NCBI RefSeq assembly: GCF_016623585.1
Contig: NZ_JAEHFY010000001.1
Location: 186,001-250,000, forward strand
Length of the DNA: 64,000 bases
Direction of reading: 5' to 3'
From: Pedobacter segetis
Lineage (GTDB): Bacteria; Bacteroidota; Bacteroidia; Sphingobacteriales; Sphingobacteriaceae
Shown: positions 1-64,000 of the stretch, piece after piece
Position numbering within the stretch: the first letter of the stretch is position 1
Layout: each line of letters begins with the position of its first letter
Program-made: the position numbers and the translations under genes
The notes under the pieces: model-generated
The model's database searches: none
The model's input: only the letters and a program-made list of their open reading frames with translations
Told to the model about the DNA's origin: nothing

Positions 1-212
1 ATACCATTAGCGTAGTTTTTGCCAATCCTTATACGGTAGCAGGGTTGCCAGGCATAGAAAAAAGCAAGTCTGTTTTGATAGGGTACCAAAACCTTAAAGA
101 GATGCAAAAAGCAGCAGCGAAGGTAATTTTAGGAAGTTTAAAAGCCACCGGAAAACTTCCCGTTACCATCAATTCATTTTTTAAATATGGCGATGGTGCG
201 CAGATGAAATAG
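1..212 (+). CDS. C-terminal end of a glycoside hydrolase family 3 protein (partial)
   Basis: The open frame enters from the left edge (first full codon at base 3) and stops with TAG at 210-212, giving about 69 residues. It reads ...VVFANPYTVAGLPGI near the start and GKLPVTIN near the end. This matches the end of the C-terminal domain of GH3 beta-N-acetylhexosaminidase (NagZ-like) proteins, where a 'GKLPVT' strand closes the domain. Such enzymes cleave beta-GlcNAc-type linkages, often in peptidoglycan recycling. The catalytic part lies outside the window, so the specificity and the presence of a further domain cannot be judged. The family assignment is moderately firm and the substrate is inference. 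Confidence 0.7.
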   Translation, partial: TISVVFANPYTVAGLPGIEKSKSVLIGYQNLKEMQKAAAKVILGSLKATGKLPVTINSFFKYGDGAQMK

Positions 213-470
213 CGGTTCTTTTTTCATTACCCGTTAGAGCTTTTTTCATATTTTTTATTGGCCATAACGGTAACATCTCTTGGTTTTTTAAAATCAAAAA
301 AGTGTTTTTTTTAACCGGTTTTTTAGAGTATTATTGGTAATAAAGCGCATATTTATTGGTTTTAGCTTTCTTGTATGGGTAAATAAAAAACGATGGCAAA
401 ACAACAACAATGTCAATAGTTCTTATCGGTTGTAAATCCTTTGTTTATATTTGCACTTTAACAAAAAAGA
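213..470. other. Intergenic leader of the pterin genes
   Basis: No open frame of note. The stretch is AT-rich with several T runs. The only recognisable signal is a TATATTTG hexamer-type element at 446-453, listed separately. Confidence 0.5.
446..453 (+). promoter_or_regulatory. Putative -7 promoter element upstream of the PTPS gene
   Basis: TATATTTG is an exact match to the Bacteroidota -7 consensus TAnnTTTG and lies 17 bases before the ATG at 471. No good TTTG is seen at the usual -33 distance, so the call rests on the -7 box alone. Confidence 0.45.
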
Positions 471-884
471 ATGATTTACATCACAAGGAAAGAGCACTTT
501 AACGCAGCTCATAAATTATATAGGGAAGATTGGAGCAAAGAGAAAAACGAAGAGGTTTTTGGTAGGTGCGCCAATGCAAATTGGCATGGCCATAATTATG
601 ATCTTTTTGTTACCATAAAAGGAGAAATTAACCCAGAAACCGGCTTTGTTGTAGATTTAAAAGATTTAAAAGATATTATTTTAAAACAAGTTGTTGATAA
701 ATTGGATCATAGAAACTTAAATTTAGATGTGGATTTTATGATAGGCAAAATGGCATCAACAGAGGTTTTGGCCATAGAAGTTTGGAAACAATTAGCCCCA
801 CATATAGAATTGAGAGGGGCAAAACTACATTGTATTAAGTTGTACGAAACCGCAAGCAATTATGTGGAATATTTTGGAGATTAA
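471..884 (+). CDS. 6-pyruvoyl-tetrahydropterin synthase / QueD family protein
   Basis: This 137-residue protein has the PTPS/QueD fold signature. The zinc ligands are H14 in HFNAAH and H39 and H41 in WHGHNY, and the catalytic cysteine is C33 in the preceding GRCANAN. Family members convert 7,8-dihydroneopterin triphosphate to 6-pyruvoyl-tetrahydropterin or to 6-carboxy-tetrahydropterin, the queuosine/7-deazaguanine precursor. The next gene, four bases downstream, is GTP cyclohydrolase I, which makes the shared substrate, so the pair forms a two-gene pterin operon. In this family the cytosolic product could feed queuosine or tetrahydropterin; the sequence alone does not decide, so no symbol is given. 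A TAnnTTTG box lies 17 bases upstream of the ATG. Confidence 0.9.
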   Translation: MIYITRKEHFNAAHKLYREDWSKEKNEEVFGRCANANWHGHNYDLFVTIKGEINPETGFVVDLKDLKDIILKQVVDKLDHRNLNLDVDFMIGKMASTEVLAIEVWKQLAPHIELRGAKLHCIKLYETASNYVEYFGD

Positions 885-888
885 TTAA

Positions 889-1503
889 ATGGGCGATAAA
901 AGTGGCGACGGTTACCAAAAAATAGACCGGTACAACGAGACGGTAATAGAAAATATTGCTGGCAATTATAAGCATATTTTAACGGCAATTGGCGAAGACG
1001 CCAACCGAGAAGGCTTACTAAAAACGCCCGAAAGAGTAGCCAAAGCTTTGCAGTTTTTAACACACGGGTATGATTTAGACGCTGCCGAAATATTAAGATC
1101 GGCGATGTTTAAAGAGGATTATAGCCAAATGGTTATTGTAAAAGATATTGAGGTTTACTCTATGTGCGAACACCACATGCTGCCTTTTTTTGGGAAAGCC
1201 CATATTGCTTATATCCCAAACGGGCATATTGTTGGTTTAAGTAAATTACCTAGGGTTGTTGATGTTTTTGCTAGACGCTTGCAGGTGCAAGAAAGGCTCA
1301 CAAATGAGATCAGGGATTGCATCCAAAATACGTTAAACCCTGCCGGTGTGGCTATTGTGATGGAATGCAGGCACATGTGTATGAGCATGAGGGGCATACA
1401 AAAACAAAACTCGGTAACAACCACATCTGCTTTTACGGGTGAGTTTGAAAATGATAAAACAAGATCAGAATTTTTGAGATTGATCACGGCAGATTTGACT
1501 TGA
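889..1503 (+). CDS. folE: GTP cyclohydrolase I
   Basis: This 204-residue protein is typical of FolE. It converts GTP to 7,8-dihydroneopterin triphosphate, the entry point to folate and other pterins. Diagnostic blocks are [13 protein letters not shown] (about 42-54), CEHHMLPF with zinc ligands C93 and H96, GLSKLPR (116-122), and [11 protein letters not shown] with the third zinc ligand C164. All three zinc ligands are present, so this is the zinc-dependent type IA enzyme. It begins four bases after the PTPS/QueD gene and is very likely co-transcribed with it. The cytosolic product is a toroidal decamer in known homologues. Confidence 0.97.
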
Positions 1504-1570
1504 TAGGGTTTTAAGCGTTAACGATCGGAACGGGATACCCGGCTATAATTCATGCGGGCTTTTTTCTGTA

Positions 1571-1636
1571 ATCCCGAGCATTGTCGCTCTGAGCATTGTC
1601 ACTCTGAGCTGAGTCGAAGAGGGGGTCGAAGAGGGG
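1571..1636. repeat. CTGAGC / GTCGAAG short interspersed repeats
   Basis: Three degraded iterations of 'TGTC(A/G)CTCTGAGC' followed by 'GTCGAAGAGGGG' occur here, including a doubled GTCGAAGAGGGG. The same core, TGTCACCCTGAGCGAAGTCGAAGG, is found at 37571-37624 and in inverted form at 37642-37669. Repeats of this type are common between genes in Bacteroidota; their mobility mechanism is not known to me. Confidence 0.6.
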
Positions 1637-1798
1637 ACTGAAGGTCAGAAAAAAAGATATAGTGGAATCCGCCAGCTGGCGGATAAAACGCCCAAATAAA
1701 TTTTTAAAACACACAGCTCAAAACCGTTATGTTGAATGATAATGAAACCTGCCCCAGAATACAGGTGGGTATCACATAAACAGGTATTATATGGCATA

Positions 1799-1818
1799 GC
1801 AACCTTGCAAGCGAGATG
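1799..1818. repeat. 20-bp interspersed motif, copy 1
   Basis: GCAACCTTGCAAGCGAGATG matches 17 of 20 positions of the motif at 10208-10227. It sits next to an imperfect hairpin. Both copies lie between genes. Confidence 0.4.
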
Positions 1819-1926
1819 CCCGCTTGAACTTTCGGGCAGGTCTCCTTTCGTCGAAATGACGATTAAAGGAAAGAATACCTTAAATACCATCGTAAAAAAT
1901 AATTTTATAATCCTAAAAAAATAAAA

Positions 1927-2808
1927 ATGAAAGCATACTTATTTCCAGGACAGGGCGCACAATTTGTAGGCATGGGCAAAAACCTTTATGATAATTCTGC
2001 AGAGGCTAAAGCAATGTTTGAAAAAGCGAACGAGATTTTAGGTTTCGGGATTACCGATATAATGTTTAGCGGCACAGAAGAAGAGTTAAAAGAAACAAAG
2101 GTTACCCAACCTGCAATTTTTTTGCATTCTGTTATATTGGCTAAGGTTTTAGGGAGTGCTTTTAAGCCAGATATGGCAGCAGGACATTCTTTAGGGGAGT
2201 TTTCTGCTTTAACGGCAGCCGGTGCTTTAACTTTTGAAGATGGTTTAACGCTAGTTGCAAAAAGGGCAAATGCTATGCAAAAAGCATGTGAATTGCAGCC
2301 CAGCACAATGGCCGCTGTTTTAGGTCTGGATGATTTTACAGTAGAGGATATTTGCCAAAGAGTGAGCGATGTGGTAGTGCCGGCAAACTATAATTGCCCA
2401 GGGCAGTTGGTAATTTCTGGAAGTATTGCGGGCATAGATAAAGCTTGTGAATTATTGTTGGCAGCAGGCGCAAAAAGAGCTTTAAAATTAAATGTTGGCG
2501 GGGCTTTTCACTCCCCGTTGATGGAATCTGCAAAAATAGAATTAGAAGCGGCAATTGTTGCCACAGAAATTAAGGAACCAATTTGCCCGATCTATCAAAA
2601 TATCAACGCAAAACCTTATAAAGACGTTAAAAGCATTAAACAGAATTTGATTTCGCAGTTAACGGGTTCTGTAAAATGGACGCAAACCATGGAAAAAATG
2701 CTACACGATGGGGCTTCCGAATTTGTTGAAGTTGGCCCGGGGAGCGTTTTACAAGGTTTAGTTAAAAAAATAGACAGAAAATTAGCCACATCTAGTGCCG
2801 AGATTTAA
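1927..2808 (+). CDS. fabD: Malonyl-CoA:ACP transacylase
   Basis: This 293-residue cytosolic enzyme moves malonyl from CoA to acyl carrier protein, supplying the extender unit for fatty acid synthesis. The N-terminal FPGQGAQ (6-12) forms the oxyanion hole. The nucleophile is S88 in GHSLGE. R113 in KRANAM binds the malonyl carboxylate, and H195 in GGAFHSPLM is the partner histidine. The length and all motifs are normal for FabD. It stands alone: folE is 423 bp upstream across a repeat zone and the large kinase gene starts about 125-160 bp downstream. The ATG at 1927 is preceded by an A-rich stretch rather than a Shine-Dalgarno. Confidence 0.97.
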   Translation: MKAYLFPGQGAQFVGMGKNLYDNSAEAKAMFEKANEILGFGITDIMFSGTEEELKETKVTQPAIFLHSVILAKVLGSAFKPDMAAGHSLGEFSALTAAGALTFEDGLTLVAKRANAMQKACELQPSTMAAVLGLDDFTVEDICQRVSDVVVPANYNCPGQLVISGSIAGIDKACELLLAAGAKRALKLNVGGAFHSPLMESAKIELEAAIVATEIKEPICPIYQNINAKPYKDVKSIKQNLISQLTGSVKWTQTMEKMLHDGASEFVEVGPGSVLQGLVKKIDRKLATSSAEI

Positions 2809-2968
2809 CAGAATAAAAATCAGGTAAAAACAATTGTTTGGCTTGATTTTGGGATGCCGATTGCTTTGCGGATAAACGGTTTAGAAAGTATAAAAATTTT
2901 TATCTGTAAAACGTAATTTCGCTTTTGGCGTTTTGCTCTTAGCCCACAAAAATGCAATAATATTAGAA

Positions 2969-5900
2969 TTGAAAACCGCTACAAAAATTCGTTGGTTATT
3001 ATTATTGGTTACCATAGGTTTATTTGCCACCTCTTTAACAGCAAGATGGGCATCTACAAAATTGGTTGATCTTAACGATGTTGCCATAGATATTAATAGC
3101 GATTTAAACCAAAAAGAAACCAAGATAAGCAACTACCTCTCTCATGAAGAGAATTTAAAGAGCCTAGAAAAACTTCATCTGAACGCCAATTTGGCAACCA
3201 AAGTTTTAAATAGGTTCACTGGGCAAAACATATTTTTTCAAACCTACGTTAATAAAAAGCTTGTTTTTTGGTCAGATATTTCCATTAGTGCCAACAATGT
3301 AGATAATTACAAAGAAGGAAGTAGCTTTGTAGCCTACAAAAACGGATGGTACGAAGCCATCAAAAGGAGCGAGAACAATTTCTTCGTTGTTTTTTTTATC
3401 CCAATAAAGTCCCACGTTCCCTACAATAACCAATACATCAATGATGCCGACAATCAATTTTTGATAAACAACCCAACTATTGAAATAGCCTCCTTAACAG
3501 ATAAAGACGTTGTTGATATTAAGAATCTAAACGGCAGGTACCTTTTTTCTATCATGAAAAGCAATCGGGTTTCTGAAATACCGTACAACAAGATTGAAGT
3601 AATGATGTGGTGTTGCGGCCTGGTTACCCTTTTGTTTTTGCTCAATAGTATCTGTAAGTACTATGCGGATGATGGCTATCCTATTTTGGCAACCATAGTT
3701 TTAGGATTGTTCTTTTGTTTGATAAGGTATTTGGGTTTAAAATACCACTTCCCAAATGCCATTTATAGCCTCGCCTACTTCGACCCCAAAATATACGCCT
3801 CTAGCTTTTATTTTCCCTCTTTTGCAGATCTTATCATTAACGTTTTCGCCTTTCTATGGCTAATAATTTTTTTTTATAGCTATCGCGATAAAGCCTTTAA
3901 ACCAATAAAAAGCCCTTGGTTGGGCTACCCAACTTTGCTTTACGGAGCGATATTTATAATATTTGTTTCTTACAAATTCTCTGATGTTTTTTTTGGTTTG
4001 GTTTTTAACTCTACCATTAACTTAAATGTTTCTAACCTTGTAAACCTTAACCTTTTAAGTTTTTTGGGTGTTATGGTTTTAATTGGCGGTTTGCTAATTT
4101 ATTATCTATTGTTGGACCTCTTGGTTTACCTTTCTAGTTTTGTAGAAATACCTTTCAAATTTAAACTTGCGCTGTTTTTTGTAAGTTTTGCAGCTTATAC
4201 CTGTTATGGGTTTTTGCATCGCGATTATTCTATATTTTGCCCTTTGATTTTTGTGTTGATCTTTATAATTGGGCGTGTAGTCTACACCAATAAAGGAAAA
4301 ATCGTTTTCCCGGCCTTGGTGCTGATCACTTTTATATTCGCAACCATTGTATCTGTTAAATTAAGCGTTTTTGAAGGGTATAAAGAACTTGAGGTAAGGA
4401 AAACATTATTGCAAAAACTAGAAAACGCTTCAGATTCTTATGCCTTAATGGCTTTTGGCGAACTTGAGACCAAGATCACAAAAGAAAGGATATTGCTAAA
4501 CGATTTAAGAGCCAACAGGGCAGATAATAAACAATTGATCACATTAATAGGCAACAAGTACCTCTCCGGATATTTAAACAAGTTTAATTTTAAGGCCTAT
4601 CTTTTTAATAAAGACGATTCTTTGATTAGCCAAAACATTAACCAAAAGATACAGGTATTTAAAAAATTGGTAGAAAACAAATCTAACAAAGTTACCAAGT
4701 ATTTCTACAAGAAGAACAATACTTTTGGCACCCAAAACTACTTTGCAATCATCCCGCTAAAGGCAGATAGCAACGCTTCTGGAACCCTGATCCTGGATTT
4801 AAAATCTAAAACTTTAGAACGCTATGGTGCATTTCCACATATTTTACAAAACGGGGTCATAAACCCCCAATCAGAATTTTTAAACTATTCTTATGCTTTT
4901 TATCAAAACAAAAAGCTCTTAAACCAATTTGGTTCTTTTGTTTATGATAATTTTAATACCGAGTATAATGGGGAAACAAAGCAATTTATAGTATTGAAAA
5001 AAGGAGACGTAGACCATCTTATCTACAAGCCAAGCACCAACCAAACCATTGTTATAACCCATGTTACAAGTACTTTTTGGATAGAACTGGCCGCCCTATC
5101 TTTCTTTTTCATCATTTTTTTATGCTTCGGGATCGTATTGATCTCATACCGATGGATATTGCAATCACTTTTTTCCTATAAAATAAGTTTCAAAAACTTA
5201 AGGATAAAGATACTGGCAAGCAATAATCGTATTTTATACAAAACGCGTATTCAAATTGCACTGGTTTTAGCGGTGGTAAGTTCTTTGTTGATCATTGGGA
5301 TAATTACCTTTTCTTATATTTCTATACAATACACAGAACAGCAAGAAGATTTTTTAAAAAGTAAGATCAAGGTAATTAGCAGTGCTTTTGAAGACAATAC
5401 CCTGCCCGATATTAACCCTATAAACAACGCTAAAGGAGCAATTACTTTTGATGATTTTTCTAAAATGTACAACTCGGACCTTAACCTGTTTGATGTTAAC
5501 GGAATGTTGCTTTTTTCTACCCAAAATAAGCTTTATTCTACTGGGATAATTGCCGAGCGGATGAACCCCTTGGCCTTTATCAATCTCAATATCAAGAAGA
5601 AATCAGAATTTATACAACAAGAAAGCATCAGGTCTTTAAAATTTACATCGGCCTATGTGCCCATAAAAAATGCCGACAATAATATAATTGCCTATTTGCA
5701 ACTTCCGTATTTTGCCAATCAGGATGATTATAACCAAAAGATCGGGACATTTTTAAACCTCTTGATCAATATTTATGTTTTGGTTTTTGTGGCCATCGCT
5801 TTTTTTGCCTTTGTGGTTGCCAACCAAATTACCAGCCCTTTAAGTTTGATCCAAGAAAGCATTTCTAAAACCGTTATCGGTAAAAAGAACAATCCCATAA

Positions 5901-6673
5901 AATGGAAACGCAACGATGAAATTGGGAGCTTAATTTCAGAATATAACGCCATGATTGCCACGTTAGAAGAAAACGCAAATAAACTGGCGCAGTCTGAAAG
6001 GGAAACCGCTTGGCGAGAAATGGCCAAACAAGTGGCGCATGAAATTAAAAACCCGCTAACGCCATTAAGGTTGGGCATACAAATGCTAGATCGATCTTGG
6101 AAAGATAAAGACGAGAAATTTGACGAGAAATTTAAGAAATTCAGTAAATCTTTTTTAGAGCAGATAGATAGCCTTAGCCGCATTGCCTCTGAGTTTTCAA
6201 ATTTTGCCAAAATGCCAGAACTAAAGTTAGAAAAGGTAAAAGTTTTGGATGTTTTGAACAGGGCTATCGAGGTTTACTCACAAATGGGGCATATAAAAAT
6301 TATTTGCGATGAGCCGTCTTTAGAAAAATGCTTGGTACTGGTTGATAAGGACCAGCTGCTACGATCTTTCAACAACCTGCTTAAGAACGCAATAGAAGCT
6401 ATGCCAGAAGAGCAGGAAGGCATTATAGAAATTAAAGGAGAAAGAACACAACATAGCATTAAGATCGCCATTTCTGATAACGGAAATGGGATACCGCTTA
6501 ATTCTAGAGAAAATATATTTGTCCCAAATTTTACCACCAAAAGCTCTGGTACGGGCCTAGGCTTGGCATTTGTTAAGCAAGCTGTGGAGAATGTGAAGGG
6601 AAATATTTATTTTACCACAGAAATTAATGTAGGCACAACTTTCTACATTACACTTCCATTGGTAAATAAATGA
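2969..6673 (+). CDS. Large multi-pass NtrY-like sensor histidine kinase
   Basis: This protein of over 1,200 residues autophosphorylates on a cytoplasmic histidine and should signal to a response regulator not encoded nearby. The order is: one membrane helix, a roughly 180-residue external part, a block of about seven helices, a second external region, two more helices, a third external region, a last helix, a HAMP linker, then HisKA and HATPase_c. The phospho-histidine is in QVAHEIKNPLTPLRL, the NtrY hallmark (codon at 6038). N and G boxes are FNNLLKNAIEA, DNGNGIP and TGLGLAF. No ATG precedes the first helix; in-frame starts are TTG at 2933 or TTG at 2969. I prefer 2969 because it starts just before the charged flank of helix 1. 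The stop overlaps the next start (ATGA), so the pair is translationally coupled. Confidence 0.88.
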   Translation: MKTATKIRWLLLLVTIGLFATSLTARWASTKLVDLNDVAIDINSDLNQKETKISNYLSHEENLKSLEKLHLNANLATKVLNRFTGQNIFFQTYVNKKLVFWSDISISANNVDNYKEGSSFVAYKNGWYEAIKRSENNFFVVFFIPIKSHVPYNNQYINDADNQFLINNPTIEIASLTDKDVVDIKNLNGRYLFSIMKSNRVSEIPYNKIEVMMWCCGLVTLLFLLNSICKYYADDGYPILATIVLGLFFCLIRYLGLKYHFPNAIYSLAYFDPKIYASSFYFPSFADLIINVFAFLWLIIFFYSYRDKAFKPIKSPWLGYPTLLYGAIFIIFVSYKFSDVFFGLVFNSTINLNVSNLVNLNLLSFLGVMVLIGGLLIYYLLLDLLVYLSSFVEIPFKFKLALFFVSFAAYTCYGFLHRDYSIFCPLIFVLIFIIGRVVYTNKGKIVFPALVLITFIFATIVSVKLSVFEGYKELEVRKTLLQKLENASDSYALMAFGELETKITKERILLNDLRANRADNKQLITLIGNKYLSGYLNKFNFKAYLFNKDDSLISQNINQKIQVFKKLVENKSNKVTKYFYKKNNTFGTQNYFAIIPLKADSNASGTLILDLKSKTLERYGAFPHILQNGVINPQSEFLNYSYAFYQNKKLLNQFGSFVYDNFNTEYNGETKQFIVLKKGDVDHLIYKPSTNQTIVITHVTSTFWIELAALSFFFIIFLCFGIVLISYRWILQSLFSYKISFKNLRIKILASNNRILYKTRIQIALVLAVVSSLLIIGIITFSYISIQYTEQQEDFLKSKIKVISSAFEDNTLPDINPINNAKGAITFDDFSKMYNSDLNLFDVNGMLLFSTQNKLYSTGIIAERMNPLAFINLNIKKKSEFIQQESIRSLKFTSAYVPIKNADNNIIAYLQLPYFANQDDYNQKIGTFLNLLINIYVLVFVAIAFFAFVVANQITSPLSLIQESISKTVIGKKNNPIKWKRNDEIGSLISEYNAMIATLEENANKLAQSERETAWREMAKQVAHEIKNPLTPLRLGIQMLDRSWKDKDEKFDEKFKKFSKSFLEQIDSLSRIASEFSNFAKMPELKLEKVKVLDVLNRAIEVYSQMGHIKIICDEPSLEKCLVLVDKDQLLRSFNNLLKNAIEAMPEEQEGIIEIKGERTQHSIKIAISDNGNGIPLNSRENIFVPNFTTKSSGTGLGLAFVKQAVENVKGNIYFTTEINVGTTFYITLPLVNK

Positions 6674-9600
6674 TAAAAAAAAGCATCATCGGGATAGTAT
6701 TCTTACTGGGTAGTATCGCCGGTTATGCACAAACAGATCAGTTGGCGATCATCAAAAAGATCGCGGTTAAAGACTCCTTGGTTTTAGATTCGCTCAGCAT
6801 AATTCCCAATACTCTCAAAATCACAGAGGGCTTTTTAATAATTGATAAAAAAAATTATCAGATCAATTATGCCAGTACTTTATTGCTTTGGAAAAATAAG
6901 CCCAAAGCAGATTCTGTAACGGTGCAATACCAAACCTTCCCCATTCTATTCTCAAAAAAGCAGTTTAATAAAGATCCTAAAATAATAGAAGAAGTAGTTA
7001 TTGGGAAAAATCCTTTTACTTATAGCGCCCCAAAAGAAGAGGGCTCTATCTTCGGTTTCGAGGGCTTTCAAAAAAGTGGCAGCATCTCTCGGGGTATAGG
7101 TTTTGGGAACAACCAAAACCTGGCGGTAAATTCTAACCTGGTTTTACAACTATCGGGAAAGCTCAATAATGATATAGAGATTCTGGCTGCTATTTCTGAT
7201 GATAATATACCTATACAGCCAGATGGTAACACACAACAAATCAATGATTTTGATAAGGTTTTTATCCAATTAAAAAGAAAAGGAACAACACTTATTGCCG
7301 GCGATTATGAATTGCGCCGCCCCGATAGTTATTTTACGAATTACTATAAACGAACCCAGGGTGCTTTGTTTAGTAATGATTTTAAAGACAAAAAAGGGAA
7401 CCAATATAGTACCGCATTTGCAGCGGCGGTAGCAAAGGGAAGGTCTGCAAGAAACCAATTTAACGGGATCGAGGGCAACCAAGGGCCATATCGTTTACAG
7501 GGCAACAATGGCGAACAGTTTATTATAATACTTTCTGGTACAGAAAGGGTTTATATTGATGGTGTTTTGCTGCTAAGAGGGCAAGAGAATGATTATGTGA
7601 TGGATTATAACACGGCAGAGCTCACCTTCACATCTAAAAGGCTAATTACCCAAAACGCTAGGATCGTAGTAGAATTTGAATATTCTGATAAGGTTTTTGC
7701 TAGAAGTTTATACAATCTAAACCAAGGGTTCAAATCAAAAAAAATAAAAATAGGTTTTAATTATTACAGCGAACAAGACAACCCAAACAAGCCGCTATTG
7801 CAAAGTCTAAACAATCAGCAAAAGCAATTTTTATCGGGCATTGGCAACCAGATCAACCAAGCGGTTTTTCCAAATATAGATAGCGTCGGTTTTAACGGGA
7901 ACGAGATTTTATATAAAAAAGTTGATACTTTGGGGGCAAAGGCCGTTTATGTATATAGCACAAACCCAAACCAGGCAAAGTTTAGGGTGGGCTTTACCTA
8001 TGTTGGCCCTAATGCGGGTAATTATAGCATCAACACCAATGCACAGGCAAACGGTAGGGTTTATGTTTTTGTGCCGCCAATAAACGGTGTTTTACAGGGC
8101 GATTATGCGCCTGTTACGTTATTGGTAACGCCTAAAAAGCAACAATTGATTACCCTTAACGCCGATTATAAAATAGGGAAAAAAACAAATATATTTTCTG
8201 AGATTGGCTTTAGCGATAATGACGTAAACCTGTATTCCGATATCGGCAACAGCCAAAATAAAGGAATTGCCTACAAGCTGATATTTGAGGACCAACGCAA
8301 TTTAAAAGGTAACGACAGCACAGGCTTAAAGTTAAAAAGCAGCCTAAGTTATGAATATGTTAACCAACAGTTTAAGCCTTTAGAACGGTACCGACCCGTA
8401 GAATTTGACCGTGATTTTAATTTAAACGGTGCAAATTTGGCTGCCGCCGATGAATATTGGACAACTTTAAACTTTAAACTTTATAAAAACGATTTAAAGC
8501 AAATCAGCTACACGTTTTCTAACTTTAACAGAGGGAGTAGTTATAACGGAATTCAACAAGGTTTGGCAACGGCCTATCAATATAAAAAATACCGATTGGC
8601 TTATACAGGAAGCCTGTTAAATTCTAAAACCAATTTATTAGAGGGCACTTACTATAAAAATAATTTAGCGTTCTCAAAAATCTTTAAAAATACCGAAGCG
8701 GGCTTGGCCTACAGAGAAGAAAACAACCAAACCAACGAACTGGCGGCCGGTCAACTTTCTTTGCAATCTTTTGCTTTTAGAGAATATGAAGGGTTTTATA
8801 AATCGGCAGATACCGCAAAGAACGGGTTTTTGCTAATGTTTAACCAACGGTTTGATGATTTACCGATAGCTAAGAAATTAAATGCGTTTTCTAAGGCCGA
8901 AACTTATACCGGTAAATTGATCATCAATAAAACAGCCAACTCCAATTTAGCCATCAATGCTTCATATCGCACTTTAAAATACCTCAATAACGATACTTTG
9001 AAACAAAACGAGGAAACACTTTTAGGTAGGGTAGATTATAATTTTACGGCTTTGAAGGGCTTTATTAACTTGCAATCTTTTTATGAGTTGGGCACCGGGC
9101 AAGAGCCAAAAAGAGAATTTGTTTACCTAGAAGTAGCCGCCGCACAAGGTATTTACTCTTGGAACGATTATAATAAAAACGGCATTAAAGAGCTAAACGA
9201 ATTTGAGGTCTCTAAATACCCAGATCAAGCTAAATACATTAAAATATATATACCAAACAACCAGTTTGTGCGGTCTAATTTTACCAACATCAATCAAACA
9301 TTAACCTTAAACCCGGCCATCGTTTTAAAAAACAAGAAAGGGAAAACCGCTAAGTTTATCTCTAAATTTTCTAATATTTCTTCTTTACGTATTGATAAAA
9401 AGGTATTGGCAGGCAATGGGATTTTATTTAATCCATACCAAACAAACATCAAAGAAAGCAACCTGATCTCTCTTAATTCATTTATCAGAAATACGGTTTT
9501 TTATAATCGATCAAACCCTGTTTTTGGGTTTGATGTTAGCCTACAAAAGCTAGGGAGCAAATTGTTGCTTACCAATGGTTTTGATAGCAGGAACACCGAA

Positions 9601-10119
9601 GAGCAAAGTTTAAGGATAAGATGGAATTTCATCAGAAAAAGTAATTTTAATGTTTCTTTTAATAAAGGGATAAAAGATTTTTCTTCGCAATTATTTACAG
9701 AAAGAAATTACCATATCAACTATTTAGAACTGCAGCCAGAATTTGGCTATCAGTTTAACACTAATTTTAAAACCACTTTTTTGCTCGATCTAAAAAACCA
9801 AAAAAACGAGATTGCTTTTGGTGGCGAGAAAACTTTTAACACTAAAATAGGATCTGAACTGCGGTATAATATTTTAAAAAAAGGAACCGTAACGGCGCAA
9901 TTTAATTTTATTAACAATAGTTTTGAGGGGGCAAACAATACCTCCATAGCCTATGAACTATTAGAAGGGCTGCAGCCGGGCAAAAATTTAACATGGTCGG
10001 CAGGTTTTCAAAGAACCATCGCCAACGGCATACAATTGAATTTTACTTATGAAGGCCGAAAATCTAACGATGTAAAAACCATACATACCGGAGGCCTGCA
10101 AGTGAGGGCTTATTTTTAG
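6670..10119 (+). CDS. Very large outer-membrane beta-barrel protein (SprA-like features)
   Basis: The 1,149-residue product opens with a signal peptide (MIKKSIIGIVFLLGSIAGYA, cleavage near residue 20) and ends in aromatic residues (VRAYF) like outer-membrane barrels. The middle alternates short amphipathic strands with N, Y and F. Blocks such as ISRGIGFGNNQN, FDKVFIQLKRKG, GDYELRRP, VYIDGVLLLRGQENDYV and ARIVVEFEYSDK resemble passages of the gliding/type-9-secretion protein SprA and its relatives, but the protein is about half SprA's length. Its start overlaps the kinase stop by four bases, so the two are made together. I infer an outer-membrane protein whose assembly or state may relate to the kinase; no function is established. 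Confidence 0.75.
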   Translation: MIKKSIIGIVFLLGSIAGYAQTDQLAIIKKIAVKDSLVLDSLSIIPNTLKITEGFLIIDKKNYQINYASTLLLWKNKPKADSVTVQYQTFPILFSKKQFNKDPKIIEEVVIGKNPFTYSAPKEEGSIFGFEGFQKSGSISRGIGFGNNQNLAVNSNLVLQLSGKLNNDIEILAAISDDNIPIQPDGNTQQINDFDKVFIQLKRKGTTLIAGDYELRRPDSYFTNYYKRTQGALFSNDFKDKKGNQYSTAFAAAVAKGRSARNQFNGIEGNQGPYRLQGNNGEQFIIILSGTERVYIDGVLLLRGQENDYVMDYNTAELTFTSKRLITQNARIVVEFEYSDKVFARSLYNLNQGFKSKKIKIGFNYYSEQDNPNKPLLQSLNNQQKQFLSGIGNQINQAVFPNIDSVGFNGNEILYKKVDTLGAKAVYVYSTNPNQAKFRVGFTYVGPNAGNYSINTNAQANGRVYVFVPPINGVLQGDYAPVTLLVTPKKQQLITLNADYKIGKKTNIFSEIGFSDNDVNLYSDIGNSQNKGIAYKLIFEDQRNLKGNDSTGLKLKSSLSYEYVNQQFKPLERYRPVEFDRDFNLNGANLAAADEYWTTLNFKLYKNDLKQISYTFSNFNRGSSYNGIQQGLATAYQYKKYRLAYTGSLLNSKTNLLEGTYYKNNLAFSKIFKNTEAGLAYREENNQTNELAAGQLSLQSFAFREYEGFYKSADTAKNGFLLMFNQRFDDLPIAKKLNAFSKAETYTGKLIINKTANSNLAINASYRTLKYLNNDTLKQNEETLLGRVDYNFTALKGFINLQSFYELGTGQEPKREFVYLEVAAAQGIYSWNDYNKNGIKELNEFEVSKYPDQAKYIKIYIPNNQFVRSNFTNINQTLTLNPAIVLKNKKGKTAKFISKFSNISSLRIDKKVLAGNGILFNPYQTNIKESNLISLNSFIRNTVFYNRSNPVFGFDVSLQKLGSKLLLTNGFDSRNTEEQSLRIRWNFIRKSNFNVSFNKGIKDFSSQLFTERNYHINYLELQPEFGYQFNTNFKTTFLLDLKNQKNEIAFGGEKTFNTKIGSELRYNILKKGTVTAQFNFINNSFEGANNTSIAYELLEGLQPGKNLTWSAGFQRTIANGIQLNFTYEGRKSNDVKTIHTGGLQVRAYF

Positions 10120-10207
10120 GTTATTGATTTAAAGCTAAATACAAAATACAAGAATTGAGGGGTTTAATGAAAAGAAGCACCACATAAATAGGGGTTCTTT
10201 TAGTGGG

Positions 10208-10227
10208 GCAATATTGCAAGTGAGATG
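10208..10227. repeat. 20-bp interspersed motif, copy 2
   Basis: GCAATATTGCAAGTGAGATG matches 17 of 20 positions of the motif at 1799-1818, in the same orientation and also in a non-coding gap. Confidence 0.4.
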
Positions 10228-10427
10228 TTTCGTGTCCTCGGCTAGCGTTAAAAAGAGCTAACCACATTGCCTACGGTAGAAAAGGTTAATGCGATCAATT
10301 GAACAATAAACCAGCAGGATAAATATCCAATCAATAATTAAGCGCAAAAAGACAAAAAATCGGGGCAAACCACATTGTGATATTAAATTAATGTTTATTA
10401 ATCATAACATTTTAGTTAAGTGCCAAT

Positions 10428-10459
10428 AATTAGCATCTAGAAAGCATAAATTAGCATCT
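10428..10459. promoter_or_regulatory. Two phased direct repeats upstream of pafA
   Basis: AATTAGCATCT occurs at 10428-10438 and again at 10449-10459, exactly 21 bp apart, with further similarity in the spacers (AAGCATA and AAAGATA). The second copy ends 15 bases before the ATG at 10475. Two-turn spacing is the usual layout for a site bound on one helix face by a dimeric or tandem regulator. The regulator is unknown. Confidence 0.45.
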
Positions 10460-10474
10460 TATAAAGATAATAAC

Positions 10475-12136
10475 ATGAAATATATTAAAACCCTGGTTCT
10501 TGCGGTAATATTAATTCCCCTAACCTCGTTAGCGCAAAAATCAAAAACCAACACTCCTCAAAACATCAATAAACCGGCTAGGCCAAAATTGGTGGTAGGT
10601 ATTGTGGTAGATCAAATGCGATGGGATTATTTATATAGATATGCCGGCCGTTACGGGGCAGGGGGTTTTAATAGATTGTTAAACGAAGGTTTTACTTGTG
10701 AAAACACACAAGTGCCATATATACCAACTGTTACTGCGGCTGGGCATACGGGTATTTACACAGGCTCTGTGCCTTCAATTACGGGTATTGCCGGTAACGA
10801 TTTCATTATCCAAGCAACAGGAAAATCTATTTATTGTACCGATGATCCAACCGTGAAAACCGTGGGAAGTTCTTCTAACGCCGGAGAAATGTCGCCCAGA
10901 AATTTATACGCAAGTACCATTACAGATGAGTTGAAGCTAGCAACCAATTTTAGATCTAAAGTATTAGGTATTGCTTTAAAAGATCGTGGCGGGATCTTAC
11001 CTGCTGGCCATGCTGCCGATGCTGCTTATTGGTTTGATGACGAAACAGGCAACTGGATCACCAGCACTTTTTATATGAAACAATTACCAACTTGGGTTAA
11101 TGGTTTTAACGATAAAAAATTGGCAGAAAAATATTTGAAGCAAGATTGGAACACACTTTACCCCATAGATACCTATTTACAAAGTACCGCAGATAACACG
11201 CCTTATGAAGGAAAATCAAAAGGAGAAACAGCGCCAGTTTTCCCACATTTAACTTCCAAATTACTAAACGGCTCTTTTAGCGCAATTAGGGCTACACCTT
11301 ACGGTAACTCGCTAACTTTAGATTTTGCCAAGGAAACTATCGCTAACGAGCAAATGGGCAAGCATGATCAAGCAGATTTTTTAGCCATAAGCTTATCATC
11401 AACAGATTATGTTGGGCATCAATACGGCGTTAATGCGGTTGAAACGGAAGACACCTACTTGAGGTTGGACAAAGATTTAGCAGAATTTTTTAATTATTTG
11501 GATTTAACGGTTGGTAAAGGCCAATACACTTTGTTTTTAACGGCAGATCACGGCGCAGCACATAATCCACAATTTTTGATAGATCATGAAATACCAGCTG
11601 GGCTATGGGCCGGCCCTACCATTTTGAAAGGACTTAATGCACAGCTAGAAAAGGAATTTAAACAACCCAAAATAGTGCTGAGCTTCAATAACTATCAGGT
11701 AAACTTCAATAATTTATTGATCAAAGAGAAAAACCTCGATTTACAGGCCATCAAAAAATTCAGTATAGATTATTTAGAAAATCAAGAAGGGGTTGCCTAT
11801 GCCATCGATATGAAAAAAATAGCCATCTCTTCTATTCCAGAAGCTTTAAAACAACGTGTAATAAATGGATATAATAGAGAACGAAGCGGCGAGATACAGA
11901 TCTTACTAAAACCCGGATATTTTCAAGGATATGGGGTAACAGGCACTACACACGGCACTTGGAATCCTTACGACACCCATATTCCATTGGTTTTTATGGG
12001 ATGGGGAATTAAACACGGATCCCTAAACCGCGAAACCAGCATGGCAGATATTGCGCCAACGTTGGCCGCTCTGTTGCACATTCAGGAACCTAGCGGCAAT
12101 ATAGGCTTGCCGATAGAAGAGGTTCTGAAAAAATAA
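10475..12136 (+). CDS. pafA: PafA-type alkaline phosphatase / phosphodiesterase family protein
   Basis: The 553-residue protein has a signal peptide ending near SLAQ (about 20) and should act in the periplasm or outer membrane. It belongs to the alkaline phosphatase superfamily and matches the PafA branch, which uses threonine as nucleophile and hydrolyses phosphate monoesters. Matching residues are T87 in IPTVTAAGH, N108 in GIAGND, and the K169-x-R171 pair in ALKDRGG. Metal-binding blocks are VVDQMRWD near 46, TADHGAAHN, and GTTHGTWNPYD near the C-terminus. A strong terminator follows. Two 21-bp-spaced repeats lie just upstream, suggesting specific regulation. A histidine kinase gene follows after the terminator. 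Confidence 0.88.
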   Translation: MKYIKTLVLAVILIPLTSLAQKSKTNTPQNINKPARPKLVVGIVVDQMRWDYLYRYAGRYGAGGFNRLLNEGFTCENTQVPYIPTVTAAGHTGIYTGSVPSITGIAGNDFIIQATGKSIYCTDDPTVKTVGSSSNAGEMSPRNLYASTITDELKLATNFRSKVLGIALKDRGGILPAGHAADAAYWFDDETGNWITSTFYMKQLPTWVNGFNDKKLAEKYLKQDWNTLYPIDTYLQSTADNTPYEGKSKGETAPVFPHLTSKLLNGSFSAIRATPYGNSLTLDFAKETIANEQMGKHDQADFLAISLSSTDYVGHQYGVNAVETEDTYLRLDKDLAEFFNYLDLTVGKGQYTLFLTADHGAAHNPQFLIDHEIPAGLWAGPTILKGLNAQLEKEFKQPKIVLSFNNYQVNFNNLLIKEKNLDLQAIKKFSIDYLENQEGVAYAIDMKKIAISSIPEALKQRVINGYNRERSGEIQILLKPGYFQGYGVTGTTHGTWNPYDTHIPLVFMGWGIKHGSLNRETSMADIAPTLAALLHIQEPSGNIGLPIEEVLKK

Positions 12137-12156
12137 TGAACCAAATGTTTATTGGC

Positions 12157-12187
12157 AAAAGGGAGATTTGAAAAAATCTCCTTTTTT
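12157..12187 (+). terminator. Rho-independent terminator after pafA
   Basis: AAAAGGGAGATTT pairs with AAATCTCCTTTTTT around a short GAAA-type loop, followed by a T run. It lies 21 bases after the pafA stop and separates it from the kinase gene. Confidence 0.85.
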
Positions 12188-12295
12188 GCTGTACAAGGTT
12201 TTCAAAAATGTTTCTGAGCCTATAAAATAATAATTGCACCTGTTTAAATGAATGTTAAAAAGTGTTAAACCACGCTATTTAGGGTTATTACCCGT

Positions 12296-12303
12296 TATAT
12301 TTG
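12296..12303 (+). promoter_or_regulatory. Putative -7 element of the histidine kinase gene
   Basis: TATATTTG matches TAnnTTTG and ends ten bases before the ATG at 12313, which would make a near-leaderless mRNA. No clear -33 TTTG is visible. Confidence 0.4.
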
Positions 12304-12312
12304 CTAATTAGG

Positions 12313-14184
12313 ATGAAAAAGAAAAGTATTGTTTTGATCATGGCTTTAATGAGTTTCGCTTTACTAGGCGTTATGGCCATGCAATACTATTTCATCAAAG
12401 AATCTTATGGTTTAAAATCACAATTATTTAACCAGGCGGTAAATAATGCGCTAAAAAATGTTTCTACAAAATTAGAGAAAAAAGAAGCCATGGTTTTTTT
12501 GGCTCAAAAAGCCGATAAAGAGCTTCAAAGAAACCAAGAAAAGAGCTTAAAAAGCAACCTGCACAAATCTGATAAAGAAATAGAAGATCTTTATAAAAAA
12601 CGGAAGAAAATAAAACAACAGAACGAGATAATAGCCTTTGTAAAAAGAATGGAGGCTAACCAAGCGAAATCTGATAGTGTTTTTAGGCTTAGAGACAGCT
12701 TGGTTAGAACAAAATATCCTTACAGAATGGTTTACAACGGGCCTGTAATTGCAGAAAACGTTCCGTTTAGTGTAAACTTTAAAGTAGATGTGGATCAAAT
12801 AGTAGATGATTATGGCATTGTGCATACCATTCAAAGGCAATCAATTATAGAAACCCCACCAATTGTAAGCGGTAAAAAAATTGTAAAAAGGGGTGCCGCC
12901 GTGGTTGATACCGTAAGGAAATACATGGTACAAGACCCGGTTTTGGGTACAGTTTTAAAAACAATACCCAAACCTAATTTTTTAACCGGTATTTCTGAAG
13001 CAGAGCTAAAATTGGCATCCCAAAAAAACCAGAACCAAGCAAAAAAGGTAAACAACTACTTAGATTCTGTAGAGAAAAGCGGTAACAAAAGTGCTGTTTT
13101 TGAAGATATTGCTTCAGAGATGCAGCAGGTTAACGTTCCTTTAGAAAAAAGAATACAGCCGCAAACAATAGATTCTTTATTAGCCCTAGAATTGGCAAAT
13201 AACGGCATCAACCTAAACTATAGTTATAAAATAAGCTCCGTACAGGACGATTCTGTTATCTTTACCAAAGCCTCTTTAAACAACGATAAATTTGTACCCG
13301 AGAACACTTACAGAACATTATTGTTTGCAAAAGACCTGGTGCGTGATGCGGGCTACCTTACCATTACCTTCCCCCAAAAAAATACATTGATCTTAAATAA
13401 TATGGGTACCATATTGTTTTCTTCTGCTGGTTTATTATTGATATTGGCCGCCAGTTTTATCTACACAATTCTTTCTATTCTGAGGCAGAAAAAGGTCTCG
13501 GAGATGAAAACCGATTTCATTAACAACATGACCCACGAGTTTAAAACGCCCGTGGCAACCATAATGATAGCTAGCGAAGCCTTAAAAGACCCAGAGATTA
13601 ATGATAATAAAGCCAGGGTAAGCAAATTAGCCGGAATAATTTATGATGAAAACATAAGGCTTGGCAACCATATAGAACGGGTTTTAAATATTGCAAAAAT
13701 AGATAAAGATGATCTTAAGTTAGAGCAAGAACATCAAGATGTTAACGATATTATTACCAATGTGGTGGATAGCATGAGCTTGCAATTGCAGAAGAAAGAA
13801 GCAAACATCAACCTTTACCTAAACGCCCCAAGATCAACCATTGTGGCAGACGAACTACACCTATCCAACGTGATCTTCAATTTGATTGATAACGCCAATA
13901 AGTATAGCCCCGGCCAACCAGAGATTACCGTTACAACAGAAAATATCGGAAATCAAATAATTGTTAAAATTTCTGATAAGGGAATTGGGATGAACAGGGA
14001 CCAGCAGAAGAAAATTTTTGAGCAATTTTATAGGATACCAACGGGGAATTTACACGATGTTAAAGGCTTTGGGCTAGGCTTAAGTTATGTGAGCAATATG
14101 GTTAAGAGAATGAACGGTAGCATAAACGTGAGAAGCGAGAAAGATAAGGGCTCTGAGTTTGAAATAAAATTTACATTGGCGTAA
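12313..14184 (+). CDS. Sensor histidine kinase (RprX-like)
   Basis: The 623-residue inner-membrane kinase has a helix near residues 8-26, a long periplasmic region rich in coiled-coil-like charged stretches (about 27-365), a second helix near 370-392 and a cytoplasmic HisKA-HATPase_c core. The phospho-histidine is H408 in NNMTHEFKTPVATI. ATP-binding boxes are FNLIDNANKYSPG, SDKGIGM and GFGLGLSYV. An in-frame TTG four codons upstream is possible, but the ATG at 12313 gives the better N-terminus and lies beyond the -7 box. The response regulator gene follows after about 200 bp, so the two likely form a cognate pair resembling Bacteroides RprX-RprY. The signal is unknown. Confidence 0.88.
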   Translation: MKKKSIVLIMALMSFALLGVMAMQYYFIKESYGLKSQLFNQAVNNALKNVSTKLEKKEAMVFLAQKADKELQRNQEKSLKSNLHKSDKEIEDLYKKRKKIKQQNEIIAFVKRMEANQAKSDSVFRLRDSLVRTKYPYRMVYNGPVIAENVPFSVNFKVDVDQIVDDYGIVHTIQRQSIIETPPIVSGKKIVKRGAAVVDTVRKYMVQDPVLGTVLKTIPKPNFLTGISEAELKLASQKNQNQAKKVNNYLDSVEKSGNKSAVFEDIASEMQQVNVPLEKRIQPQTIDSLLALELANNGINLNYSYKISSVQDDSVIFTKASLNNDKFVPENTYRTLLFAKDLVRDAGYLTITFPQKNTLILNNMGTILFSSAGLLLILAASFIYTILSILRQKKVSEMKTDFINNMTHEFKTPVATIMIASEALKDPEINDNKARVSKLAGIIYDENIRLGNHIERVLNIAKIDKDDLKLEQEHQDVNDIITNVVDSMSLQLQKKEANINLYLNAPRSTIVADELHLSNVIFNLIDNANKYSPGQPEITVTTENIGNQIIVKISDKGIGMNRDQQKKIFEQFYRIPTGNLHDVKGFGLGLSYVSNMVKRMNGSINVRSEKDKGSEFEIKFTLA

Positions 14185-14292
14185 GCTTTTCAGGCGTAGG
14201 GCTTTATCGGTAATCAGTTAATTATGTTATGGGAATTGTATTCGGTAGTCAGAAAAATATTAGAAGAAAATTTGCGGCCGGTTAGAGCCTAA

Positions 14293-14386
14293 TCAACCAA
14301 TGAACTAAATTCAACTTTTTACAAGCCTAATGAACTAATTCAACCAATGAACTAAATTCAACTTTTTAATAGCCTAACAAACTAAT
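14293..14386. repeat. Two tandem 47-bp units directly before the response regulator start
   Basis: Unit 1 (14293-14339) and unit 2 (14340-14386) both begin TCAACCAATGAACTAAATTC and differ at only a few positions near their ends. Unit 2 ends four bases before the ATG at 14391. The motif AATGAACTAA recurs four times inside the array, with one copy changed. It can be a binding array, a leader duplication or a slippage-prone tract. Confidence 0.75.
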
Positions 14387-14390
14387 TATC

Positions 14391-15086
14391 ATGAACAAAA
14401 AAATATTATTGGTAGAAGACGACCCAAATTTGGGCATGCTCTTAGAAGATTACTTGGTGCTAAAGGGAAAGTTTGATGTTTCTTTATGCGTTGATGGTGA
14501 TGAAGGATTAAGGGCTTTTACTTCTGATAGTTATGATATTTGCATCTTAGATGTAATGATGCCAAAAAAAGATGGTTTTAGTTTGGCCAAAGACATCCGG
14601 AAGATAAACCCAAACACCCCTATTATTTTTGCTACCGCAAAAGGGATGATGGAAGATAAGACCGAAGCTTATAACCTTGGGGGAGATGATTATATTACCA
14701 AACCTTTTAGGATAGAAGAGTTGTTACTTAGGATCAACGCTTTGTTAAAAAGAGTGGCACAGCAAGACCAATCAGTAGAAGAAAAACCCACAAAATTTGA
14801 TATTGGGAACTACCATTTTGATTACCATAACCAAATAATCTCTTTGGGTGATCAGCAGCAAAAGGTTAGCACCAAAGAAGCCGAATTGCTGCGTTTGCTT
14901 TGTTTAAAAATGAACGATGTTTTAACCAGGGAAGAGGCTTTACTGCAAATTTGGCATGATGATAATTACTTTAACGGCCGTAGTATGGATGTTTTTTTAA
15001 GTAAGCTGCGGAAGTATTTAAAAGAAGACCCAAAAGTAGAAATCATTAATGTACACGGCAGGGGTTACAAGCTTTTGGTAAGTTAA
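14391..15086 (+). CDS. OmpR/PhoB-family response regulator (RprY-like)
   Basis: The 231-residue regulator has an N-terminal receiver domain (1-120) with acidic pocket E9 D10 D11, phospho-acceptor D54 in CILDVMMP, T82, and K104 in ITKPF. The C-terminal winged-helix DNA-binding domain (about 135-230) shows the typical TKEAELLRLLCL and GRSMDVFLSKLRKYL blocks and ends with HGRGYKLLV. It should be phosphorylated by the kinase encoded 206 bp upstream and act as a transcription factor. The 47-bp duplicated array just before the start suggests its expression is controlled separately, perhaps by itself. It converges on gltX, with a terminator between them. Confidence 0.92.
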   Translation: MNKKILLVEDDPNLGMLLEDYLVLKGKFDVSLCVDGDEGLRAFTSDSYDICILDVMMPKKDGFSLAKDIRKINPNTPIIFATAKGMMEDKTEAYNLGGDDYITKPFRIEELLLRINALLKRVAQQDQSVEEKPTKFDIGNYHFDYHNQIISLGDQQQKVSTKEAELLRLLCLKMNDVLTREEALLQIWHDDNYFNGRSMDVFLSKLRKYLKEDPKVEIINVHGRGYKLLVS

Positions 15087-15093
15087 AAGCAAC

Positions 15094-15121
15094 AAAAAAG
15101 CCCTAAACAAGTGTTTAAGGC
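15094..15121 (-). terminator. Terminator between response regulator and gltX
   Basis: GCCCTAAAC (15100-15108) pairs with GTTTAAGGC (15113-15121) with one mismatch. On the minus strand the stem is followed by a run of T (15094-15099), so it best serves gltX. It may also slow transcription from the other side. Confidence 0.6.
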
Positions 15122-15145
15122 CAAAGCTTTGTAATTCTAGAAAAC

Positions 15146-16663
15146 TTAATCAACAAAAACTTCTAAAGCTTTATTTATTCTGTTTATCGTTTCTTCTGCA
15201 CCAAGGGTTGCAGCTATATCAAATACCTGGGGGCCAAATTTATCCCCAACCAACATTATCCTAAAGGGTAACATTACCTCGCCAACCTTTATGTTTTTTT
15301 CTGAGGCTAAGCTTTTGAAGCTCGATTCCATTTTTGCGCTCTCGTTTATCTTGCCTTTTTGCAATTCATCGGCGAAAGCCTTAAAAAAAGTTTCTTTTTC
15401 TGGTGTCCATTTTGGTTTTACCGAGTTGGTATCGTACTTTTCTGGGGCTTCAAAGAAGAAAAAAGCCTGTTGGTGAAATTCGCTCAATAATTGACAGCGT
15501 TCTTTAACCATATCAATTACCTTGGCCAAATATCCATCATCAATGTTATGGATACCATGGTAATTCAAGATGTCTTTCACGGGCATTAACAAATCATCGG
15601 TTTTGCGCCTTTTGATCCATTCGGCATTGTACCATTTGGCTTTATCATAATCAAATTTAGCACCCGCTTTATGTATCCTATCTAAAGAGAATTTTTCTAT
15701 CAGGTCTTCTAGGCTAAAAAGCTCTTGATCGGTCCCGTCGTTCCAGCCCAACATGGCCAACATATTGATAAAACCCTCTGGCAAAAAGCCAACATCTTTA
15801 AACCCGTTAGATTTTACGTCCCTTTTATTATCGTACCAGTTGATGGGATATACCGGGAAACCCAATTTTTCGCCATCACGTTTGCTTAGCTTACCATTTC
15901 CGTTGGGTTTAAGTATGAGTGGCATATGTGCCCATTGCGGCATCTCATTTCCCCAACCAAGGTATTTCCAGAGCAACAAGTGTACGGGTGCAGAGGGCAA
16001 CCATTCCTCGCCCCTAAAAGCGTGTGTGATCTTCATCAAATAATCATCAACAACAACCGCTAAATGGTAGGTTGGCATACCATCGGCCTTAAGCAAAACC
16101 TTATCGTCAACTTCGCTGCTGTGAAAACTAATATCGCCGCGGATCATATCTGTGAAGGTAATGTTCTCGTCTTTGGGCATTTTAATGCGGATCACGTGTG
16201 GGGCACCTTCTTTAACCAGGCTTTCTGCTGCCTCATGCGGAATGGTTAGTGAATTTCTTAAGGTATGCCTAGAATGATGATCGTACCTAAAATTCTCTGT
16301 TACTTGCCTCTTAGATTCTAGTTCTTCAGAAGTATCAAAAGCATAATAAGCATGGCCGCTTTTTACTAATTGCTCGGCATATTTGCGATAGATGGGTTTT
16401 CTTTCACTTTGGCGATAAGGGCCATATTCGCCGCCATCCCTCGGGCTTTCATCGGCCTTAATGCCGCACCATTCTAAACAAGAAAAAATATAATCTTCTG
16501 CGCCTTCTACAAAACGCGTTTGGTCTGTATCTTCTATCCTTAAAATAAATTTCCCTTTATTTTGTTTTGCAAACAGGTAATTGAACAAAATTGTTCTTAC
16601 ACCGCCAATATGTAAACCGCCAGTTGGGCTTGGGGCAAAACGTACTCTTACTTGATCCTTCAT
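15146..16663 (-). CDS. gltX: Glutamyl-tRNA synthetase
   Basis: This 505-residue class I aminoacyl-tRNA synthetase charges tRNA(Glu) in the cytosol. The HIGH-type signature is APSPTGGLHIGG at about 10-21 and the KMSKS-type loop is KLSKRDG at about 257-263. Other family blocks are RIEDTDQ and ADGMPTYHLA. The length is normal. The first ATG at 16663 gives the standard N-terminus (VRVRFAPSPTG). A TAACTTTG box lies about 60 bases upstream on the same strand, and a hairpin terminator lies after the stop. It appears to be a single-gene unit. Confidence 0.97.
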   Translation of the reverse strand: MKDQVRVRFAPSPTGGLHIGGVRTILFNYLFAKQNKGKFILRIEDTDQTRFVEGAEDYIFSCLEWCGIKADESPRDGGEYGPYRQSERKPIYRKYAEQLVKSGHAYYAFDTSEELESKRQVTENFRYDHHSRHTLRNSLTIPHEAAESLVKEGAPHVIRIKMPKDENITFTDMIRGDISFHSSEVDDKVLLKADGMPTYHLAVVVDDYLMKITHAFRGEEWLPSAPVHLLLWKYLGWGNEMPQWAHMPLILKPNGNGKLSKRDGEKLGFPVYPINWYDNKRDVKSNGFKDVGFLPEGFINMLAMLGWNDGTDQELFSLEDLIEKFSLDRIHKAGAKFDYDKAKWYNAEWIKRRKTDDLLMPVKDILNYHGIHNIDDGYLAKVIDMVKERCQLLSEFHQQAFFFFEAPEKYDTNSVKPKWTPEKETFFKAFADELQKGKINESAKMESSFKSLASEKNIKVGEVMLPFRIMLVGDKFGPQVFDIAATLGAEETINRINKALEVFVD

Positions 16664-16720
16664 TTGTAAATGCTGTGAGATAAAAGTTTAACAAAAACCA
16701 TGCACATTATTTAATTAACG

Positions 16721-16728
16721 CAAAGTTA
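16721..16728 (-). promoter_or_regulatory. Putative -7 element of gltX
   Basis: Read on the minus strand this is TAACTTTG, an exact TAnnTTTG match, 58 bases upstream of the gltX ATG. No matching -33 TTTG is evident. Confidence 0.4.
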
Positions 16729-16807
16729 AACTTTAAGGGATTTAAAACCTTGGTTATAAATTAAATTAATGATAAAAAATAAGGCAATTTTCTAGTAATA
16801 ATTAATA

Positions 16808-17827
16808 TTATTTTAATTGAACGCCCAAACCTGCTCGCTGGTTAAGAATGTATTTCCCGTTTTTAAATCCGGGTTTTTTATAGGGATTGTTAATGGTAAG
16901 AAATGGGCCATCTAGATCTGCCCAATCACAAAGCGGTGCTAAAGCTGCCCCCGCCAAAGTTGCCACACTGGTTTCGCTCATACAACCCATCAATATCTTA
17001 AGGTTGTTCTTCTTTGCTTGTTGTATCATCTTAGCGGCTTCAAACATTCCTGCAGATTTCATCAATTTTATATTGATACCATGATAAACGTCTTTCGCTT
17101 TTGCTAAGTCGGCAAAACGCTGTACGGCTTCATCGCCAATAATGGGAATTGGCGAGCGTTCTGTAAGCCATGCGTTTGCATCAATAGCTGCTTTTGCCAT
17201 AGGCTGCTCAATTAACAATACACCTTGCTCCTTTAGCCAATGGGCCATTTCTAAAGCTCGGTTTTTATCTGTCCAGCCTTGGTTTGCATCTACATATAAA
17301 GGTAAATCGGTAACCGATCTAATGGTATCTATCAATAGCTTATCGCTATCACGGCCTAATTTTATTTTAATGAGCTTAAAGTCATCGGCTAAAGCGTCTT
17401 TTACTTTTTTTATGATGATTTCCGGCGTATCGATACCTATGGTAAAACAAGTTTGCGGCATCAAATCGGGCGAAGACCCAAACATTTCATAACAAGGTTT
17501 TTCTAAGATTTTGCCCATTAGATCATGTAGTGCAATGTCTATTGCGGCTTTAATTGCGGGTAAGCCCAGAGAAACATCATCCAGATAGGCAATAACTTCT
17601 TCCATGTTAAATGGAAATGAAAACCGGGACAGATCTATTTTTTGGAGAAAACCGATTGCCGTTTCAACGCTTTCTCCCATATACGGAACCATGGATGCTT
17701 CCCCTAAGCCAATCTTCCCTTCATGCTCAATTTCTAATAACATAATTGGTGTTGCCGTTCTAGAAAACTTGGCAATGGTAAAAGGATATTTTAATTGTAG
17801 TTGATAAGGTTTATAGGAAATGTGCAT
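16808..17827 (-). CDS. Dipeptide epimerase (L-Ala-D/L-Glu epimerase-like), enolase superfamily
   Basis: The 339-residue protein is a member of the muconate-lactonizing/enolase superfamily. The KxK pair is K154 and K156 in KIKLG. Metal ligands are D180 (VDANQGW), E207 (IEQP) and D232 (GDEA), and the opposite-face base is K254 (NIKLMKSAG). This K/K set marks dipeptide epimerases such as YcjG and YkfB, which interconvert L-Ala-D-Glu and L-Ala-L-Glu during use of murein peptides. The exact dipeptide preference cannot be read from sequence. It is transcribed alone, away from the lipoprotein gene on the other side. Confidence 0.88.
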   Translation of the reverse strand: MHISYKPYQLQLKYPFTIAKFSRTATPIMLLEIEHEGKIGLGEASMVPYMGESVETAIGFLQKIDLSRFSFPFNMEEVIAYLDDVSLGLPAIKAAIDIALHDLMGKILEKPCYEMFGSSPDLMPQTCFTIGIDTPEIIIKKVKDALADDFKLIKIKLGRDSDKLLIDTIRSVTDLPLYVDANQGWTDKNRALEMAHWLKEQGVLLIEQPMAKAAIDANAWLTERSPIPIIGDEAVQRFADLAKAKDVYHGINIKLMKSAGMFEAAKMIQQAKKNNLKILMGCMSETSVATLAGAALAPLCDWADLDGPFLTINNPYKKPGFKNGKYILNQRAGLGVQLK

Positions 17828-17956
17828 TTGAAAAATTTTTCTAAATATATTTGATAATAAATATAGTGTAATAGTTTTCGAGTTTCAATTTATATATACG
17901 GGTTGTTGTAACCTATTGTATCTTTAACTCGTCTTTATACATCAAACTAAACAAAC

Positions 17957-19096
17957 ATGAACAGCAATATTTTTAAGGTGCCCTTAATTGGATTGATCAC
18001 CTCGATTTTGGTTTCTTGTAGCAGCGGTAAAAAAGCATTGCAAAACGGCGATTATGATAAAGCCGTTTATACCGCCATCAATCGTTTAAAAAGCAACCCT
18101 AATAAAGCAAAGGCCAAAGAGACCTTGGCAAAAGGATATGATTATGCTTTAAAGAGGCATTTAGCCAGGGTTGCAGATATAAAACTAACTGATGATGTTT
18201 TTAAATGGGAAGGGATTTTAAATGAGTATCAAAGCATCAATTCTTTGGCTAATGCCGTTGGCGATTGCCCTGTTTGTATGGAGGCTGTGCCAGAACCTCA
18301 GAAATTTATAGCAGAAACCTCTGATGCTAAATACTATGCTGCCGAAGCGAGATATAATAATGGGAGTAAATTATTGTTGAAGAAAGATCGCTTGGATGCG
18401 AAGAATGCTTATTTCGATTTTGAAAAGGCAGAACAGTTATACCCAGATTTTAAAGATGCACAAAGCATGATGGATAGCGCTTACTATACCGCTTTACTTA
18501 GGGTTGTTGTGGAACCTGTTCAGGTTAATTCTAGATTATATAAGTTAAGCAACCAATATTTCCAAGATAAAATTTACGAGTTTATGCAAAATTACGAACG
18601 CAAAAGCTTTGTGAAATTTTATACGCCACAAGAGGCGCAAACATCAAAATTTAGGTTTGATCAAGTCTTGAGTTTAAATTTTGATGATTTTATTGTTGGG
18701 CAAACCTATGTTAAAGAGCGCATTGAAGATATTAAGAGAGACAGCATTAAAATTGGAGTAACTAAGGACTCTGCAAAAAGACCGGTTTACACAACCGCAA
18801 GAGGTAAATTGACCACTTTTGAAAAAACGGTTACTTCTAGCGGCCTTCTCGATTTTCAAATCAAAGATATAAACGGCAAAATTATCACTCGTGAAAAAAT
18901 GCCCGGAACCTTTGTTTGGAAAGATAGTTGGGGAACTTTTAAAGGAGATGAAAGAGCCTTAAACGACAACGATAAAATATTGTTGAATAGAAGGGAAGGG
19001 TATCCACCTGCCCCTCAAGATTTGTTCATAGAATTTACAAAACCCATTTATGATCAGCTAACCTATAAAATCAAGAGTTTTTACAGTAGATATTGA
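17957..19096 (+). CDS. Lipoprotein with TPR-like helical repeats, unknown function
   Basis: The 379-residue product has a lipoprotein signal (hydrophobic segment, then LVSC with C21 as the lipid site) and should be anchored in a membrane facing the periplasm. After the cysteine it reads KKALQNGDYDKAVYTAINRL and later AKNAYFDFEKAEQLYPDFKDA, both TPR-like A/Y/P patterns, so the first half is probably an alpha-solenoid. The second half is predicted mixed alpha/beta and I do not recognise a named domain. It has its own unit upstream of the PIG-L family gene, 93 bases away. Role unknown; a scaffold in the cell envelope is only a guess. Confidence 0.7.
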   Translation: MNSNIFKVPLIGLITSILVSCSSGKKALQNGDYDKAVYTAINRLKSNPNKAKAKETLAKGYDYALKRHLARVADIKLTDDVFKWEGILNEYQSINSLANAVGDCPVCMEAVPEPQKFIAETSDAKYYAAEARYNNGSKLLLKKDRLDAKNAYFDFEKAEQLYPDFKDAQSMMDSAYYTALLRVVVEPVQVNSRLYKLSNQYFQDKIYEFMQNYERKSFVKFYTPQEAQTSKFRFDQVLSLNFDDFIVGQTYVKERIEDIKRDSIKIGVTKDSAKRPVYTTARGKLTTFEKTVTSSGLLDFQIKDINGKIITREKMPGTFVWKDSWGTFKGDERALNDNDKILLNRREGYPPAPQDLFIEFTKPIYDQLTYKIKSFYSRY

Positions 19097-19189
19097 AGAA
19101 TTTAGCACACACAAGAAAGTAATTTTTTTATTCTATTCCCCACAAGCAAAAAATACTTTGCTAAATTGCTGATGATTAAAACCCAGCAA

Positions 19190-21619
19190 ATGAAATTTAA
19201 GATAGCCCTTTTCTTTTTTTTAATAACCACAACATTTTTATCGGCACAAACTTCTCCTCAACTTAACTCTAGTGAAATTTTGTTGGGGATAAAAAAGCTT
19301 AATGTTACCGGGAGCGTACTCTACATAGCCGCCCATCCTGATGATGAAAACACTAGGTTGCTAGCATACCTCTCTAAAGAAAAAAACTATAAAACAGGTT
19401 ACCTGGCATTAACGCGTGGCGATGGAGGCCAGAATTTAATTGGCAACGAGCAGGGCGAAGACCTGGGTTTGATAAGAACCCAAGAACTTTTAGCTGCTCG
19501 TAAAAACGATGGTGCTTTGCAATTTTTTACCAGGGCAAATGATTTTGGCTATTCAAAAACACCAGAAGAAACTTTTAAAATCTGGAACAAGGATTCTATT
19601 CTTTCAGATGTGGTTTACATCATCAGAAAATTTAGGCCAGATGTAATCATTACCCGTTTCCCGCCTGATGCCAGGGCCGGTCATGGGCACCATGCAGCTT
19701 CTTCCATTTTAGCGCAAGAGGCTTTTGATGCTGCCGCAGACCCTAAAATGTTCCCTCAGCAATTAAAAGAAGTACAAGTATGGCAAGCAAAACGTATTCT
19801 TTGGAACAACTATAATTTTGGCGGTAACGATAATACTTCTAACGATCAACTAAAAATCGATGTTGGGGTATATAATCCGCTACTAGGCGAGAGTTACGGA
19901 GAGATTGCCGCCGAAAGTAGATCTAACCATAAAAGCCAAGGCTTTGGCAGCGCCAAACAACGCGGCAGCTCTATAGAATATTTTAGTGCTTGGAAAGGCA
20001 AGCTACCAAAATCCGATTTGATGGAAGGGATAGCAACAGATTGGAGCAAGATAAAAAACGGCCAATCCGTATCTGAACAAATAGCCAATATCCAACAAAA
20101 TTACGATGCTTTAAATCCTATAAAAAGCGTTGGTGGTTTATTGAAACTATACCAAGAATTGCTGCAAATAAAAACAAACGCTAGCTTGGTTGCTGAAAAA
20201 ACAAACGAAGTAAAAAACTTGGTTTTGGCCTGCAGCGGAACTTGGTTTGAGGCTTATGCAGAGCGGCCCCAAATTGCGGTCGATAATCCTTTTAAGGTAA
20301 GTGTTGATGCAATAAGCCAAATGGATAATGTAGTGATAGCTTCAAGTTTAAACCAACAACCGGTTACATTAAATGCCAATAAGATGCAAAGCATTAATGG
20401 TACCCAAACGGCCAAAGAAATTAGCCAACCTTACTGGTTAAAAGAAGATCACGATGTTGGGATGTACAAAATTGGGAAGCAAAGCAATTTGATGTTCCCA
20501 GATGGAAAGCCCGCATCTAGCATAGATTTTACGGTTACCATTGATGGTGTTGAAATACCTTTTACACGGCCAATAGTTTATAAATATACCGATCAAGTAA
20601 GGGGCGAGGTTTACCAACCTTTGGCAATTACACCGCCCGTAACAGCAACCTTAAACGCCAAAGCGTTCATTTTTAATAATGAGGGCAGCAAGGATATCCA
20701 CATCAAATTAAAAGCTTTTAAAGATAATGCAACAGGAACTTTATCATTAGAATTTCCTAAAGGATGGATAGTTTCGCCAGCCAAAACAGGTTTTGATTTG
20801 AAGAAATATGGCGAGGAATTGGATTTGGCATTTAAAATATCTGCCCAATCAAATGCCCAAAATGGAGATTTAAAGGCAACCGTTATAATTGGCGGTAAAA
20901 AATTCGATAAAGGGATCAAAGTCATTGATTATGAGCATATCCCAACCATCACGTATTTTCCATCGGCGAAAGCCAAATTGGTAAAATTAGATATGAAAAC
21001 CACCGCCAAAAATATTGGATATATAGAAGGTGCGGGAGATTTGATGCCACAAACATTAAAAGAAATAGGGCTAAACGTAACTATGCTTTCAGAAAATGAA
21101 ATCATGAATGGCGACCTCTCAAAATACGATGCGATCATTGCTGGCATAAGGGCATATAACGTAAATGATAGGTTAAAGTTTGAGCAAGCAAAGCTGATGA
21201 AATATGTAGAAGACGGAGGAACTTATTTGGTGCAGTATAACGTTAACCGTCCTTTAGTTTTAGATCAGATTGGGCCTTATCCTTTTACCGTTTCTAGGGA
21301 TAGGGTTACAGAGGAGAATGCGAAAGTGAACTTTATAAAACCCGATAGCAAAGCGTTAAACTACCCTAATAAAATTACAGAAACGGATTTTGAAAACTGG
21401 ATACAAGAGCGAGGTATTTATTTTACAACCAATGAAGACGGTCATTATGAAAAGCCCTTGGGCGTGAAAGATACCGGGGAAAAAGAATCTGACGGCTCTT
21501 TATTGATCACCAATTACGGAAAAGGGAAATTTGTTTATACTGGCTTGGTTTTCTTTAGGGAATTACCGGCAGGAATTCCTGGAGCTTATAGATTATTTAT
21601 GAACCTAATCTCAAAATAG
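19190..21619 (+). CDS. PIG-L (LmbE) family deacetylase-like protein with C-terminal extension
   Basis: The protein is about 809 residues. I place the start at ATG 19190, because this begins a clean signal peptide (MKFKIALFFFLITTTFLSAQ); TTG 19166 or ATG 19172 would add eight or six residues in front. The first 270 residues form a PIG-L/LmbE metal-dependent N-deacetylase-type domain with AHPDDE (H49-E53) and a later HGHH motif, both zinc sites intact. The remainder holds beta-rich modules and, around 620-800, a Rossmann-like segment (YDAIIAGIRAYN) reminiscent of class I glutamine amidotransferase-like folds. The periplasmic substrate is unknown but probably an N-acetylated sugar. The small membrane gene follows after two bases. 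Confidence 0.82.
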   Translation: MKFKIALFFFLITTTFLSAQTSPQLNSSEILLGIKKLNVTGSVLYIAAHPDDENTRLLAYLSKEKNYKTGYLALTRGDGGQNLIGNEQGEDLGLIRTQELLAARKNDGALQFFTRANDFGYSKTPEETFKIWNKDSILSDVVYIIRKFRPDVIITRFPPDARAGHGHHAASSILAQEAFDAAADPKMFPQQLKEVQVWQAKRILWNNYNFGGNDNTSNDQLKIDVGVYNPLLGESYGEIAAESRSNHKSQGFGSAKQRGSSIEYFSAWKGKLPKSDLMEGIATDWSKIKNGQSVSEQIANIQQNYDALNPIKSVGGLLKLYQELLQIKTNASLVAEKTNEVKNLVLACSGTWFEAYAERPQIAVDNPFKVSVDAISQMDNVVIASSLNQQPVTLNANKMQSINGTQTAKEISQPYWLKEDHDVGMYKIGKQSNLMFPDGKPASSIDFTVTIDGVEIPFTRPIVYKYTDQVRGEVYQPLAITPPVTATLNAKAFIFNNEGSKDIHIKLKAFKDNATGTLSLEFPKGWIVSPAKTGFDLKKYGEELDLAFKISAQSNAQNGDLKATVIIGGKKFDKGIKVIDYEHIPTITYFPSAKAKLVKLDMKTTAKNIGYIEGAGDLMPQTLKEIGLNVTMLSENEIMNGDLSKYDAIIAGIRAYNVNDRLKFEQAKLMKYVEDGGTYLVQYNVNRPLVLDQIGPYPFTVSRDRVTEENAKVNFIKPDSKALNYPNKITETDFENWIQERGIYFTTNEDGHYEKPLGVKDTGEKESDGSLLITNYGKGKFVYTGLVFFRELPAGIPGAYRLFMNLISK

Positions 21620-21621
21620 AA

Positions 21622-21897
21622 ATGGATAAGAAAAGGATTTTAGCCTATGCTTTAATTATTTTGGCTATCGCCGATATTATTTATTGGGTATTTGTTCCAC
21701 CAACTTTGCTAGCCTACTTAAATAATGCCTACAATCATTTATCAGTAGAACGTTTTGATGGAGGGGATTACAAATTAGGATATTATATCGGGTTAGGCGC
21801 AAAACCCATTTTCCATATTGTTTTTATAGCCCTATGTTTAATTTTTGGATTTAGGAGCAGGGTTAAAGAAGAATATAATGAGGAGCATAAATCTTAA
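21622..21897 (+). CDS. Small two-helix membrane protein, unknown
   Basis: The 91-residue product has two hydrophobic helices (about 7-28 and 59-76) with a short polar loop between and a charged C-terminal tail (RVKEEYNEEHKS). I do not recognise a family. It starts two bases after the PIG-L gene, so it is probably co-transcribed, and its last four bases overlap the convergent end of the flavin-monooxygenase-like gene. An inner-membrane partner of the upstream enzyme is possible but unproven. Confidence 0.65.
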   Translation: MDKKRILAYALIILAIADIIYWVFVPPTLLAYLNNAYNHLSVERFDGGDYKLGYYIGLGAKPIFHIVFIALCLIFGFRSRVKEEYNEEHKS

Positions 21898-22931
21898 AGA
21901 AAAGCTTTTTCGCCTTTCTGATTCATATAAATAAAATTTTGCAGGTAATTATCGATTATCTCTATATCAACCCCGTCATGCAATAAGCCAATGTATTTAT
22001 CTGGGCGAATAAGCAATGTTTTTTTCTCTCCGTTTCTAATATTTAGTGCATCAAATACAGGTTGGTTTTTTTCGCTGTAAGGCATATAAAAAAGCTGTAC
22101 CGGATAATGAAGCTTTAGCCAACGAGCGTTATAATAGAGATTGGTTTGACTTAGCGTCCCGAAAATAATCACGGAAAAATGCCCGTAACTGCACCAATCA
22201 TAGAGCTTTGAGCTTGTTTTTTTATGCTCATCAAAAAAAGAAAGATTGGGTAACAGCTCTCCGGCCTGTATGTTTCTATATTGGCTTAAGTGTAAAGAAG
22301 TTTTGCTATCTATCAAATTAAAACCACCGCTATTGAAAAACAAATTACCAAACCATTTTTGTAAGATATTTCTTTTTGATGTTGGATTTTTTAGATGATA
22401 TTGGGTTTTTAAAAGCCCTGCTTCTTTTTTATAGCTGTCTATTATTTTCTTTTGTAAAGAATGAGTAGTATATATCCCAATTAATCGCCATGCTAATAAT
22501 ATCGAAAGTCTAATATCGATTAAATCTATGTGCGATTGAAATATTTCTTGTTTTAAGATATAACTGGTTGTGTGTTGGGCAATATTTCCATTGTTTGAAA
22601 TACTGCAAACTGTTTCGCTCTTCCTAATTATCTTACCTTCCCAAATTACGTTGCACAAGTTTTTAGCGAGCAATTTTAAAGCTTGTGCTATAAACTTTTG
22701 TAAATCGATCTGTTTTTCCCTTAGCTCATCACTAGAAAATTCAAATCCGCTTTCTGTTAAAAAAGCTAAACAGTAATCATCTAAAACAGTGAATTTACAA
22801 GGGAGTTCAAACCCGTTTTGCTCATCAACCATTAAAACCTTAGCACCATTTGCAGATAAAATAACCGCAAAAGCGAGACTCTGCACACTAATCCCATCAA
22901 TTAAAATTTCTGATGAAGAGGGGATGATCAT
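21894..22931 (-). CDS. Degenerate FAD-monooxygenase-like protein (PHBH fold without cofactor motifs)
   Basis: The 345-residue product aligns by eye with aromatic-ring FAD monooxygenases of the PHBH/TfdB type but is about 150 residues shorter. Its start, ILIDGISVQSLAFAVILSAN, sits where the GxGxxG dinucleotide loop should be, and two of the three glycines are gone. The strand ends at KVLMVDE, as in the family. The DG motif and the GD(A)AH motif are missing, yet the 'NLAWKL...DSYxxE' helix survives as LLAWRLIGIY...IIDSYKKEA. The C-terminal thioredoxin-like part (SVIIFG...TLLIRPDKYIGLL) is present. It is probably non-catalytic. Its ATG overlaps the RsmI-like stop (ATGA), so it is coupled to that gene. 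Confidence 0.6.
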   Translation of the reverse strand: MIIPSSSEILIDGISVQSLAFAVILSANGAKVLMVDEQNGFELPCKFTVLDDYCLAFLTESGFEFSSDELREKQIDLQKFIAQALKLLAKNLCNVIWEGKIIRKSETVCSISNNGNIAQHTTSYILKQEIFQSHIDLIDIRLSILLAWRLIGIYTTHSLQKKIIDSYKKEAGLLKTQYHLKNPTSKRNILQKWFGNLFFNSGGFNLIDSKTSLHLSQYRNIQAGELLPNLSFFDEHKKTSSKLYDWCSYGHFSVIIFGTLSQTNLYYNARWLKLHYPVQLFYMPYSEKNQPVFDALNIRNGEKKTLLIRPDKYIGLLHDGVDIEIIDNYLQNFIYMNQKGEKAFL

Positions 22932-23641
22932 CTGGTCTTTTGCAACAGAAAGATAGTTGGCTTTTTATGTAAATCTATTTTTTCGGCTTTCCACTCGGCT
23001 ATGGTTTTTGTTTGCACAAACTCATCTTTTGCGGTAAGGTTACACGCCACGCAAAGTTTAGTTTGGTTGCTACAGCTTGCAACTATATCTTTAAACAAAG
23101 GATTGTTTCTAAAGGGTGTTTCTATAAAAATCTGGGTTTGTTTAAATCGTTCAGAAAAACCCTCTAAATCCCTTATCCTTTTAACCCTGTCTGCTTTGTC
23201 AATCGGGATATACCCATGGAACGCAAAAGACTGTCCGTTAAAACCAGAAGCCATTAGCGCTAAAAGAATAGAACTTGGCCCAACCAAAGGCACCACCTTT
23301 ATCCCCCTCCTGTGCGCTTCAGAAACAATATCTGCCCCTGGGTCTGCCACGCCGGGGCAGCCCGCCTCGCTCATCAGCCCAACATTTTCTCCTCTTTCTA
23401 ATCCTTCAAAATAAGGTTTTAAACTAAACCCGCGTTCATGTTTGCCATAATCATGGATGATCAGTCCGCTCTGTGGTATTTGTAAACCGGCAAACTTTAA
23501 ACAACGCCTAGCGGTTTTTTCGTTTTCTACAATATATTCTTTGATTTCGTTGATGGTTTCGCTTAAAAAAGGGGTTAAAGATTTTGCCTCTGCCCCTTCT
23601 GCCATTACCACCGGGATTAAATAAAGTGTGCCTTTTGCCAT
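22928..23641 (-). CDS. RsmI-like SAM-dependent methyltransferase (tetrapyrrole methylase fold)
   Basis: The 237-residue cytosolic protein has the tetrapyrrole methylase fold. The core motif SEAGCPGVADPG (91-102) corresponds to the RsmI motif SDAGTPLISDPG. VPLVGPSSILLALMASGF follows as the usual next helix, then FHGYIP and IFIETPFRN. RsmI methylates the 2'-O of C1402 in 16S rRNA, but that enzyme is usually near 280 residues and has a longer C-terminal part. This shorter form is a known Bacteroidota paralogue type whose target I cannot assign. It forms a coupled pair with the degenerate monooxygenase gene downstream. Confidence 0.82.
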   Translation of the reverse strand: MAKGTLYLIPVVMAEGAEAKSLTPFLSETINEIKEYIVENEKTARRCLKFAGLQIPQSGLIIHDYGKHERGFSLKPYFEGLERGENVGLMSEAGCPGVADPGADIVSEAHRRGIKVVPLVGPSSILLALMASGFNGQSFAFHGYIPIDKADRVKRIRDLEGFSERFKQTQIFIETPFRNNPLFKDIVASCSNQTKLCVACNLTAKDEFVQTKTIAEWKAEKIDLHKKPTIFLLQKTR

Positions 23642-24071
23642 GTTACAAATTAAACCATTTCTTTTTTAAGAACTCTATTAGTAAATATTTAATTGGTTTT
23701 AATTAGGTTTTTGGTCATTTATTGGATAATCTTATTTAAGATTTTAAACATAAAACGAGCAATTAATTTATGCAAAAGGGGAGTTATAAATTTATTGGGA
23801 TTAGATTTTGCTCTAATCACAGAAATGGAAGGCTGTTAGAGCGCCCAAAAGGAATTTTTAAATTATTTGACACCTTTTAAAAATTATTATCGTCTTATCA
23901 TTATAACCTATATTAAATATTGGTTTTTGTTCTTATATCAACACTTAAAATTTTATTTGACAAATTTAGCCGAACAGTATTTTGCTAAATGAGCGTCATA
24001 AAAAATATTAAAGGTATTATTTTAAGTTTTGAAGCGTTAAATAACCGTATATAAAATTAAACAAAACAATC
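23642..24071. other. Divergent intergenic region
   Basis: The 430-bp AT-rich gap lies between the RsmI-like gene (leftward) and the DUF6600-like gene (rightward). Apart from a promoter-like pair at 23957-23984 I see no gene, hairpin or repeat. Confidence 0.5.
23957..23984 (+). promoter_or_regulatory. Putative promoter of the DUF6600-like gene
   Basis: TTG(ACA) at 23957-23959 is followed after 18 bases by TATTTTG at 23978-23984, a near match to the Bacteroidota TTG-N17-23-TAnnTTTG arrangement. It would give a leader of about 80 nt before the ATG at 24072. Confidence 0.45.
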
Positions 24072-25277
24072 ATGAGCAGCAGCATAAAAAAAATAACAAC
24101 GGCTTTTGGAATAATAATTTTATTGCTAGGCTTTAGCCTTAACAAAGTAGAGGCAAAAACTGGGGGAGACATTTCTCTACAAGTTTTTTATGATCAATTA
24201 TCACCTTATGGAGAATGGGTTAACAACCCAGATTATGGCTACGTTTGGCGACCTAACGCAGGCAGGGATTTTAAACCTTATTATACCAACGGACATTGGG
24301 TAATGACAGAATATGGCAATACCTGGGTTTCTAACTATGATTGGGGATGGGCTCCTTTCCATTACGGAAGATGGTTTTATGATGATTATGACGGATGGGT
24401 TTGGGCGCCTGATACAGAATGGGGGCCGGCTTGGGTAACTTGGAGAACAGGTGGTGGCTATTATGGCTGGGCCCCTTTAGCACCAAGGATCAGTATCAAT
24501 ATACACTTTGGTAGAAGACACTATATACCTGATAATTATTGGGTATTTATACCACAGAGATGTATTTACTATCCATCTTATAATAGGTATTGGAACCCGA
24601 GACAAAATATCTATATCGTACACAATACCACCATAATTAATAATATTTACACCAACAGAAATGTAAGATATTATAGCGGCCCAAGGCCAGACGAAGTTAG
24701 AAACGCAACAAGGCAAGATGTCCCAATTTACAGGATGGCAGATAATACACGCCCCGGAGCTTCTAGGGTAGATAAGGGAACGGTAAATATTTATCGCCCA
24801 GATGTTAGTAGAGACAATAAGAATGATGCACCAAGAACTATTGCTAGCAGTTCATCTAGACCAAGTAGAGCAGATAATAACAGCCCAAATTATAGAAGTG
24901 GCGATGCCGCAGATAATGCAAGGAGCGGCGTAAATGGGAATTCAAATAACTCTTCGGGCAATCGTCCAGAAAGGAGCGCAGATAATAACGTGATAAAACC
25001 AGACGCTGCTTCTAATAACGATCGTTCTGATTCCCCTTCAAGAGCCCAACCCGTTAGAAGTGAAAGACCTACTTCAAACAGGCCAGAAGCCCCTGTTAGA
25101 ACAGAAAGTCAAGAACCAACAAGAAGTCCTCAACCTTCTCGGTCAGAACCTTCAAGTAGGCCAAGTAGGGTAGAGAGAAGCCAACCTTCAAGAAGTGTAG
25201 AACGTTCTGCTCCATCACGATCTTCAGATGGCGGTGGAAGTTCAGGTAGAAGCAATAGGCCTTCAAGAAATAACTAA
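24072..25277 (+). CDS. Secreted DUF6600-like / YXWGXW-type protein with Ser/Arg/Asn-rich tail
   Basis: The 401-residue product has a signal peptide (to about residue 28, KVEA). A tryptophan- and tyrosine-rich domain follows (about 35-190): GEWVNNPDYGYVWRP, WGWAPFHYGRW, GWVWAPDTEWGPAWV, YYGWAPLAPR. This repeated 'W-x-W/P' pattern is typical of DUF6600/YXWGXW proteins found in bacterial envelopes. From about residue 225 to the end the chain is low complexity (S, R, P, N, D, positively charged), probably disordered. Length variation in the tail is likely between strains. Function is unknown. A terminator follows, and it is a single-gene unit. Confidence 0.8.
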   Translation: MSSSIKKITTAFGIIILLLGFSLNKVEAKTGGDISLQVFYDQLSPYGEWVNNPDYGYVWRPNAGRDFKPYYTNGHWVMTEYGNTWVSNYDWGWAPFHYGRWFYDDYDGWVWAPDTEWGPAWVTWRTGGGYYGWAPLAPRISINIHFGRRHYIPDNYWVFIPQRCIYYPSYNRYWNPRQNIYIVHNTTIINNIYTNRNVRYYSGPRPDEVRNATRQDVPIYRMADNTRPGASRVDKGTVNIYRPDVSRDNKNDAPRTIASSSSRPSRADNNSPNYRSGDAADNARSGVNGNSNNSSGNRPERSADNNVIKPDAASNNDRSDSPSRAQPVRSERPTSNRPEAPVRTESQEPTRSPQPSRSEPSSRPSRVERSQPSRSVERSAPSRSSDGGGSSGRSNRPSRNN

Positions 25278-25301
25278 ATTTTGATAATTGATTAATTTTT
25301 G

Positions 25302-25338
25302 CTCCCCTTCGAGGTTTTTGAGGGGGAGTTTTTTTTGT
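25302..25338 (+). terminator. Rho-independent terminator after the DUF6600-like gene
   Basis: CTCCCCT (25302-25308) pairs with AGGGGGAG (25321-25328), followed by a run of eight T. Confidence 0.85.
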
Positions 25339-25495
25339 TGCTAACAACAGAACCTAAAGACCAATTTCAAATTAAAACAATTAGAGATTGATCTTGACCG
25401 TTTTGGCGGGATGATAACCCCCTTCCCCTGTTGCAATATTGATAAACCGAGGTAGATGATTTGATTTTTGAAGAGGTTTTTTTGTAAAACTAATC

Positions 25496-26875
25496 TTAAA
25501 ACCGATACTTGCCCAGTTTTGAAGCAATGTAACCATCCCTTATCTCCTGAACATCTTTTAAGGTGTCTTCATTCGCATACCTGCTTTCCTCACTCTTAGG
25601 AATACCTATTCTTTGTGAACTGTAAATGCCAGAATGCCCGCTAAAAAAATAAGCGATAAAACAAGCAAGGGCAAAATATAGGATATACTGCCCGCCAAAA
25701 AGCTCAACCCCCATAACGGTACAGGCTAAAGGCGTGTTGGTAGCACCGGCAAAAACGGCAATAAAACCCAATGCGGCAAACAAGCTGATAGGGGCATTCA
25801 TTAAAATGGCTAAAGAATTGCCCAAGGTAGATCCAATATAAAATAAGGGCGTTACCTCCCCTCCTTTAAAGCCCGTCCCTAAAGTAATGGCCGTAAAAAC
25901 AGTTTTCCAGAGCCAGCTTAAAGCATCGGCACCGCCATGCGTAAAAGAAGAGATAATAGTGATGCTTCCTGGATATTCTGGATTTACACCTAAGCTCAGA
26001 TAATCGGGTTTACCCACCAAAAAAAACAATAATATGATTATGATACCACCTAAAAAAGGGATTAGCCATTTAACTTTAATAAATCTTAAAAATATATTCT
26101 TGATGTTATGCACCATCTCTGCAAAAATATAACTGGCCAGCCCAAATGCTACTGCGGCAATCATGATTTTTATGATCAGTAATAAATCCCAATGTAAATA
26201 TCCAGAGAATAAAAATTTTTCTCCCTGTATAAAATCTATATGGTAACCCATATGTTTTATTTGCCACGCATTTACGGTAAAATCCCCTATCATACTCGCA
26301 AATAGGCAGGGTATAATTGCATCATATTTTAATTTGCCCAAGGCGATGACTTCTATCCCGAATATGGCGCCTGTTAATGGAGTTCCGAAAACGGCACCAA
26401 AGCCGGCAGCAATACCTGCCATCAATAAAACTTTTACATCTTTTTGCGATAGGTTAAACCATTTGGCGAAAAGTTGCGCCATGCTCCCACCAATTTGTAC
26501 CGCGGTTCCCTCTCTACCTGCCGATCCGCCAAATAAATGCGTTATTACCGTAGTAATTAAAACTAGCGGGCCCATTTGTGGAGGTACGCCGCCGCCCGGC
26601 TCATGTATTTCATCCATTATGAGGTTGTTGCCCTTTTCTGATGATTTTCCCCAAGCCTTATACATAAAATGAATAGCTATACCCGCAAAGGGGAGGAAAT
26701 ATATAAGATAAGTATGGGAGAACCTAAAAAAGATAGCGCTATTTAAGAGCCAGAGAAATAGGGCAACCATGCTGCCGATGGCAATACCTAACGGGAAGGA
26801 GATGACGAGCCATTTAATTAAATACTTAAAAATAGAATAGTGTTCTAACTGTTTGATTTTATGTAACATTCCCAC
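25496..26875 (-). CDS. CLC-family anion transporter, probably fluoride-exporting CLC-F type
   Basis: The 459-residue inner-membrane protein has the CLC architecture with many hydrophobic helices. The gating-glutamate motif is present as FGGSAGREGTAVQIG and the later anion-site motif as GTGFKGGEVTPLFYIGS. The canonical GSGIP serine motif is replaced (EPGGGVPPQM), and the GREGTAVQ / FKGGEVTP wording matches the CLC-F clade that exports fluoride in exchange for protons. There is no C-terminal CBS pair. The fluoride assignment is from memory of the clade, not from an alignment. No fluoride riboswitch was recognised upstream. It is a lone gene divergent from the oxygenase. Confidence 0.8.
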   Translation of the reverse strand: MGMLHKIKQLEHYSIFKYLIKWLVISFPLGIAIGSMVALFLWLLNSAIFFRFSHTYLIYFLPFAGIAIHFMYKAWGKSSEKGNNLIMDEIHEPGGGVPPQMGPLVLITTVITHLFGGSAGREGTAVQIGGSMAQLFAKWFNLSQKDVKVLLMAGIAAGFGAVFGTPLTGAIFGIEVIALGKLKYDAIIPCLFASMIGDFTVNAWQIKHMGYHIDFIQGEKFLFSGYLHWDLLLIIKIMIAAVAFGLASYIFAEMVHNIKNIFLRFIKVKWLIPFLGGIIIILLFFLVGKPDYLSLGVNPEYPGSITIISSFTHGGADALSWLWKTVFTAITLGTGFKGGEVTPLFYIGSTLGNSLAILMNAPISLFAALGFIAVFAGATNTPLACTVMGVELFGGQYILYFALACFIAYFFSGHSGIYSSQRIGIPKSEESRYANEDTLKDVQEIRDGYIASKLGKYRF

Positions 26876-27170
26876 AAATAAAAATATAGATTTTATCGGT
26901 AGGCGTCATCATATCTCAAACTTTACGGCCAAGATCGGTTTAAATAGGTGGAACACCATCACCTTTATAATAAAAGCCAAATATATAAATTTTTCATATC
27001 AAATACCGTCTAAATATTTGTTGGGCAATTTTAACGGCACTACATTTATGCAGTTAATTTGTTAATAACGCAAAGTTTTGAAATACAGATAATTGACGGG
27101 CTTCAATCATTTATGATTTGGAGTTATCAACAAAAATAGGTTACATTTAGGATTGTTAAACAATCTTGAT

Positions 27171-28136
27171 ATGTCTTCTAATGTAAATATCCCTCGTTTA
27201 GATTTAAACGACTATTTGAACGGAACTGCCGCACAAAAAGAAAAATTTTCTAATGATATTGGAACAGCCTTTAATGAAACCGGTTTTGTAACTATTACCA
27301 ACCATGGTTTAGATAAAGATTTGATTAATAAGCTTTATAAAGAGGTTCAAAACTTCTTTTCTTTGCCAGAAGAGGCCAAACTTAAATATGAAAAAGTAGC
27401 GTTGGCTGGGCAGCGAGGATATACTTCAAAAGGCCGCGAAAAAGCAAAAGATTCTAAAACACCAGACTTAAAAGAGTTTTGGCAAACCGGGCAATATGTA
27501 GAAGATGGCGATGTGATCAAAGAAGAATACCCGGATAATGTTGAGGTAGAAGAATATCCGGGATTTAACGAAGTAACAAAAGAAGTTTACAAAAAATTAG
27601 AAAAAGCGGGCAAACAAATTTTAAATGCCATTTCTGTTTATTTGGGCTTACCAGAAAATTATTTTGAGGATAAGGTGCATAACGGCAACTCTATTTTAAG
27701 AGGGATACATTATTTCCCGATAGAAAACCCAGATGCTTTACCCCCGGATGCCGTTAGGGCGGGCGCTCATGAAGACATCAATTTAATTACCTTATTAATT
27801 GGCGCAAGTGCCGATGGCTTAGAGGTTTTAACACAACAAGGAGAGTGGTATGCCATAAAAGCACACGGAGAAGATATTGTAGTAAATGTTGGTGATATGC
27901 TGCAACGTTTAACCAATAATAAATTGCGATCCACCACCCATAGGGTGGTAAACCCACCAAGGGAATTAATGAAAACCTCCCGTTACTCTGTTCCTTTCTT
28001 TTTGCACCCAAAATCTAACATGGATTTAAGTTGTTTAGATTTATGTGTTGATGCAGAGCATCCAAAAGCTTATGATGACATTACGGCGGGCGAGTATTTA
28101 GATGAGCGGCTAAGAGAAATCGGGCTTAAAAAATAA
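27171..28136 (+). CDS. 2-oxoglutarate/Fe(II)-dependent oxygenase, isopenicillin N synthase family
   Basis: The protein is 321 residues from the ATG at 27171; the TTG at 27153 would add only MLNNLD and is less likely. The N-terminal DIOX_N part contains GFVTITNHGL. The catalytic 2OG-Fe(II) domain carries the iron triad H200-x-D202 (AHEDINLITLL) and H257 (TTHRVV). The 2-oxoglutarate-binding RxS motif is R271-Y-S273. All residues needed for catalysis are present. Such bacterial proteins oxidise diverse small molecules; the substrate cannot be read here. It is followed by a clear terminator, so it is a single unit. Confidence 0.9.
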   Translation: MSSNVNIPRLDLNDYLNGTAAQKEKFSNDIGTAFNETGFVTITNHGLDKDLINKLYKEVQNFFSLPEEAKLKYEKVALAGQRGYTSKGREKAKDSKTPDLKEFWQTGQYVEDGDVIKEEYPDNVEVEEYPGFNEVTKEVYKKLEKAGKQILNAISVYLGLPENYFEDKVHNGNSILRGIHYFPIENPDALPPDAVRAGAHEDINLITLLIGASADGLEVLTQQGEWYAIKAHGEDIVVNVGDMLQRLTNNKLRSTTHRVVNPPRELMKTSRYSVPFFLHPKSNMDLSCLDLCVDAEHPKAYDDITAGEYLDERLREIGLKK

Positions 28137-28160
28137 TTCTCTTAATAATTAGAGAATAGG

Positions 28161-28196
28161 AAAGAAGATGCCTCAAAAGGGCATCTTTCTTTGTTT
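28161..28196 (+). terminator. Rho-independent terminator after the 2OG oxygenase
   Basis: AAAGAAGATGCC (28161-28172) pairs with GGCATCTTTCTTT across a short TCAAAA-type loop, and T-rich sequence follows. Confidence 0.8.
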
Positions 28197-28274
28197 TTGG
28201 TTTACTGCTATTTTAACTTCAAAATATCTTCAGAATTATGGGTTAAACTTAAACGCATTAGCCTATAAATATCT

Positions 28275-28856
28275 GTGGATAAAACCTTGTTAAATAAAGT
28301 AGAAGAATTTGTTTCCCAGCACCTGAGAAACAATTTATCCCCAAAGCTTTACTTCCATAATTACAGCCATACCAAAGAGGTTGTTTTTGCTGTAAAAGAA
28401 ATAAAAAGCCATTGTTTTTTGAACACCCAAGAAACAGAAATCTTAACCATTGCCGCTTGGTTTCATGATTGTGGCTACAGCGTTTCCTATAAAGGGCATG
28501 AAAATGAAAGTTGCCGAATAGCCGTAGAATTTTTAAAAAATAATAATTTTCCCAACAATTTAACTTTTAGGGTTACAGATTGCATATTGGCCACAAAATA
28601 TCCGCAACAACCAAAGAATATTTTAGAGGATATACTTTGCGATGCAGATCTATTCCATTTTACCAGAACAGATTATGAGCGCCATCATCTATCTTTAAGG
28701 AAAGAATGGGAAATTTATTTGAATAAAAAATATACCGATCAAGAGTGGAAGCAACTCAATTGCGACCTGCTTAAAAACCACCATTACTTCACAAAATACG
28801 GTAAAAATATTCTTGAAAAGTTTAAAGCCGTAAATCTGAAATTGATGGAATGTTAA
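28275..28856 (+). CDS. HD-domain phosphohydrolase
   Basis: The 193-residue soluble protein shows the HD metal-site pattern: H32 (NYSHTKEV), H64-D65 (WFHDCGY), H75 in KGHE and D123 (CDADLFHF). It most resembles predicted HD-type metal-dependent phosphohydrolases that act on nucleotides or related phosphoesters; substrate unknown. The start is GTG at 28275; the first in-frame stop upstream is only a few codons away, so no earlier start exists. It lies 138 bp after the 2OG oxygenase but beyond its terminator. Confidence 0.85.
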   Translation: MDKTLLNKVEEFVSQHLRNNLSPKLYFHNYSHTKEVVFAVKEIKSHCFLNTQETEILTIAAWFHDCGYSVSYKGHENESCRIAVEFLKNNNFPNNLTFRVTDCILATKYPQQPKNILEDILCDADLFHFTRTDYERHHLSLRKEWEIYLNKKYTDQEWKQLNCDLLKNHHYFTKYGKNILEKFKAVNLKLMEC

Positions 28857-29118
28857 AATTCGCAAGTTTTATCCGCTAATGCACTAATTTTCACGAATGT
28901 TATGGGCGTTAGATTTTACCAATCAGAGCATAGTTTTTCTTAATCCCTTTATGGATGCGAATGTTTTGAGGATGATTATGCTGGATAAAACATTCGGGTT
29001 ACTTTTTATCTCACAGATTCAACAAAAATTTGAACTGATTTTTTTTAACAATGATTGCTAATGTAGAATTGGGACCGAAATAATGGCTAATAGAATTTTG
29101 CGATTACCGGCAAAAAAA
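28857..29118. other. Convergent intergenic gap
   Basis: This AT-rich gap lies between the HD gene and gmhA. I see no gene, clear hairpin or repeat. Confidence 0.4.
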
Positions 29119-29712
29119 TTAATCGATAATATCTGCGGGGCTTATTTTATTTTCTATAAAATCTATCAGAGAATGTATGATCTTAATGTGTACTTCTTTT
29201 ATCCTATCAGAATAACCCGTATGGGAAACCCTAATTTCTATATCACAAAGGTTTTTCATTTCGCCACCATCTTTACCGGTTAAACCAATTACTTTCATTC
29301 CCTTTTGCTTTGCTGCTTTTATAGCGTTCAGGATATTTGCTGAATTTCCGCTGGTGCTTATCGCAAATAAAACATCGTTTTTATTCCCTAAACCTTCAAC
29401 AAACCTAGAGAAGACACGATCAAAGCCATAATCATTTGCCGTACAGGTAATATGGGAAACATCAGAAATAGCGATAGCGGCCATTGCTCTTCTATCTTCT
29501 CTGTAACGGCCAGAAAGTTCTTCTGCAAAGTGCATGGCATCACACATAGAACCACCATTGCCACAAGAGATAACTTTGTTGCCGTTCAAAAGTGCACCAA
29601 CAATCAAATGCCCTGCTTTTTCTATGGTTTTAAAGTTTTCATCATCAGATAAAAAAGTTTTTAAAACAGAATTTGCTTGCGTAAAATGGTTTTTGATGCC
29701 TTTGTAATCCAT
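29119..29712 (-). CDS. gmhA: Phosphoheptose isomerase-type SIS-domain protein
   Basis: The 197-residue protein is one SIS domain with the GmhA hallmark run [20 protein letters not shown], followed by RYREDR, and later [13 protein letters not shown]. GmhA converts sedoheptulose 7-phosphate to D-glycero-heptose 7-phosphate, the first step to the heptose of lipopolysaccharide core. Its length matches the family. It is the last gene of a tight operon and starts two bases after the pfkA stop, which places heptose formation beside a glycolytic enzyme. Confidence 0.9.
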
Positions 29713-29714
29713 AT

Positions 29715-30695
29715 TTATAAAGATAATATCTCAACTATTTTTAGCAAATCTTTATTAATCTCTACGTGGTGCTTAATGGCGTGATCAAAGGGAGTAAAGG
29801 CAATTTTTCCGTGTATCAACCCCACCATTTCTCCTTTTCTGCCCGTCATAAGGTTTTCTACTGCCGCAACCGCCAACCTGCTTGCCAAAACACGGTCCAT
29901 ACAGGTTGGCTTACCGCCCCTTTGTATATGCCCAAGTATAGATACCCGAGTATCATACTGAGGGAATTTCAGTTTTATTTTGTCGGCAATTTCAAAGGCA
30001 CCGCCAGAATCTCCTTCTCCTTCGGCAACTATCAATATTTTTGATGATTTATCCTTACGGCTGATTTCTAAACGGTGCATCAATGCGGCCATATCTGTTT
30101 TGGTTTCTGGGATCATGATAGATTCTGCACCTACGCCAATACCACTTCGCAAAGCAATTAAACCGCAATCCCTACCCATTACTTCTACAATAAATAAACG
30201 ATCGTGAGATTCTGCGGTATCTCTTATTTTATCTATTGCATCGGTTACGGTGTTGATAGAAGTATCGTAGCCAATGGTAAAATCGGTCCCAAACAGATCG
30301 TTATCAATGGTGCCGGGCAAGCCTAAAATAGGGAAATCATATTCTTCGCCAAAAACCTTTGCACCGGTAAATGTACCGTCTCCGCCAATGGCAATTAATG
30401 CGTCAATTTCTGCACCTTTCAATTGGTCATAGGCTTCTTTTCTTCCTTCCGGAGTTAGAAAAGCCATGCTCCTGGCGGTTTTTAAAATCGTTCCTCCCCT
30501 TTGGATAATGTTTGCTACGGATTTCCTATCCATATCCATAAACTCTCCGTTTATCATCCCCTCATACCCTCTTTTAATGCCTAAAACCTCAATATTGTAA
30601 AATATAGCTGTTCTTACAACGGCCCTAATAGCAGCATTCATACCCGGAGAATCTCCTCCAGAAGTAAAAACACCTATTTTTCTTATTTTGTTCAT
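29715..30695 (-). CDS. pfkA: 6-phosphofructokinase
   Basis: The 326-residue protein is of the standard bacterial ATP-PfkA size. It phosphorylates fructose 6-phosphate to fructose 1,6-bisphosphate. Motifs are [19 protein letters not shown] (ATP site), [10 protein letters not shown] with the adenine-pocket [17 protein letters not shown] with catalytic aspartates, and ILGHIQRGG. The GGDGT form of the loop supports ATP rather than pyrophosphate use. Its ATG overlaps the dsbD stop by four bases (ATGA). Expression is thus tied to the birA-dsbD-pfkA-gmhA transcript. Confidence 0.96.
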
Positions 30696-32785
30696 TTATT
30701 ATTGTTACGATAAGCAGCTAAACCGCTATCTAAAAAGTTTATATAATTTTTTATATCTAAATTGAAAGCTTGTGGCTGTACCAAAACTTTACTTGTATTA
30801 TTTACTATCACATAATAAGGTTGCGAGTTGGTGGCAAAGGTTGCCGCCTGAAAATCGCTCCATTTATTTCCCAAGGTTTTAATGGTTTTCCCAGAATATT
30901 TAGAAACGTATTGCTCTTTTTCCGGAAGTTCGGTTTTATCATCCACATATAAAGAGATTAAAACATAATCTTCTTGTAGCCTTCTTAAAACCTCCCTATC
31001 GCTCCAAACAGAGGCTTCCATTTTTCTGCAATTTACACAACTATGCCCTGTAAAATCTATTAAAACGGGCTTATTCTGTTGTTTTGCATAGGCCAAACCT
31101 TGGTCGTAATCAAAGAACGCGTCTAAATTATGCGGGGCTTTAAATAAGCTTGCATACTTTTTCTTTACCGTATCTTGCTCAATATTTGGCGAAGATAAGG
31201 TATTAGTATATAAATCAAAATCTTGGGTGGTTTGTGGCGGTAACCAAGCACTAATAGCTTTTAAAGGTGCGCCCCAAAGTCCGGGAATCATGTAAACAGT
31301 AAATGCAAGAACAATAATTGATATAAAAAGACGCGGAATGGTAACAAAAGGCAGATCACTATCATGAGAGAACTTTAGCTTACCTAAAACATAAAAACCG
31401 AGCATGGCGAATATCACGATCCACAAAACCAAGAATACTTCTCTATCCAATAATTCCCAGTGGTAGGCCAGATCTACGTTTGATAAAAATTTAAGGGCCA
31501 AAGCTAATTCTATAAATCCTAGAGCAACTTTTACACTGTTTAACCAACCTCCAGATTTCGGCAATGATTTCAGTAGCGATGGAAAAGCTGCAAATAGCGT
31601 AAACGGAATAGCCAAAGCGAGTGAAAACCCAAACATACCAATTGCTGGGCCAACTCTTTCGCCCATAGAAGCAGCTTGTACCAATAAGGTTCCAATGATT
31701 GGGCCAGTGCAAGAAAAAGAAACCAACGCTAAAGCAAAAGCCATAAAAAACAGACCTGTTAAGCCGCCTTTATCAGATTTTTCATCCATTTTATTTGCCC
31801 AAGAATTAGGGAGGTTAATTTCAAAAGCACCAAAGAATGATATTGCAAAAACAACCAAAAGCAAAAAGAACAAGAAATTAAATACGCCGTTACTCGCTAA
31901 ATTGTTAAGTGCATCCGATCCAAAAAACACGGTTATTGCCAAACCCAATAACACGTAAATCACAATTATAGATAGGCCATAGATAAAGGCATGAGAGATC
32001 GCTTTTGCCCTGCTATCTGCTTTTTTTGTAAAAAAGCTGACGGTTAAAGGTAGCATTGGGAAAATACAGGGCATAATCAAAGCCAATAAGCCACCTATAA
32101 ATCCTGCAATAAAAATTGCCCACAAACTCTGTTTTTTTGTTTTATCGGCAATGGGTTTAATGGTTAATTGAGCAGAATCTATATTGATTTTCGGGGTTTT
32201 GGCAGCATTTAAGTTGGTATCTTTTTTACCGATGCCAACACTATCTACAATAATTACCGGTTTTTTAGTTTCTGCATCTTTAGGTTTCCCAACATCGGCG
32301 GAAGCCAAACTATTTACGGGCTGGTTTGCGCTTACTTTGATGGCAAATTCTACTTCTTCTGGTGGTAAACATTGCTTATCGTTACAAACCATAAACTCTA
32401 AAGTGCCTTTAACCGTAGTTTCTGGTTTGTTCAGTTTGATTTTTTGTTTAAAAACAGCTTTGTTTTCATGCCAAGATATTTGCATCCCAAAATTGTTATC
32501 ATAGGCTGATATTGGTTTTGGTGCTTCGGTAGTTTTACCATCTAGCTTATAATCAGCTGATTTTACAAAAGTTAAACTTGTAGAAATGGGCCCTCCATCG
32601 GGGATATTTAATGAATAAACATGCCAACCGTTTTCTATGTTGGCGGTAGCTATCAAATAAGCTTCCTTTGTATTAATGTTTTGTGATGAAAATGACCATT
32701 TAACGGGCTTCAGAATTTGTGAAAACCCATAAAAACCGGTCAATATTAAAACCCACAGCGCAAATATTTTTTTCATCTCAATCAA
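30692..32785 (-). CDS. dsbD: Thiol:disulfide interchange protein DsbD
   Basis: The 697-residue inner-membrane protein carries electrons from cytosolic thioredoxin to the periplasm. It has a signal sequence, an N-terminal DsbD-alpha-like periplasmic domain (about 25-160, with CNDKQC), a central block of eight helices with the conserved membrane cysteines (MPCIFPMLP and FSCTGP), and a C-terminal thioredoxin-like domain with CVNC in DFTGHSCVNCRKME. All three redox cysteine pairs are visible. It overlaps birA by eight bases and pfkA by four. Similar proteins in the phylum serve cytochrome maturation and envelope disulfide isomerisation. Confidence 0.93.
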   Translation of the reverse strand: MIEMKKIFALWVLILTGFYGFSQILKPVKWSFSSQNINTKEAYLIATANIENGWHVYSLNIPDGGPISTSLTFVKSADYKLDGKTTEAPKPISAYDNNFGMQISWHENKAVFKQKIKLNKPETTVKGTLEFMVCNDKQCLPPEEVEFAIKVSANQPVNSLASADVGKPKDAETKKPVIIVDSVGIGKKDTNLNAAKTPKINIDSAQLTIKPIADKTKKQSLWAIFIAGFIGGLLALIMPCIFPMLPLTVSFFTKKADSRAKAISHAFIYGLSIIVIYVLLGLAITVFFGSDALNNLASNGVFNFLFFLLLVVFAISFFGAFEINLPNSWANKMDEKSDKGGLTGLFFMAFALALVSFSCTGPIIGTLLVQAASMGERVGPAIGMFGFSLALAIPFTLFAAFPSLLKSLPKSGGWLNSVKVALGFIELALALKFLSNVDLAYHWELLDREVFLVLWIVIFAMLGFYVLGKLKFSHDSDLPFVTIPRLFISIIVLAFTVYMIPGLWGAPLKAISAWLPPQTTQDFDLYTNTLSSPNIEQDTVKKKYASLFKAPHNLDAFFDYDQGLAYAKQQNKPVLIDFTGHSCVNCRKMEASVWSDREVLRRLQEDYVLISLYVDDKTELPEKEQYVSKYSGKTIKTLGNKWSDFQAATFATNSQPYYVIVNNTSKVLVQPQAFNLDIKNYINFLDSGLAAYRNNNK

Positions 32786-33548
32786 ATATGAATGTTAGCT
32801 CTTTTAAATCAAACTCCTTAATGTCATTATCGATAATTAACCTTAAATGCCCATTTGCACCAACATCTTTAATGGTGGCTATTATTTCTTTCCCATCAAT
32901 TTTAAACAACCCGGGTTTGTTTATCCTTAAAAGATGTGAAAGATAATCAGCGTTAAGTAAATCTAATTTACCGGCCTTTAGTTGCAAATAGCGTTTTTCT
33001 ATCGTTTTGCAAATTTGGGCTAATAAATCTGCTAAGTCATAATTTTGATGTAAGATTTTTGATAAAGAACTTGCCCTGTGGCTTAGTTCTCCAAATTCCT
33101 TTTGGTTGATGTTTAGCCCAATGCCAACAATACTTTCTTTTAATTGATAACCTTTTGTAATATTTTCGATCAAGATGCCACCAATCTTTTTATAGTGATA
33201 ATAAATATCATTGGGCCATTTAATTTTACAGGCATCGCCCAAAAGGGGAATTAAACCATCTAAAATACCCAAGCAAATGGCTTTATTTAGTTCAAATTGA
33301 TGATTAACGGCCAAAAAAACAGGCCTTAAATAAATGCTAAAAGTTAAATTTTCGCCAGCTTTGCTTTCCCAAACGTTATTGCTTTGCCCCCTGCCCGCAA
33401 ACTGATGGTCTGCCATAATAACAGTACCTTCTAGCAATGGCTTAGAATTTGAAAGTAAATCTTTAACATAAGTATTGGTAGAATTAACCGCCGATAATTT
33501 TACAATGGTTTGTCCAACAAATAGTGTTAAAAATGTGTTATTTTGCAA
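32778..33548 (-). CDS. birA: Biotin-[acetyl-CoA-carboxylase] ligase
   Basis: This 256-residue ligase attaches biotin to carrier proteins via biotinyl-AMP. The catalytic core shows GRGQSNNVW (biotin/ATP loop), KWPNDIYY, and IGIGLNIN. There is no N-terminal DNA-binding domain, so it is a monofunctional ligase and not a repressor. The start is TTG at 33548: the sequence MQNNTFLTLFVGQ matches the usual N-terminus and no ATG is available before the core. It is first in the operon and divergent from rsfS, with a gap of about 45 bp that must contain both promoters. Confidence 0.92.
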   Translation of the reverse strand: MQNNTFLTLFVGQTIVKLSAVNSTNTYVKDLLSNSKPLLEGTVIMADHQFAGRGQSNNVWESKAGENLTFSIYLRPVFLAVNHQFELNKAICLGILDGLIPLLGDACKIKWPNDIYYHYKKIGGILIENITKGYQLKESIVGIGLNINQKEFGELSHRASSLSKILHQNYDLADLLAQICKTIEKRYLQLKAGKLDLLNADYLSHLLRINKPGLFKIDGKEIIATIKDVGANGHLRLIIDNDIKEFDLKELTFIFD

Positions 33549-33594
33549 TGTGTTAAATAAAATTAAAATTACAGCCCAAAACTAAATCTTTTTG

Positions 33595-33969
33595 ATGGTA
33601 AAAAATAAAAATGTAAACCTATCCACAAATCTTTCTGAAGCCATTATCCACGGAATTCAAGAAATAAAGGGGAACGATATAGTGAGATTGGATTTAAGAA
33701 ACATTCATAGCTCTGTTGCCGATTATTTTGTTATCTGTCATGCCGAGTCTTCTACCCAAATAAAGGCCATTGCCGATAGCGTAGAGAAAGAAGTTTTTAA
33801 GGCATTAGGCCAAGAACCCTACAAAAAAGAAGGTTTGCAACACGCAGAATGGATCTTATTAGATTATTTTGATGTAGTAGTACACATTTTTAGAACAGAT
33901 AAAAGGGCATATTACGGCATAGAAGATTTATGGGGCGATGCCGAGTTTGAATACTATAAAAGCGCTTAG
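33595..33969 (+). CDS. rsfS: Ribosome silencing factor RsfS
   Basis: The product is about 124 residues (the preceding TTG at 33592 could add one). RsfS/RsfA binds ribosomal protein uL14 and blocks subunit joining during starvation. Family blocks are DIVRLDLRN, VADYFVICHAESSTQIKAIADSV, and EWILLDYFDVVVHIFRTDKRAYY, followed by LEDLWGDA-type ending (IEDLWGDAEF). The length is normal. ftsH begins 24 bases downstream, so both are likely on one transcript, an arrangement common in Bacteroidota. Confidence 0.95.
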   Translation: MVKNKNVNLSTNLSEAIIHGIQEIKGNDIVRLDLRNIHSSVADYFVICHAESSTQIKAIADSVEKEVFKALGQEPYKKEGLQHAEWILLDYFDVVVHIFRTDKRAYYGIEDLWGDAEFEYYKSA

Positions 33970-33993
33970 CATTAAGCCAAAACAAGAAACGAG

Positions 33994-36081
33994 ATGAAAG
34001 AAAGTTTAGATAAAAAAAAGCAAATAAAAAAAGTTCAGGGTAAGAAGATTATCCCAAAACCCCCTAAGTTTAACATTATGTGGGTTTACGGCATAGTGAT
34101 CTTGATAATTTTAGGGGTTCAGTTTTTCATGAGCAGCAACAACGCCCGTTTGATAACCTACCAGAAGTTTGAGAATGAGATGTTGAAAGCAGGGGACGTT
34201 GAGAAGCTAATTGCCTATAAACAAGAAGACTTGGTGGTGGCAGAAGTTTACATTAAAAAGGACAGGCTGTCAGAAGATAAGTATAAAGACCTTAAGGATC
34301 GTAACAACTTTTCTTTAAGCGGCAATAACCCACAGTATTATTTTACAGACGGTTCTTTCGAGTCTTTACAAAACCGGTTAAAAGAGTCTCAAAAAGATTT
34401 TACCGATGATCAAAAAGTTCCGCTAAGTTATGAGTCTAGAACAAGCCCCTTTTCCTCTCTTTTTTGGTCCTTCATAGTTCCCATTGGGATATTTGTAGTG
34501 GTTTGGATATTTATTATGCGCCGTATGGGCGGTGGTGCCGGCGGTGGTGCTGGCGGGCAGTTATTTAACATAGGTAAATCAAAGGCAACACTTTTTGATA
34601 AAGAATCTCAAGTTAGCATTACTTTTAGCGATGTGGCAGGTTTAGAGGAGGCCAAGCAAGAGGTTATGGAAATTGTAGATTTTCTTAAAAACCCACAGAA
34701 ATACACCAATTTAGGAGGTAAAATACCAAAGGGAGCGTTGTTGGTGGGTTCGCCCGGTACGGGTAAAACCCTAATGGCAAAAGCTGTTGCAGGCGAGGCA
34801 CAAGTTCCGTTCTTTTCACTTTCAGGGTCAGATTTTGTAGAGATGTTTGTAGGTGTTGGCGCATCAAGGGTAAGGGATCTGTTTAAACAAGCAAAAGATA
34901 AAGCACCATGTATAATTTTCATAGATGAGATTGATGCCATAGGCAGGGCAAGAGGTAAAAACAGCATGGTTGGCGGTAATGATGAGCGTGAAAATACCTT
35001 GAACCAATTATTGGTAGAAATGGATGGTTTCGGTACTGATTCTGGAATTATCATCATGGCGGCAACAAACCGCCCAGATGTGTTAGATTCTGCCTTGTTA
35101 AGGCCGGGCCGTTTTGATAGGCAAATCTCTATTGATAAACCAGATCTAGTTGGTAGAGAGCAAATTTTTAAAGTGCATTTGCAACCATTAAAATTGGCAG
35201 AAGGGGTAGATCCTAAAAAACTCTCGGCACAAACGCCAGGTTTTGCAGGTGCAGAAATAGCCAACGTGTGCAACGAAGCGGCCTTAATTGCAGCCCGAAG
35301 AAACAAAGAAGCGGTTGATATGCAAGATTTCCAAGATGCGGTGGATCGTGTGATCGGAGGTTTAGAAAAGAAAAATAAGATCATATCGCCAGAAGAGAAA
35401 AAAATAGTGGCTTACCATGAAGCCGGACATGCCATTGCGGGTTGGTTTTTAGAACACGCCGATCCATTGGTTAAAGTTTCCATAGTTCCAAGAGGGGTGG
35501 CAGCTTTAGGTTATGCTCAATACCTGCCTAAAGAACAATTTCTTTACACCACAGAGCAACTTACAGACGGAATGTGCATGACAATGGGTGGAAGAGTTGC
35601 AGAAGACATCACTTTTGGTAAGATTTCTACCGGCGCACAAAACGATTTAGAAAGGATTACAAAGCTGGCCTATGCCATGGTTACCGTTTATGGCATGAGC
35701 GATAAAGTAGGTAATGTATCTTTTAACGATCAAGGTAGTGAGTATAATTTTAATAAGCCATATTCTGAAAAAACATCAGAATTGATAGATTCTGAGGTAA
35801 GGGTTTTAATTAGTGATATCTATATAAAAACCAAAGAATTGCTAATTGAGAAGAAAGTAGGTTTAGAGGCTTTAGCTGTTAAACTTTTAGAGAAGGAAAT
35901 ACTTTACCAAAGCGATTTAGAAGAGATTTTAGGTAAGCGCCCGTTTGATAACCGCACCACTTATGATGAGTTTGTTAACGGTAAAGAAGGAGGCGACCAA
36001 GGTATCATCGCAGAAAACATCCATCCAGAACCAGTTGGAGATTCTACAGAACCTTTAAAAGCTTCTAAAACCAGTAAATAA
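33994..36081 (+). CDS. ftsH: ATP-dependent zinc metalloprotease FtsH
   Basis: The 695-residue membrane-anchored AAA protease degrades misfolded membrane and some soluble proteins. There is one helix at about 27-45, a periplasmic domain (about 46-155), a second helix (about 156-175) followed by a glycine-rich linker, then the AAA module. Walker A is GSPGTGKT at about 252-259, Walker B IIFIDEIDAIG, and the second region of homology ATNRPDVLD...RPGRFDR. The zinc site is H475-E-x-x-H479 in HEAGHAI. The C-terminus is acidic and variable. Gene order rsfS-ftsH-LUD is typical of the phylum. Confidence 0.97.
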   Translation: MKESLDKKKQIKKVQGKKIIPKPPKFNIMWVYGIVILIILGVQFFMSSNNARLITYQKFENEMLKAGDVEKLIAYKQEDLVVAEVYIKKDRLSEDKYKDLKDRNNFSLSGNNPQYYFTDGSFESLQNRLKESQKDFTDDQKVPLSYESRTSPFSSLFWSFIVPIGIFVVVWIFIMRRMGGGAGGGAGGQLFNIGKSKATLFDKESQVSITFSDVAGLEEAKQEVMEIVDFLKNPQKYTNLGGKIPKGALLVGSPGTGKTLMAKAVAGEAQVPFFSLSGSDFVEMFVGVGASRVRDLFKQAKDKAPCIIFIDEIDAIGRARGKNSMVGGNDERENTLNQLLVEMDGFGTDSGIIIMAATNRPDVLDSALLRPGRFDRQISIDKPDLVGREQIFKVHLQPLKLAEGVDPKKLSAQTPGFAGAEIANVCNEAALIAARRNKEAVDMQDFQDAVDRVIGGLEKKNKIISPEEKKIVAYHEAGHAIAGWFLEHADPLVKVSIVPRGVAALGYAQYLPKEQFLYTTEQLTDGMCMTMGGRVAEDITFGKISTGAQNDLERITKLAYAMVTVYGMSDKVGNVSFNDQGSEYNFNKPYSEKTSELIDSEVRVLISDIYIKTKELLIEKKVGLEALAVKLLEKEILYQSDLEEILGKRPFDNRTTYDEFVNGKEGGDQGIIAENIHPEPVGDSTEPLKASKTSK

Positions 36082-36090
36082 TTTTTTGAA

Positions 36091-36244
36091 GAAGCGGTCT
36101 CAAAATAATTCGATTGTCATGCTGTCTGCCAATTGGCGGATAAGCATCTCATTTACAAGTTGACAAATTATATGGAAACTCATTTTGATAAAATTCAGTT
36201 TAGCCAGCCGGGTAACCGAATGACACGTGTTTTGAGACAGTTTC
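36091..36244. mobile_element. Putative MITE-like element with imperfect terminal inverted repeats
   Basis: The left end GAAGCGGTCTCAAAA (36091-36105) and the right end TTTTGAGACAGTTTC (36230-36244) are inverted copies with three mismatches. Between them lie TGTCAT and ATGACA as inner inverted parts and the palindrome-like CTGCCAATTGGCGG. It carries no open frame. The 154-bp size, terminal repeats and placement in a gap fit a non-autonomous element; no transposase is nearby. A target-site duplication was not recognised. Confidence 0.45.
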
Positions 36245-36277
36245 TTTTTGTTTAAATAAATCCTTTTAATAATAAAT

Positions 36278-36922
36278 ATGAAGGAGAGTACCACTTCAAA
36301 AGAGCGCTTATTAAAAAAGATAAGAAAGGCACTTTTAGAGAAAAGAGAAAATCCTTATCCTAATTTGGAGGAAATGCCCCTTTATCCTCCGATAACAGAG
36401 TTGCCCGAAGTTGTTTTTGCCCAAGAGTTTACCAAGGTAAGCGGACAGTTTGTTTATTGTGAAAATGAAATATCATTTATAGAAAACATTTTGCTGTTAG
36501 CCGATGAAAAAAAATGGCGTAAAATTTATTGCTGGGAACCAAAGCTTCAAGAATTACTAAACACCTACGAATACCCTTTTTATGCAACCGATAAAGATTT
36601 TGAATTAGCAGAAGTTGGTTTAACACTTTGTGAATGTTTGGTTGCCAGAAATGGCTCTATCATGGTAAGCAATGGAAATGCCGCAGGAAGAAGGCTGAGT
36701 ATTTATCCCCATGCCCATATTGTTGTTGCCTATACTTCACAGCTGGTTATAGATTTAAAAGATGGCTTTAGCCTCATCAAAGAAAAGTACGGCATCAATT
36801 TGCCTTCTATGCTTTCTACCATTACAGGCCCAAGCCGTACCGCCGATATTGAAAAAACTTTGGTTTTAGGTGCGCATGGCCCTAAGGAGCTTTATGTTTT
36901 TTTGTTGGATGATAGAAAGTAG
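36278..36922 (+). CDS. LUD-domain (LutC-like) protein
   Basis: The 214-residue cytosolic protein matches the LUD fold of LutC/YkgG proteins: LTLCECLVARNGSIMVSN, GRRLSIYPHAHIVVAYTSQLV, and STITGPSRTADIEKTLVLGAHGP. LutC works with LutA and LutB in iron-sulfur-dependent L-lactate oxidation, but neither partner is encoded here. In this phylum a lone LUD gene often follows ftsH, so its role may differ. The MITE-like element lies in the gap between ftsH and this gene and may separate it from ftsH transcription. The ATG at 36278 follows a T/A-rich leader. Confidence 0.85.
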   Translation: MKESTTSKERLLKKIRKALLEKRENPYPNLEEMPLYPPITELPEVVFAQEFTKVSGQFVYCENEISFIENILLLADEKKWRKIYCWEPKLQELLNTYEYPFYATDKDFELAEVGLTLCECLVARNGSIMVSNGNAAGRRLSIYPHAHIVVAYTSQLVIDLKDGFSLIKEKYGINLPSMLSTITGPSRTADIEKTLVLGAHGPKELYVFLLDDRK

Positions 36923-36932
36923 GCTTTTGGCC

Positions 36933-37256
36933 GATGATAAATATAAAAAACAAAAGAAAACTCAAAATCAGGATGCAACGATTAAAGAAATTGTAGAATA
37001 TTTTAAAGTTTATATTTTCGATAATCATATTTCAGCTTAAGGTAACACTCATTCAAAACCTAAAAGTTATAATATTAACCCAGTATTTGTAAAATATTTA
37101 TCTAAGGTTTTAGAAAACGCATACACCCCAATTGGAATCGCCAAAGCTTTATTTTTTCCGAGGGTTTTAGATACATCAATAAATACATCTTTTGGAACAG
37201 AGTTACTGGTTTTCCAAAATTCTATGATGGATGAGAAGAAAATCTATAGAAATTGA
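36933..37256 (+). pseudogene. Remnant of a probable type II restriction endonuclease gene
   Basis: One reading frame stays open from about 36933 to a TGA at 37254-37256 except for a TAA at 37038-37040. The second part reads SYNINPVFVKYLSKVLENAY, then IGIAKALFFPRVLDTSINTSFGT. The 'NP..v.YL', 'aKAL.yPR.LgTSi.TsFGt' pattern recalls type II restriction enzymes of the Alw26I/Eco31I or PmeII kind, where it comes shortly before the catalytic region. No start codon, no catalytic PD-(D/E)xK core and no methyltransferase gene are left. The assignment is from remembered motifs and tentative. Confidence 0.4.
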
Positions 37257-37570
37257 TCGAGAATCTAGATACTCAAGGCTTAATTGATAAGGGCTTAGAA
37301 GAATAAGCAAAAGTTATTTACCTATTAAGGATACGTTTTTTTATTCCTTCTTGATAATCAATATCTAAAAACCTCAGTTCGAGTATTGATTAATTTTATG
37401 ATGCTCAATTACTTTTTTACTATTGTAAAGCGGTTAAAGATTGAAGTGGCAACCCCGCCTGTAATTCGGGTAGGCTTTTTTGTCATTCCGGGAGGGGTAA
37501 TATTTATTTCATATCAATGACATTCAGACTTAAATATATCCTCAAGGGGTATTCGCTCGGGGTCGAAGGG

Positions 37571-37624
37571 AATGTCACCCTGAGCGAAGTCGAAGGGAAT
37601 GTCACCCTGAGCGAAGTCGAAGGG
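37571..37624. repeat. Two 27-bp direct repeats of the CTGAGC-GTCGAAG family
   Basis: AATGTCACCCTGAGCGAAGT plus CGAAGGG is repeated exactly at 37571-37597 and 37598-37624, with a partial copy before them (from about 37551). The core is the reverse complement type of the array that follows. Confidence 0.9.
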
Positions 37625-37647
37625 GGGCGTTGGGATTTATGCTTCGA

Positions 37648-37769
37648 CTCCGCTCAGCATGACAAAGCGGCTCCGCTCAGCATGGCAAAGCGGCTCTGCT
37701 CAGCATGGCAAAGCGGCTCCGCTCAGCATGGCAAAGCGGCTCTGCTCAGCATGGCAAAGCGGCTCTGCC
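37648..37769. repeat. Tandem array of five 23-bp units (minisatellite)
   Basis: Units start at 37648, 37671, 37694, 37717 and 37740, each 23 bp of the form CTCYGCTCAGCATGRCAAAG plus CGG, with a truncated sixth unit. Variation is limited to C/T at position 4 and one A/G. The first unit, with the preceding CTTCGA, is the inverted version of the repeat at 37571-37624, so the array probably grew from one interspersed repeat. Its frame is open but the translation is repetitive and not credible as a protein. Confidence 0.9.
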
Positions 37770-37940
37770 TATGTAATTCAATTTTAATAAGCGATCATCA
37801 ATAACATCAGCGGTAGCGGAGTAGAAGAATAAGACAAAAAAGAGATATAACCAAAAGCCCGTCTGTTTGGGCAGGCGTGTAAAACACCCAGAAATCTTGT
37901 TCTGATAAAAAATAATTATCTAACCCAAGTTAAAACATAA

Positions 37941-37974
37941 AAAAGCCGCTCAATTTTTAATTGAACGGCTTTTT
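37941..37974 (-). terminator. Bidirectional-type terminator after infB
   Basis: GCCGCTCAAT and ATTGAACGGC form a stem with one mismatch, flanked by A and T runs on both sides. It ends the rimP-nusA-infB transcript 17 bases beyond the infB stop. Confidence 0.9.
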
Positions 37975-37990
37975 GCTAACTAAGAGAAAT

Positions 37991-40972
37991 TTACAATTTC
38001 CTTTTTACTTCTACCTGTTCATAGGCCTCAACAATATCGCCTACTTGGATATCATTGTAACCTTTTATGTTCAATCCACACTCATAACCTCTGCTAACTT
38101 CTTTAACATCGTCTTTAAATCTTTTTAAAGACTCCAATTCGCCAGTATAAACCACCACGCCTTCGCGGATGATCCTAATTTTACTGTTTCTGTTGATGGT
38201 GCCATCTAAAACCATACAACCTGCAATTGTACCAACTTTAGTGATTTTGAAGGTCTCTCTAATTTCAACATTAGCAACAATTTTCTCTTCAAACTCTGGA
38301 GCCAACATGCCTTCCATTGCCGCCTTTATTTCATCAATAGCTTTATAGATAATAGAATATAACCTTACGTCAATTTCTTCTGCTTCGGCTAATTTTCTGG
38401 CACCTGCACTTGGGCGAACTTGGAAACCGATGATGATAGCATCTGATGCGGTGGCCAATAAAACATCAGATTCTGATATTGGGCCTACTGCTTTATGAAC
38501 AATTTTAACCTGTATTTGCTCTGTAGATAGTTTCTGTAATGAATCTGATAACGCTTCCACAGAACCATCCACGTCGCCTTTAATAATGATATTCAACTCC
38601 TTAAAGTTACCGATCGCTAAACGACGGCCGATTTCATCTAAAGTGATGTGTTTTTGGGTACGCAAGCCCTGCTCTCTTTGTAACTGTAAACGCTTGTTTG
38701 CAATTTCACGAGCTTCTGGCTCGCTTTCTACTCCGTTAAAACGATCTCCCGCTTGTGGTGCACCTTGAAATCCTAAAACCTGTACTGGTGCAGCCGGGCC
38801 CGCTTTTTCTACCCTGCTTCCTCTTTCATTGTATAGTGCCTTAACTCTACCGCTATAAGACCCTGCAAGTATTGGGTCGCCAACCTTAAGGGTTCCGGCT
38901 TCTACCAAAACGGTTGCCACATAACCCCTGCCCTTATCTAATTGGGCTTCAATTACAGTACCAACGGCTCTCTTGTTAGGGTTTGCTTTTAACTCTAACA
39001 ATTCTGCTTCTAATGATACCTTTTCTAACAATTTATCAATGTTCATCCCAGATTTAGCAGAAATTTCTTGGGTTTGGTATTTACCGCCCCATTCTTCTAC
39101 CAAAATATTCATTGCTGATAATTGCTCGCGTATTTTATCGGGGTTTGCTCCCGGTTTATCCATTTTATTGAAGGCAAAAACCATTGGCAAATTAGCTGCT
39201 AAAGCATGGTTTATTGCTTCTGTAGTTTGTGGCATCACCGTATCATCTGCCGCAATTACGATAATTGCAACATCGGTTACCTTAGCACCACGAGCCCTCA
39301 TTGCCGTAAAAGCTTCGTGACCCGGAGTATCTAAAAAAGTGATACTCTTTTCCTCATCTAATTTTACTTCATAAGCACCAATATGCTGTGTTATGCCCCC
39401 AGCTTCGCCAGAAATCACGTTTGCTTTACGGATAAAATCCAATAAAGATGTTTTACCATGATCTACGTGTCCCATCACCGTAACAATTGGGGAACGAGGC
39501 AATAAATCTTCTTCGGCATCTTCCTCTTCAAGGTTAACTTCCTCATCTTCTGCACCAACAAACTGAATTTCATAACCAAATTCATCTGCTACAATAGTCA
39601 GGGTTTCTGCATCTAACCTTTGGTTGATAGAAACGAATAGGCCCAGGCTCATGCAGGTAGCAATAATTTCGGTAACGGTTACATCCATCATTGTAGCCAA
39701 CTCGTTTGCCGTAACAAACTCCGTTGTTTTCAATACTTTTGAATCCATTTGCTCTGCCGCTAGCCTTTCTTCGGTTGTAGCAGCAACATCATCACGTTTT
39801 TGACGGCGCAGTTTAGAACGCTGGGCAAATTTACCAGATTTACCGGCACCGCTTAATCTTGCAAGCGTTGCTTTTATCTGGTCTTGTATTTCCTTTTCTG
39901 TTGGTTCTGCTTTTGGGGGTACCGGTTGCCCTCTTCTGTGTGGTGGCCTTGCGCCTGGGGCAGCGGTTCTGTTTTGGTTATTTTGCCCATTACCAGCTTG
40001 TGGAGGCCTATTGCCTTGCTGAGGAGCACCTTGCCCTTGCGGATGGTTTGAACCACCGCCTTGAGACCCGCCTGCCGCTGGCTTGCGCTTTCTTTTTCTT
40101 TTATTATCTGCGGTATTGGGGTTAGATGATGAAGCAACAGGTTGGTCTTTTTTCTTGTTTATAGGAAGTTCTATCCTTCCAATTACTTTAGGACCCGTTA
40201 ACTGTTTAGCTTTCGCTCTAATTACATCATCGGTTTCTTCTTCTGCCGCTGCTTTAGTATCTGTGTTTTCTGTAACAGTGGTATCAGTTTTTGGCTTAGT
40301 CTCAGAAACGGGTACTTCTTCAACTTTTTCTTCCTTATTTTCAACGGCCTTTTCCTCTTCAACTTTTGGCTCTTCTTTTTTTGGAGCCTCTGCAACAGGT
40401 TCTGGCTGTGTTTCTATAATTGGCTTATCTTCATGAACCGCCTCTTCTGGTTTTTCTTTAACTTCTGGTTTTACAACCTGCTCTGGCACTTCATTAAAAG
40501 ATTTTTTATCAGGACGTGTTTTTGAGTTTAAACTATCTAGGTCTATTTTTCCGACTACCTTAACACCGGGACTAGAAGGAGCTGCCTCAACAGCTTCTGC
40601 GGGCTTGGTCTCCTCTTTCTTAGTTTCGATATTTATTGAAGGGGCAGAACCAACGTTTTTGATCAAAATCTCTTCTCCCTCGTCTTCATTTTTGTTTTTA
40701 GAGGAAGGGGTTGATATTGGGGTTTCATCAATAACGGTATTTGCGTCATCACGACGTATCTTGCCTATAACAATGCTCTTTGCTTCCTCTTTAAGGTTTT
40801 TATCCCCTTGGTATTCTTTCAAAAGAGCATTGTACATATCGCCTGTTAGCTTAGTATTAGGTCTTGCTTCTACTTTAAAGCCTTGACCGTTTAAAAACTC
40901 TGCTATGGTTCCCAGACCAATGTTTAGTTCTTTTGCAACTTTTAATATTCCTAAATTTTTGTCTTCTGACAT
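37991..40972 (-). CDS. infB: Translation initiation factor IF-2
   Basis: The 993-residue GTPase delivers initiator tRNA to the ribosome. The N-terminal IF2_N motif is [21 protein letters not shown] long acidic/lysine-rich and proline-glycine-rich linker follows (about 60-380), which explains the length. The G domain starts near 500 with [23 protein letters not shown] and NKMDK follow. Domains II-IV complete the protein ([39 protein letters not shown]). It is the last gene of the rimP-nusA-infB operon, 62 bases after nusA. Confidence 0.97.
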
Positions 40973-41034
40973 TTAATCTTCTCTTTCTAAGCTATTATTA
41001 ATACAAAAGTACGTTTATTACTACAAAACAAAAA

Positions 41035-42270
41035 CTATTCAAACTCAGAACGTAAAATTCCTAGTACCTCTTCAACAGTTTCTTCTTCAAGATCGGTACG
41101 CTTAACCAAATCGGCAACGGTTAAAGCGATCACGCTTTTTGCAGTATCTAAACCTATTTTCTTAAATTCATCGATGATCCAACCATCAATTTCGTCAGAG
41201 AATTCTTCTAAATCTACGTCTTCCTCTTCCTCGGATGATTCTCTGTAAACATCAATTTCATACCCTGTAAGTTTACCGGCCAATTTAATATTGTGCCCAC
41301 CTCGGCCAATGGCCAAAGAAACTTGATCGGGCTTTAAATAAACGGCAGCCCTCATGGTCTCATCATCTAATTTAATAGAGGTAATCTTAGCTGGCGATAG
41401 TGCCCTTTGGATATATAATGAAATATTGTTTGTAAAGTTGATTACATCTATATTTTCATTTCTTAGTTCTCTTACGATACCATGAATTCTGGAGCCTTTC
41501 ATCCCAACGCAAGCTCCAACTGGGTCAATCCTATCGTCATAAGATTCTACCGCAACTTTTGCCCTTTCTCCTGGCTCGCGAACAATTTTTTTAATGGTGA
41601 TCAATCCATCAAAAATCTCGGGAACTTCCAATTCAAATAAACGTTGTAAAAACGCCGGTGCGGTTCTAGAGATAATGATTTTTGGGTTGCTGTTCAGCAT
41701 TTCTACCTTATCAACAACGGCCCTTACAGAATCTCCTTTTTTGAAATAATCTGCAGGGATTTGCTCTGTTTTAGGCAAGATCAACTCGTTACCATCATCA
41801 TCTAAAACCAAGGTCTCTTTTTTCCAAACCTGATAAACCTCGCCCGTTACAATCTCACCAACCCTATCTTTGTAATTTTTAAAGATTTCGTCTTTTTCTA
41901 GTTCTAATATTTTAGAGACCAGGGTTTGGCGGGCCGCTAAAATTGCTCTCCTACCAAAACTTTCTAAGGTAATCTGTTCTATAAAATCATCGCCAACTTC
42001 TAGATCGGGATCAATTTTTGCAACGTCTGCCAATTCAATTTCCAGATCATCATCTTCAGAAAAACCATCTTCCATTACGGTTCTGGTTCTCCAAATCTCC
42101 AAATCCCCGTTATCTGGGTTAACAATAACGTCGCAATTCTCATCAGTACCGAAACGTTTACGCAACATACTTCGGAAAACCTCTTCCAAAACACTTATTA
42201 CCGTTGGCCTGTCAATATTCTTGAAGTCTTTAAACTCCTGAAACGAATCGATTAAATTAATACTTTCCAT
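41035..42270 (-). CDS. nusA: Transcription termination/antitermination factor NusA
   Basis: The 411-residue RNA polymerase-binding protein has an N-terminal RNAP-binding domain, an S1 domain (GEIVTGEVYQVWKKETLVL, about 135-205), and tandem KH domains (DPVGACVGMKGSRIHGIVREL and LAIGRGGHNIKLAGKLTGY). The short acidic tail (ESSEEEEDVDLEEFSDEID) and a single helix-hairpin-helix-like end replace the longer AR repeats of Enterobacteria. It controls pausing and intrinsic termination. It sits between rimP and infB, the classic order, 30 bases after rimP. The hairpin at the start of this transcript makes NusA autoregulation worth considering. Confidence 0.96.
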   Translation of the reverse strand: MESINLIDSFQEFKDFKNIDRPTVISVLEEVFRSMLRKRFGTDENCDVIVNPDNGDLEIWRTRTVMEDGFSEDDDLEIELADVAKIDPDLEVGDDFIEQITLESFGRRAILAARQTLVSKILELEKDEIFKNYKDRVGEIVTGEVYQVWKKETLVLDDDGNELILPKTEQIPADYFKKGDSVRAVVDKVEMLNSNPKIIISRTAPAFLQRLFELEVPEIFDGLITIKKIVREPGERAKVAVESYDDRIDPVGACVGMKGSRIHGIVRELRNENIDVINFTNNISLYIQRALSPAKITSIKLDDETMRAAVYLKPDQVSLAIGRGGHNIKLAGKLTGYEIDVYRESSEEEEDVDLEEFSDEIDGWIIDEFKKIGLDTAKSVIALTVADLVKRTDLEEETVEEVLGILRSEFE

Positions 42271-42300
42271 TTGCTATCATTGCTATTATAAATTATGTTG

Positions 42301-42765
42301 TTATTTAAAAGAGACCCCAACTTTCACTTCGGCAATCTCATTTTTATTGATGTTTTTTTCTTCTTCTTTGTTTTTTTTGCCTTTTTGTTTGATGGTTTCC
42401 ATGATGGTAATACCATTATCATCTGCGGAAAGCAGTTTCCCCTCGGTTTGCTTGCCTTCTTTAAGTTTTATCTCTAAAAGCCTTCCCACGTTTTTTTTAA
42501 ATTGCCTATCCATGGTTAACGGGGTATCTAGACCCGGCGAACCAACTTCTAATGTATAAGCATTATCAATCAAATTTTCTTCTTCTAAATGAAACCCTAC
42601 ATAACGGCTTACCAAAGCGCAATCATGTATGCCTATACCTTCATCTCCGTCTAATAAAATAGTTACGTTTTTATTGTTAACTATCTTAACCTCTACCACA
42701 AAAAGATCAGGACGATCGGCCAATTTTTCGGCTATCAACTCCCTAATTCTTTCTTCTAAGTTCAT
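42301..42765 (-). CDS. rimP: Ribosome maturation factor RimP
   Basis: The 154-residue protein is needed for 30S subunit maturation. Family features are the N-terminal alpha/beta domain with VVEVKI and VTILLDGDEGIGIHDCALVSR, then YTLEVGSPGLDTPL, and the C-terminal SH3-like domain with EGKLLSADDNGITI. The end is lysine-rich. It is the first gene of the rimP-nusA-infB operon. A well-formed TTTG-N19-TACATTTG promoter begins 60 bases upstream, with a terminator-like hairpin between promoter and start. Confidence 0.94.
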   Translation of the reverse strand: MNLEERIRELIAEKLADRPDLFVVEVKIVNNKNVTILLDGDEGIGIHDCALVSRYVGFHLEEENLIDNAYTLEVGSPGLDTPLTMDRQFKKNVGRLLEIKLKEGKQTEGKLLSADDNGITIMETIKQKGKKNKEEEKNINKNEIAEVKVGVSFK

Positions 42766-42787
42766 TTATTGCTTTTTTGTTAAATAA

Positions 42788-42814
42788 AAAGAGGGGACAA
42801 TGTGCCCCCTCTTT
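42788..42814 (-). terminator. Terminator-like hairpin in the rimP leader / after the BtuF-like gene
   Basis: On the minus strand AAAGAGGGG(G) pairs with CCCCTCTTT over an 8-base loop and is followed by TTATTTAA. It can end the upstream BtuF-like transcript. It also lies just downstream of the predicted rimP promoter (42825-42855), so it would form at the very 5' end of the rimP-nusA-infB mRNA. Confidence 0.8.
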
Positions 42815-42824
42815 CGAATCAATG

Positions 42825-42855
42825 CAAATGTAATAAAATTTTTTTGAGATGCAAA
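42825..42855 (-). promoter_or_regulatory. Promoter of the rimP-nusA-infB operon
   Basis: Read leftward, TTTG at 42855-42852 is followed after exactly 19 bases by TACATTTG at 42832-42825. This fits the Bacteroidota -33/-7 consensus fully and is the best promoter in the window. The predicted start is near 42819. Confidence 0.75.
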
Positions 42856-42950
42856 TTGAGATGTTTTATTGATTGGCAGAAAACTTAAAGAGGAACACTA
42901 AAAGTGGAAAGCCAGAATAAAACTTGCCAAGCAAACTTTTAACCTTTTAC

Positions 42951-43877
42951 TTAAGAAATAAACTTGATCCAGCCTTCGCCTTCATAACCGAAAGCAAAAT
43001 ATTTTGGGGTAATCATTTCTGCCAGCATTTCTATGGTATCTACAATCCTTGGGCCGCTACGGTTAAAATAGGCATTCCCATCGGCAATATAAACGCGGTT
43101 GTTTTTTATTGCGGCTAAATCTCGCCAACCGGGCAAATTGATCAATAAATCTATTTCTTGCAACGTTCTGTTGATAGAAAAACCACAAGGCGCAACAATG
43201 ATCACTTCTGGGTTTTCATCATATAGTTGTTGCCATTCTATATAAGGCGAATGTTTTCCGTTTTCTGCCAAAACAGATTTTCCACCAGCAATATTTACTA
43301 ATTCTGGGATCCAATTTCCTGCTACCATTATCGGTGAAAGCCATTCTATTATGGCCACTTTTGGCTTTTCTGGGAAATATTTAAGTTTATGCTTTACAAT
43401 ATCGATACGTTCTTCTAAATCTTCGATCAATTGATTGCCTTCCTTTTCTACACCTAATTTTACGGCGGTTTCTTTTATTTCCCTTAAAATATCTGATAAG
43501 GTATTGGGTTCTAAAGAAATCAAATCTACATTAGCATCGGTTAATTCGCTCAAAGCATCCTGAACATCTTTTTCTGAAACGGCACATACCTCACATTGGT
43601 TTTGGGTTATGATAACGTTAGGGTTTAAAGATTTTATCAGCTCTTTATCAATTTTATAAATGGAAAGCGCATCGGTCAAAACCTCTTTTACTTGGGCATC
43701 TATTTTTGCACTATCATTGCCCGATAAAAATTTAGCATCAGAACAAATTGGCAGGTTGGCGATTTCTATAGGGTAATCACATTCATGCGACCTGCCCACC
43801 AAACTTTCTTGCAAACCTAAGGCACAAACAATTTCTGTTGCAGCAGGTAATAAGGAAATGATTCTTTTGTTTTGCAT
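42951..43877 (-). CDS. BtuF-like helical-backbone metal/cobalamin-binding protein
   Basis: The product is about 308 residues from ATG 43877; the open frame could begin at TTG 43895. It has the periplasmic-binding-protein fold of BtuF/FepB-type receptors: RIISLLPAATEIVCALGL, VGRSHECDYP, NPNVIITQNQCEVCAVSE, and GNWIPELVNIAGG. No signal peptide or lipobox is visible, since the first helix belongs to the fold. It may act in the cytosol or be exported by another path. The paired cysteines in QCEVCAV are seen in the family called cobalamin-binding proteins. No permease or ATPase gene is adjacent. It is divergent from an OppA-like gene 38 bp away. Confidence 0.75.
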   Translation of the reverse strand: MQNKRIISLLPAATEIVCALGLQESLVGRSHECDYPIEIANLPICSDAKFLSGNDSAKIDAQVKEVLTDALSIYKIDKELIKSLNPNVIITQNQCEVCAVSEKDVQDALSELTDANVDLISLEPNTLSDILREIKETAVKLGVEKEGNQLIEDLEERIDIVKHKLKYFPEKPKVAIIEWLSPIMVAGNWIPELVNIAGGKSVLAENGKHSPYIEWQQLYDENPEVIIVAPCGFSINRTLQEIDLLINLPGWRDLAAIKNNRVYIADGNAYFNRSGPRIVDTIEMLAEMITPKYFAFGYEGEGWIKFIS

Positions 43878-43915
43878 TTTTGGGTATTTTGCCAAATATA
43901 AAAATTTTGAGTTTC

Positions 43916-45559
43916 GTGAAGCGTTTTAATCCTGTACATCCATCTCTTCTTTTGCTTATTGGCTTTCTTTTTTTATCGGGATGTAAACCTGATGGCCAAA
44001 AGAATAGAAAAACGGTTTTCAATATCAATTTAGACCAAGGTTTAACTTCTTTAGACCCTGCCTTTGCCCGTAATCAAAATGTATTATGGATGTGCAACCA
44101 AATTTTTAGTTGTTTGGTACAAATTGATGACAGCTTAAATATTATACCCAGTGTTGCCAAAAAGTGGGAAATTTCTGAAGATGGTAAAACCTATACTTTC
44201 CATTTGAGGGATGATGTTTTTTTTACTGATGATGCGCGTTTCAAAAACGGCAAAGGAAGAAAGGCCGTGGCACCAGATTTTAAATATTCGTTTTCACGGA
44301 TAATAGACCCAAAAATGGCATCATCAGGGGCTTGGATTTTTAACGATAAGGTAAATGGCAAACAAGATTTTATTGCCCCAAACGATTCTACCTTCATCAT
44401 CAAACTAAATAAACCTTTCCCTCCATTTTTAGCCATGCTCTCTGCCCAATATTGCTCTGTTGTACCGCATGAAGTTGCAGATAAATACGGGAAAGAGTTT
44501 AGGGCCCACCCCATTGGCACTGGCCCTTTTAAGCTTAAGTATTGGAAAGAGGGCGAGGTTTTGGTTTTGCTGAAAAACGAAAATTATTTTGAAAAAGATA
44601 GTACAGGAGAAAGGTTGCCATATTTAGATGCTTTAAAGGCAACTTTTATCCCAGATAAGCAAACTGCTTTTATGGAGTTTTTGAAAAAAGACTTAGATTA
44701 TTTTAATAGTATAGACGGCAGCTACCGAGATGATATATTGACCAAAAGCGGCAACATGACCTCTAAATACAAAGGTAAATTTAAGTTGGTAAAGGGCCCT
44801 TATTTGAATACCGAATATTTAGGGATGTTGGTAGATAGCAATTTAGCGATTGTAAAAGACTCGCCCTTAAAATACAAAAAAGTAAGGCAAGCAATTAATT
44901 ACGCTATCAATAGAGAAAAATTGGTAAAATATTTACGAAACGGGATAGGTATCCCCGGAACAGCTGGTTTTATACCTGCCGGGATGCCCGGTTTTGATGC
45001 CAAGACGGTAAAAGGGTACGATTATAACCCTGAGAAGGCCAAAGAACTATTAAAAGAAGCGGGTTTCCCGAACGGAAACGGTATGAAAGAATTGACGTTA
45101 AGCACCACTACTACTTATAAAGATTTGATCGAATTTATACAGGGCGAATTGAATAACGTTGGCATTAAATCTAAGATTGAGGTAAACCAAAGCGCCTCTT
45201 TAAGGGAAACGATCGCAAAACGCCAAACCAATTTTTTTAGGGGAAATTGGATCGCCGATTACGCAGATGGCGAAATTTATCTTTCTATGTTCTATTCTAA
45301 AAATTATGTGCCGATAGGGCCAAATTATACCAATTTTAACAAGCCAGAATTCGATAAAATGTTTGAGCAGCTCAACTATGTTAAAGATGATAAAGAACGT
45401 TATAGGCTTTATCAGAAAATGGATCAATTAGTGATGGCCGAAGCGCCGGTTGTTGTTTTGTTTTACGATCAATCGGTTAATCTTATCCAAAATAATATTA
45501 GCGGTTTGGGGCACAATGCCCAAAATTTATTGGTGTTAAAGTACGTAAGGAAGAAGTAA
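43916..45559 (+). CDS. ABC transporter peptide-type substrate-binding lipoprotein (OppA/DppA family)
   Basis: The protein is about 547 residues from GTG 43916; TTG 43907 is an alternative. The preferred start gives a compact lipoprotein signal (basic KR, hydrophobic run, LSGC with C23 as lipid site). The mature part is a family 5 extracellular solute-binding protein: TSLDPAFARNQNVLWMCNQIFSCLV, AKKWEISEDGKTYTFHLRDDVFFTDD, HPIGTGPFKLKYW, and KVRQAINYAINREKLV. Such proteins bind peptides, nickel or similar ligands for an ABC importer; no permease genes are nearby. The original reading frame extends back to 43880 but overlaps the divergent gene. Confidence 0.85.
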   Translation: MKRFNPVHPSLLLLIGFLFLSGCKPDGQKNRKTVFNINLDQGLTSLDPAFARNQNVLWMCNQIFSCLVQIDDSLNIIPSVAKKWEISEDGKTYTFHLRDDVFFTDDARFKNGKGRKAVAPDFKYSFSRIIDPKMASSGAWIFNDKVNGKQDFIAPNDSTFIIKLNKPFPPFLAMLSAQYCSVVPHEVADKYGKEFRAHPIGTGPFKLKYWKEGEVLVLLKNENYFEKDSTGERLPYLDALKATFIPDKQTAFMEFLKKDLDYFNSIDGSYRDDILTKSGNMTSKYKGKFKLVKGPYLNTEYLGMLVDSNLAIVKDSPLKYKKVRQAINYAINREKLVKYLRNGIGIPGTAGFIPAGMPGFDAKTVKGYDYNPEKAKELLKEAGFPNGNGMKELTLSTTTTYKDLIEFIQGELNNVGIKSKIEVNQSASLRETIAKRQTNFFRGNWIADYADGEIYLSMFYSKNYVPIGPNYTNFNKPEFDKMFEQLNYVKDDKERYRLYQKMDQLVMAEAPVVVLFYDQSVNLIQNNISGLGHNAQNLLVLKYVRKK

Positions 45560-45581
45560 GTTTTTTTTTGGCACAAACACA

Positions 45582-45723
45582 CTAGATATATACTTTAGCT
45601 AACGCACATCCATCTTCTGTTTCAATTATCTTTAACATAGTTGGTTTCTTTAATGTTAAAGTTTTCATTTTCAGGATGAGTAACGCCCAAAATATAAAAT
45701 TGATTTAAGATAGCGATTAGATC
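45582..45723 (-). pseudogene. Short coding remnant after cysS
   Basis: Directly after the cysS stop codon the same frame stays open for 33 codons (45723 to the TGA at 45624-45622), containing ILGVTHPENENFNIKETNYV. An overlapping frame then reads MLKIIETEDGCALAKVYI and stops at 45582. Both pieces have protein-like composition, so together they look like the end of a small gene broken by a frameshift. I do not recognise the family. Confidence 0.3.
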
Positions 45724-47184
45724 CTACTCTTTCGCCCAGCTGCTTCCTTCTTTTCCGTCTTTAACTTGAAACCCTATTTCGTTTAAACCAATCCTAATTT
45801 TATCTGAGGTAACATAATCCTTGTTCGCTTTGGCTTCGGTCCTTATTTTAAGTATAAAATCCATCACGGGTGCCAAATCATCGGTGGCCTGTAAATCATT
45901 TTTTAGGCCTAAAACATTTAGTATAAAAGCGTTCATCACATCTTTTAAAGAATCTAAAGATGATTGATCTATTTTTGTTTTGCCATCATAGATAGAATTG
46001 ATGATTTTTGAGGCTTCAAAAAGCTCTGCAATTAAAACGGAGGTGTTAAAATCATCATCCATGGCGGCCCTAAACCTAGCTTCTAATTCTGCAACATCAA
46101 CCTCAGAAGTATCGCTCGTTTTTAATTTCTCTAAAAGCTCAAAGGCGTTCATTAACCTTTTAAAACCTTTTTCACTTGCCTCTAAGGCATCATTAGAAAA
46201 ATCTAGGGTGCTTCTGTAATGTGCTTGTAACATAAAAAAACGGATCACCATTGGGCTATGGCCCTTATTTAACAAAGGATGCTCGCCAGAAAAAAGCTCA
46301 TGGGGTAAAAAGCTGTTCCCTAAAGATTTAGACATTTTTTGCCCGTTAACCGTTAGCATGTTGGTATGTATCCAAAAGGTTGCGGGTTGTTTTCCGCAGC
46401 AAGCTATATTTTGGGCAATTTCATTGGTGTGGTGTGTTGGCACTAGATCTATCCCACCCCCGTGGATATCAAATTGTTCGCCCAGGTATTTATTGCTCAT
46501 GGCAGAACATTCTAAATGCCAGCCCGGAAATCCTTTTCCCCATGGCGAGGGCCATTGCATCAAATGTTCTGGATTGGCTTTTATCCAAAGCGCAAAGTCT
46601 AACTTGCCTTTTTTCTGTTGCTGCCCGCCAAGATCACGGGTGTTATTGATCAAATCTTCTAGTTTCCTGCCGTTTAAAACGCCGTAGTTCTGTGTTTCGT
46701 TATATTTCTCTACGTCAAAATAAATACTACCATCTACTTCATAGGCATAACCGCTTTTTAAAATGACTTTTATCATCTCTATCTGTTCTATGATGTGACC
46801 AGTTGCGGTTGGTTCTATACTTGGTGGCAATGCGTTAAAAGCTTGCATCATCTGATGAAAATCTACACTATATTTTTGTACGATTTCCATTGGCTCTAAA
46901 GCCGCAAGTTTTGCTTTTTTAGAGATTTTGTCCTCGCCTTGATCACCGTCATCCTCTAAATGCCCGGCATCTGTAATGTTTCTAACATATCTTACTTTAT
47001 AGCCCAAATAAGTTAGGTACCTAAAAACCACATCAAAAGAAACAAAAGTGCGGGCATTGCCTAAATGCGCATTGCTATACACCGTTGGGCCGCAAACATA
47101 CATCCCTACGTAGGGTGGGTTTAAGGCTTTAAAAACTTCTTTTTTTTTACTTAATGTGTTATATATGGATAGCGAATGTTGCAT
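45724..47184 (-). CDS. cysS: Cysteinyl-tRNA synthetase
   Basis: The 486-residue class I synthetase charges tRNA(Cys). The HIGH-type block is VCGPTVYSNAHLGNART (about 31-47) with the first zinc cysteine. Further zinc ligands are in GWHLECSAM and THHTNEIAQ, and the KMSKS loop is KMSKSLGN near 285. The length and the helical C-terminal anticodon domain are normal. It lies 38 bases after the EEP-domain gene, on the same strand as the mutL-rhomboid cluster, so it may be the last gene of that run. Confidence 0.96.
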   Translation of the reverse strand: MQHSLSIYNTLSKKKEVFKALNPPYVGMYVCGPTVYSNAHLGNARTFVSFDVVFRYLTYLGYKVRYVRNITDAGHLEDDGDQGEDKISKKAKLAALEPMEIVQKYSVDFHQMMQAFNALPPSIEPTATGHIIEQIEMIKVILKSGYAYEVDGSIYFDVEKYNETQNYGVLNGRKLEDLINNTRDLGGQQQKKGKLDFALWIKANPEHLMQWPSPWGKGFPGWHLECSAMSNKYLGEQFDIHGGGIDLVPTHHTNEIAQNIACCGKQPATFWIHTNMLTVNGQKMSKSLGNSFLPHELFSGEHPLLNKGHSPMVIRFFMLQAHYRSTLDFSNDALEASEKGFKRLMNAFELLEKLKTSDTSEVDVAELEARFRAAMDDDFNTSVLIAELFEASKIINSIYDGKTKIDQSSLDSLKDVMNAFILNVLGLKNDLQATDDLAPVMDFILKIRTEAKANKDYVTSDKIRIGLNEIGFQVKDGKEGSSWAKE

Positions 47185-47222
47185 GGCGCAAATTACAAAT
47201 TTTGATGATCGTTTTTAATGGG

Positions 47223-48338
47223 CTAGTTAACCAAGCATACGTTTGATCTTATTGGATAATGATCAGACAAAGACTTTTTGATGATTTGGTAACTATTGAT
47301 ATTGAATTGGGGGCTTGCTAATATGTAATCTATCTGAAAATTTGGGAAATCTCCGTTGTATGTAATTGCCAATCCCCTACCTTTTTCTTGAAAGGCGTTT
47401 TTTAGGCCTTTATTCATCTGGGTTAAGGCAAATGAAGCCGGGGTATCATTAAAATCGCCCATAACTATGTAAGGGGTTTTACAATTATTCATGTGCTGCT
47501 TAATTATTTTTACCTGATTACTTCTTTTGATAAATGCGGTTTTTAATTTTTTCACGATCCTTTTAGACGATATTACATCCTTACTTGATTTTATATCAGA
47601 CTTAACCTCATTCAAGAAATTATAATCTTCTGGCTGGAAAGAAATGGAGGCTAAATGGACGGCATAAACCCTAAAAACTTTCTCGCCTTTCTTAACATCG
47701 GCAAAAACACCTTGATTTCCGGTATCCAAGCTATCCAAAACAATATCGCCTGTTTTTATTATCGGGTATTTGCTAAATATGGCAACCCCGGTAGATTCAT
47801 AATCGTTATCAACCGCTGTGCTATAATAAAATTCTTTGGTGTTTAAAATCTTTAAAAGAGAATCCTTAAGGTCGTACTTTCCTTTCTTTCTGGTAAAAAA
47901 CTCTTCAAAACCGATTATATCTGGCTGTTGTTCTTTTATTAACCTAAGTACTTTAGAACGGGTTGTGGTATCTAGATCATAACCGAACTTTTTAAAGTAA
48001 TGCACATTATAAGACATCAATTTAATGGTATTGGTATCCATATCAAAGGTTTCAGATTTGCTTAACCTAAAACCAAAAGTGCGGGTAAGTGGTTGGTAAC
48101 CAATTAAAATAAAGATTAAAGAATACATAAAATACCATCTTTTTAAAAGTAGCCAGATTAAAAAGAACAATAAATTGCTAAGTAAGATAAAAGGGTAGGC
48201 AAGGCCAAAAAGCGTAAAATACCAAAGTTTCTCTGGATCCACAATGGTTGCTAAATAGCTTAAGACGAGGCAGAATATAGCTAGAAAATTAAAAAAAAGA
48301 ATTGCTTTTTGCAGCAAGCTATTTCCCTTTTTCTTCAT
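47223..48338 (-). CDS. Membrane-anchored endonuclease/exonuclease/phosphatase (EEP) family protein
   Basis: The 371-residue protein has two or three N-terminal helices (about 12-85) and then a periplasmic or cytosolic EEP domain: LMSYNVHYFKK, IGFEEFFTRK, VYAVHLASISF, MGDFNDTP, and the final catalytic SDHYPIRS. All metal and catalytic positions are intact. EEP proteins cleave phosphodiester bonds in DNA, RNA, lipids or small molecules; this membrane form is common in Bacteroidota but its substrate is unknown. Its start overlaps the upstream rhomboid gene by 20 bases, so the two are translationally linked. Confidence 0.88.
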   Translation of the reverse strand: MKKKGNSLLQKAILFFNFLAIFCLVLSYLATIVDPEKLWYFTLFGLAYPFILLSNLLFFLIWLLLKRWYFMYSLIFILIGYQPLTRTFGFRLSKSETFDMDTNTIKLMSYNVHYFKKFGYDLDTTTRSKVLRLIKEQQPDIIGFEEFFTRKKGKYDLKDSLLKILNTKEFYYSTAVDNDYESTGVAIFSKYPIIKTGDIVLDSLDTGNQGVFADVKKGEKVFRVYAVHLASISFQPEDYNFLNEVKSDIKSSKDVISSKRIVKKLKTAFIKRSNQVKIIKQHMNNCKTPYIVMGDFNDTPASFALTQMNKGLKNAFQEKGRGLAITYNGDFPNFQIDYILASPQFNINSYQIIKKSLSDHYPIRSNVCLVN

Positions 48339-49200
48339 TGCTTTTACTGGCGTTAAATAAAATGTTTTTCTCTTTGGCAGTAAGATTGTTGTAGCCAGAT
48401 TGTGAAATCTTATCTAAAATTTGATCAATTACTTCTTGGTTTGGCACTTCATTCCTTTGGCGAATATTAACGTTTTGGTTTTTAGAAACCACTTTTAATT
48501 TCGGTTTTGGTTTAAAAATGTTTTCAAAAGGCTTGCACCAATCATTACCGCTTTGTAAGGCTTTAACAAAGAAGAAGCCAAATATACCGCCGCCCAAATG
48601 CGATAGATAGCCACCAGAATTTGGGCCGGCCACGTTAATCAAATCTAGTATAATGAAGGCCAATACCAGCCATTTTAGTTTTACCGGGCCTATAAACAAT
48701 AGCCCCATTGTATAATTTGGTAAAAGTGTTGCCGTTGCAACCATTATTGCGGTAACAGATGCGGATGCGCCAACGGCCACAGAGGCTAGTTTTGCCTCTT
48801 CAAAAGCCGGGAAAATATTATAACAAAAAATATAAAATGCAGCTCCGGCTAAACCGCCAGCTAAATAGACAAAGGTAAATTTTTTAGCGTTTAAATATTC
48901 CTCAAAAATTTGCCCCATCCAGTATAGCCATAACATGTTAAATAAGATATGGAAAAAGCCCGCATGAAGAAACATATAAGTAAAGGGTGTCCAGAAGCGA
49001 TAAAGCAGTTGGGGCAGATAAGTTGGCACCGCAAAATAATTGGTTACAAGGGCATCAATATCAAAGGGTAACCTAAACAAGAATACGAACAGGCTTAGTA
49101 AGCCCGTTAGCACAAAAATAAATACGTTGATGCCTATAAATAGCATTACCCTACTTCCAGAGCTGAACATTTTCATTTTTATCTCGTCAAAAAACCCCAT
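48319..49200 (-). CDS. Rhomboid-family intramembrane serine protease (second copy)
   Basis: The 293-residue protein has six or more helices. The rhomboid features are the HILFNMLWLYWMG segment (HxxxN), catalytic serine in VGASASVTAI, and catalytic histidine in YLSHLGGGIFGF. The usual GASG is GASA here, a tolerated but less usual change. A long cytosolic tail (about 215-293, K/N-rich) follows. Substrates are unknown. It overlaps the EEP gene and follows the first rhomboid gene by 92 bases. Confidence 0.88.
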   Translation of the reverse strand: MGFFDEIKMKMFSSGSRVMLFIGINVFIFVLTGLLSLFVFLFRLPFDIDALVTNYFAVPTYLPQLLYRFWTPFTYMFLHAGFFHILFNMLWLYWMGQIFEEYLNAKKFTFVYLAGGLAGAAFYIFCYNIFPAFEEAKLASVAVGASASVTAIMVATATLLPNYTMGLLFIGPVKLKWLVLAFIILDLINVAGPNSGGYLSHLGGGIFGFFFVKALQSGNDWCKPFENIFKPKPKLKVVSKNQNVNIRQRNEVPNQEVIDQILDKISQSGYNNLTAKEKNILFNASKSNEEKGK

Positions 49201-49292
49201 TCTACCTTTAATGTATCGTTAGAAAAAAATGTAAATCAATTACAAATATCAATTTTGCTTTAGTTTTTAATTTTTTGCTCTCGGCCTAAAAG

Positions 49293-50114
49293 CTAACCAA
49301 ACTGATTTGGTCTTTTAATATCCCAAATCTTCAATAAGATAAATCCTATCAACATCCCCCCCAAATGTGCAAAATGCGCTACATTATCTCCGGGGTTGTT
49401 TGCCACACCATTGTATAACTCAAATGCCCCATACAATATTACCAAGTATTTGGCTTTCATTGGGAAAAAGAAATAAATATAGATCAACGCGTTTGGGAAA
49501 AGCATCCCAAAGGCCAGTAAAATCCCAAAAACAGCACCAGAAGCACCCAACGTTGCAGAATCTACTTTGCTATCGGCATAAAAGTTAACCGCTTTTATAC
49601 TTGCAGATTTAGCCTCAGGGTCATCAGGATGGTTTTTATAGTAGCTCAGCATATCGTTGTACTGCGGCTGGTTATTCTCATCAACGTCTTTACTCACAAA
49701 ATTATCGAAAGCTTGGTATCTTGGGTTTGCCTCATATAATTCGGCATGTTGTTGTACGGGGTTTATCTGCAAATATTGTACGCCCATAAACAAAACGGAA
49801 GCAAAAATACCGGTTAATAAATAATACTGCAAAAACCGCTTTGATCCCATGTAATTTTCTATGATTGCCCCAAACATCCACAAAGCAAACATATTAGAAA
49901 ATATGTGCATAATGTTGGCATGCATAAATAAATGGGTAACCAATTGCCAGATCCTAAACTTTGGCGAACCAAAATAATACAAGTCTAAATATTGGTTTAG
50001 GTCAATCCTGCTTTGAAATACATAAGTGGCAAAAAACATGATCCCGTTAATGATCAAAAGGTTTTTTACAACCGGGGGGAAAAGGGTGTTGCCTAAAGGT
50101 CTAAATTCTTTCAT
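49293..50114 (-). CDS. Rhomboid-family intramembrane serine protease (first copy)
   Basis: The 273-residue protein has the rhomboid core. THLFMHANIMHIFSNMFALWMFG gives HxxxN. LGASGAVFGILLAF has the catalytic serine in the canonical GASG, and NVAHFAHLGGMLIGF has the histidine. A roughly 60-residue soluble insert (about 120-180) sits between the helices. The gene begins six bases after mutL and is followed by a second rhomboid, the common Bacteroidota order mutL-rhomboid-rhomboid-EEP. The physiological link to mismatch repair is unknown and may be only genomic. Confidence 0.92.
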   Translation of the reverse strand: MKEFRPLGNTLFPPVVKNLLIINGIMFFATYVFQSRIDLNQYLDLYYFGSPKFRIWQLVTHLFMHANIMHIFSNMFALWMFGAIIENYMGSKRFLQYYLLTGIFASVLFMGVQYLQINPVQQHAELYEANPRYQAFDNFVSKDVDENNQPQYNDMLSYYKNHPDDPEAKSASIKAVNFYADSKVDSATLGASGAVFGILLAFGMLFPNALIYIYFFFPMKAKYLVILYGAFELYNGVANNPGDNVAHFAHLGGMLIGFILLKIWDIKRPNQFG

Positions 50115-50120
50115 TCGTTT

Positions 50121-51995
50121 TTAAAAAGTTCCGTTTTTATTAAACCTATCGGCCAATTCTAACAGGGTTATTTTAGTGATAATTTGTTTGCCATTAATTG
50201 CCGCATTTGGCATTTCGCAGGCAAAAAGTTGATCGATCAAATTGTTCATTTCATCAATCTCTAATGTTGTGCCAGCTTTAATCGCGGCGTTTTTGGCTAA
50301 AGTTTTAGCTAAATTATCCCGTTTATCAAGCTTTAAAATGGTATGGTTGTTCTTAAAACCCTCTATCAATTCTTCTAGCATGGTGGCTAAATCGTTGTTT
50401 TCTGGGATGTCTGCCGGTACGCCTTCAATCACAAGGGTGTTTTTCCCAAAATCCCTTATCTGAAAACCCAAGGCATGAAAATATGGCAGCAACTCGTTAG
50501 CCAAGGCAAAATCGGTAGTGTTAAGCGTAACCGTTTGTGGAAACAAACTTTGCTGGCTGGCACCTTTATTTTGATCCAGCTGTTTTAAGAATCTTTCGTA
50601 CAAAATACGCTCATGGGCCGCTTGCTGATCTACCAGCATTAAGCCTTGTTTTATTTGTGTGATGATATATTTTTGGTGCAACTGAAAAACCTGCCTACCT
50701 CCCAGGTTCTCTAGTTTATCATCATCAATAGAAACACTGCTTGCCTTATTTAGTTCAAAAGTGCTTTGTTCATTTTCTCTCTTGTGCGCAATTTGATAAA
50801 GCGTATCCCAATTCTGTGGAATTCCTTGTTGCTTTTCACCAACGTTACGTAAATAGGGGATTTCCTTGGTTGCTGCCCTCCCTTCAAAAAACGGGTTAAA
50901 ACTTGGGTTAAAATTAATAGAAGGCGGCGTAATCTCATCCAAGGGTTTTTGGCTTAACATCGCTTCAAAAGCAGTTTCTTGATCAAAATCTAAAGTAGGG
51001 GTAATGTTGTACTTGCCCAAAGACCTTTTTACAGCCGATCTAATAATGGCATAAATGGCTTTTTCATCCTGATATTTAATCTCCGTTTTAGTTGGGTGAA
51101 CGTTGATATCAATTTTTGCGGGATCAATCTCGATAAACAAAACATAAAGCGGGAAACAATCTTCGGGCAATAATTGCTCATAAGCGATCATCACGGCATG
51201 GTTCAAATAACCATCTTTTATAAAACGATTGTTCACAAAAAAGAACTGATCGCCACGTGTTTTTTTGGCAAAGGCGGGCTTGCCAATAAATCCTTTTACC
51301 TGTATAATACTAGTTTCTTCATCTAAGGGCACCAATCTTTCGTTATAATTATTGCCCAATAAATGGATGATCCTTTGCTTTAATTGCGCCGGTGGTAAAT
51401 GATAAACCTCTTGCCCATCGTGGTGCAGGGTAAAATGAATCTCTGGATGCGCCAACGCCACACGCTGAAATTCATCAATGATATGCCTGGTTTCTACGGG
51501 GTTGCTTTTTAAGAAATTACGCCGGGCCGGGATATTGTAAAAAAGATTCTTTACGCTAATAGAGCTGCCAGAAGCGGTAGAGCAAGGCTCCTGGCCTATC
51601 ACCTCTGAAGCCTCGATCTCTAATCTTGTACCAAGCTCGTCCTCATGCCTTTTGGTTTTCAGTTCTACCTGCGCAATAGCGGCGATAGAAGCCATCGCTT
51701 CGCCCCTAAAACCCATTGTTCTAATGGCAAAAAGATCCTCTGCTTTATTTATTTTAGAGGTTGCATGGCGTTCAAAGCACATCCTTGCATCTGTTGCGCT
51801 CATCCCACAACCATTATCTATAACTTGGATAAGGGCTTTTCCCGCATCTTTTATGATCAACTGAATTTTATCGGCACCAGCATCTATGGCATTCTCTAAC
51901 AGTTCTTTAACGGCAGAAGCAGGCCTTTGCACTACCTCGCCGGCCGCAATTTGGTTGGCAACAGAATCTGGCAAAAGTTTAATTATATCTGGCAT
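50121..51995 (-). CDS. mutL: DNA mismatch repair protein MutL
   Basis: The 624-residue protein is a GHKL ATPase that couples mismatch recognition to strand removal. The N-terminal ATPase shows ELLENAIDAGA, DNGCGM, and TMGFRGEAMASI; the GTxVxVxxLFxxxPAR-type block is SSISVKNLFYNIPARRNFL. The C-terminal dimerisation domain contains DQQAAHERILYE, which fits the MutL endonuclease motif DQHA(x)2E(x)4E except that H is replaced by Q. The companion C-terminal motifs are also divergent (NAAIKAG; CEMPNAAING). Nicking activity therefore cannot be assumed. A TAnnTTTG box lies a few bases upstream. Confidence 0.96.
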   Translation of the reverse strand: MPDIIKLLPDSVANQIAAGEVVQRPASAVKELLENAIDAGADKIQLIIKDAGKALIQVIDNGCGMSATDARMCFERHATSKINKAEDLFAIRTMGFRGEAMASIAAIAQVELKTKRHEDELGTRLEIEASEVIGQEPCSTASGSSISVKNLFYNIPARRNFLKSNPVETRHIIDEFQRVALAHPEIHFTLHHDGQEVYHLPPAQLKQRIIHLLGNNYNERLVPLDEETSIIQVKGFIGKPAFAKKTRGDQFFFVNNRFIKDGYLNHAVMIAYEQLLPEDCFPLYVLFIEIDPAKIDINVHPTKTEIKYQDEKAIYAIIRSAVKRSLGKYNITPTLDFDQETAFEAMLSQKPLDEITPPSINFNPSFNPFFEGRAATKEIPYLRNVGEKQQGIPQNWDTLYQIAHKRENEQSTFELNKASSVSIDDDKLENLGGRQVFQLHQKYIITQIKQGLMLVDQQAAHERILYERFLKQLDQNKGASQQSLFPQTVTLNTTDFALANELLPYFHALGFQIRDFGKNTLVIEGVPADIPENNDLATMLEELIEGFKNNHTILKLDKRDNLAKTLAKNAAIKAGTTLEIDEMNNLIDQLFACEMPNAAINGKQIITKITLLELADRFNKNGTF

Positions 51996-52001
51996 CAGCT
52001 A

Positions 52002-52009
52002 CAAAAGTA
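52002..52009 (-). promoter_or_regulatory. Putative -7 element of mutL
   Basis: Minus-strand TACTTTTG matches TAnnTTTG and ends 6 bases before the ATG at 51995. A TTTG on the same strand lies only 15 bases further upstream, shorter than the usual spacer. Confidence 0.4.
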
Positions 52010-52164
52010 GCAAAATTTCAAGGGCAAAACAGACGCGGTTTACAATTTAACCTTGTTGTGATTTTTAATTTATAGGCAGTTAAGGGATATAGGTTTTATG
52101 GCAACCTTAATGGCTCTTTTCTTTAAGCTTTTTGCATTTGGTTTCTTACAACAACAACAATGAT

Positions 52165-52290
52165 GGCGCTCCTTTTCCCAAAGCACAAATCCAACACACA
52201 GGTCAGGCTGCTTCGGGGTGCCGTAATTTTGGTTAGTGAAAAAAAGCACTAACCAAAATGTACCAAGCCCTGCGCATCCTTAGCGCAAAA
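52165..52290 (+). repeat. Structured interspersed element, copy A
   Basis: This 126-bp sequence is homologous to 55803-55933 in inverse orientation. Conserved blocks are GGCGCTC, CCCAAA.CACAAA.CC, GCTGCTT.GGGGT.CCGTAAT, AAATGTACCAAGCCCT, and CGCATCC.TAGCGCAAA. In the centre, 52226-52238 pairs perfectly with 52247-52259 (ATTTTGGTTAGTG with CACTAACCAAAAT) around AAAAAAAG. The stem sequence is entirely different in copy B apart from its A/T base, but pairing is kept. A second small hairpin, TGCGCatccttaGCGCA, lies near the right end. Confidence 0.7.
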
Positions 52291-52359
52291 CCTGTGCTAT
52301 TTATATGGTTTTCTGCAAAAGCCCATTTAACTAACCAAGCATAAAAGCATAAACCAAAA

Positions 52360-52448
52360 TTATGCAAATTGGTAATAGAACTTATGTATATTGTAAATAT
52401 AATCTATGTAAATTGGCAATGAAAATTATGTAAATTGTAAATAGAAAT
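52360..52448. promoter_or_regulatory. Four 22-bp iterations upstream of the DUF4143 ATPase gene
   Basis: TATG anchors occur at 52361, 52383, 52405 and 52427, exactly 22 bp apart, each within a unit like TTATGTAAATTGGTAATAGAA. The last unit reaches the TTG that would serve as the -33 element of the promoter with -7 at 52460. The array looks like an operator occupied by a repeated DNA-binding protein. Confidence 0.65.
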
Positions 52449-52459
52449 AATTATTTTAT

Positions 52460-52467
52460 TACATTTG
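52460..52467 (+). promoter_or_regulatory. Putative -7 element of the DUF4143 ATPase gene
   Basis: TACATTTG matches TAnnTTTG and lies 4 bases before the ATG, so the mRNA would be nearly leaderless. TTG at 52435-52437, inside the last 22-bp unit, gives a 22-base spacer. Confidence 0.55.
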
Positions 52468-52471
52468 TAGC

Positions 52472-53650
52472 ATGAGTAGTTTAATAAAACGGCGCATTAC
52501 CAGTTTGGTAGCCTCTCAAAAGACTAAATTCCCGATATTGGCCTTAACCGGCCCAAGGCAATCTGGTAAAACAACTTTATTGAAAGAAATTTTTGAAAAT
52601 TACCAATACGTAAGTTTAGAAAACCCCAACAACAGGCTATTTGCTAAAGAAGACCCGCTCGGTTTTTTAAACCAATATCATGAAAAAGTGATACTAGATG
52701 AAGTGCAAAGAGTCCCTGAGCTTTTTTCTTATTTGCAAGAAAGGGTGGATAACTCAAAAATAATGGGACAATATATTTTATCGGGCTCTCAAAACTTTCA
52801 TCTTTTAAACAGCATTACGCAAAGTTTAGCAGGCAGGGTTGCGCTATTTAAACTTTTACCTTTAGATTTTTCAGAGCTAAAAGAAGCTAACCTACTTCCA
52901 GAAACCTATATCGCAGCCGCAAAAAAAGGCTTTTATCCTGCAATTTATGATAGGGATATAGAACCTAACATATTCTATAAAAACTACATCCAAACCTATA
53001 TAGAGAAAGATGTTACCGAACTCTTGAACATCAAAGATCTAAAGCTTTTTCGTACATTTTTAAGTTTGTGCGCAGGCAGGGCAGGGCAACTGTTAAATTT
53101 TAGCGCATTGGCAAACGAATGTGATATTTCCCGCAATACCGCAAAAGCTTGGTTATCTATTTTAGAAAGCAGTTATATTGTTTTTCTTTTACAACCTTAT
53201 CACAATAACTTTAACAAAAGAGTGGTTAAGAGCCCTAAGGTATATTTTTATGATACGGGTTTGTTAAACTATTTATTGGGGATCAAAACCGAAGAAGCAT
53301 TAATTGAGAATAGGTTAAAAGGAAATATTTTTGAGAATATGATCATTGCCGAATACCAAAAGATGAACCATCATTTATATTTAGATCAAGAATATTATTT
53401 TTGGCAAGATAGCAATAGAAACGAGGTGGATATGCTAATGAAAAACGACAGTGGTTTTTCTATATTTGAAGTAAAGGCTACACAAACCGTAACCAGCAAA
53501 TTATTTGAGAAGATGGATTTGTTTGAGAAAGTTGCTGCCCCTGCAAAAATTGGGAAAACATTAATTTATGGTGGTAAGAAAGACGAAAATAGAACTAAAT
53601 ATAATGTAACAAGCTGGAAAAATATTTTTGAGGATGAGGAGAACAAATAA
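52472..53650 (+). CDS. AAA_14 / DUF4143 family ATP-binding protein
   Basis: The 392-residue protein has an N-terminal AAA_14 ATPase domain (Walker A GPRQSGKTTL with K33; Walker B KVILDEVQRVP with D76-E77; sensor-like YILSGSQNF) and a C-terminal DUF4143 region. The latter includes a winged-helix-like part (LANECDISRNTAKAWLSIL) and a late motif NEVDMLMKND...FEVKAT that resembles a PD-(D/E)xK nuclease core. Members are widespread, often mobile and of unknown function. This copy has a dedicated promoter with four 22-bp repeats, which suggests tight, possibly self-directed, control. Its flanks contain the structured interspersed elements. Confidence 0.88.
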   Translation: MSSLIKRRITSLVASQKTKFPILALTGPRQSGKTTLLKEIFENYQYVSLENPNNRLFAKEDPLGFLNQYHEKVILDEVQRVPELFSYLQERVDNSKIMGQYILSGSQNFHLLNSITQSLAGRVALFKLLPLDFSELKEANLLPETYIAAAKKGFYPAIYDRDIEPNIFYKNYIQTYIEKDVTELLNIKDLKLFRTFLSLCAGRAGQLLNFSALANECDISRNTAKAWLSILESSYIVFLLQPYHNNFNKRVVKSPKVYFYDTGLLNYLLGIKTEEALIENRLKGNIFENMIIAEYQKMNHHLYLDQEYYFWQDSNRNEVDMLMKNDSGFSIFEVKATQTVTSKLFEKMDLFEKVAAPAKIGKTLIYGGKKDENRTKYNVTSWKNIFEDEENK

Positions 53651-53670
53651 ATCTTTAAATGGCTATATTT

Positions 53671-54414
53671 TTAATCTAAATCTTTCTCAACTACATTCTT
53701 AACCGCTATTTCTAATTCTTTTACCAGCTCAACTATATCTTTGCCAGCAGGTTCTATTGGTGTTAGAACCGTAAATTTTAATGGTATAAAGGCATTGAGC
53801 CAAAACAATCCGTAGCGCACCATTTTCCAAGAGTTTTCAATCGCTATTGGGACAATTAAAGCATTAGGAGCTTTTTTTAAGATAGTAGCTATGCCCCCAA
53901 TCTGAAATTCTTTCATCTTACCCGTTTTAGATCGGGTACCTTCTGGGAAAATAACGGTACTCCAATTGTTGTCCCTCATCCTTTGGCCAAGCTTCATGAT
54001 CTCTCCCAAAGATTGCTTTTTATCGCTTCTGTCAATATTTGCACCTCCGCCATATTTCAAGTTAAAAGAAATAGAAGGGATGTTTTTTGTCAGTTCTATT
54101 TTAGAGATAAATTTAGCATGGTATTTTCTCAAAAAATAGATCAACGGCGGGATATCGTACATACTCTGATGGTTAGCAACAAAAATAATTGGTCTATCGA
54201 TTGGTAAATTTTGTTCATTTTTAAAACTGATAAAATCAAACACAAAATAATAAGGGATCAAGAGAAAAAAATTCATGATATCTACGGATGATTTGTGCGC
54301 TTTGTACCCTCCAAGCTTATAGCAAAGCCACTGTATGGGCTGAAAGATGATCAAAACCAAAAAAAAACCAAGGTGGTGCAAGGGGCTAAAAATATGTCCG
54401 ATGATTCTTTTCAT
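53671..54414 (-). CDS. plsC: 1-acyl-sn-glycerol-3-phosphate acyltransferase family protein
   Basis: The protein is about 247 residues from ATG 54414; the frame extends back to a TTG at 54432 that overlaps the NUDIX stop, but the ATG gives the natural start MKRIIGHIF. The acyltransferase HX4D motif is NHQSMYD, followed by GGANIDRSDKKQ and the FPEGTRSKTGKMKEFQIGG block. N-terminal and mid hydrophobic segments anchor it to the inner membrane. It makes phosphatidic acid from lysophosphatidic acid in phospholipid synthesis. It is co-directional with the NUDIX gene, 14 bases after its stop. Confidence 0.9.
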   Translation of the reverse strand: MKRIIGHIFSPLHHLGFFLVLIIFQPIQWLCYKLGGYKAHKSSVDIMNFFLLIPYYFVFDFISFKNEQNLPIDRPIIFVANHQSMYDIPPLIYFLRKYHAKFISKIELTKNIPSISFNLKYGGGANIDRSDKKQSLGEIMKLGQRMRDNNWSTVIFPEGTRSKTGKMKEFQIGGIATILKKAPNALIVPIAIENSWKMVRYGLFWLNAFIPLKFTVLTPIEPAGKDIVELVKELEIAVKNVVEKDLD

Positions 54415-54428
54415 TGCGCAAATATAAA

Positions 54429-54977
54429 TCAAAAACCTTCTCTCATCAATTTAACCCTCATAAGCCCTGCAACGGTTAAAGAATCGGTAATTTTACCATT
54501 TATAACCATTTGGTAGGCATCTTCAAAAGGCATTTTTTTCACTTCCAGTTGTTCCGTTTCTTCTGGCTGGGCTTCAAACTGTTCAAAATCTTTTGCTAAA
54601 TACAAAATCCCCAATTCATCGCTAACAGAATTAGAAAGGTGCATGCGCAAAACCTCTTTCCATTCTTTGGCAACCAAACCGGTTTCTTCCAACAATTCTC
54701 TCTTCGCAGAACCTAATGGTTCTCCATCCAAAGGGCCGCCACCTTCGGGCAATTCCCAAGTATATTGTTTAAGCGGAAAGCGGTATTGGCCTACCAGAAA
54801 AATCATATCGTCCTCATCAATAGCGATAATCCCTATGGCATAATTCTTAAAATGGATCTCTCCATAGATCCCTTTTCCGCCAGATGGATTGATCACCTGG
54901 TGCTCTGTTAAACCGATCCATGGGTTATCGTATATTTTTTTACTGCTAAGGGTTTTCCAAGGGTTTTCTTGATCCAT
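54429..54977 (-). CDS. NUDIX hydrolase (ADP-ribose pyrophosphatase-like)
   Basis: The 182-residue cytosolic protein has a NUDIX box near 78-100: EGGGPLDGEPLGSAKRELLE, then ETGL. The RELLEE catalytic part is intact; the first box glutamate appears shifted by one position. The N-terminal part (KTLSSKKIYDNPWIGLTEHQV) resembles ADP-ribose and nucleotide-sugar pyrophosphatases. Substrate is uncertain. The upstream neighbour is a frameshifted small reading frame that ends two bases before this ATG. Confidence 0.9.
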   Translation of the reverse strand: MDQENPWKTLSSKKIYDNPWIGLTEHQVINPSGGKGIYGEIHFKNYAIGIIAIDEDDMIFLVGQYRFPLKQYTWELPEGGGPLDGEPLGSAKRELLEETGLVAKEWKEVLRMHLSNSVSDELGILYLAKDFEQFEAQPEETEQLEVKKMPFEDAYQMVINGKITDSLTVAGLMRVKLMREGF

Positions 54978-54979
54978 TA

Positions 54980-55247
54980 TTATAAAGAATAAAGCCTGTT
55001 AAAGGCTGATACTAATTTTTTTGCTTCACTTGGTTTTACTTTCTCCATAGCGTTAATTTGTTCTTTGTAACCCGGGCCCATGGCAGCAAAATATTGGCTT
55101 TAGAGATTTCTTGCATACTTGTTTTATTTCGTTTATAGGGATAAAATTGATAGTAAGGGCTTCTTGAAGTATATCTAAACATCTCGAGGATTGTTTTTTT
55201 TGAGGAAATAGTTTAAAAAATTGATAAGTATTATTGTAAAGCTTCAA
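54980..55247 (-). pseudogene. Frameshifted small gene between the NUDIX gene and a secreted protein gene
   Basis: A frame starting at TTG 55247 (overlapping the stop of the upstream gene as TTGA) runs through RCLDILQEALTINFIPINEI. From about 55105 on, another frame carries the protein-like sequence QYFAAMGPGYKEQINAMEKV, then KPSEAKKLVSAFNRLYSL, and stops at 54980. A single indel near 55100 would join them. The tail has ordinary residue composition, unlike chance frames. I do not recognise the family; a sequencing error is an alternative. Confidence 0.35.
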
Positions 55248-55732
55248 AACGTGATTTTTAAGACTAACCCGTTATCAGATATGTTAAAATTATAGATTGG
55301 TTTATTTATGCTTGTTTGCATTAAGCCCTCATTATAAATTAAAACGGCTTTTTTAACGTGTTTGGCTCTTCCAATCTCAAATGGGATAGATAATCCGGCT
55401 AGAGCAGTTGCAGCACTAAGCGCTACCCAATCTGGGGATGACCTACTATACCTAGTTGCAATTTGATTCCCGAAAATATATCCTGATGCGCCACCAAATA
55501 TTGCGGCGAAAACCCAATTGGTTCTTATAATTGTTATTTCTGGGTAGTTTTTTGGGTTTGAGCTTAATAGGCGATGTAATTTTCTTCCGTTGTTAATGCT
55601 TTTTCCATCTTTTAAATAGATAGTACCAAATGTGCTTTTTTTTATTTTAATGGTATCTATGGCTGTTTGCGCATAAGCTATCCTTATGGCAACAATTAAA
55701 AAAAACAATAATATTGGTAAAACTTTTTTCAC
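55244..55732 (-). CDS. Hypothetical secreted/membrane protein
   Basis: The 162-residue product has a signal peptide (MKKVLPILLFFLIVAIRIAYA) and two glycine/alanine-rich hydrophobic segments (about 72-92 and 102-118: FAAIFGGASGYIFGN and VALSAATALAGLSIPFEIG). A short beta-type tail ends in FNISDNGLVLKITF. I do not recognise a domain. It could be a small envelope protein with two glycine-zipper-like helices. It is first of a leftward group with the frameshifted frame and NUDIX/plsC genes. Confidence 0.6.
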   Translation of the reverse strand: MKKVLPILLFFLIVAIRIAYAQTAIDTIKIKKSTFGTIYLKDGKSINNGRKLHRLLSSNPKNYPEITIIRTNWVFAAIFGGASGYIFGNQIATRYSRSSPDWVALSAATALAGLSIPFEIGRAKHVKKAVLIYNEGLMQTSINKPIYNFNISDNGLVLKITF

Positions 55733-55802
55733 GGCGTAAATTTGATCGGAGCGTAAATATATCCAAAATTTTTTATGGATAAATTATTTTCGATTTGTAG
55801 TG

Positions 55803-55933
55803 TTTGCGCTAGGGATGCGGAGGGCTTGGTACATTTATTAAGCCTGTAAAACGGCTTAATAAATTACGGAACCCCAAAGCAGCCCGCAGCCAATTGCGTC
55901 GGGGTTTGTGTTTTGGGAAATTGGCAGAGCGCC
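55803..55933 (-). repeat. Structured interspersed element, copy B
   Basis: This is the inverse-orientation homologue of 52165-52290. Its central hairpin pairs 55833-55844 (ATTTATTAAGCC) with 55853-55864 (GGCTTAATAAAT) around TGTAAAAC. Conserved flanks read leftward include CCGTAATTT before the stem and AAATGTACCAAGCCCT after it. The left part differs from copy A by a short insertion around CGACGCAATTGGCTGCGG. Confidence 0.7.
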
Positions 55934-56036
55934 CATGTTATTGATGGAATATAATCTTAAAAGGCTTAAGGGCAAGGTTTTAAAATGTAAAATAAGTAGG
56001 GTGCCATATTAAAAAAATCCCCAAAATAAATAAACG

Positions 56037-56044
56037 TACCTTTG
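56037..56044 (+). promoter_or_regulatory. Putative -7 element of the DEAD-box helicase gene
   Basis: TACCTTTG matches TAnnTTTG and would give a leader of about 60 nt to the ATG at 56114. No clear -33 TTTG lies at the expected distance. Confidence 0.45.
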
Positions 56045-56113
56045 CACAAATTTACAGAGGTTTGCTTTGCTTTCTAGTTGAAATGATATATGCTTTCCTC
56101 AAAAAAAACATAT

Positions 56114-57409
56114 ATGACATTTTCTGAATTAGAATTAATTGAGCCCATACAAAAGGCTCTAAAACTGCAAGGTTACGTAAAACCCACCCCTATACAGGCG
56201 CAAGCCATTCCGTTATTGTTGCAAGAAAAAGATTTACTGGGCTGCGCACAAACCGGTACTGGTAAAACGGCGGCTTTTGCTATCCCAATTTTGCAATTAT
56301 TGCATTTAAGGGGCGCACAAAGCAAAGGGTCTAGGAAAATAAAGACTTTGATCGTTACGCCCACAAGAGAATTGGCGATACAAATTGGAGAAAGCTTTGC
56401 CGATTATGGCAAGTTTTTGCACTTAAACCATACCGTTATATTTGGCGGTGTGGGGCAAAAAGCGCAAACTGATGCTTTGCACAAAGGTGTAGATATTTTG
56501 ATCGCAACACCGGGAAGGCTTCTGGATCTGATGAACCAGGGCTTCATCAGTTTAAAAGACGTAGAATTTTTTGTTTTAGATGAAGCCGATAGGATGTTGG
56601 ACATGGGTTTTATCCATGATGTGAAGAAATTGATCGCTGCATTGCCGAAGCAAAGGCAATCTTTGTTTTTCTCTGCCACTATGCCGCCGGCTATTACCCA
56701 GTTGGCCAATACCATTTTGAAAAACCCGGTAAGGGTAGAGGTTACGCCGGTTTCTTCTACTGCAGAAACCATCAACCAGTTTTTATACTATGTAGATAGG
56801 AATAATAAATACGATTTATTGCTCCATCTGTTAGAGAGCAAAGAAATCAAAACAGCTTTGGTTTTTACAAGGACCAAGCATGGGGCCGATAAAGTGGTTA
56901 AAGTTTTGGCAAAAGAAGGGATTAAAGCAGCCGCCATCCACGGGAATAAATCTCAAAACGCCCGTCAGAATGCCTTAGAAAACTTTAAAAACCAAAGTAT
57001 TAGGGTTTTGGTTGCCACCGATATTGCTGCCAGGGGAATTGATATTGATGAGTTGGCACATGTGATCAACTTTGAAATCCCCAACATTTCTGAAACGTAC
57101 GTACACCGTATAGGCAGGACGGGTAGGGCCGGCGCAAATGGTACGGCTATTTCTTTTTGCGATGCAGAGGAAAAAGACTTTTTAAAGGATATCCATAAAC
57201 TGATCAACAAGGATATTCCCGTAATCGAAGATCATCCGTTCCCTTTCCAAGGAACCAGATACGAGAAAAAACCTAACGATCAACGCGGCAGAAGAAACAA
57301 CCATGGCGGTGGAGATAGAAAACCAAAAAGCGGCAACGCTAAAGGAGATGGCAGGCAAGGCGGAGAAAAGCCCAAGAAGAAATATTTTAAACAAAAGGAG
57401 AATCGTTAA
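56114..57409 (+). CDS. DEAD-box ATP-dependent RNA helicase (RhlE-like)
   Basis: The protein is 431 residues from ATG 56114; the ATG at 56090 would add MLSSKKTY, but the family begins with [12 protein letters not shown]. The motifs appear in order: Q motif ([14 protein letters not shown]), I ([11 protein letters not shown]), Ia (PTRELAIQI), Ib (TPGRLLD), II (DEAD), III (SAT), IV (ALVFTRTK), V ([11 protein letters not shown]), and VI ([10 protein letters not shown]). A basic, glycine-rich tail (about 380-431, [15 protein letters not shown]) should bind RNA, as in RhlE-type cold-shock and ribosome-assembly helicases. The gene is followed by an LMW-PTP gene after 63 bases. Confidence 0.95.
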
Positions 57410-57472
57410 GAAGTAATTTTAGCAAAAAGCTGAAGGCGATTTAATTTTGCTAATGATCGATACAAATCTTTT

Positions 57473-57910
57473 ATGAAAATTTTGATGGTTTGTTTGGGTA
57501 ATATATGCCGTTCGCCTTTGGCGGAAGGCATTTTACAACATTTAGCTAATGAACAAGGTTTAGATTGGCAGGTAGATTCTGCAGGCACAGGGAATTATCA
57601 TATTGGCGGTAAGCCAGACCCCCGCTCTGTTAAAGTGGCTAAACAACACGGAATTGACATCAGCCGGCAAAGAGCTAGGCAGATTACCAGAGAAGATTTA
57701 TCTGACTTTGACCATATTTATGTAATGGATAAAAGCAATTATAAAAATGTGGTTGCTTTGGCCAGTTCTGCCGATGAAAAGGAAAAAATAAAACTGCTCA
57801 TTACTGGCGATGTTGTGCCAGATCCATATTATGACGATGCGTTATTTGAGCCAGTTTTTGATATGATTTATGCAGAATGTGGAAAACTATTAACATTCTT
57901 AAAAAAGTAA
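57473..57910 (+). CDS. Low-molecular-weight protein-tyrosine-phosphatase
   Basis: The 145-residue cytosolic phosphatase has the N-terminal P-loop VCLGNICRSP, with nucleophile C7 and R13 (Cx5R), and the general-acid DP motif near 117 (DPYYDD). The length is standard. It dephosphorylates phosphotyrosine on proteins or small phosphoesters. In many bacteria it pairs with a BY-kinase in exopolysaccharide control, but none is encoded here. A small secreted protein gene follows after 33 bases and may be co-transcribed. Confidence 0.93.
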   Translation: MKILMVCLGNICRSPLAEGILQHLANEQGLDWQVDSAGTGNYHIGGKPDPRSVKVAKQHGIDISRQRARQITREDLSDFDHIYVMDKSNYKNVVALASSADEKEKIKLLITGDVVPDPYYDDALFEPVFDMIYAECGKLLTFLKK

Positions 57911-57943
57911 AAAGATAGCTTTATTCATCAAATCTTAAAACAG

Positions 57944-58366
57944 ATGAAAAAGTTAATTACACTATTATTAGTTTGCTTTGCAGTTAGTGCATTTGCGCAA
58001 AAACAAGTTAAAGACCTAAAATATTATTACTACTACGCCAATCAGGATAAAGATTTTAACGCTTATTTGGCTGCTAGAAAAAGCTTCGACAATAAGAAAT
58101 TCGATTTTAAATTGCCGGCATCTAAAGAAGCCGTTGCAGAATTACAAACAAACGAATCTAAAATTTTTAAGAACGAAAGAACCTATGCCGAGTTTTTGAA
58201 GCGCTATGGGATGAAAAACGCTGGGGATTATGCAAAACTTTGGTTTAACCAAATGGAAACATTAAAAGTTTTTATCAAGAAAAACCCAGAGTTTTATAGC
58301 CTAAGCCCAAAAGAACGCCAGAACGTGATTGATAAATGGTATTTTTCTGAGATTGCGGCTAATTAG
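57944..58366 (+). CDS. Small secreted protein of unknown function
   Basis: The 140-residue product has a typical signal peptide (MKKLITLLLVCFAVSAFA, cleavage near 18). The mature 120 residues are mostly helical and highly charged (K, E, N, Y), with no recognised domain and no cysteine. It lies between the phosphatase gene and the convergent fic gene, whose stop is four bases away. It may be a periplasmic accessory protein; there is no evidence for function. Confidence 0.7.
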   Translation: MKKLITLLLVCFAVSAFAQKQVKDLKYYYYYANQDKDFNAYLAARKSFDNKKFDFKLPASKEAVAELQTNESKIFKNERTYAEFLKRYGMKNAGDYAKLWFNQMETLKVFIKKNPEFYSLSPKERQNVIDKWYFSEIAAN

Positions 58367-58370
58367 GGGC

Positions 58371-59504
58371 TTAAGATTGATCTGTTTTAAATAAGGCTAA
58401 ATAATCTTTAAAAACAAAAAGCCTATTTCTTTGCGCACCAGAGATTTCTGTGAGTATTTCTAATTTTTCTAAATCACTAATTAGCTTGTAAGATGTTACG
58501 TTAGATTTTCCTATCAGCACTTCTACCTTAGAAATATCGATAATAGGTTGTGTATAAAGATAATCGATGATGATTTTTGCATCACCACTTCTATTGCGTA
58601 ATGTTTGCACTTTAGACTCTAGCTGTTTTTGTAGCTGTAAAATTCCATCAAAGGTGGCCACTCCTTTTTTTGCGGTTTCTATAACGCCCGTTAAGAAAAA
58701 TTTTAGCCATTGATTGATGTTATTATTAGTTCTAGCTTGCATCAGGTTATCATAATATAGTTGTCTGTGGTTTTCAAAAAAATCTGACAAGTATAAGATG
58801 GGCTGTTTTAAAAGTCTTTTATTAACCAAATAAAGCGTTATCAATAAACGCCCAACCCTCCCATTACCATCTAAAAAAGGGTGTATGGTTTCAAATTGAT
58901 AATGTATGATGGCAATCTTGATTAAATCTGGTAAGGGATTAATCTCGTCATTTGCAAACTTTTCTAAATCCGACATTAAATCATTAATGGAAGTATGCAC
59001 CGGGGGTACAAAAGCCGCATCATTTAACGTTGCCCCACCAATCCAATTTTGACTGCTTCTATATTCTCCAGGCAATTTATTTTTTCCCCTTACACCCTGC
59101 AATAATATTTTGTGTGTTTGTTTAATTAAGCGAGAAGAAAAAGGTAAAGAGTGAAGCAATTTTACTGCCTCATTCATGGCGCTGATATAGTTTTGTACCT
59201 CTTCCCAATCGTCTCTCTTTTCTATTCCTATTTCTTCTTTCCTCAAAAAAGCTTCCTCCATATTGGTTTGAGTTCCTTCTATTTTTGATGATTGCGTAGC
59301 TTCTTTGGCAATATGCATCCTGATATATAAATCGATGTTTACATAATTAGAATACATATCCAACCTACCCAATTGCCTATCCGCTTTGCTCAACATCTGA
59401 ATAATTTCCATATTATCCAATTGCCAACTCCTATTGATTTCGCTTGGCTGAAAGCTTTTGTAATAACCTTGATTAAGGTACTCGCCTGATTTATAATTGT
59501 TCAT
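58371..59504 (-). CDS. Fic-family protein (class II, self-inhibited AMPylase type)
   Basis: The 377-residue protein has a Fic_N-like N-terminal part with the inhibitory motif (S/T)xxxE(G/N) as SSKIEGT near 80. The Fic core carries the full active loop HPFLDGNGRVGR near 215, with catalytic H and the E/N/R set. A C-terminal winged-helix domain (about 310-370, DISKVEVLIGKSNVTSYKLI) suggests DNA binding. Fic proteins transfer AMP or related groups to protein hydroxyls. The inhibitory helix in the same chain makes this class II. The gene has 41-bp repeats directly upstream, so it probably represses its own promoter. Confidence 0.9.
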   Translation of the reverse strand: MNNYKSGEYLNQGYYKSFQPSEINRSWQLDNMEIIQMLSKADRQLGRLDMYSNYVNIDLYIRMHIAKEATQSSKIEGTQTNMEEAFLRKEEIGIEKRDDWEEVQNYISAMNEAVKLLHSLPFSSRLIKQTHKILLQGVRGKNKLPGEYRSSQNWIGGATLNDAAFVPPVHTSINDLMSDLEKFANDEINPLPDLIKIAIIHYQFETIHPFLDGNGRVGRLLITLYLVNKRLLKQPILYLSDFFENHRQLYYDNLMQARTNNNINQWLKFFLTGVIETAKKGVATFDGILQLQKQLESKVQTLRNRSGDAKIIIDYLYTQPIIDISKVEVLIGKSNVTSYKLISDLEKLEILTEISGAQRNRLFVFKDYLALFKTDQS

Positions 59505-59517
59505 TTTATTTAGAAAA

Positions 59518-59609
59518 CTTAAATAAAGATAACCTTATTTAAGAAAAACAGCAAAAAACTTAAATAAGGAATTTATTATTTAAGAAAAACAGCAAAAAAC
59601 TTAAATAAG
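59518..59609. promoter_or_regulatory. 41-bp repeats with inverted motif upstream of fic
   Basis: CTTAAATAAG occurs at 59559-59568 and 59600-59609, with a near copy CTTAAATAAA at 59518-59527: a constant 41-bp period. Its inverse, (C)TTATTTAAG, is at 59534-59543 and 59576-59584. The pair forms inverted arms around AAAAACAGCAAAAAA, repeated twice. The block starts 13 bases before the fic start and covers the promoter region. It is a likely operator array. Confidence 0.7.
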
Positions 59610-59694
59610 ACAGGAAGTATTATTATAACAATACATCTATAGCATTGCATTAGGGGGGGGAAATAAAGAATTGTGAAAATTTTAATATCCTAAC

Positions 59695-59736
59695 AAAAAA
59701 GCCTCACAAAGACCTAGGTCTTTGCGAGGCTTTTTT
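59695..59736 (-). terminator. Strong bidirectional terminator after the lipoprotein gene
   Basis: AAAAAAGCCTC-A-CAAAGACCT pairs with AGGTCTTTG-C-GAGGCTTTTTT, a near-perfect long stem with A and T runs on either side. Confidence 0.9.
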
Positions 59737-59751
59737 AGCGAACTCTAACCG

Positions 59752-60561
59752 TTACTGTTTTAAGGTAACGGTTCTTTCTACCATTGTATTGTCTCCGCTA
59801 ACATCTTTTCCGTTAGCATCTTGTAATTGAATCTTTAATTTTAACTCGCCCATTGGTGCGTTTTTGATAAAATATGGTTGCCATTTATCAACTGTAAAAG
59901 TGGTATCCCCAACATCAACTTTAACTTTATAGCCATCAGAGGCTAAAGTTGCATTTTTAACATAAAAATCTAACAATAAATTTTGGGTGTCTTTACCGGC
60001 ATATTCTCCTTTAGGTCTGCTGTAAAATAGCATCGGGGCCTTAGATTCTTCTAATTTTACATAATTTCCCTTTTCATCAATTTTAAAATGAACCAGCACA
60101 GCGGCGTTGGGAGATTTAACCGATAAATGATAAGATCGGGAAAGGAAACACAATAAATAATGTTCAGAATTTAAAGGTAGGGTAACCGTGTTTTCTGGTT
60201 TGTACAGAGCTTGGTAGGGCTTATTGTCCATAATAAAATGGATGTGCTGGCCTTTATCAGAATTAGCGCACTCACCAGAATTCATATCCATGGTCTGTTT
60301 AGTAAGTTCGTAATTGGCCACATCAAAATTGATCATCATTTTGGCAGAATCTGTACCCACCATTTCAGTTGATACATCTTTAACCGTTAATTTGGCCGTA
60401 GGGAAATCATCGGCTTCGGCCAATGGTGCAATGCTCATTTTTTTGTTAATGGTGCTATCAGCGTTGCTATCGGCGGTTTTGGTATTCTGGTTACAAGCGC
60501 CTAGGCTTGCTAAGGCAATTAAGCCAGAAAAAACTAAAGGGTAAGAAAATTTTAATTTCAT
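59752..60561 (-). CDS. Lipoprotein of unknown function
   Basis: The 269-residue product has a lipoprotein signal ending LASLGAC (C23). The mature protein is beta-rich with blocks FDVANYELTKQTMDMNSGECA, HIHFIMDNKPYQALY, LLCFLSRSYHLSVKSPNAAV, and PMLFYSRPKGEYAGKDT. The 'GQHIHFIMDNKPY' stretch resembles DUF4399-like copper/phosphopeptide-type lipoproteins, but the match is loose. A strong terminator follows, and the upstream gap is AT-rich with no clear box. Envelope location is supported; function is not. Confidence 0.7.
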   Translation of the reverse strand: MKLKFSYPLVFSGLIALASLGACNQNTKTADSNADSTINKKMSIAPLAEADDFPTAKLTVKDVSTEMVGTDSAKMMINFDVANYELTKQTMDMNSGECANSDKGQHIHFIMDNKPYQALYKPENTVTLPLNSEHYLLCFLSRSYHLSVKSPNAAVLVHFKIDEKGNYVKLEESKAPMLFYSRPKGEYAGKDTQNLLLDFYVKNATLASDGYKVKVDVGDTTFTVDKWQPYFIKNAPMGELKLKIQLQDANGKDVSGDNTMVERTVTLKQ

Positions 60562-60662
60562 GATTTTTAATGTTTTGTGTAAAATTTAAAAGCTAATTTA
60601 TCTATTATCAATAAATAATTTTGATCTCTATTTTTTCCTCACAAATAATGCCATCTAATTAT

Positions 60663-61487
60663 TTAGAGAAACAAATTTTTATTTACTTGGGGGATAATGC
60701 TGTTTTCTTGGGCTTGATCAAACAAAGTTTCCACTGCTTTTTTACCATCGGCACCTAAGCCAATGGAATATTTGTTAACATATAGATCTATGTGTTTGTA
60801 CATTACGCTTTCTTCCATTTCTTGTGCATGGGATTTTATAAATGGCAAGGCCGATTTTGGATTGGCAAAAGCATATTCTACAGATTCCCTGATCAGCTGG
60901 TTTACCGTTTTTTTAATGGCTAAAGGTAAGTCCCTTTTAATTACGATACCCCCCAAGGGAATGGCGCAATTATTTTTTTCTTCCCAAAATTGCCCTAGGT
61001 CTTTCACTTTTTTTAAGCCTTTATCTTGGTAGGTAAACCTATTTTCATGGATGATCAAACCCAAATCTATTTCCCCATCAATCAGCATTTGTTCAATATC
61101 AGAAAAAACCATTTCTACCTTATTTTTTAGATGGGGATAGGCCAAGCCCAACAGAAAATTTGCAGTGGTAAACTTGCCGGGAATCCCAACTTTTAAATTT
61201 GGATCGCTTAGGTCTTGGTCTGTTTTACAGATCAGCATTGGGCCAACGCCAAAACCCAAGGCACTACCGGCATCTAAAAGCACATAATTATTAGTGCAAT
61301 AAGCATAGGCATGGTAGCTTAGTTTTGTAATGTCTAAAACGGCACCAAATGCTTTTTGGTTGAGCGTTTCTACATCATCAAAAACAACTTCAAACGCTAG
61401 GCCTTGCGTATCTATTTTATTGTGGATGAGCGCATCGAAAATAAATGTATCGTTTGGGCAAGGAGAAAAACCTAAGGAAAGCTTCAT
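60663..61487 (-). CDS. mqnD: 1,4-dihydroxy-6-naphthoate synthase
   Basis: The 274-residue protein matches MqnD of the futalosine (alternative menaquinone) pathway. It converts cyclic dehypoxanthinyl futalosine to 1,4-dihydroxy-6-naphthoate. Diagnostic blocks are LSLGFSPCPNDTFIFDAL, SYHAYAYCTNNYVLLDAGSALG, GVGPMLI, and IIHENRFTYQ. It folds like a periplasmic binding protein but has no signal peptide. It starts one base after mqnB stops, so the two enzymes are co-expressed. Confidence 0.93.
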   Translation of the reverse strand: MKLSLGFSPCPNDTFIFDALIHNKIDTQGLAFEVVFDDVETLNQKAFGAVLDITKLSYHAYAYCTNNYVLLDAGSALGFGVGPMLICKTDQDLSDPNLKVGIPGKFTTANFLLGLAYPHLKNKVEMVFSDIEQMLIDGEIDLGLIIHENRFTYQDKGLKKVKDLGQFWEEKNNCAIPLGGIVIKRDLPLAIKKTVNQLIRESVEYAFANPKSALPFIKSHAQEMEESVMYKHIDLYVNKYSIGLGADGKKAVETLFDQAQENSIIPQVNKNLFL

Positions 61488-61488
61488 T

Positions 61489-62130
61489 TCAAATATATTT
61501 TAAGCTGTTGATCAGCCAATCATTTAAGTTTTTAACAGCTAAACCCAAGTTCCAGTTTTCACGATTTCTCTTTTCTACGTAATTTGATATTGATCTTATC
61601 TGTAAAGCCTCTACTTGTGCTTCTTCGCAGGCATAGAAAAACGCTGCGCCTTCCATGGTTTCTATGGTTGGGTTTACCCTTTCCCTTATCTGTACAATGC
61701 TATCTTCATTGCCGTGAACGGTGTTTACGGTAATTGCGGTTACTTTTCTAAAACCCTCTCTTAAGATTATTTTTTCTGATGCCCTAAATTCTACATTTCC
61801 CATTTCTAGTTCTTCTAAAGAAATAAATTCCTCATCGTCTTCTGCGCCCAGTTCTGATAAAATATCTTCCCTAACCTCTACCAGCTGCCCTAGTTTTATG
61901 TTTCTGTAAAAACTGCCGGCAATACCAACGTTTAAAGCTAAATCAAAGGTTTCTAATGCCAAAATTTTACCCAAAGCATAGGCCGTTGAAACCATTCCCA
62001 CCCCAGTAATCATAATTTTTATTTGATGATTATCAATTTCTATCAATTCATCGGTATTAAATTTTGGAGCATACTTTTTTATAAAAGGCTCTATTTCTTG
62101 GTAAGTAGCGGCCACTAATAATATTTTCAT
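61489..62130 (-). CDS. mqnB: Futalosine hydrolase
   Basis: The 213-residue enzyme is of the purine nucleoside phosphorylase/MTA nucleosidase fold. It removes hypoxanthine from futalosine to give dehypoxanthinyl futalosine in menaquinone synthesis. Seen are KILLVAATYQEIEPF, ITGVGMVSTAYALGKIL, ALNVGIAGSF, ETMEGAAFFYACEEAQVEAL, and IRSISNYVEKRN. The MEGAAF motif contains the nucleoside-binding glutamate. Together with mqnD it supports the futalosine route in this organism. Confidence 0.92.
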   Translation of the reverse strand: MKILLVAATYQEIEPFIKKYAPKFNTDELIEIDNHQIKIMITGVGMVSTAYALGKILALETFDLALNVGIAGSFYRNIKLGQLVEVREDILSELGAEDDEEFISLEELEMGNVEFRASEKIILREGFRKVTAITVNTVHGNEDSIVQIRERVNPTIETMEGAAFFYACEEAQVEALQIRSISNYVEKRNRENWNLGLAVKNLNDWLINSLKYI

Positions 62131-62367
62131 TGATTTTTCTTTTTCTTGATTTTTTGGGTTAGTGATAAAATCTGATTTTTTTTTATTACCGGGGCTTTAT
62201 TGCCACTAGCTGAACCGAAGCCACCGATGAAGGATTGTGTAAAAAAGGGATACCCATCATTTGGTAGCGTTTGAATTAAAGTAATAAAACGTACAAATCA
62301 TTATTAACCATTTAAAACAAAATTTTGATCATCCCCTTCCTTAAATCTTAGGGGTTTACCGTTACCA
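62131..62367. other. Intergenic gap between cytochrome b and mqnB
   Basis: The 237-bp gap has T-rich stretches but no clear terminator, promoter box or gene. Confidence 0.4.
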
Positions 62368-63756
62368 TCAACGCAATGCCGCCAAATAATTTACCAATTG
62401 GTTTAACTCATCTTTGGTTAAAATGGAACCATAAGCGGGCATATTTTTATTGCCATTGATGATTTGTACTTTAAGCTGGTTTTTATCCCATGTTCTACCG
62501 ATCAATGTTAGATCTGGGCCCTTCATCCCGCCATGCCCTTTTATTTGATGGCAATATTGGCAACCTTTTTTATAAAACAAAACCATTCCTTTTTCCATAT
62601 CGGGGTTGTTGGTTTTTATTTGCTTGTAAATGGGTTTAGTATCAAACTTTGGCGACCAAGGTGCTTTTAAACCAATGTACAGGAGCGAAAAAACGAAGAT
62701 CAAAACCAAGAATGTCCCAAAAACAGCCCAAGGCCTTCTCAACGGGCTACGTTCCCCGCTGTTTGATAAAAAGGGTAAAGCAAGCAATGCGAAAATAGTA
62801 ACTAAAGGGCCAATCACAATTATATACGATTCTATTTTCGGGGGCATTAAAGCAAAAAGGGCAAAAATAGGAATCATGTACCAATCTGGTGATGGTGTGG
62901 TGGTGATAATAGATGGGTCTGGCGGTTGTGTTAATTTTGGTGCGCCAAAAAATATGGCCAAGCCCACAATACAGATTACTACAACTGCACCAAAAAGCGC
63001 ATCTCGCCATGCGGCATTTGGCCAAAATGGAACACCTTTTTTAGCCAATAAATGTTGGTACCATTTTCTGTAAGTTTTAGGATCTACCAACCTGCCAGGT
63101 TTTGGTGGCTCAGAAATACCGTTTCTAAAAACCAAGAATAAATGAAAACCAACCAAAATAAACATCATTGCGGGAATGATAAAAACATGGTAAGAGAAAA
63201 ACCGATTTAAAGTATGTTCTCCAATCGCTTGTCCTCCCAAAAGAACATCGGCAATGTATGTTCCAATAATAGGAACCCTGCTCAACTGTTCTGCGGCAAC
63301 CACAGAAGACCAAACACCGTTAGCGTCCCATCGCAAAAGTTGGCCGGTAAATCCCATGGCAATGGTTAAAAACAAAAGGATAACCCCGCTTATCCAATTC
63401 ATCTCCCTCGGGAATTTATAAGATGCGGTAATATAAACCCTGATCATGTGGATACCCACAAAAAGTATCATCCCAGAAGCACCAAAATAGTGTATGCCAC
63501 GCAAAACGTTACCTAAGAACGCTTGGTTGGTAATATATTCTAAAGAATGATAAGCATTTTGTGAAGAAGGCTGGTACAATAAGCTTAACCCTATGCCGGT
63601 AGCAACCTGTAATATGAAACAGAACAAGGTTGCGCTCCCAAACACATAACTCCATTTGCTAGCAGGCGGCACTAAATGCTTCGCCAAAGGCATAATTGTT
63701 TCTGAAATACCAGAGCGATCATCAATCCAATTCCATATTTTTTTAAAAAAGCCCAT
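62368..63756 (-). CDS. Cytochrome b with fused C-terminal haem c domain (bc-type menaquinol oxidoreductase)
   Basis: The 462-residue inner-membrane protein joins a cytochrome b (full two-part b6/IV-like core) with a C-terminal cytochrome c. The first part has haem-b histidines in GIHYFGASGMILFVGIHMIR and FSYHVFIIPAMMFILVGFHL. The quinol site motif is PDWY (SPDWYMIP), as in b6f and menaquinol bc complexes, rather than PEWY. The haem c motif is CQYCH near residue 405, followed by the axial-methionine region NKNMPAYGS. Electrons pass from menaquinol via the Rieske protein to the c haem. The Rieske gene is immediately upstream. Confidence 0.93.
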   Translation of the reverse strand: MGFFKKIWNWIDDRSGISETIMPLAKHLVPPASKWSYVFGSATLFCFILQVATGIGLSLLYQPSSQNAYHSLEYITNQAFLGNVLRGIHYFGASGMILFVGIHMIRVYITASYKFPREMNWISGVILLFLTIAMGFTGQLLRWDANGVWSSVVAAEQLSRVPIIGTYIADVLLGGQAIGEHTLNRFFSYHVFIIPAMMFILVGFHLFLVFRNGISEPPKPGRLVDPKTYRKWYQHLLAKKGVPFWPNAAWRDALFGAVVVICIVGLAIFFGAPKLTQPPDPSIITTTPSPDWYMIPIFALFALMPPKIESYIIVIGPLVTIFALLALPFLSNSGERSPLRRPWAVFGTFLVLIFVFSLLYIGLKAPWSPKFDTKPIYKQIKTNNPDMEKGMVLFYKKGCQYCHQIKGHGGMKGPDLTLIGRTWDKNQLKVQIINGNKNMPAYGSILTKDELNQLVNYLAALR

Positions 63757-63757
63757 A

Positions 63758-64000
63758 TTATGCGGTGATTTTAGTTAGTGGGATAGGGGCGGTTTTAACT
63801 TCTACATTACCTTTATTTACCCTCACACTATATTGGGTTAAGCTTTTTGGAGGCGGACCGGCGGCTACGGTACCATCTTTATAATAAACCCCGCCATGGC
63901 ATGGGCACATAAAAAGCTCCGCATCTTTTTCCCACCTTACTGGGCAACCCAGATGCGTACAGTTGGCAGAAAAGCATTCAAACTCTCCGTTTTCTTTATG
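63758..64000 (-). CDS. Rieske [2Fe-2S] protein, C-terminal part (partial)
   Basis: The frame enters from the right edge and stops at 63758. The 80 visible residues contain both cluster motifs, CTHLGCPVRW and CPCHGGVYY, with two cysteines and two histidines for the [2Fe-2S] cluster. This is the Rieske subunit of the same bc-type complex as the adjacent cytochrome b, just 1 base apart. The N-terminal membrane anchor lies beyond the window. Confidence 0.93.
   Translation of the reverse strand, partial: HKENGEFECFSANCTHLGCPVRWEKDAELFMCPCHGGVYYKDGTVAAGPPPKSLTQYSVRVNKGNVEVKTAPIPLTKITA

Follow-up and report, generated by a model that had tools for sequence, protein, structure and literature searches.

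The fic gene and the repeats ahead of it

The window analysed here is a 64,000-nucleotide stretch of the Pedobacter segetis genome (contig NZ_JAEHFY010000001.1, positions 186,001 to 250,000). On its minus strand, at 58371 to 59504, it carries a fic gene encoding a protein of 377 amino acids, which the open reading frame, Pfam, PADLOC, and sequence and fold matches place among the class II Fic proteins of the SoFic family. Pfam recognises a Fic_N domain (E = 2e-22) and a Fic domain (E = 2e-19), and its sequence contains SSKIEG, the inhibitory motif near the N-terminus, as well as HPFLDGNGRVGR at the active site; together these make it a class II Fic, as an earlier note on this sequence had claimed. 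A Fic motif was found in 139 of 144 homologues and an inhibitory motif in 143. The PADLOC SoFic profile PDLC03963, from a library that provides no cut-off, matched residues 14 to 373 with an E-value of 6.2e-117. With 167 bits the protein missed the cut-off of the NCBIfam SoFic equivalog NF046030 (550 bits), and it should therefore be regarded as a SoFic relative and not as a curated SoFic equivalog. SoFic chains are its best sequence matches and three of its top four matches by fold: the AlphaFold2 model of the protein (pLDDT 87.6) aligns with SoFic chains 3zec, 3zcn and 3eqx at Z scores of about 38 (3eqx: Z 38.1, rmsd 2.9, 350 residues aligned). This model predicts a C-terminal winged helix in which helix 335-347 (58464 to 58502, minus strand; block pLDDT about 94) occupies the recognition position; the same helix emerged as the top segment in the covariation analysis described below. 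The earlier claim that Fic has a winged-helix domain of its own thus held, on the strength of the model and of the fold match to SoFic.

Upstream of the gene, at 59514 to 59609, lies a putative operator array, assigned to neither strand, made up of two full 41-bp units and a partial third. Its presence is shown by two methods: Tandem Repeats Finder reported a period of 41 with 2.3 copies, 89% matches and a score of 150, and a repeat search delimited 41-nt copies at 59514-59554 and 59555-59595, 85% alike, followed by 13 nt of a third copy from 59596. A motif scan placed five half-sites of alternating orientation in the array, three of them exact and two with one mismatch. From the gene-distal end, these are half-site 1 (exact CTTATTTAAG, 59600 to 59609, minus strand), half-site 2 (ATTATTTAAG, one mismatch, 59575 to 59584, plus strand), half-site 3 (exact CTTATTTAAG, 59559 to 59568, minus strand), half-site 4 (exact CTTATTTAAG, 59534 to 59543, plus strand), and the gene-proximal half-site 5 (TTTATTTAAG, one mismatch, 59518 to 59527, minus strand). 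The edge of the repeat is 9 bp, and the nearest half-site 13 bp, from the fic start codon at 59504. Both the 41-bp period, with its two full units and one partial unit, and the five inverted copies of a 10-bp motif over the fic promoter had been described in the earlier note, and both descriptions held.

The motif is AT-rich and nearly palindromic, and over the window as a whole the CTTATTTAAG 10-mer (at most one mismatch) is not enriched, with 19 occurrences against a shuffle mean of 16.6. Since single 10-mers are as common as in shuffled sequence, the signal lies in their clustering and spacing: five occur inside 92 bp, where the rate in the window would give about 0.02 (a post hoc calculation). 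When the composite CTTATTTAAG-N15-CTTAAATAA was searched in the whole genome with at most one mismatch, it was found only at the fic array, and no other site appeared within two mismatches. Fifteen other places in the genome match the composite, all with three mismatches, against five for a reversed control pattern. The absence of a second genomic site within two mismatches is thus shown; it led us to reject a regulon and to view the array as a private switch. The window also holds tandem arrays elsewhere, at 37648-37765 (23 bp x 5.1), 14289-14387 (47 bp x 2.1) and 52357-52448 (22 bp x 4.2).

A promoter-like sequence is embedded in the array. The promoter consensus of Bacteroidota is TAnnTTTG with an upstream TTTG, and at 59524 to 59555 on the minus strand a pattern match, one mismatch from TAnnTTTG, gave the candidate TTTG (59555-59552)-N20-TATCTTTA (59531-59524), whose -7-like box overlaps half-site 5. 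Among near homologues, a perfect TAnnTTTG occurs no more than 60 nt upstream of the gene in 23 of 55 loci, against 4, 1 and 1 of 55 in control stretches, and TAnnTTTG with TTTG 18-21 bp ahead of it occurs in 10 of 55, against 1 and 0 in controls. In only 10 of these 23 homologues does the -7 box share positions with an operator 8-mer; elsewhere it falls mostly between the last two called half-sites. The earlier note suggested that the gene is silenced by default. A promoter lying within the array would agree with this, which without expression data remains an inference.

At 59695 to 59736 (minus strand), an inverted repeat that is 95% complementary forms a terminator-like hairpin ending the upstream gene, and it separates that gene from fic, which therefore stands alone. 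A strict terminator scan listed no terminator, this hairpin included, and a sigma-70 scan was likewise uninformative. On the other side, a convergent open reading frame ends at 58366, 4 bp from the fic stop codon, and thus leaves no room behind fic for a gene like AS1, the downstream 47-aa antitoxin that, unlike the situation here, has been reported for E. coli SoFic (PMC12249575). Carriage by phage was rejected, as just two weak phage records reached E <= 1e-30, both from Brochothrix phage BL3.

A repeat layout kept upstream of fic homologues

The analysis was extended to 161 homologous loci, from which we removed 2 without a usable frame, 4 duplicates, 10 with short, broken or cut-off frames, and 1 with short upstream DNA. 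All 144 loci kept have an intact fic frame and upstream DNA; lags were counted in 142 of them, owing to length or runs of N. A 9-mer repeated directly at a lag of 40 to 42, with no more than one mismatch, was present in 117 of the 142 upstream regions, compared with 14 of the 142 downstream controls. The mean count for a single lag was 8.4; lag 41 was seen in 77 upstream regions and lag 40 in 63. Conservation of the layout, which is shown by these counts, persisted after thinning to less than 70% identity (64/85 upstream versus 10/86 downstream, the upstream count omitting one locus with a run of N). In the count for named loci (49/69), locus L044, which carries such a run, inflates the figure by one. 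Among 70 further loci, obtained by a SoFic profile search and from paralogues, the lag 40-42 repeat was found in 45; this set includes near-identical rows (for example L195, L200 and L206), and its L201 is the same as L143 of the first set.

An inverted motif at this lag was called in 128 of the 144 loci. Motif calls for single loci that score under about 3 are unreliable, and the counts for the family do not depend on them individually. The 16 loci for which no array was called are mostly from Proteobacteria of high GC content, and in some of them fic immediately follows another gene. The motifs differ from one homologue to another, and include CTTAAATAAG, CTAAAATAAG, TTTTGCAA, CCTTGACTAT, TTTAACTATA, AAAGTAAAATAA, TGCAAATA and TGAAAATATA, among others. 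With regard to the motif search proposed in the earlier note, the layout recurs, and the letters of CTTATTTAAG are missing before many orthologues.

These data bear on the possibility that the repeats form an RNA-level element (leader hairpins) or arose by chance tandem duplication of AT-rich DNA. In its favour are the AT-rich, nearly palindromic motif and the chance-level frequency of its single copies in the window. Against it, the layout is kept among homologues whose letters are unrelated. As the candidate promoter is at the gene end of the array, most of the array would not be transcribed; an RNA leader was rejected on this ground, the array being mostly upstream of the candidate start, and for want of any Rfam match. 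We regard this explanation as very unlikely.

Hardly more credible is the proposal that the repeats mark the ends at which a fic cassette recombines or moves. Three observations speak for it: (i) the operator of a locus (at least two copies) also occurs just behind its fic stop codon in 7 of 174 loci, against none of 174 in three control stretches, (ii) TGTCGA arrays lie behind fic in L219 (about 2069-2260), L260, L261, L225 and L210, and (iii) the presence of fic is patchy, with 5 of 18 genomes of the genus carrying it. Against it, the array is found only upstream, over the promoter, at most loci. Moreover, homology to one fic-less relative ends at 59726, inside the terminator of the upstream gene and beyond the array. 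A comparison with empty sites was uninformative, since homology to fic-less relatives stops at 59725-59752 and the far side is not collinear within the stretches compared. As a separate observation, L129, L151, L144, L061, L204 and L245 likewise have their own operator array just past the end of fic. In loci of this kind fic has arrays on either side, except in L261, which has only the downstream one.

Operator letters and the recognition helix

We then asked which part of the protein best accounts for the similarity of operators between loci. After controlling for whole-protein identity, the best predictor over 117 non-redundant loci was the 10-residue window 332-341; taken by clade, the top window was 332-341 in the near clade (46 loci) and 333-342 in the far clade (71 loci), and the best single columns were K340 and V336. 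In an enlarged set of 162, the operator of one protein was scored on the promoter of the other. Among pairs of proteins 55-70% identical, this cross-score had a median of 5.5 bits where at least 5 of 7 helix residues agreed (403 pairs), against 0.4 bits where at most 2 of 7 agreed (473 pairs). No other testable 7-residue segment ranked above 335-341, whether at 55-75% identity (265 segments) or below 55% (341 segments). Because the pairs are not independent, p-values cannot be taken literally, and only the ranks among segments count.

The covariation of operator and helix is thus shown, and it has several limits. When the comparison was restricted to the 58 disjoint nearest pairs, residues 61-70 scored higher (0.419) than the helix (0.358). 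Segment 289-298 came close to the helix window in the near clade (0.291 versus 0.314). With a first, cruder operator score, the top window in the far clade was 33-42 (0.215) and not the helix (0.208). With the layout constant, no 7-residue stretch of the protein predicts the operator letters as well as the recognition helix does, a ranking that rests on sequence alone, with no binding assay. The earlier note would have held its reading refuted by the lack of its motif upstream of orthologous fic genes having the same C-terminal domain; taken literally, that test would have counted many orthologues against the reading, but wrongly, because their arrays keep the layout and differ only in letters that vary as the helix varies.

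The genome itself offers an instance. A second gene of the SoFic family (G000:C44:119551-120612, locus L219) carries arrays of CATGTCGA, spaced by 40, rather than CTTATTTAAG. As the two genes have different arrays, one cell would contain two related Fic proteins with two unrelated operators built to the same plan.

Binding of the array by a regulator other than Fic is made very unlikely by these results. Nothing specific supports it, beyond the fact that separate repressors with multi-repeat operators are known at defence loci. One is RptR, which, in a manner resembling the array described here, represses a defence locus through several promoter repeats; unlike Fic, it is a separate small regulator and not the defence enzyme, and its palindrome TAGCTA lies in direct repeats (PMC12255303). 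Against such a regulator, the operator letters follow the recognition helix of Fic and differ between paralogues of the same genome, and fic in the window stands alone between the terminator-like hairpin and the convergent gene.

A relation between one helix and one set of letters could be followed further. Where the helix reads KRQTA, at least two TGTCGA sites were present upstream in 7 of 8 loci, versus 1 of 98 others; the sole locus with these sites and another helix, L296, reads KRQAA. The KRQTA locus without upstream sites, L261, has six of them downstream. Before any E. coli fic promoter was inspected, we set the prediction that SoFic there would combine KRQTA with TGTCGA arrays at a spacing of 40-41. 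It was tested on three loci, out of 278 genomes with a SoFic gene. The motif was as predicted in all three, with four or more TGTCGA/TCGACA sites per locus inside 170 bp; two of the loci showed the helix KRQTA, and the gene of the third is frameshifted; and the spacing prediction was met in one only, with a spacing of 40 in that locus and 70 in the others. In E. coli NCTC86 (L297), 16 exact TGTCGA/TCGACA copies extend over about 590 bp upstream of fic, with same-strand spacings of 30, 40 and 70 bp, all near whole helical turns.

A proposed autorepressor

The reading we favour, and which we judge likely, is that the array is the operator of an autorepressor, with Fic binding to and repressing its own promoter. 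Binding, repression and release are all inferred. Fic would bind the array through its C-terminal winged helix, as dimers or as a chain of dimers, on half-sites whose orientation flips at intervals of roughly two helical turns, with 41 bp per pair. Bound Fic would cover the promoter, and the enzyme, by analogy with its SoFic relatives a toxic AMPylating defence protein, would be held at a low level. Departure of the protein from DNA, or a shift of the C-terminal domain upon binding of ATP or a target, may then open the promoter and allow the enzyme to act. Autoregulation by the winged helix of Fic, as put forward in the earlier note, is strongly supported by the sequence evidence (layout conservation and helix covariation), without binding data.

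The nearest precedent is CccR of Yersinia pseudotuberculosis. This class II Fic protein has a C-terminal HTH and acts as a repressor of its own promoter, through inverted 10-bp repeats (PMC9755527); to our knowledge, no other case of autorepression by a Fic protein is known. The protein of the window resembles it in being a class II Fic with a predicted C-terminal winged helix, and in the inverted repeats of its own promoter. In CccR, a C-terminal fragment binds the repeats and the dimer is needed. Unlike the array of the window, the CccR operator is a single pair of repeats, separated by 26 bp and different in sequence. CccR is a secreted T6SS effector; the relevant sections of PMC9755527 hold no array and no family-wide code. 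With SoFic the protein of the window shares domain order, fold (Z 38 to 3eqx, 3zcn and 3zec) and motifs, and the E. coli SoFic gene, like the fic gene studied here, has an operator array by our computation. Promoter binding by SoFic is not treated in the relevant sections of PMC12249575, the authors of PMC10628234 state that its DNA binding had not been shown, and we found no report of operator arrays of SoFic genes or of SoFic autorepression in the literature searched. The novelty appears to lie in the scale of the pattern, a lattice that is kept throughout a defence family and whose letters change quickly, in step with the recognition helix; this too is inferred from sequence alone.

Whether binding to DNA also restrains the enzyme itself is a possibility that has not been shown. 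It is raised by two reports: wild-type EcSofic is toxic even when leaky, and its C-terminal domain, which is needed for toxicity, shifts with ATP (PMC12249575), while for CbFic2 of Coxiella burnetii DNA binding was measured and linked to a switch between AMPylation and deAMPylation (PMC10628234). CbFic2 is likewise a class II Fic with a C-terminal HTH; unlike the protein of the window, it targets host histones, and no operator is known for it.

Carried further, this idea would make the array a DNA antitoxin beyond its role as operator: bound Fic would be inactive or deAMPylating, the sites would serve as a sink, and the enzyme would be freed once the array is lost, as might happen when host DNA is destroyed or taken over by a phage. 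In support, arrays often exceed the needs of simple repression (10 half-sites each in L118 and L119, as well as the 16 copies in E. coli NCTC86), CbFic2 has been proposed to switch from an AMPylating monomer to a deAMPylating dimer on DNA (PMC10628234), and the C-terminal domain of SoFic moves upon ATP binding and matters for toxicity (PMC12249575). On the other hand, the CbFic2 work used random DNA and there are no data on activity on and off DNA; EcSofic reportedly needs dimerisation for toxicity (PMC12249575), and is therefore a poor fit to a simple switch with an active monomer. We consider this explanation unlikely. The same doubt attaches to a bolder reading, in which the promoter array would be at once a DNA antitoxin and a damage sensor, the enzyme staying inactive on its private array and being released when phage attack removes the free sites in host DNA, and in which rapid divergence of the letters would keep each copy from responding to the other Fic arrays in the cell.

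SoFic, first reported as a phage defence, consists of a single gene and is widespread: its profile was matched in 127 of 296 sampled genomes of the phylum. The wild-type protein is reportedly toxic, and the means by which cells restrain it is open. Should the autorepressor reading be true, an operator array made and bound by the enzyme would explain this restraint and give the C-terminal domain a job, and the many natural pairs of helix and operator would amount to a data set from which a recognition code for winged helices could be read.

Two further observations concern the fic genes themselves. In L005, L106 and L299 the fic homologues are broken by stops or frameshifts, and in L299 the promoter repeats persist beside the broken gene, in line with a costly gene. 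The plasmid SoFic genes of Azotobacter (L293) and Croceicoccus (L294) lie between type I restriction-modification genes, encoding a methyltransferase and a specificity subunit.
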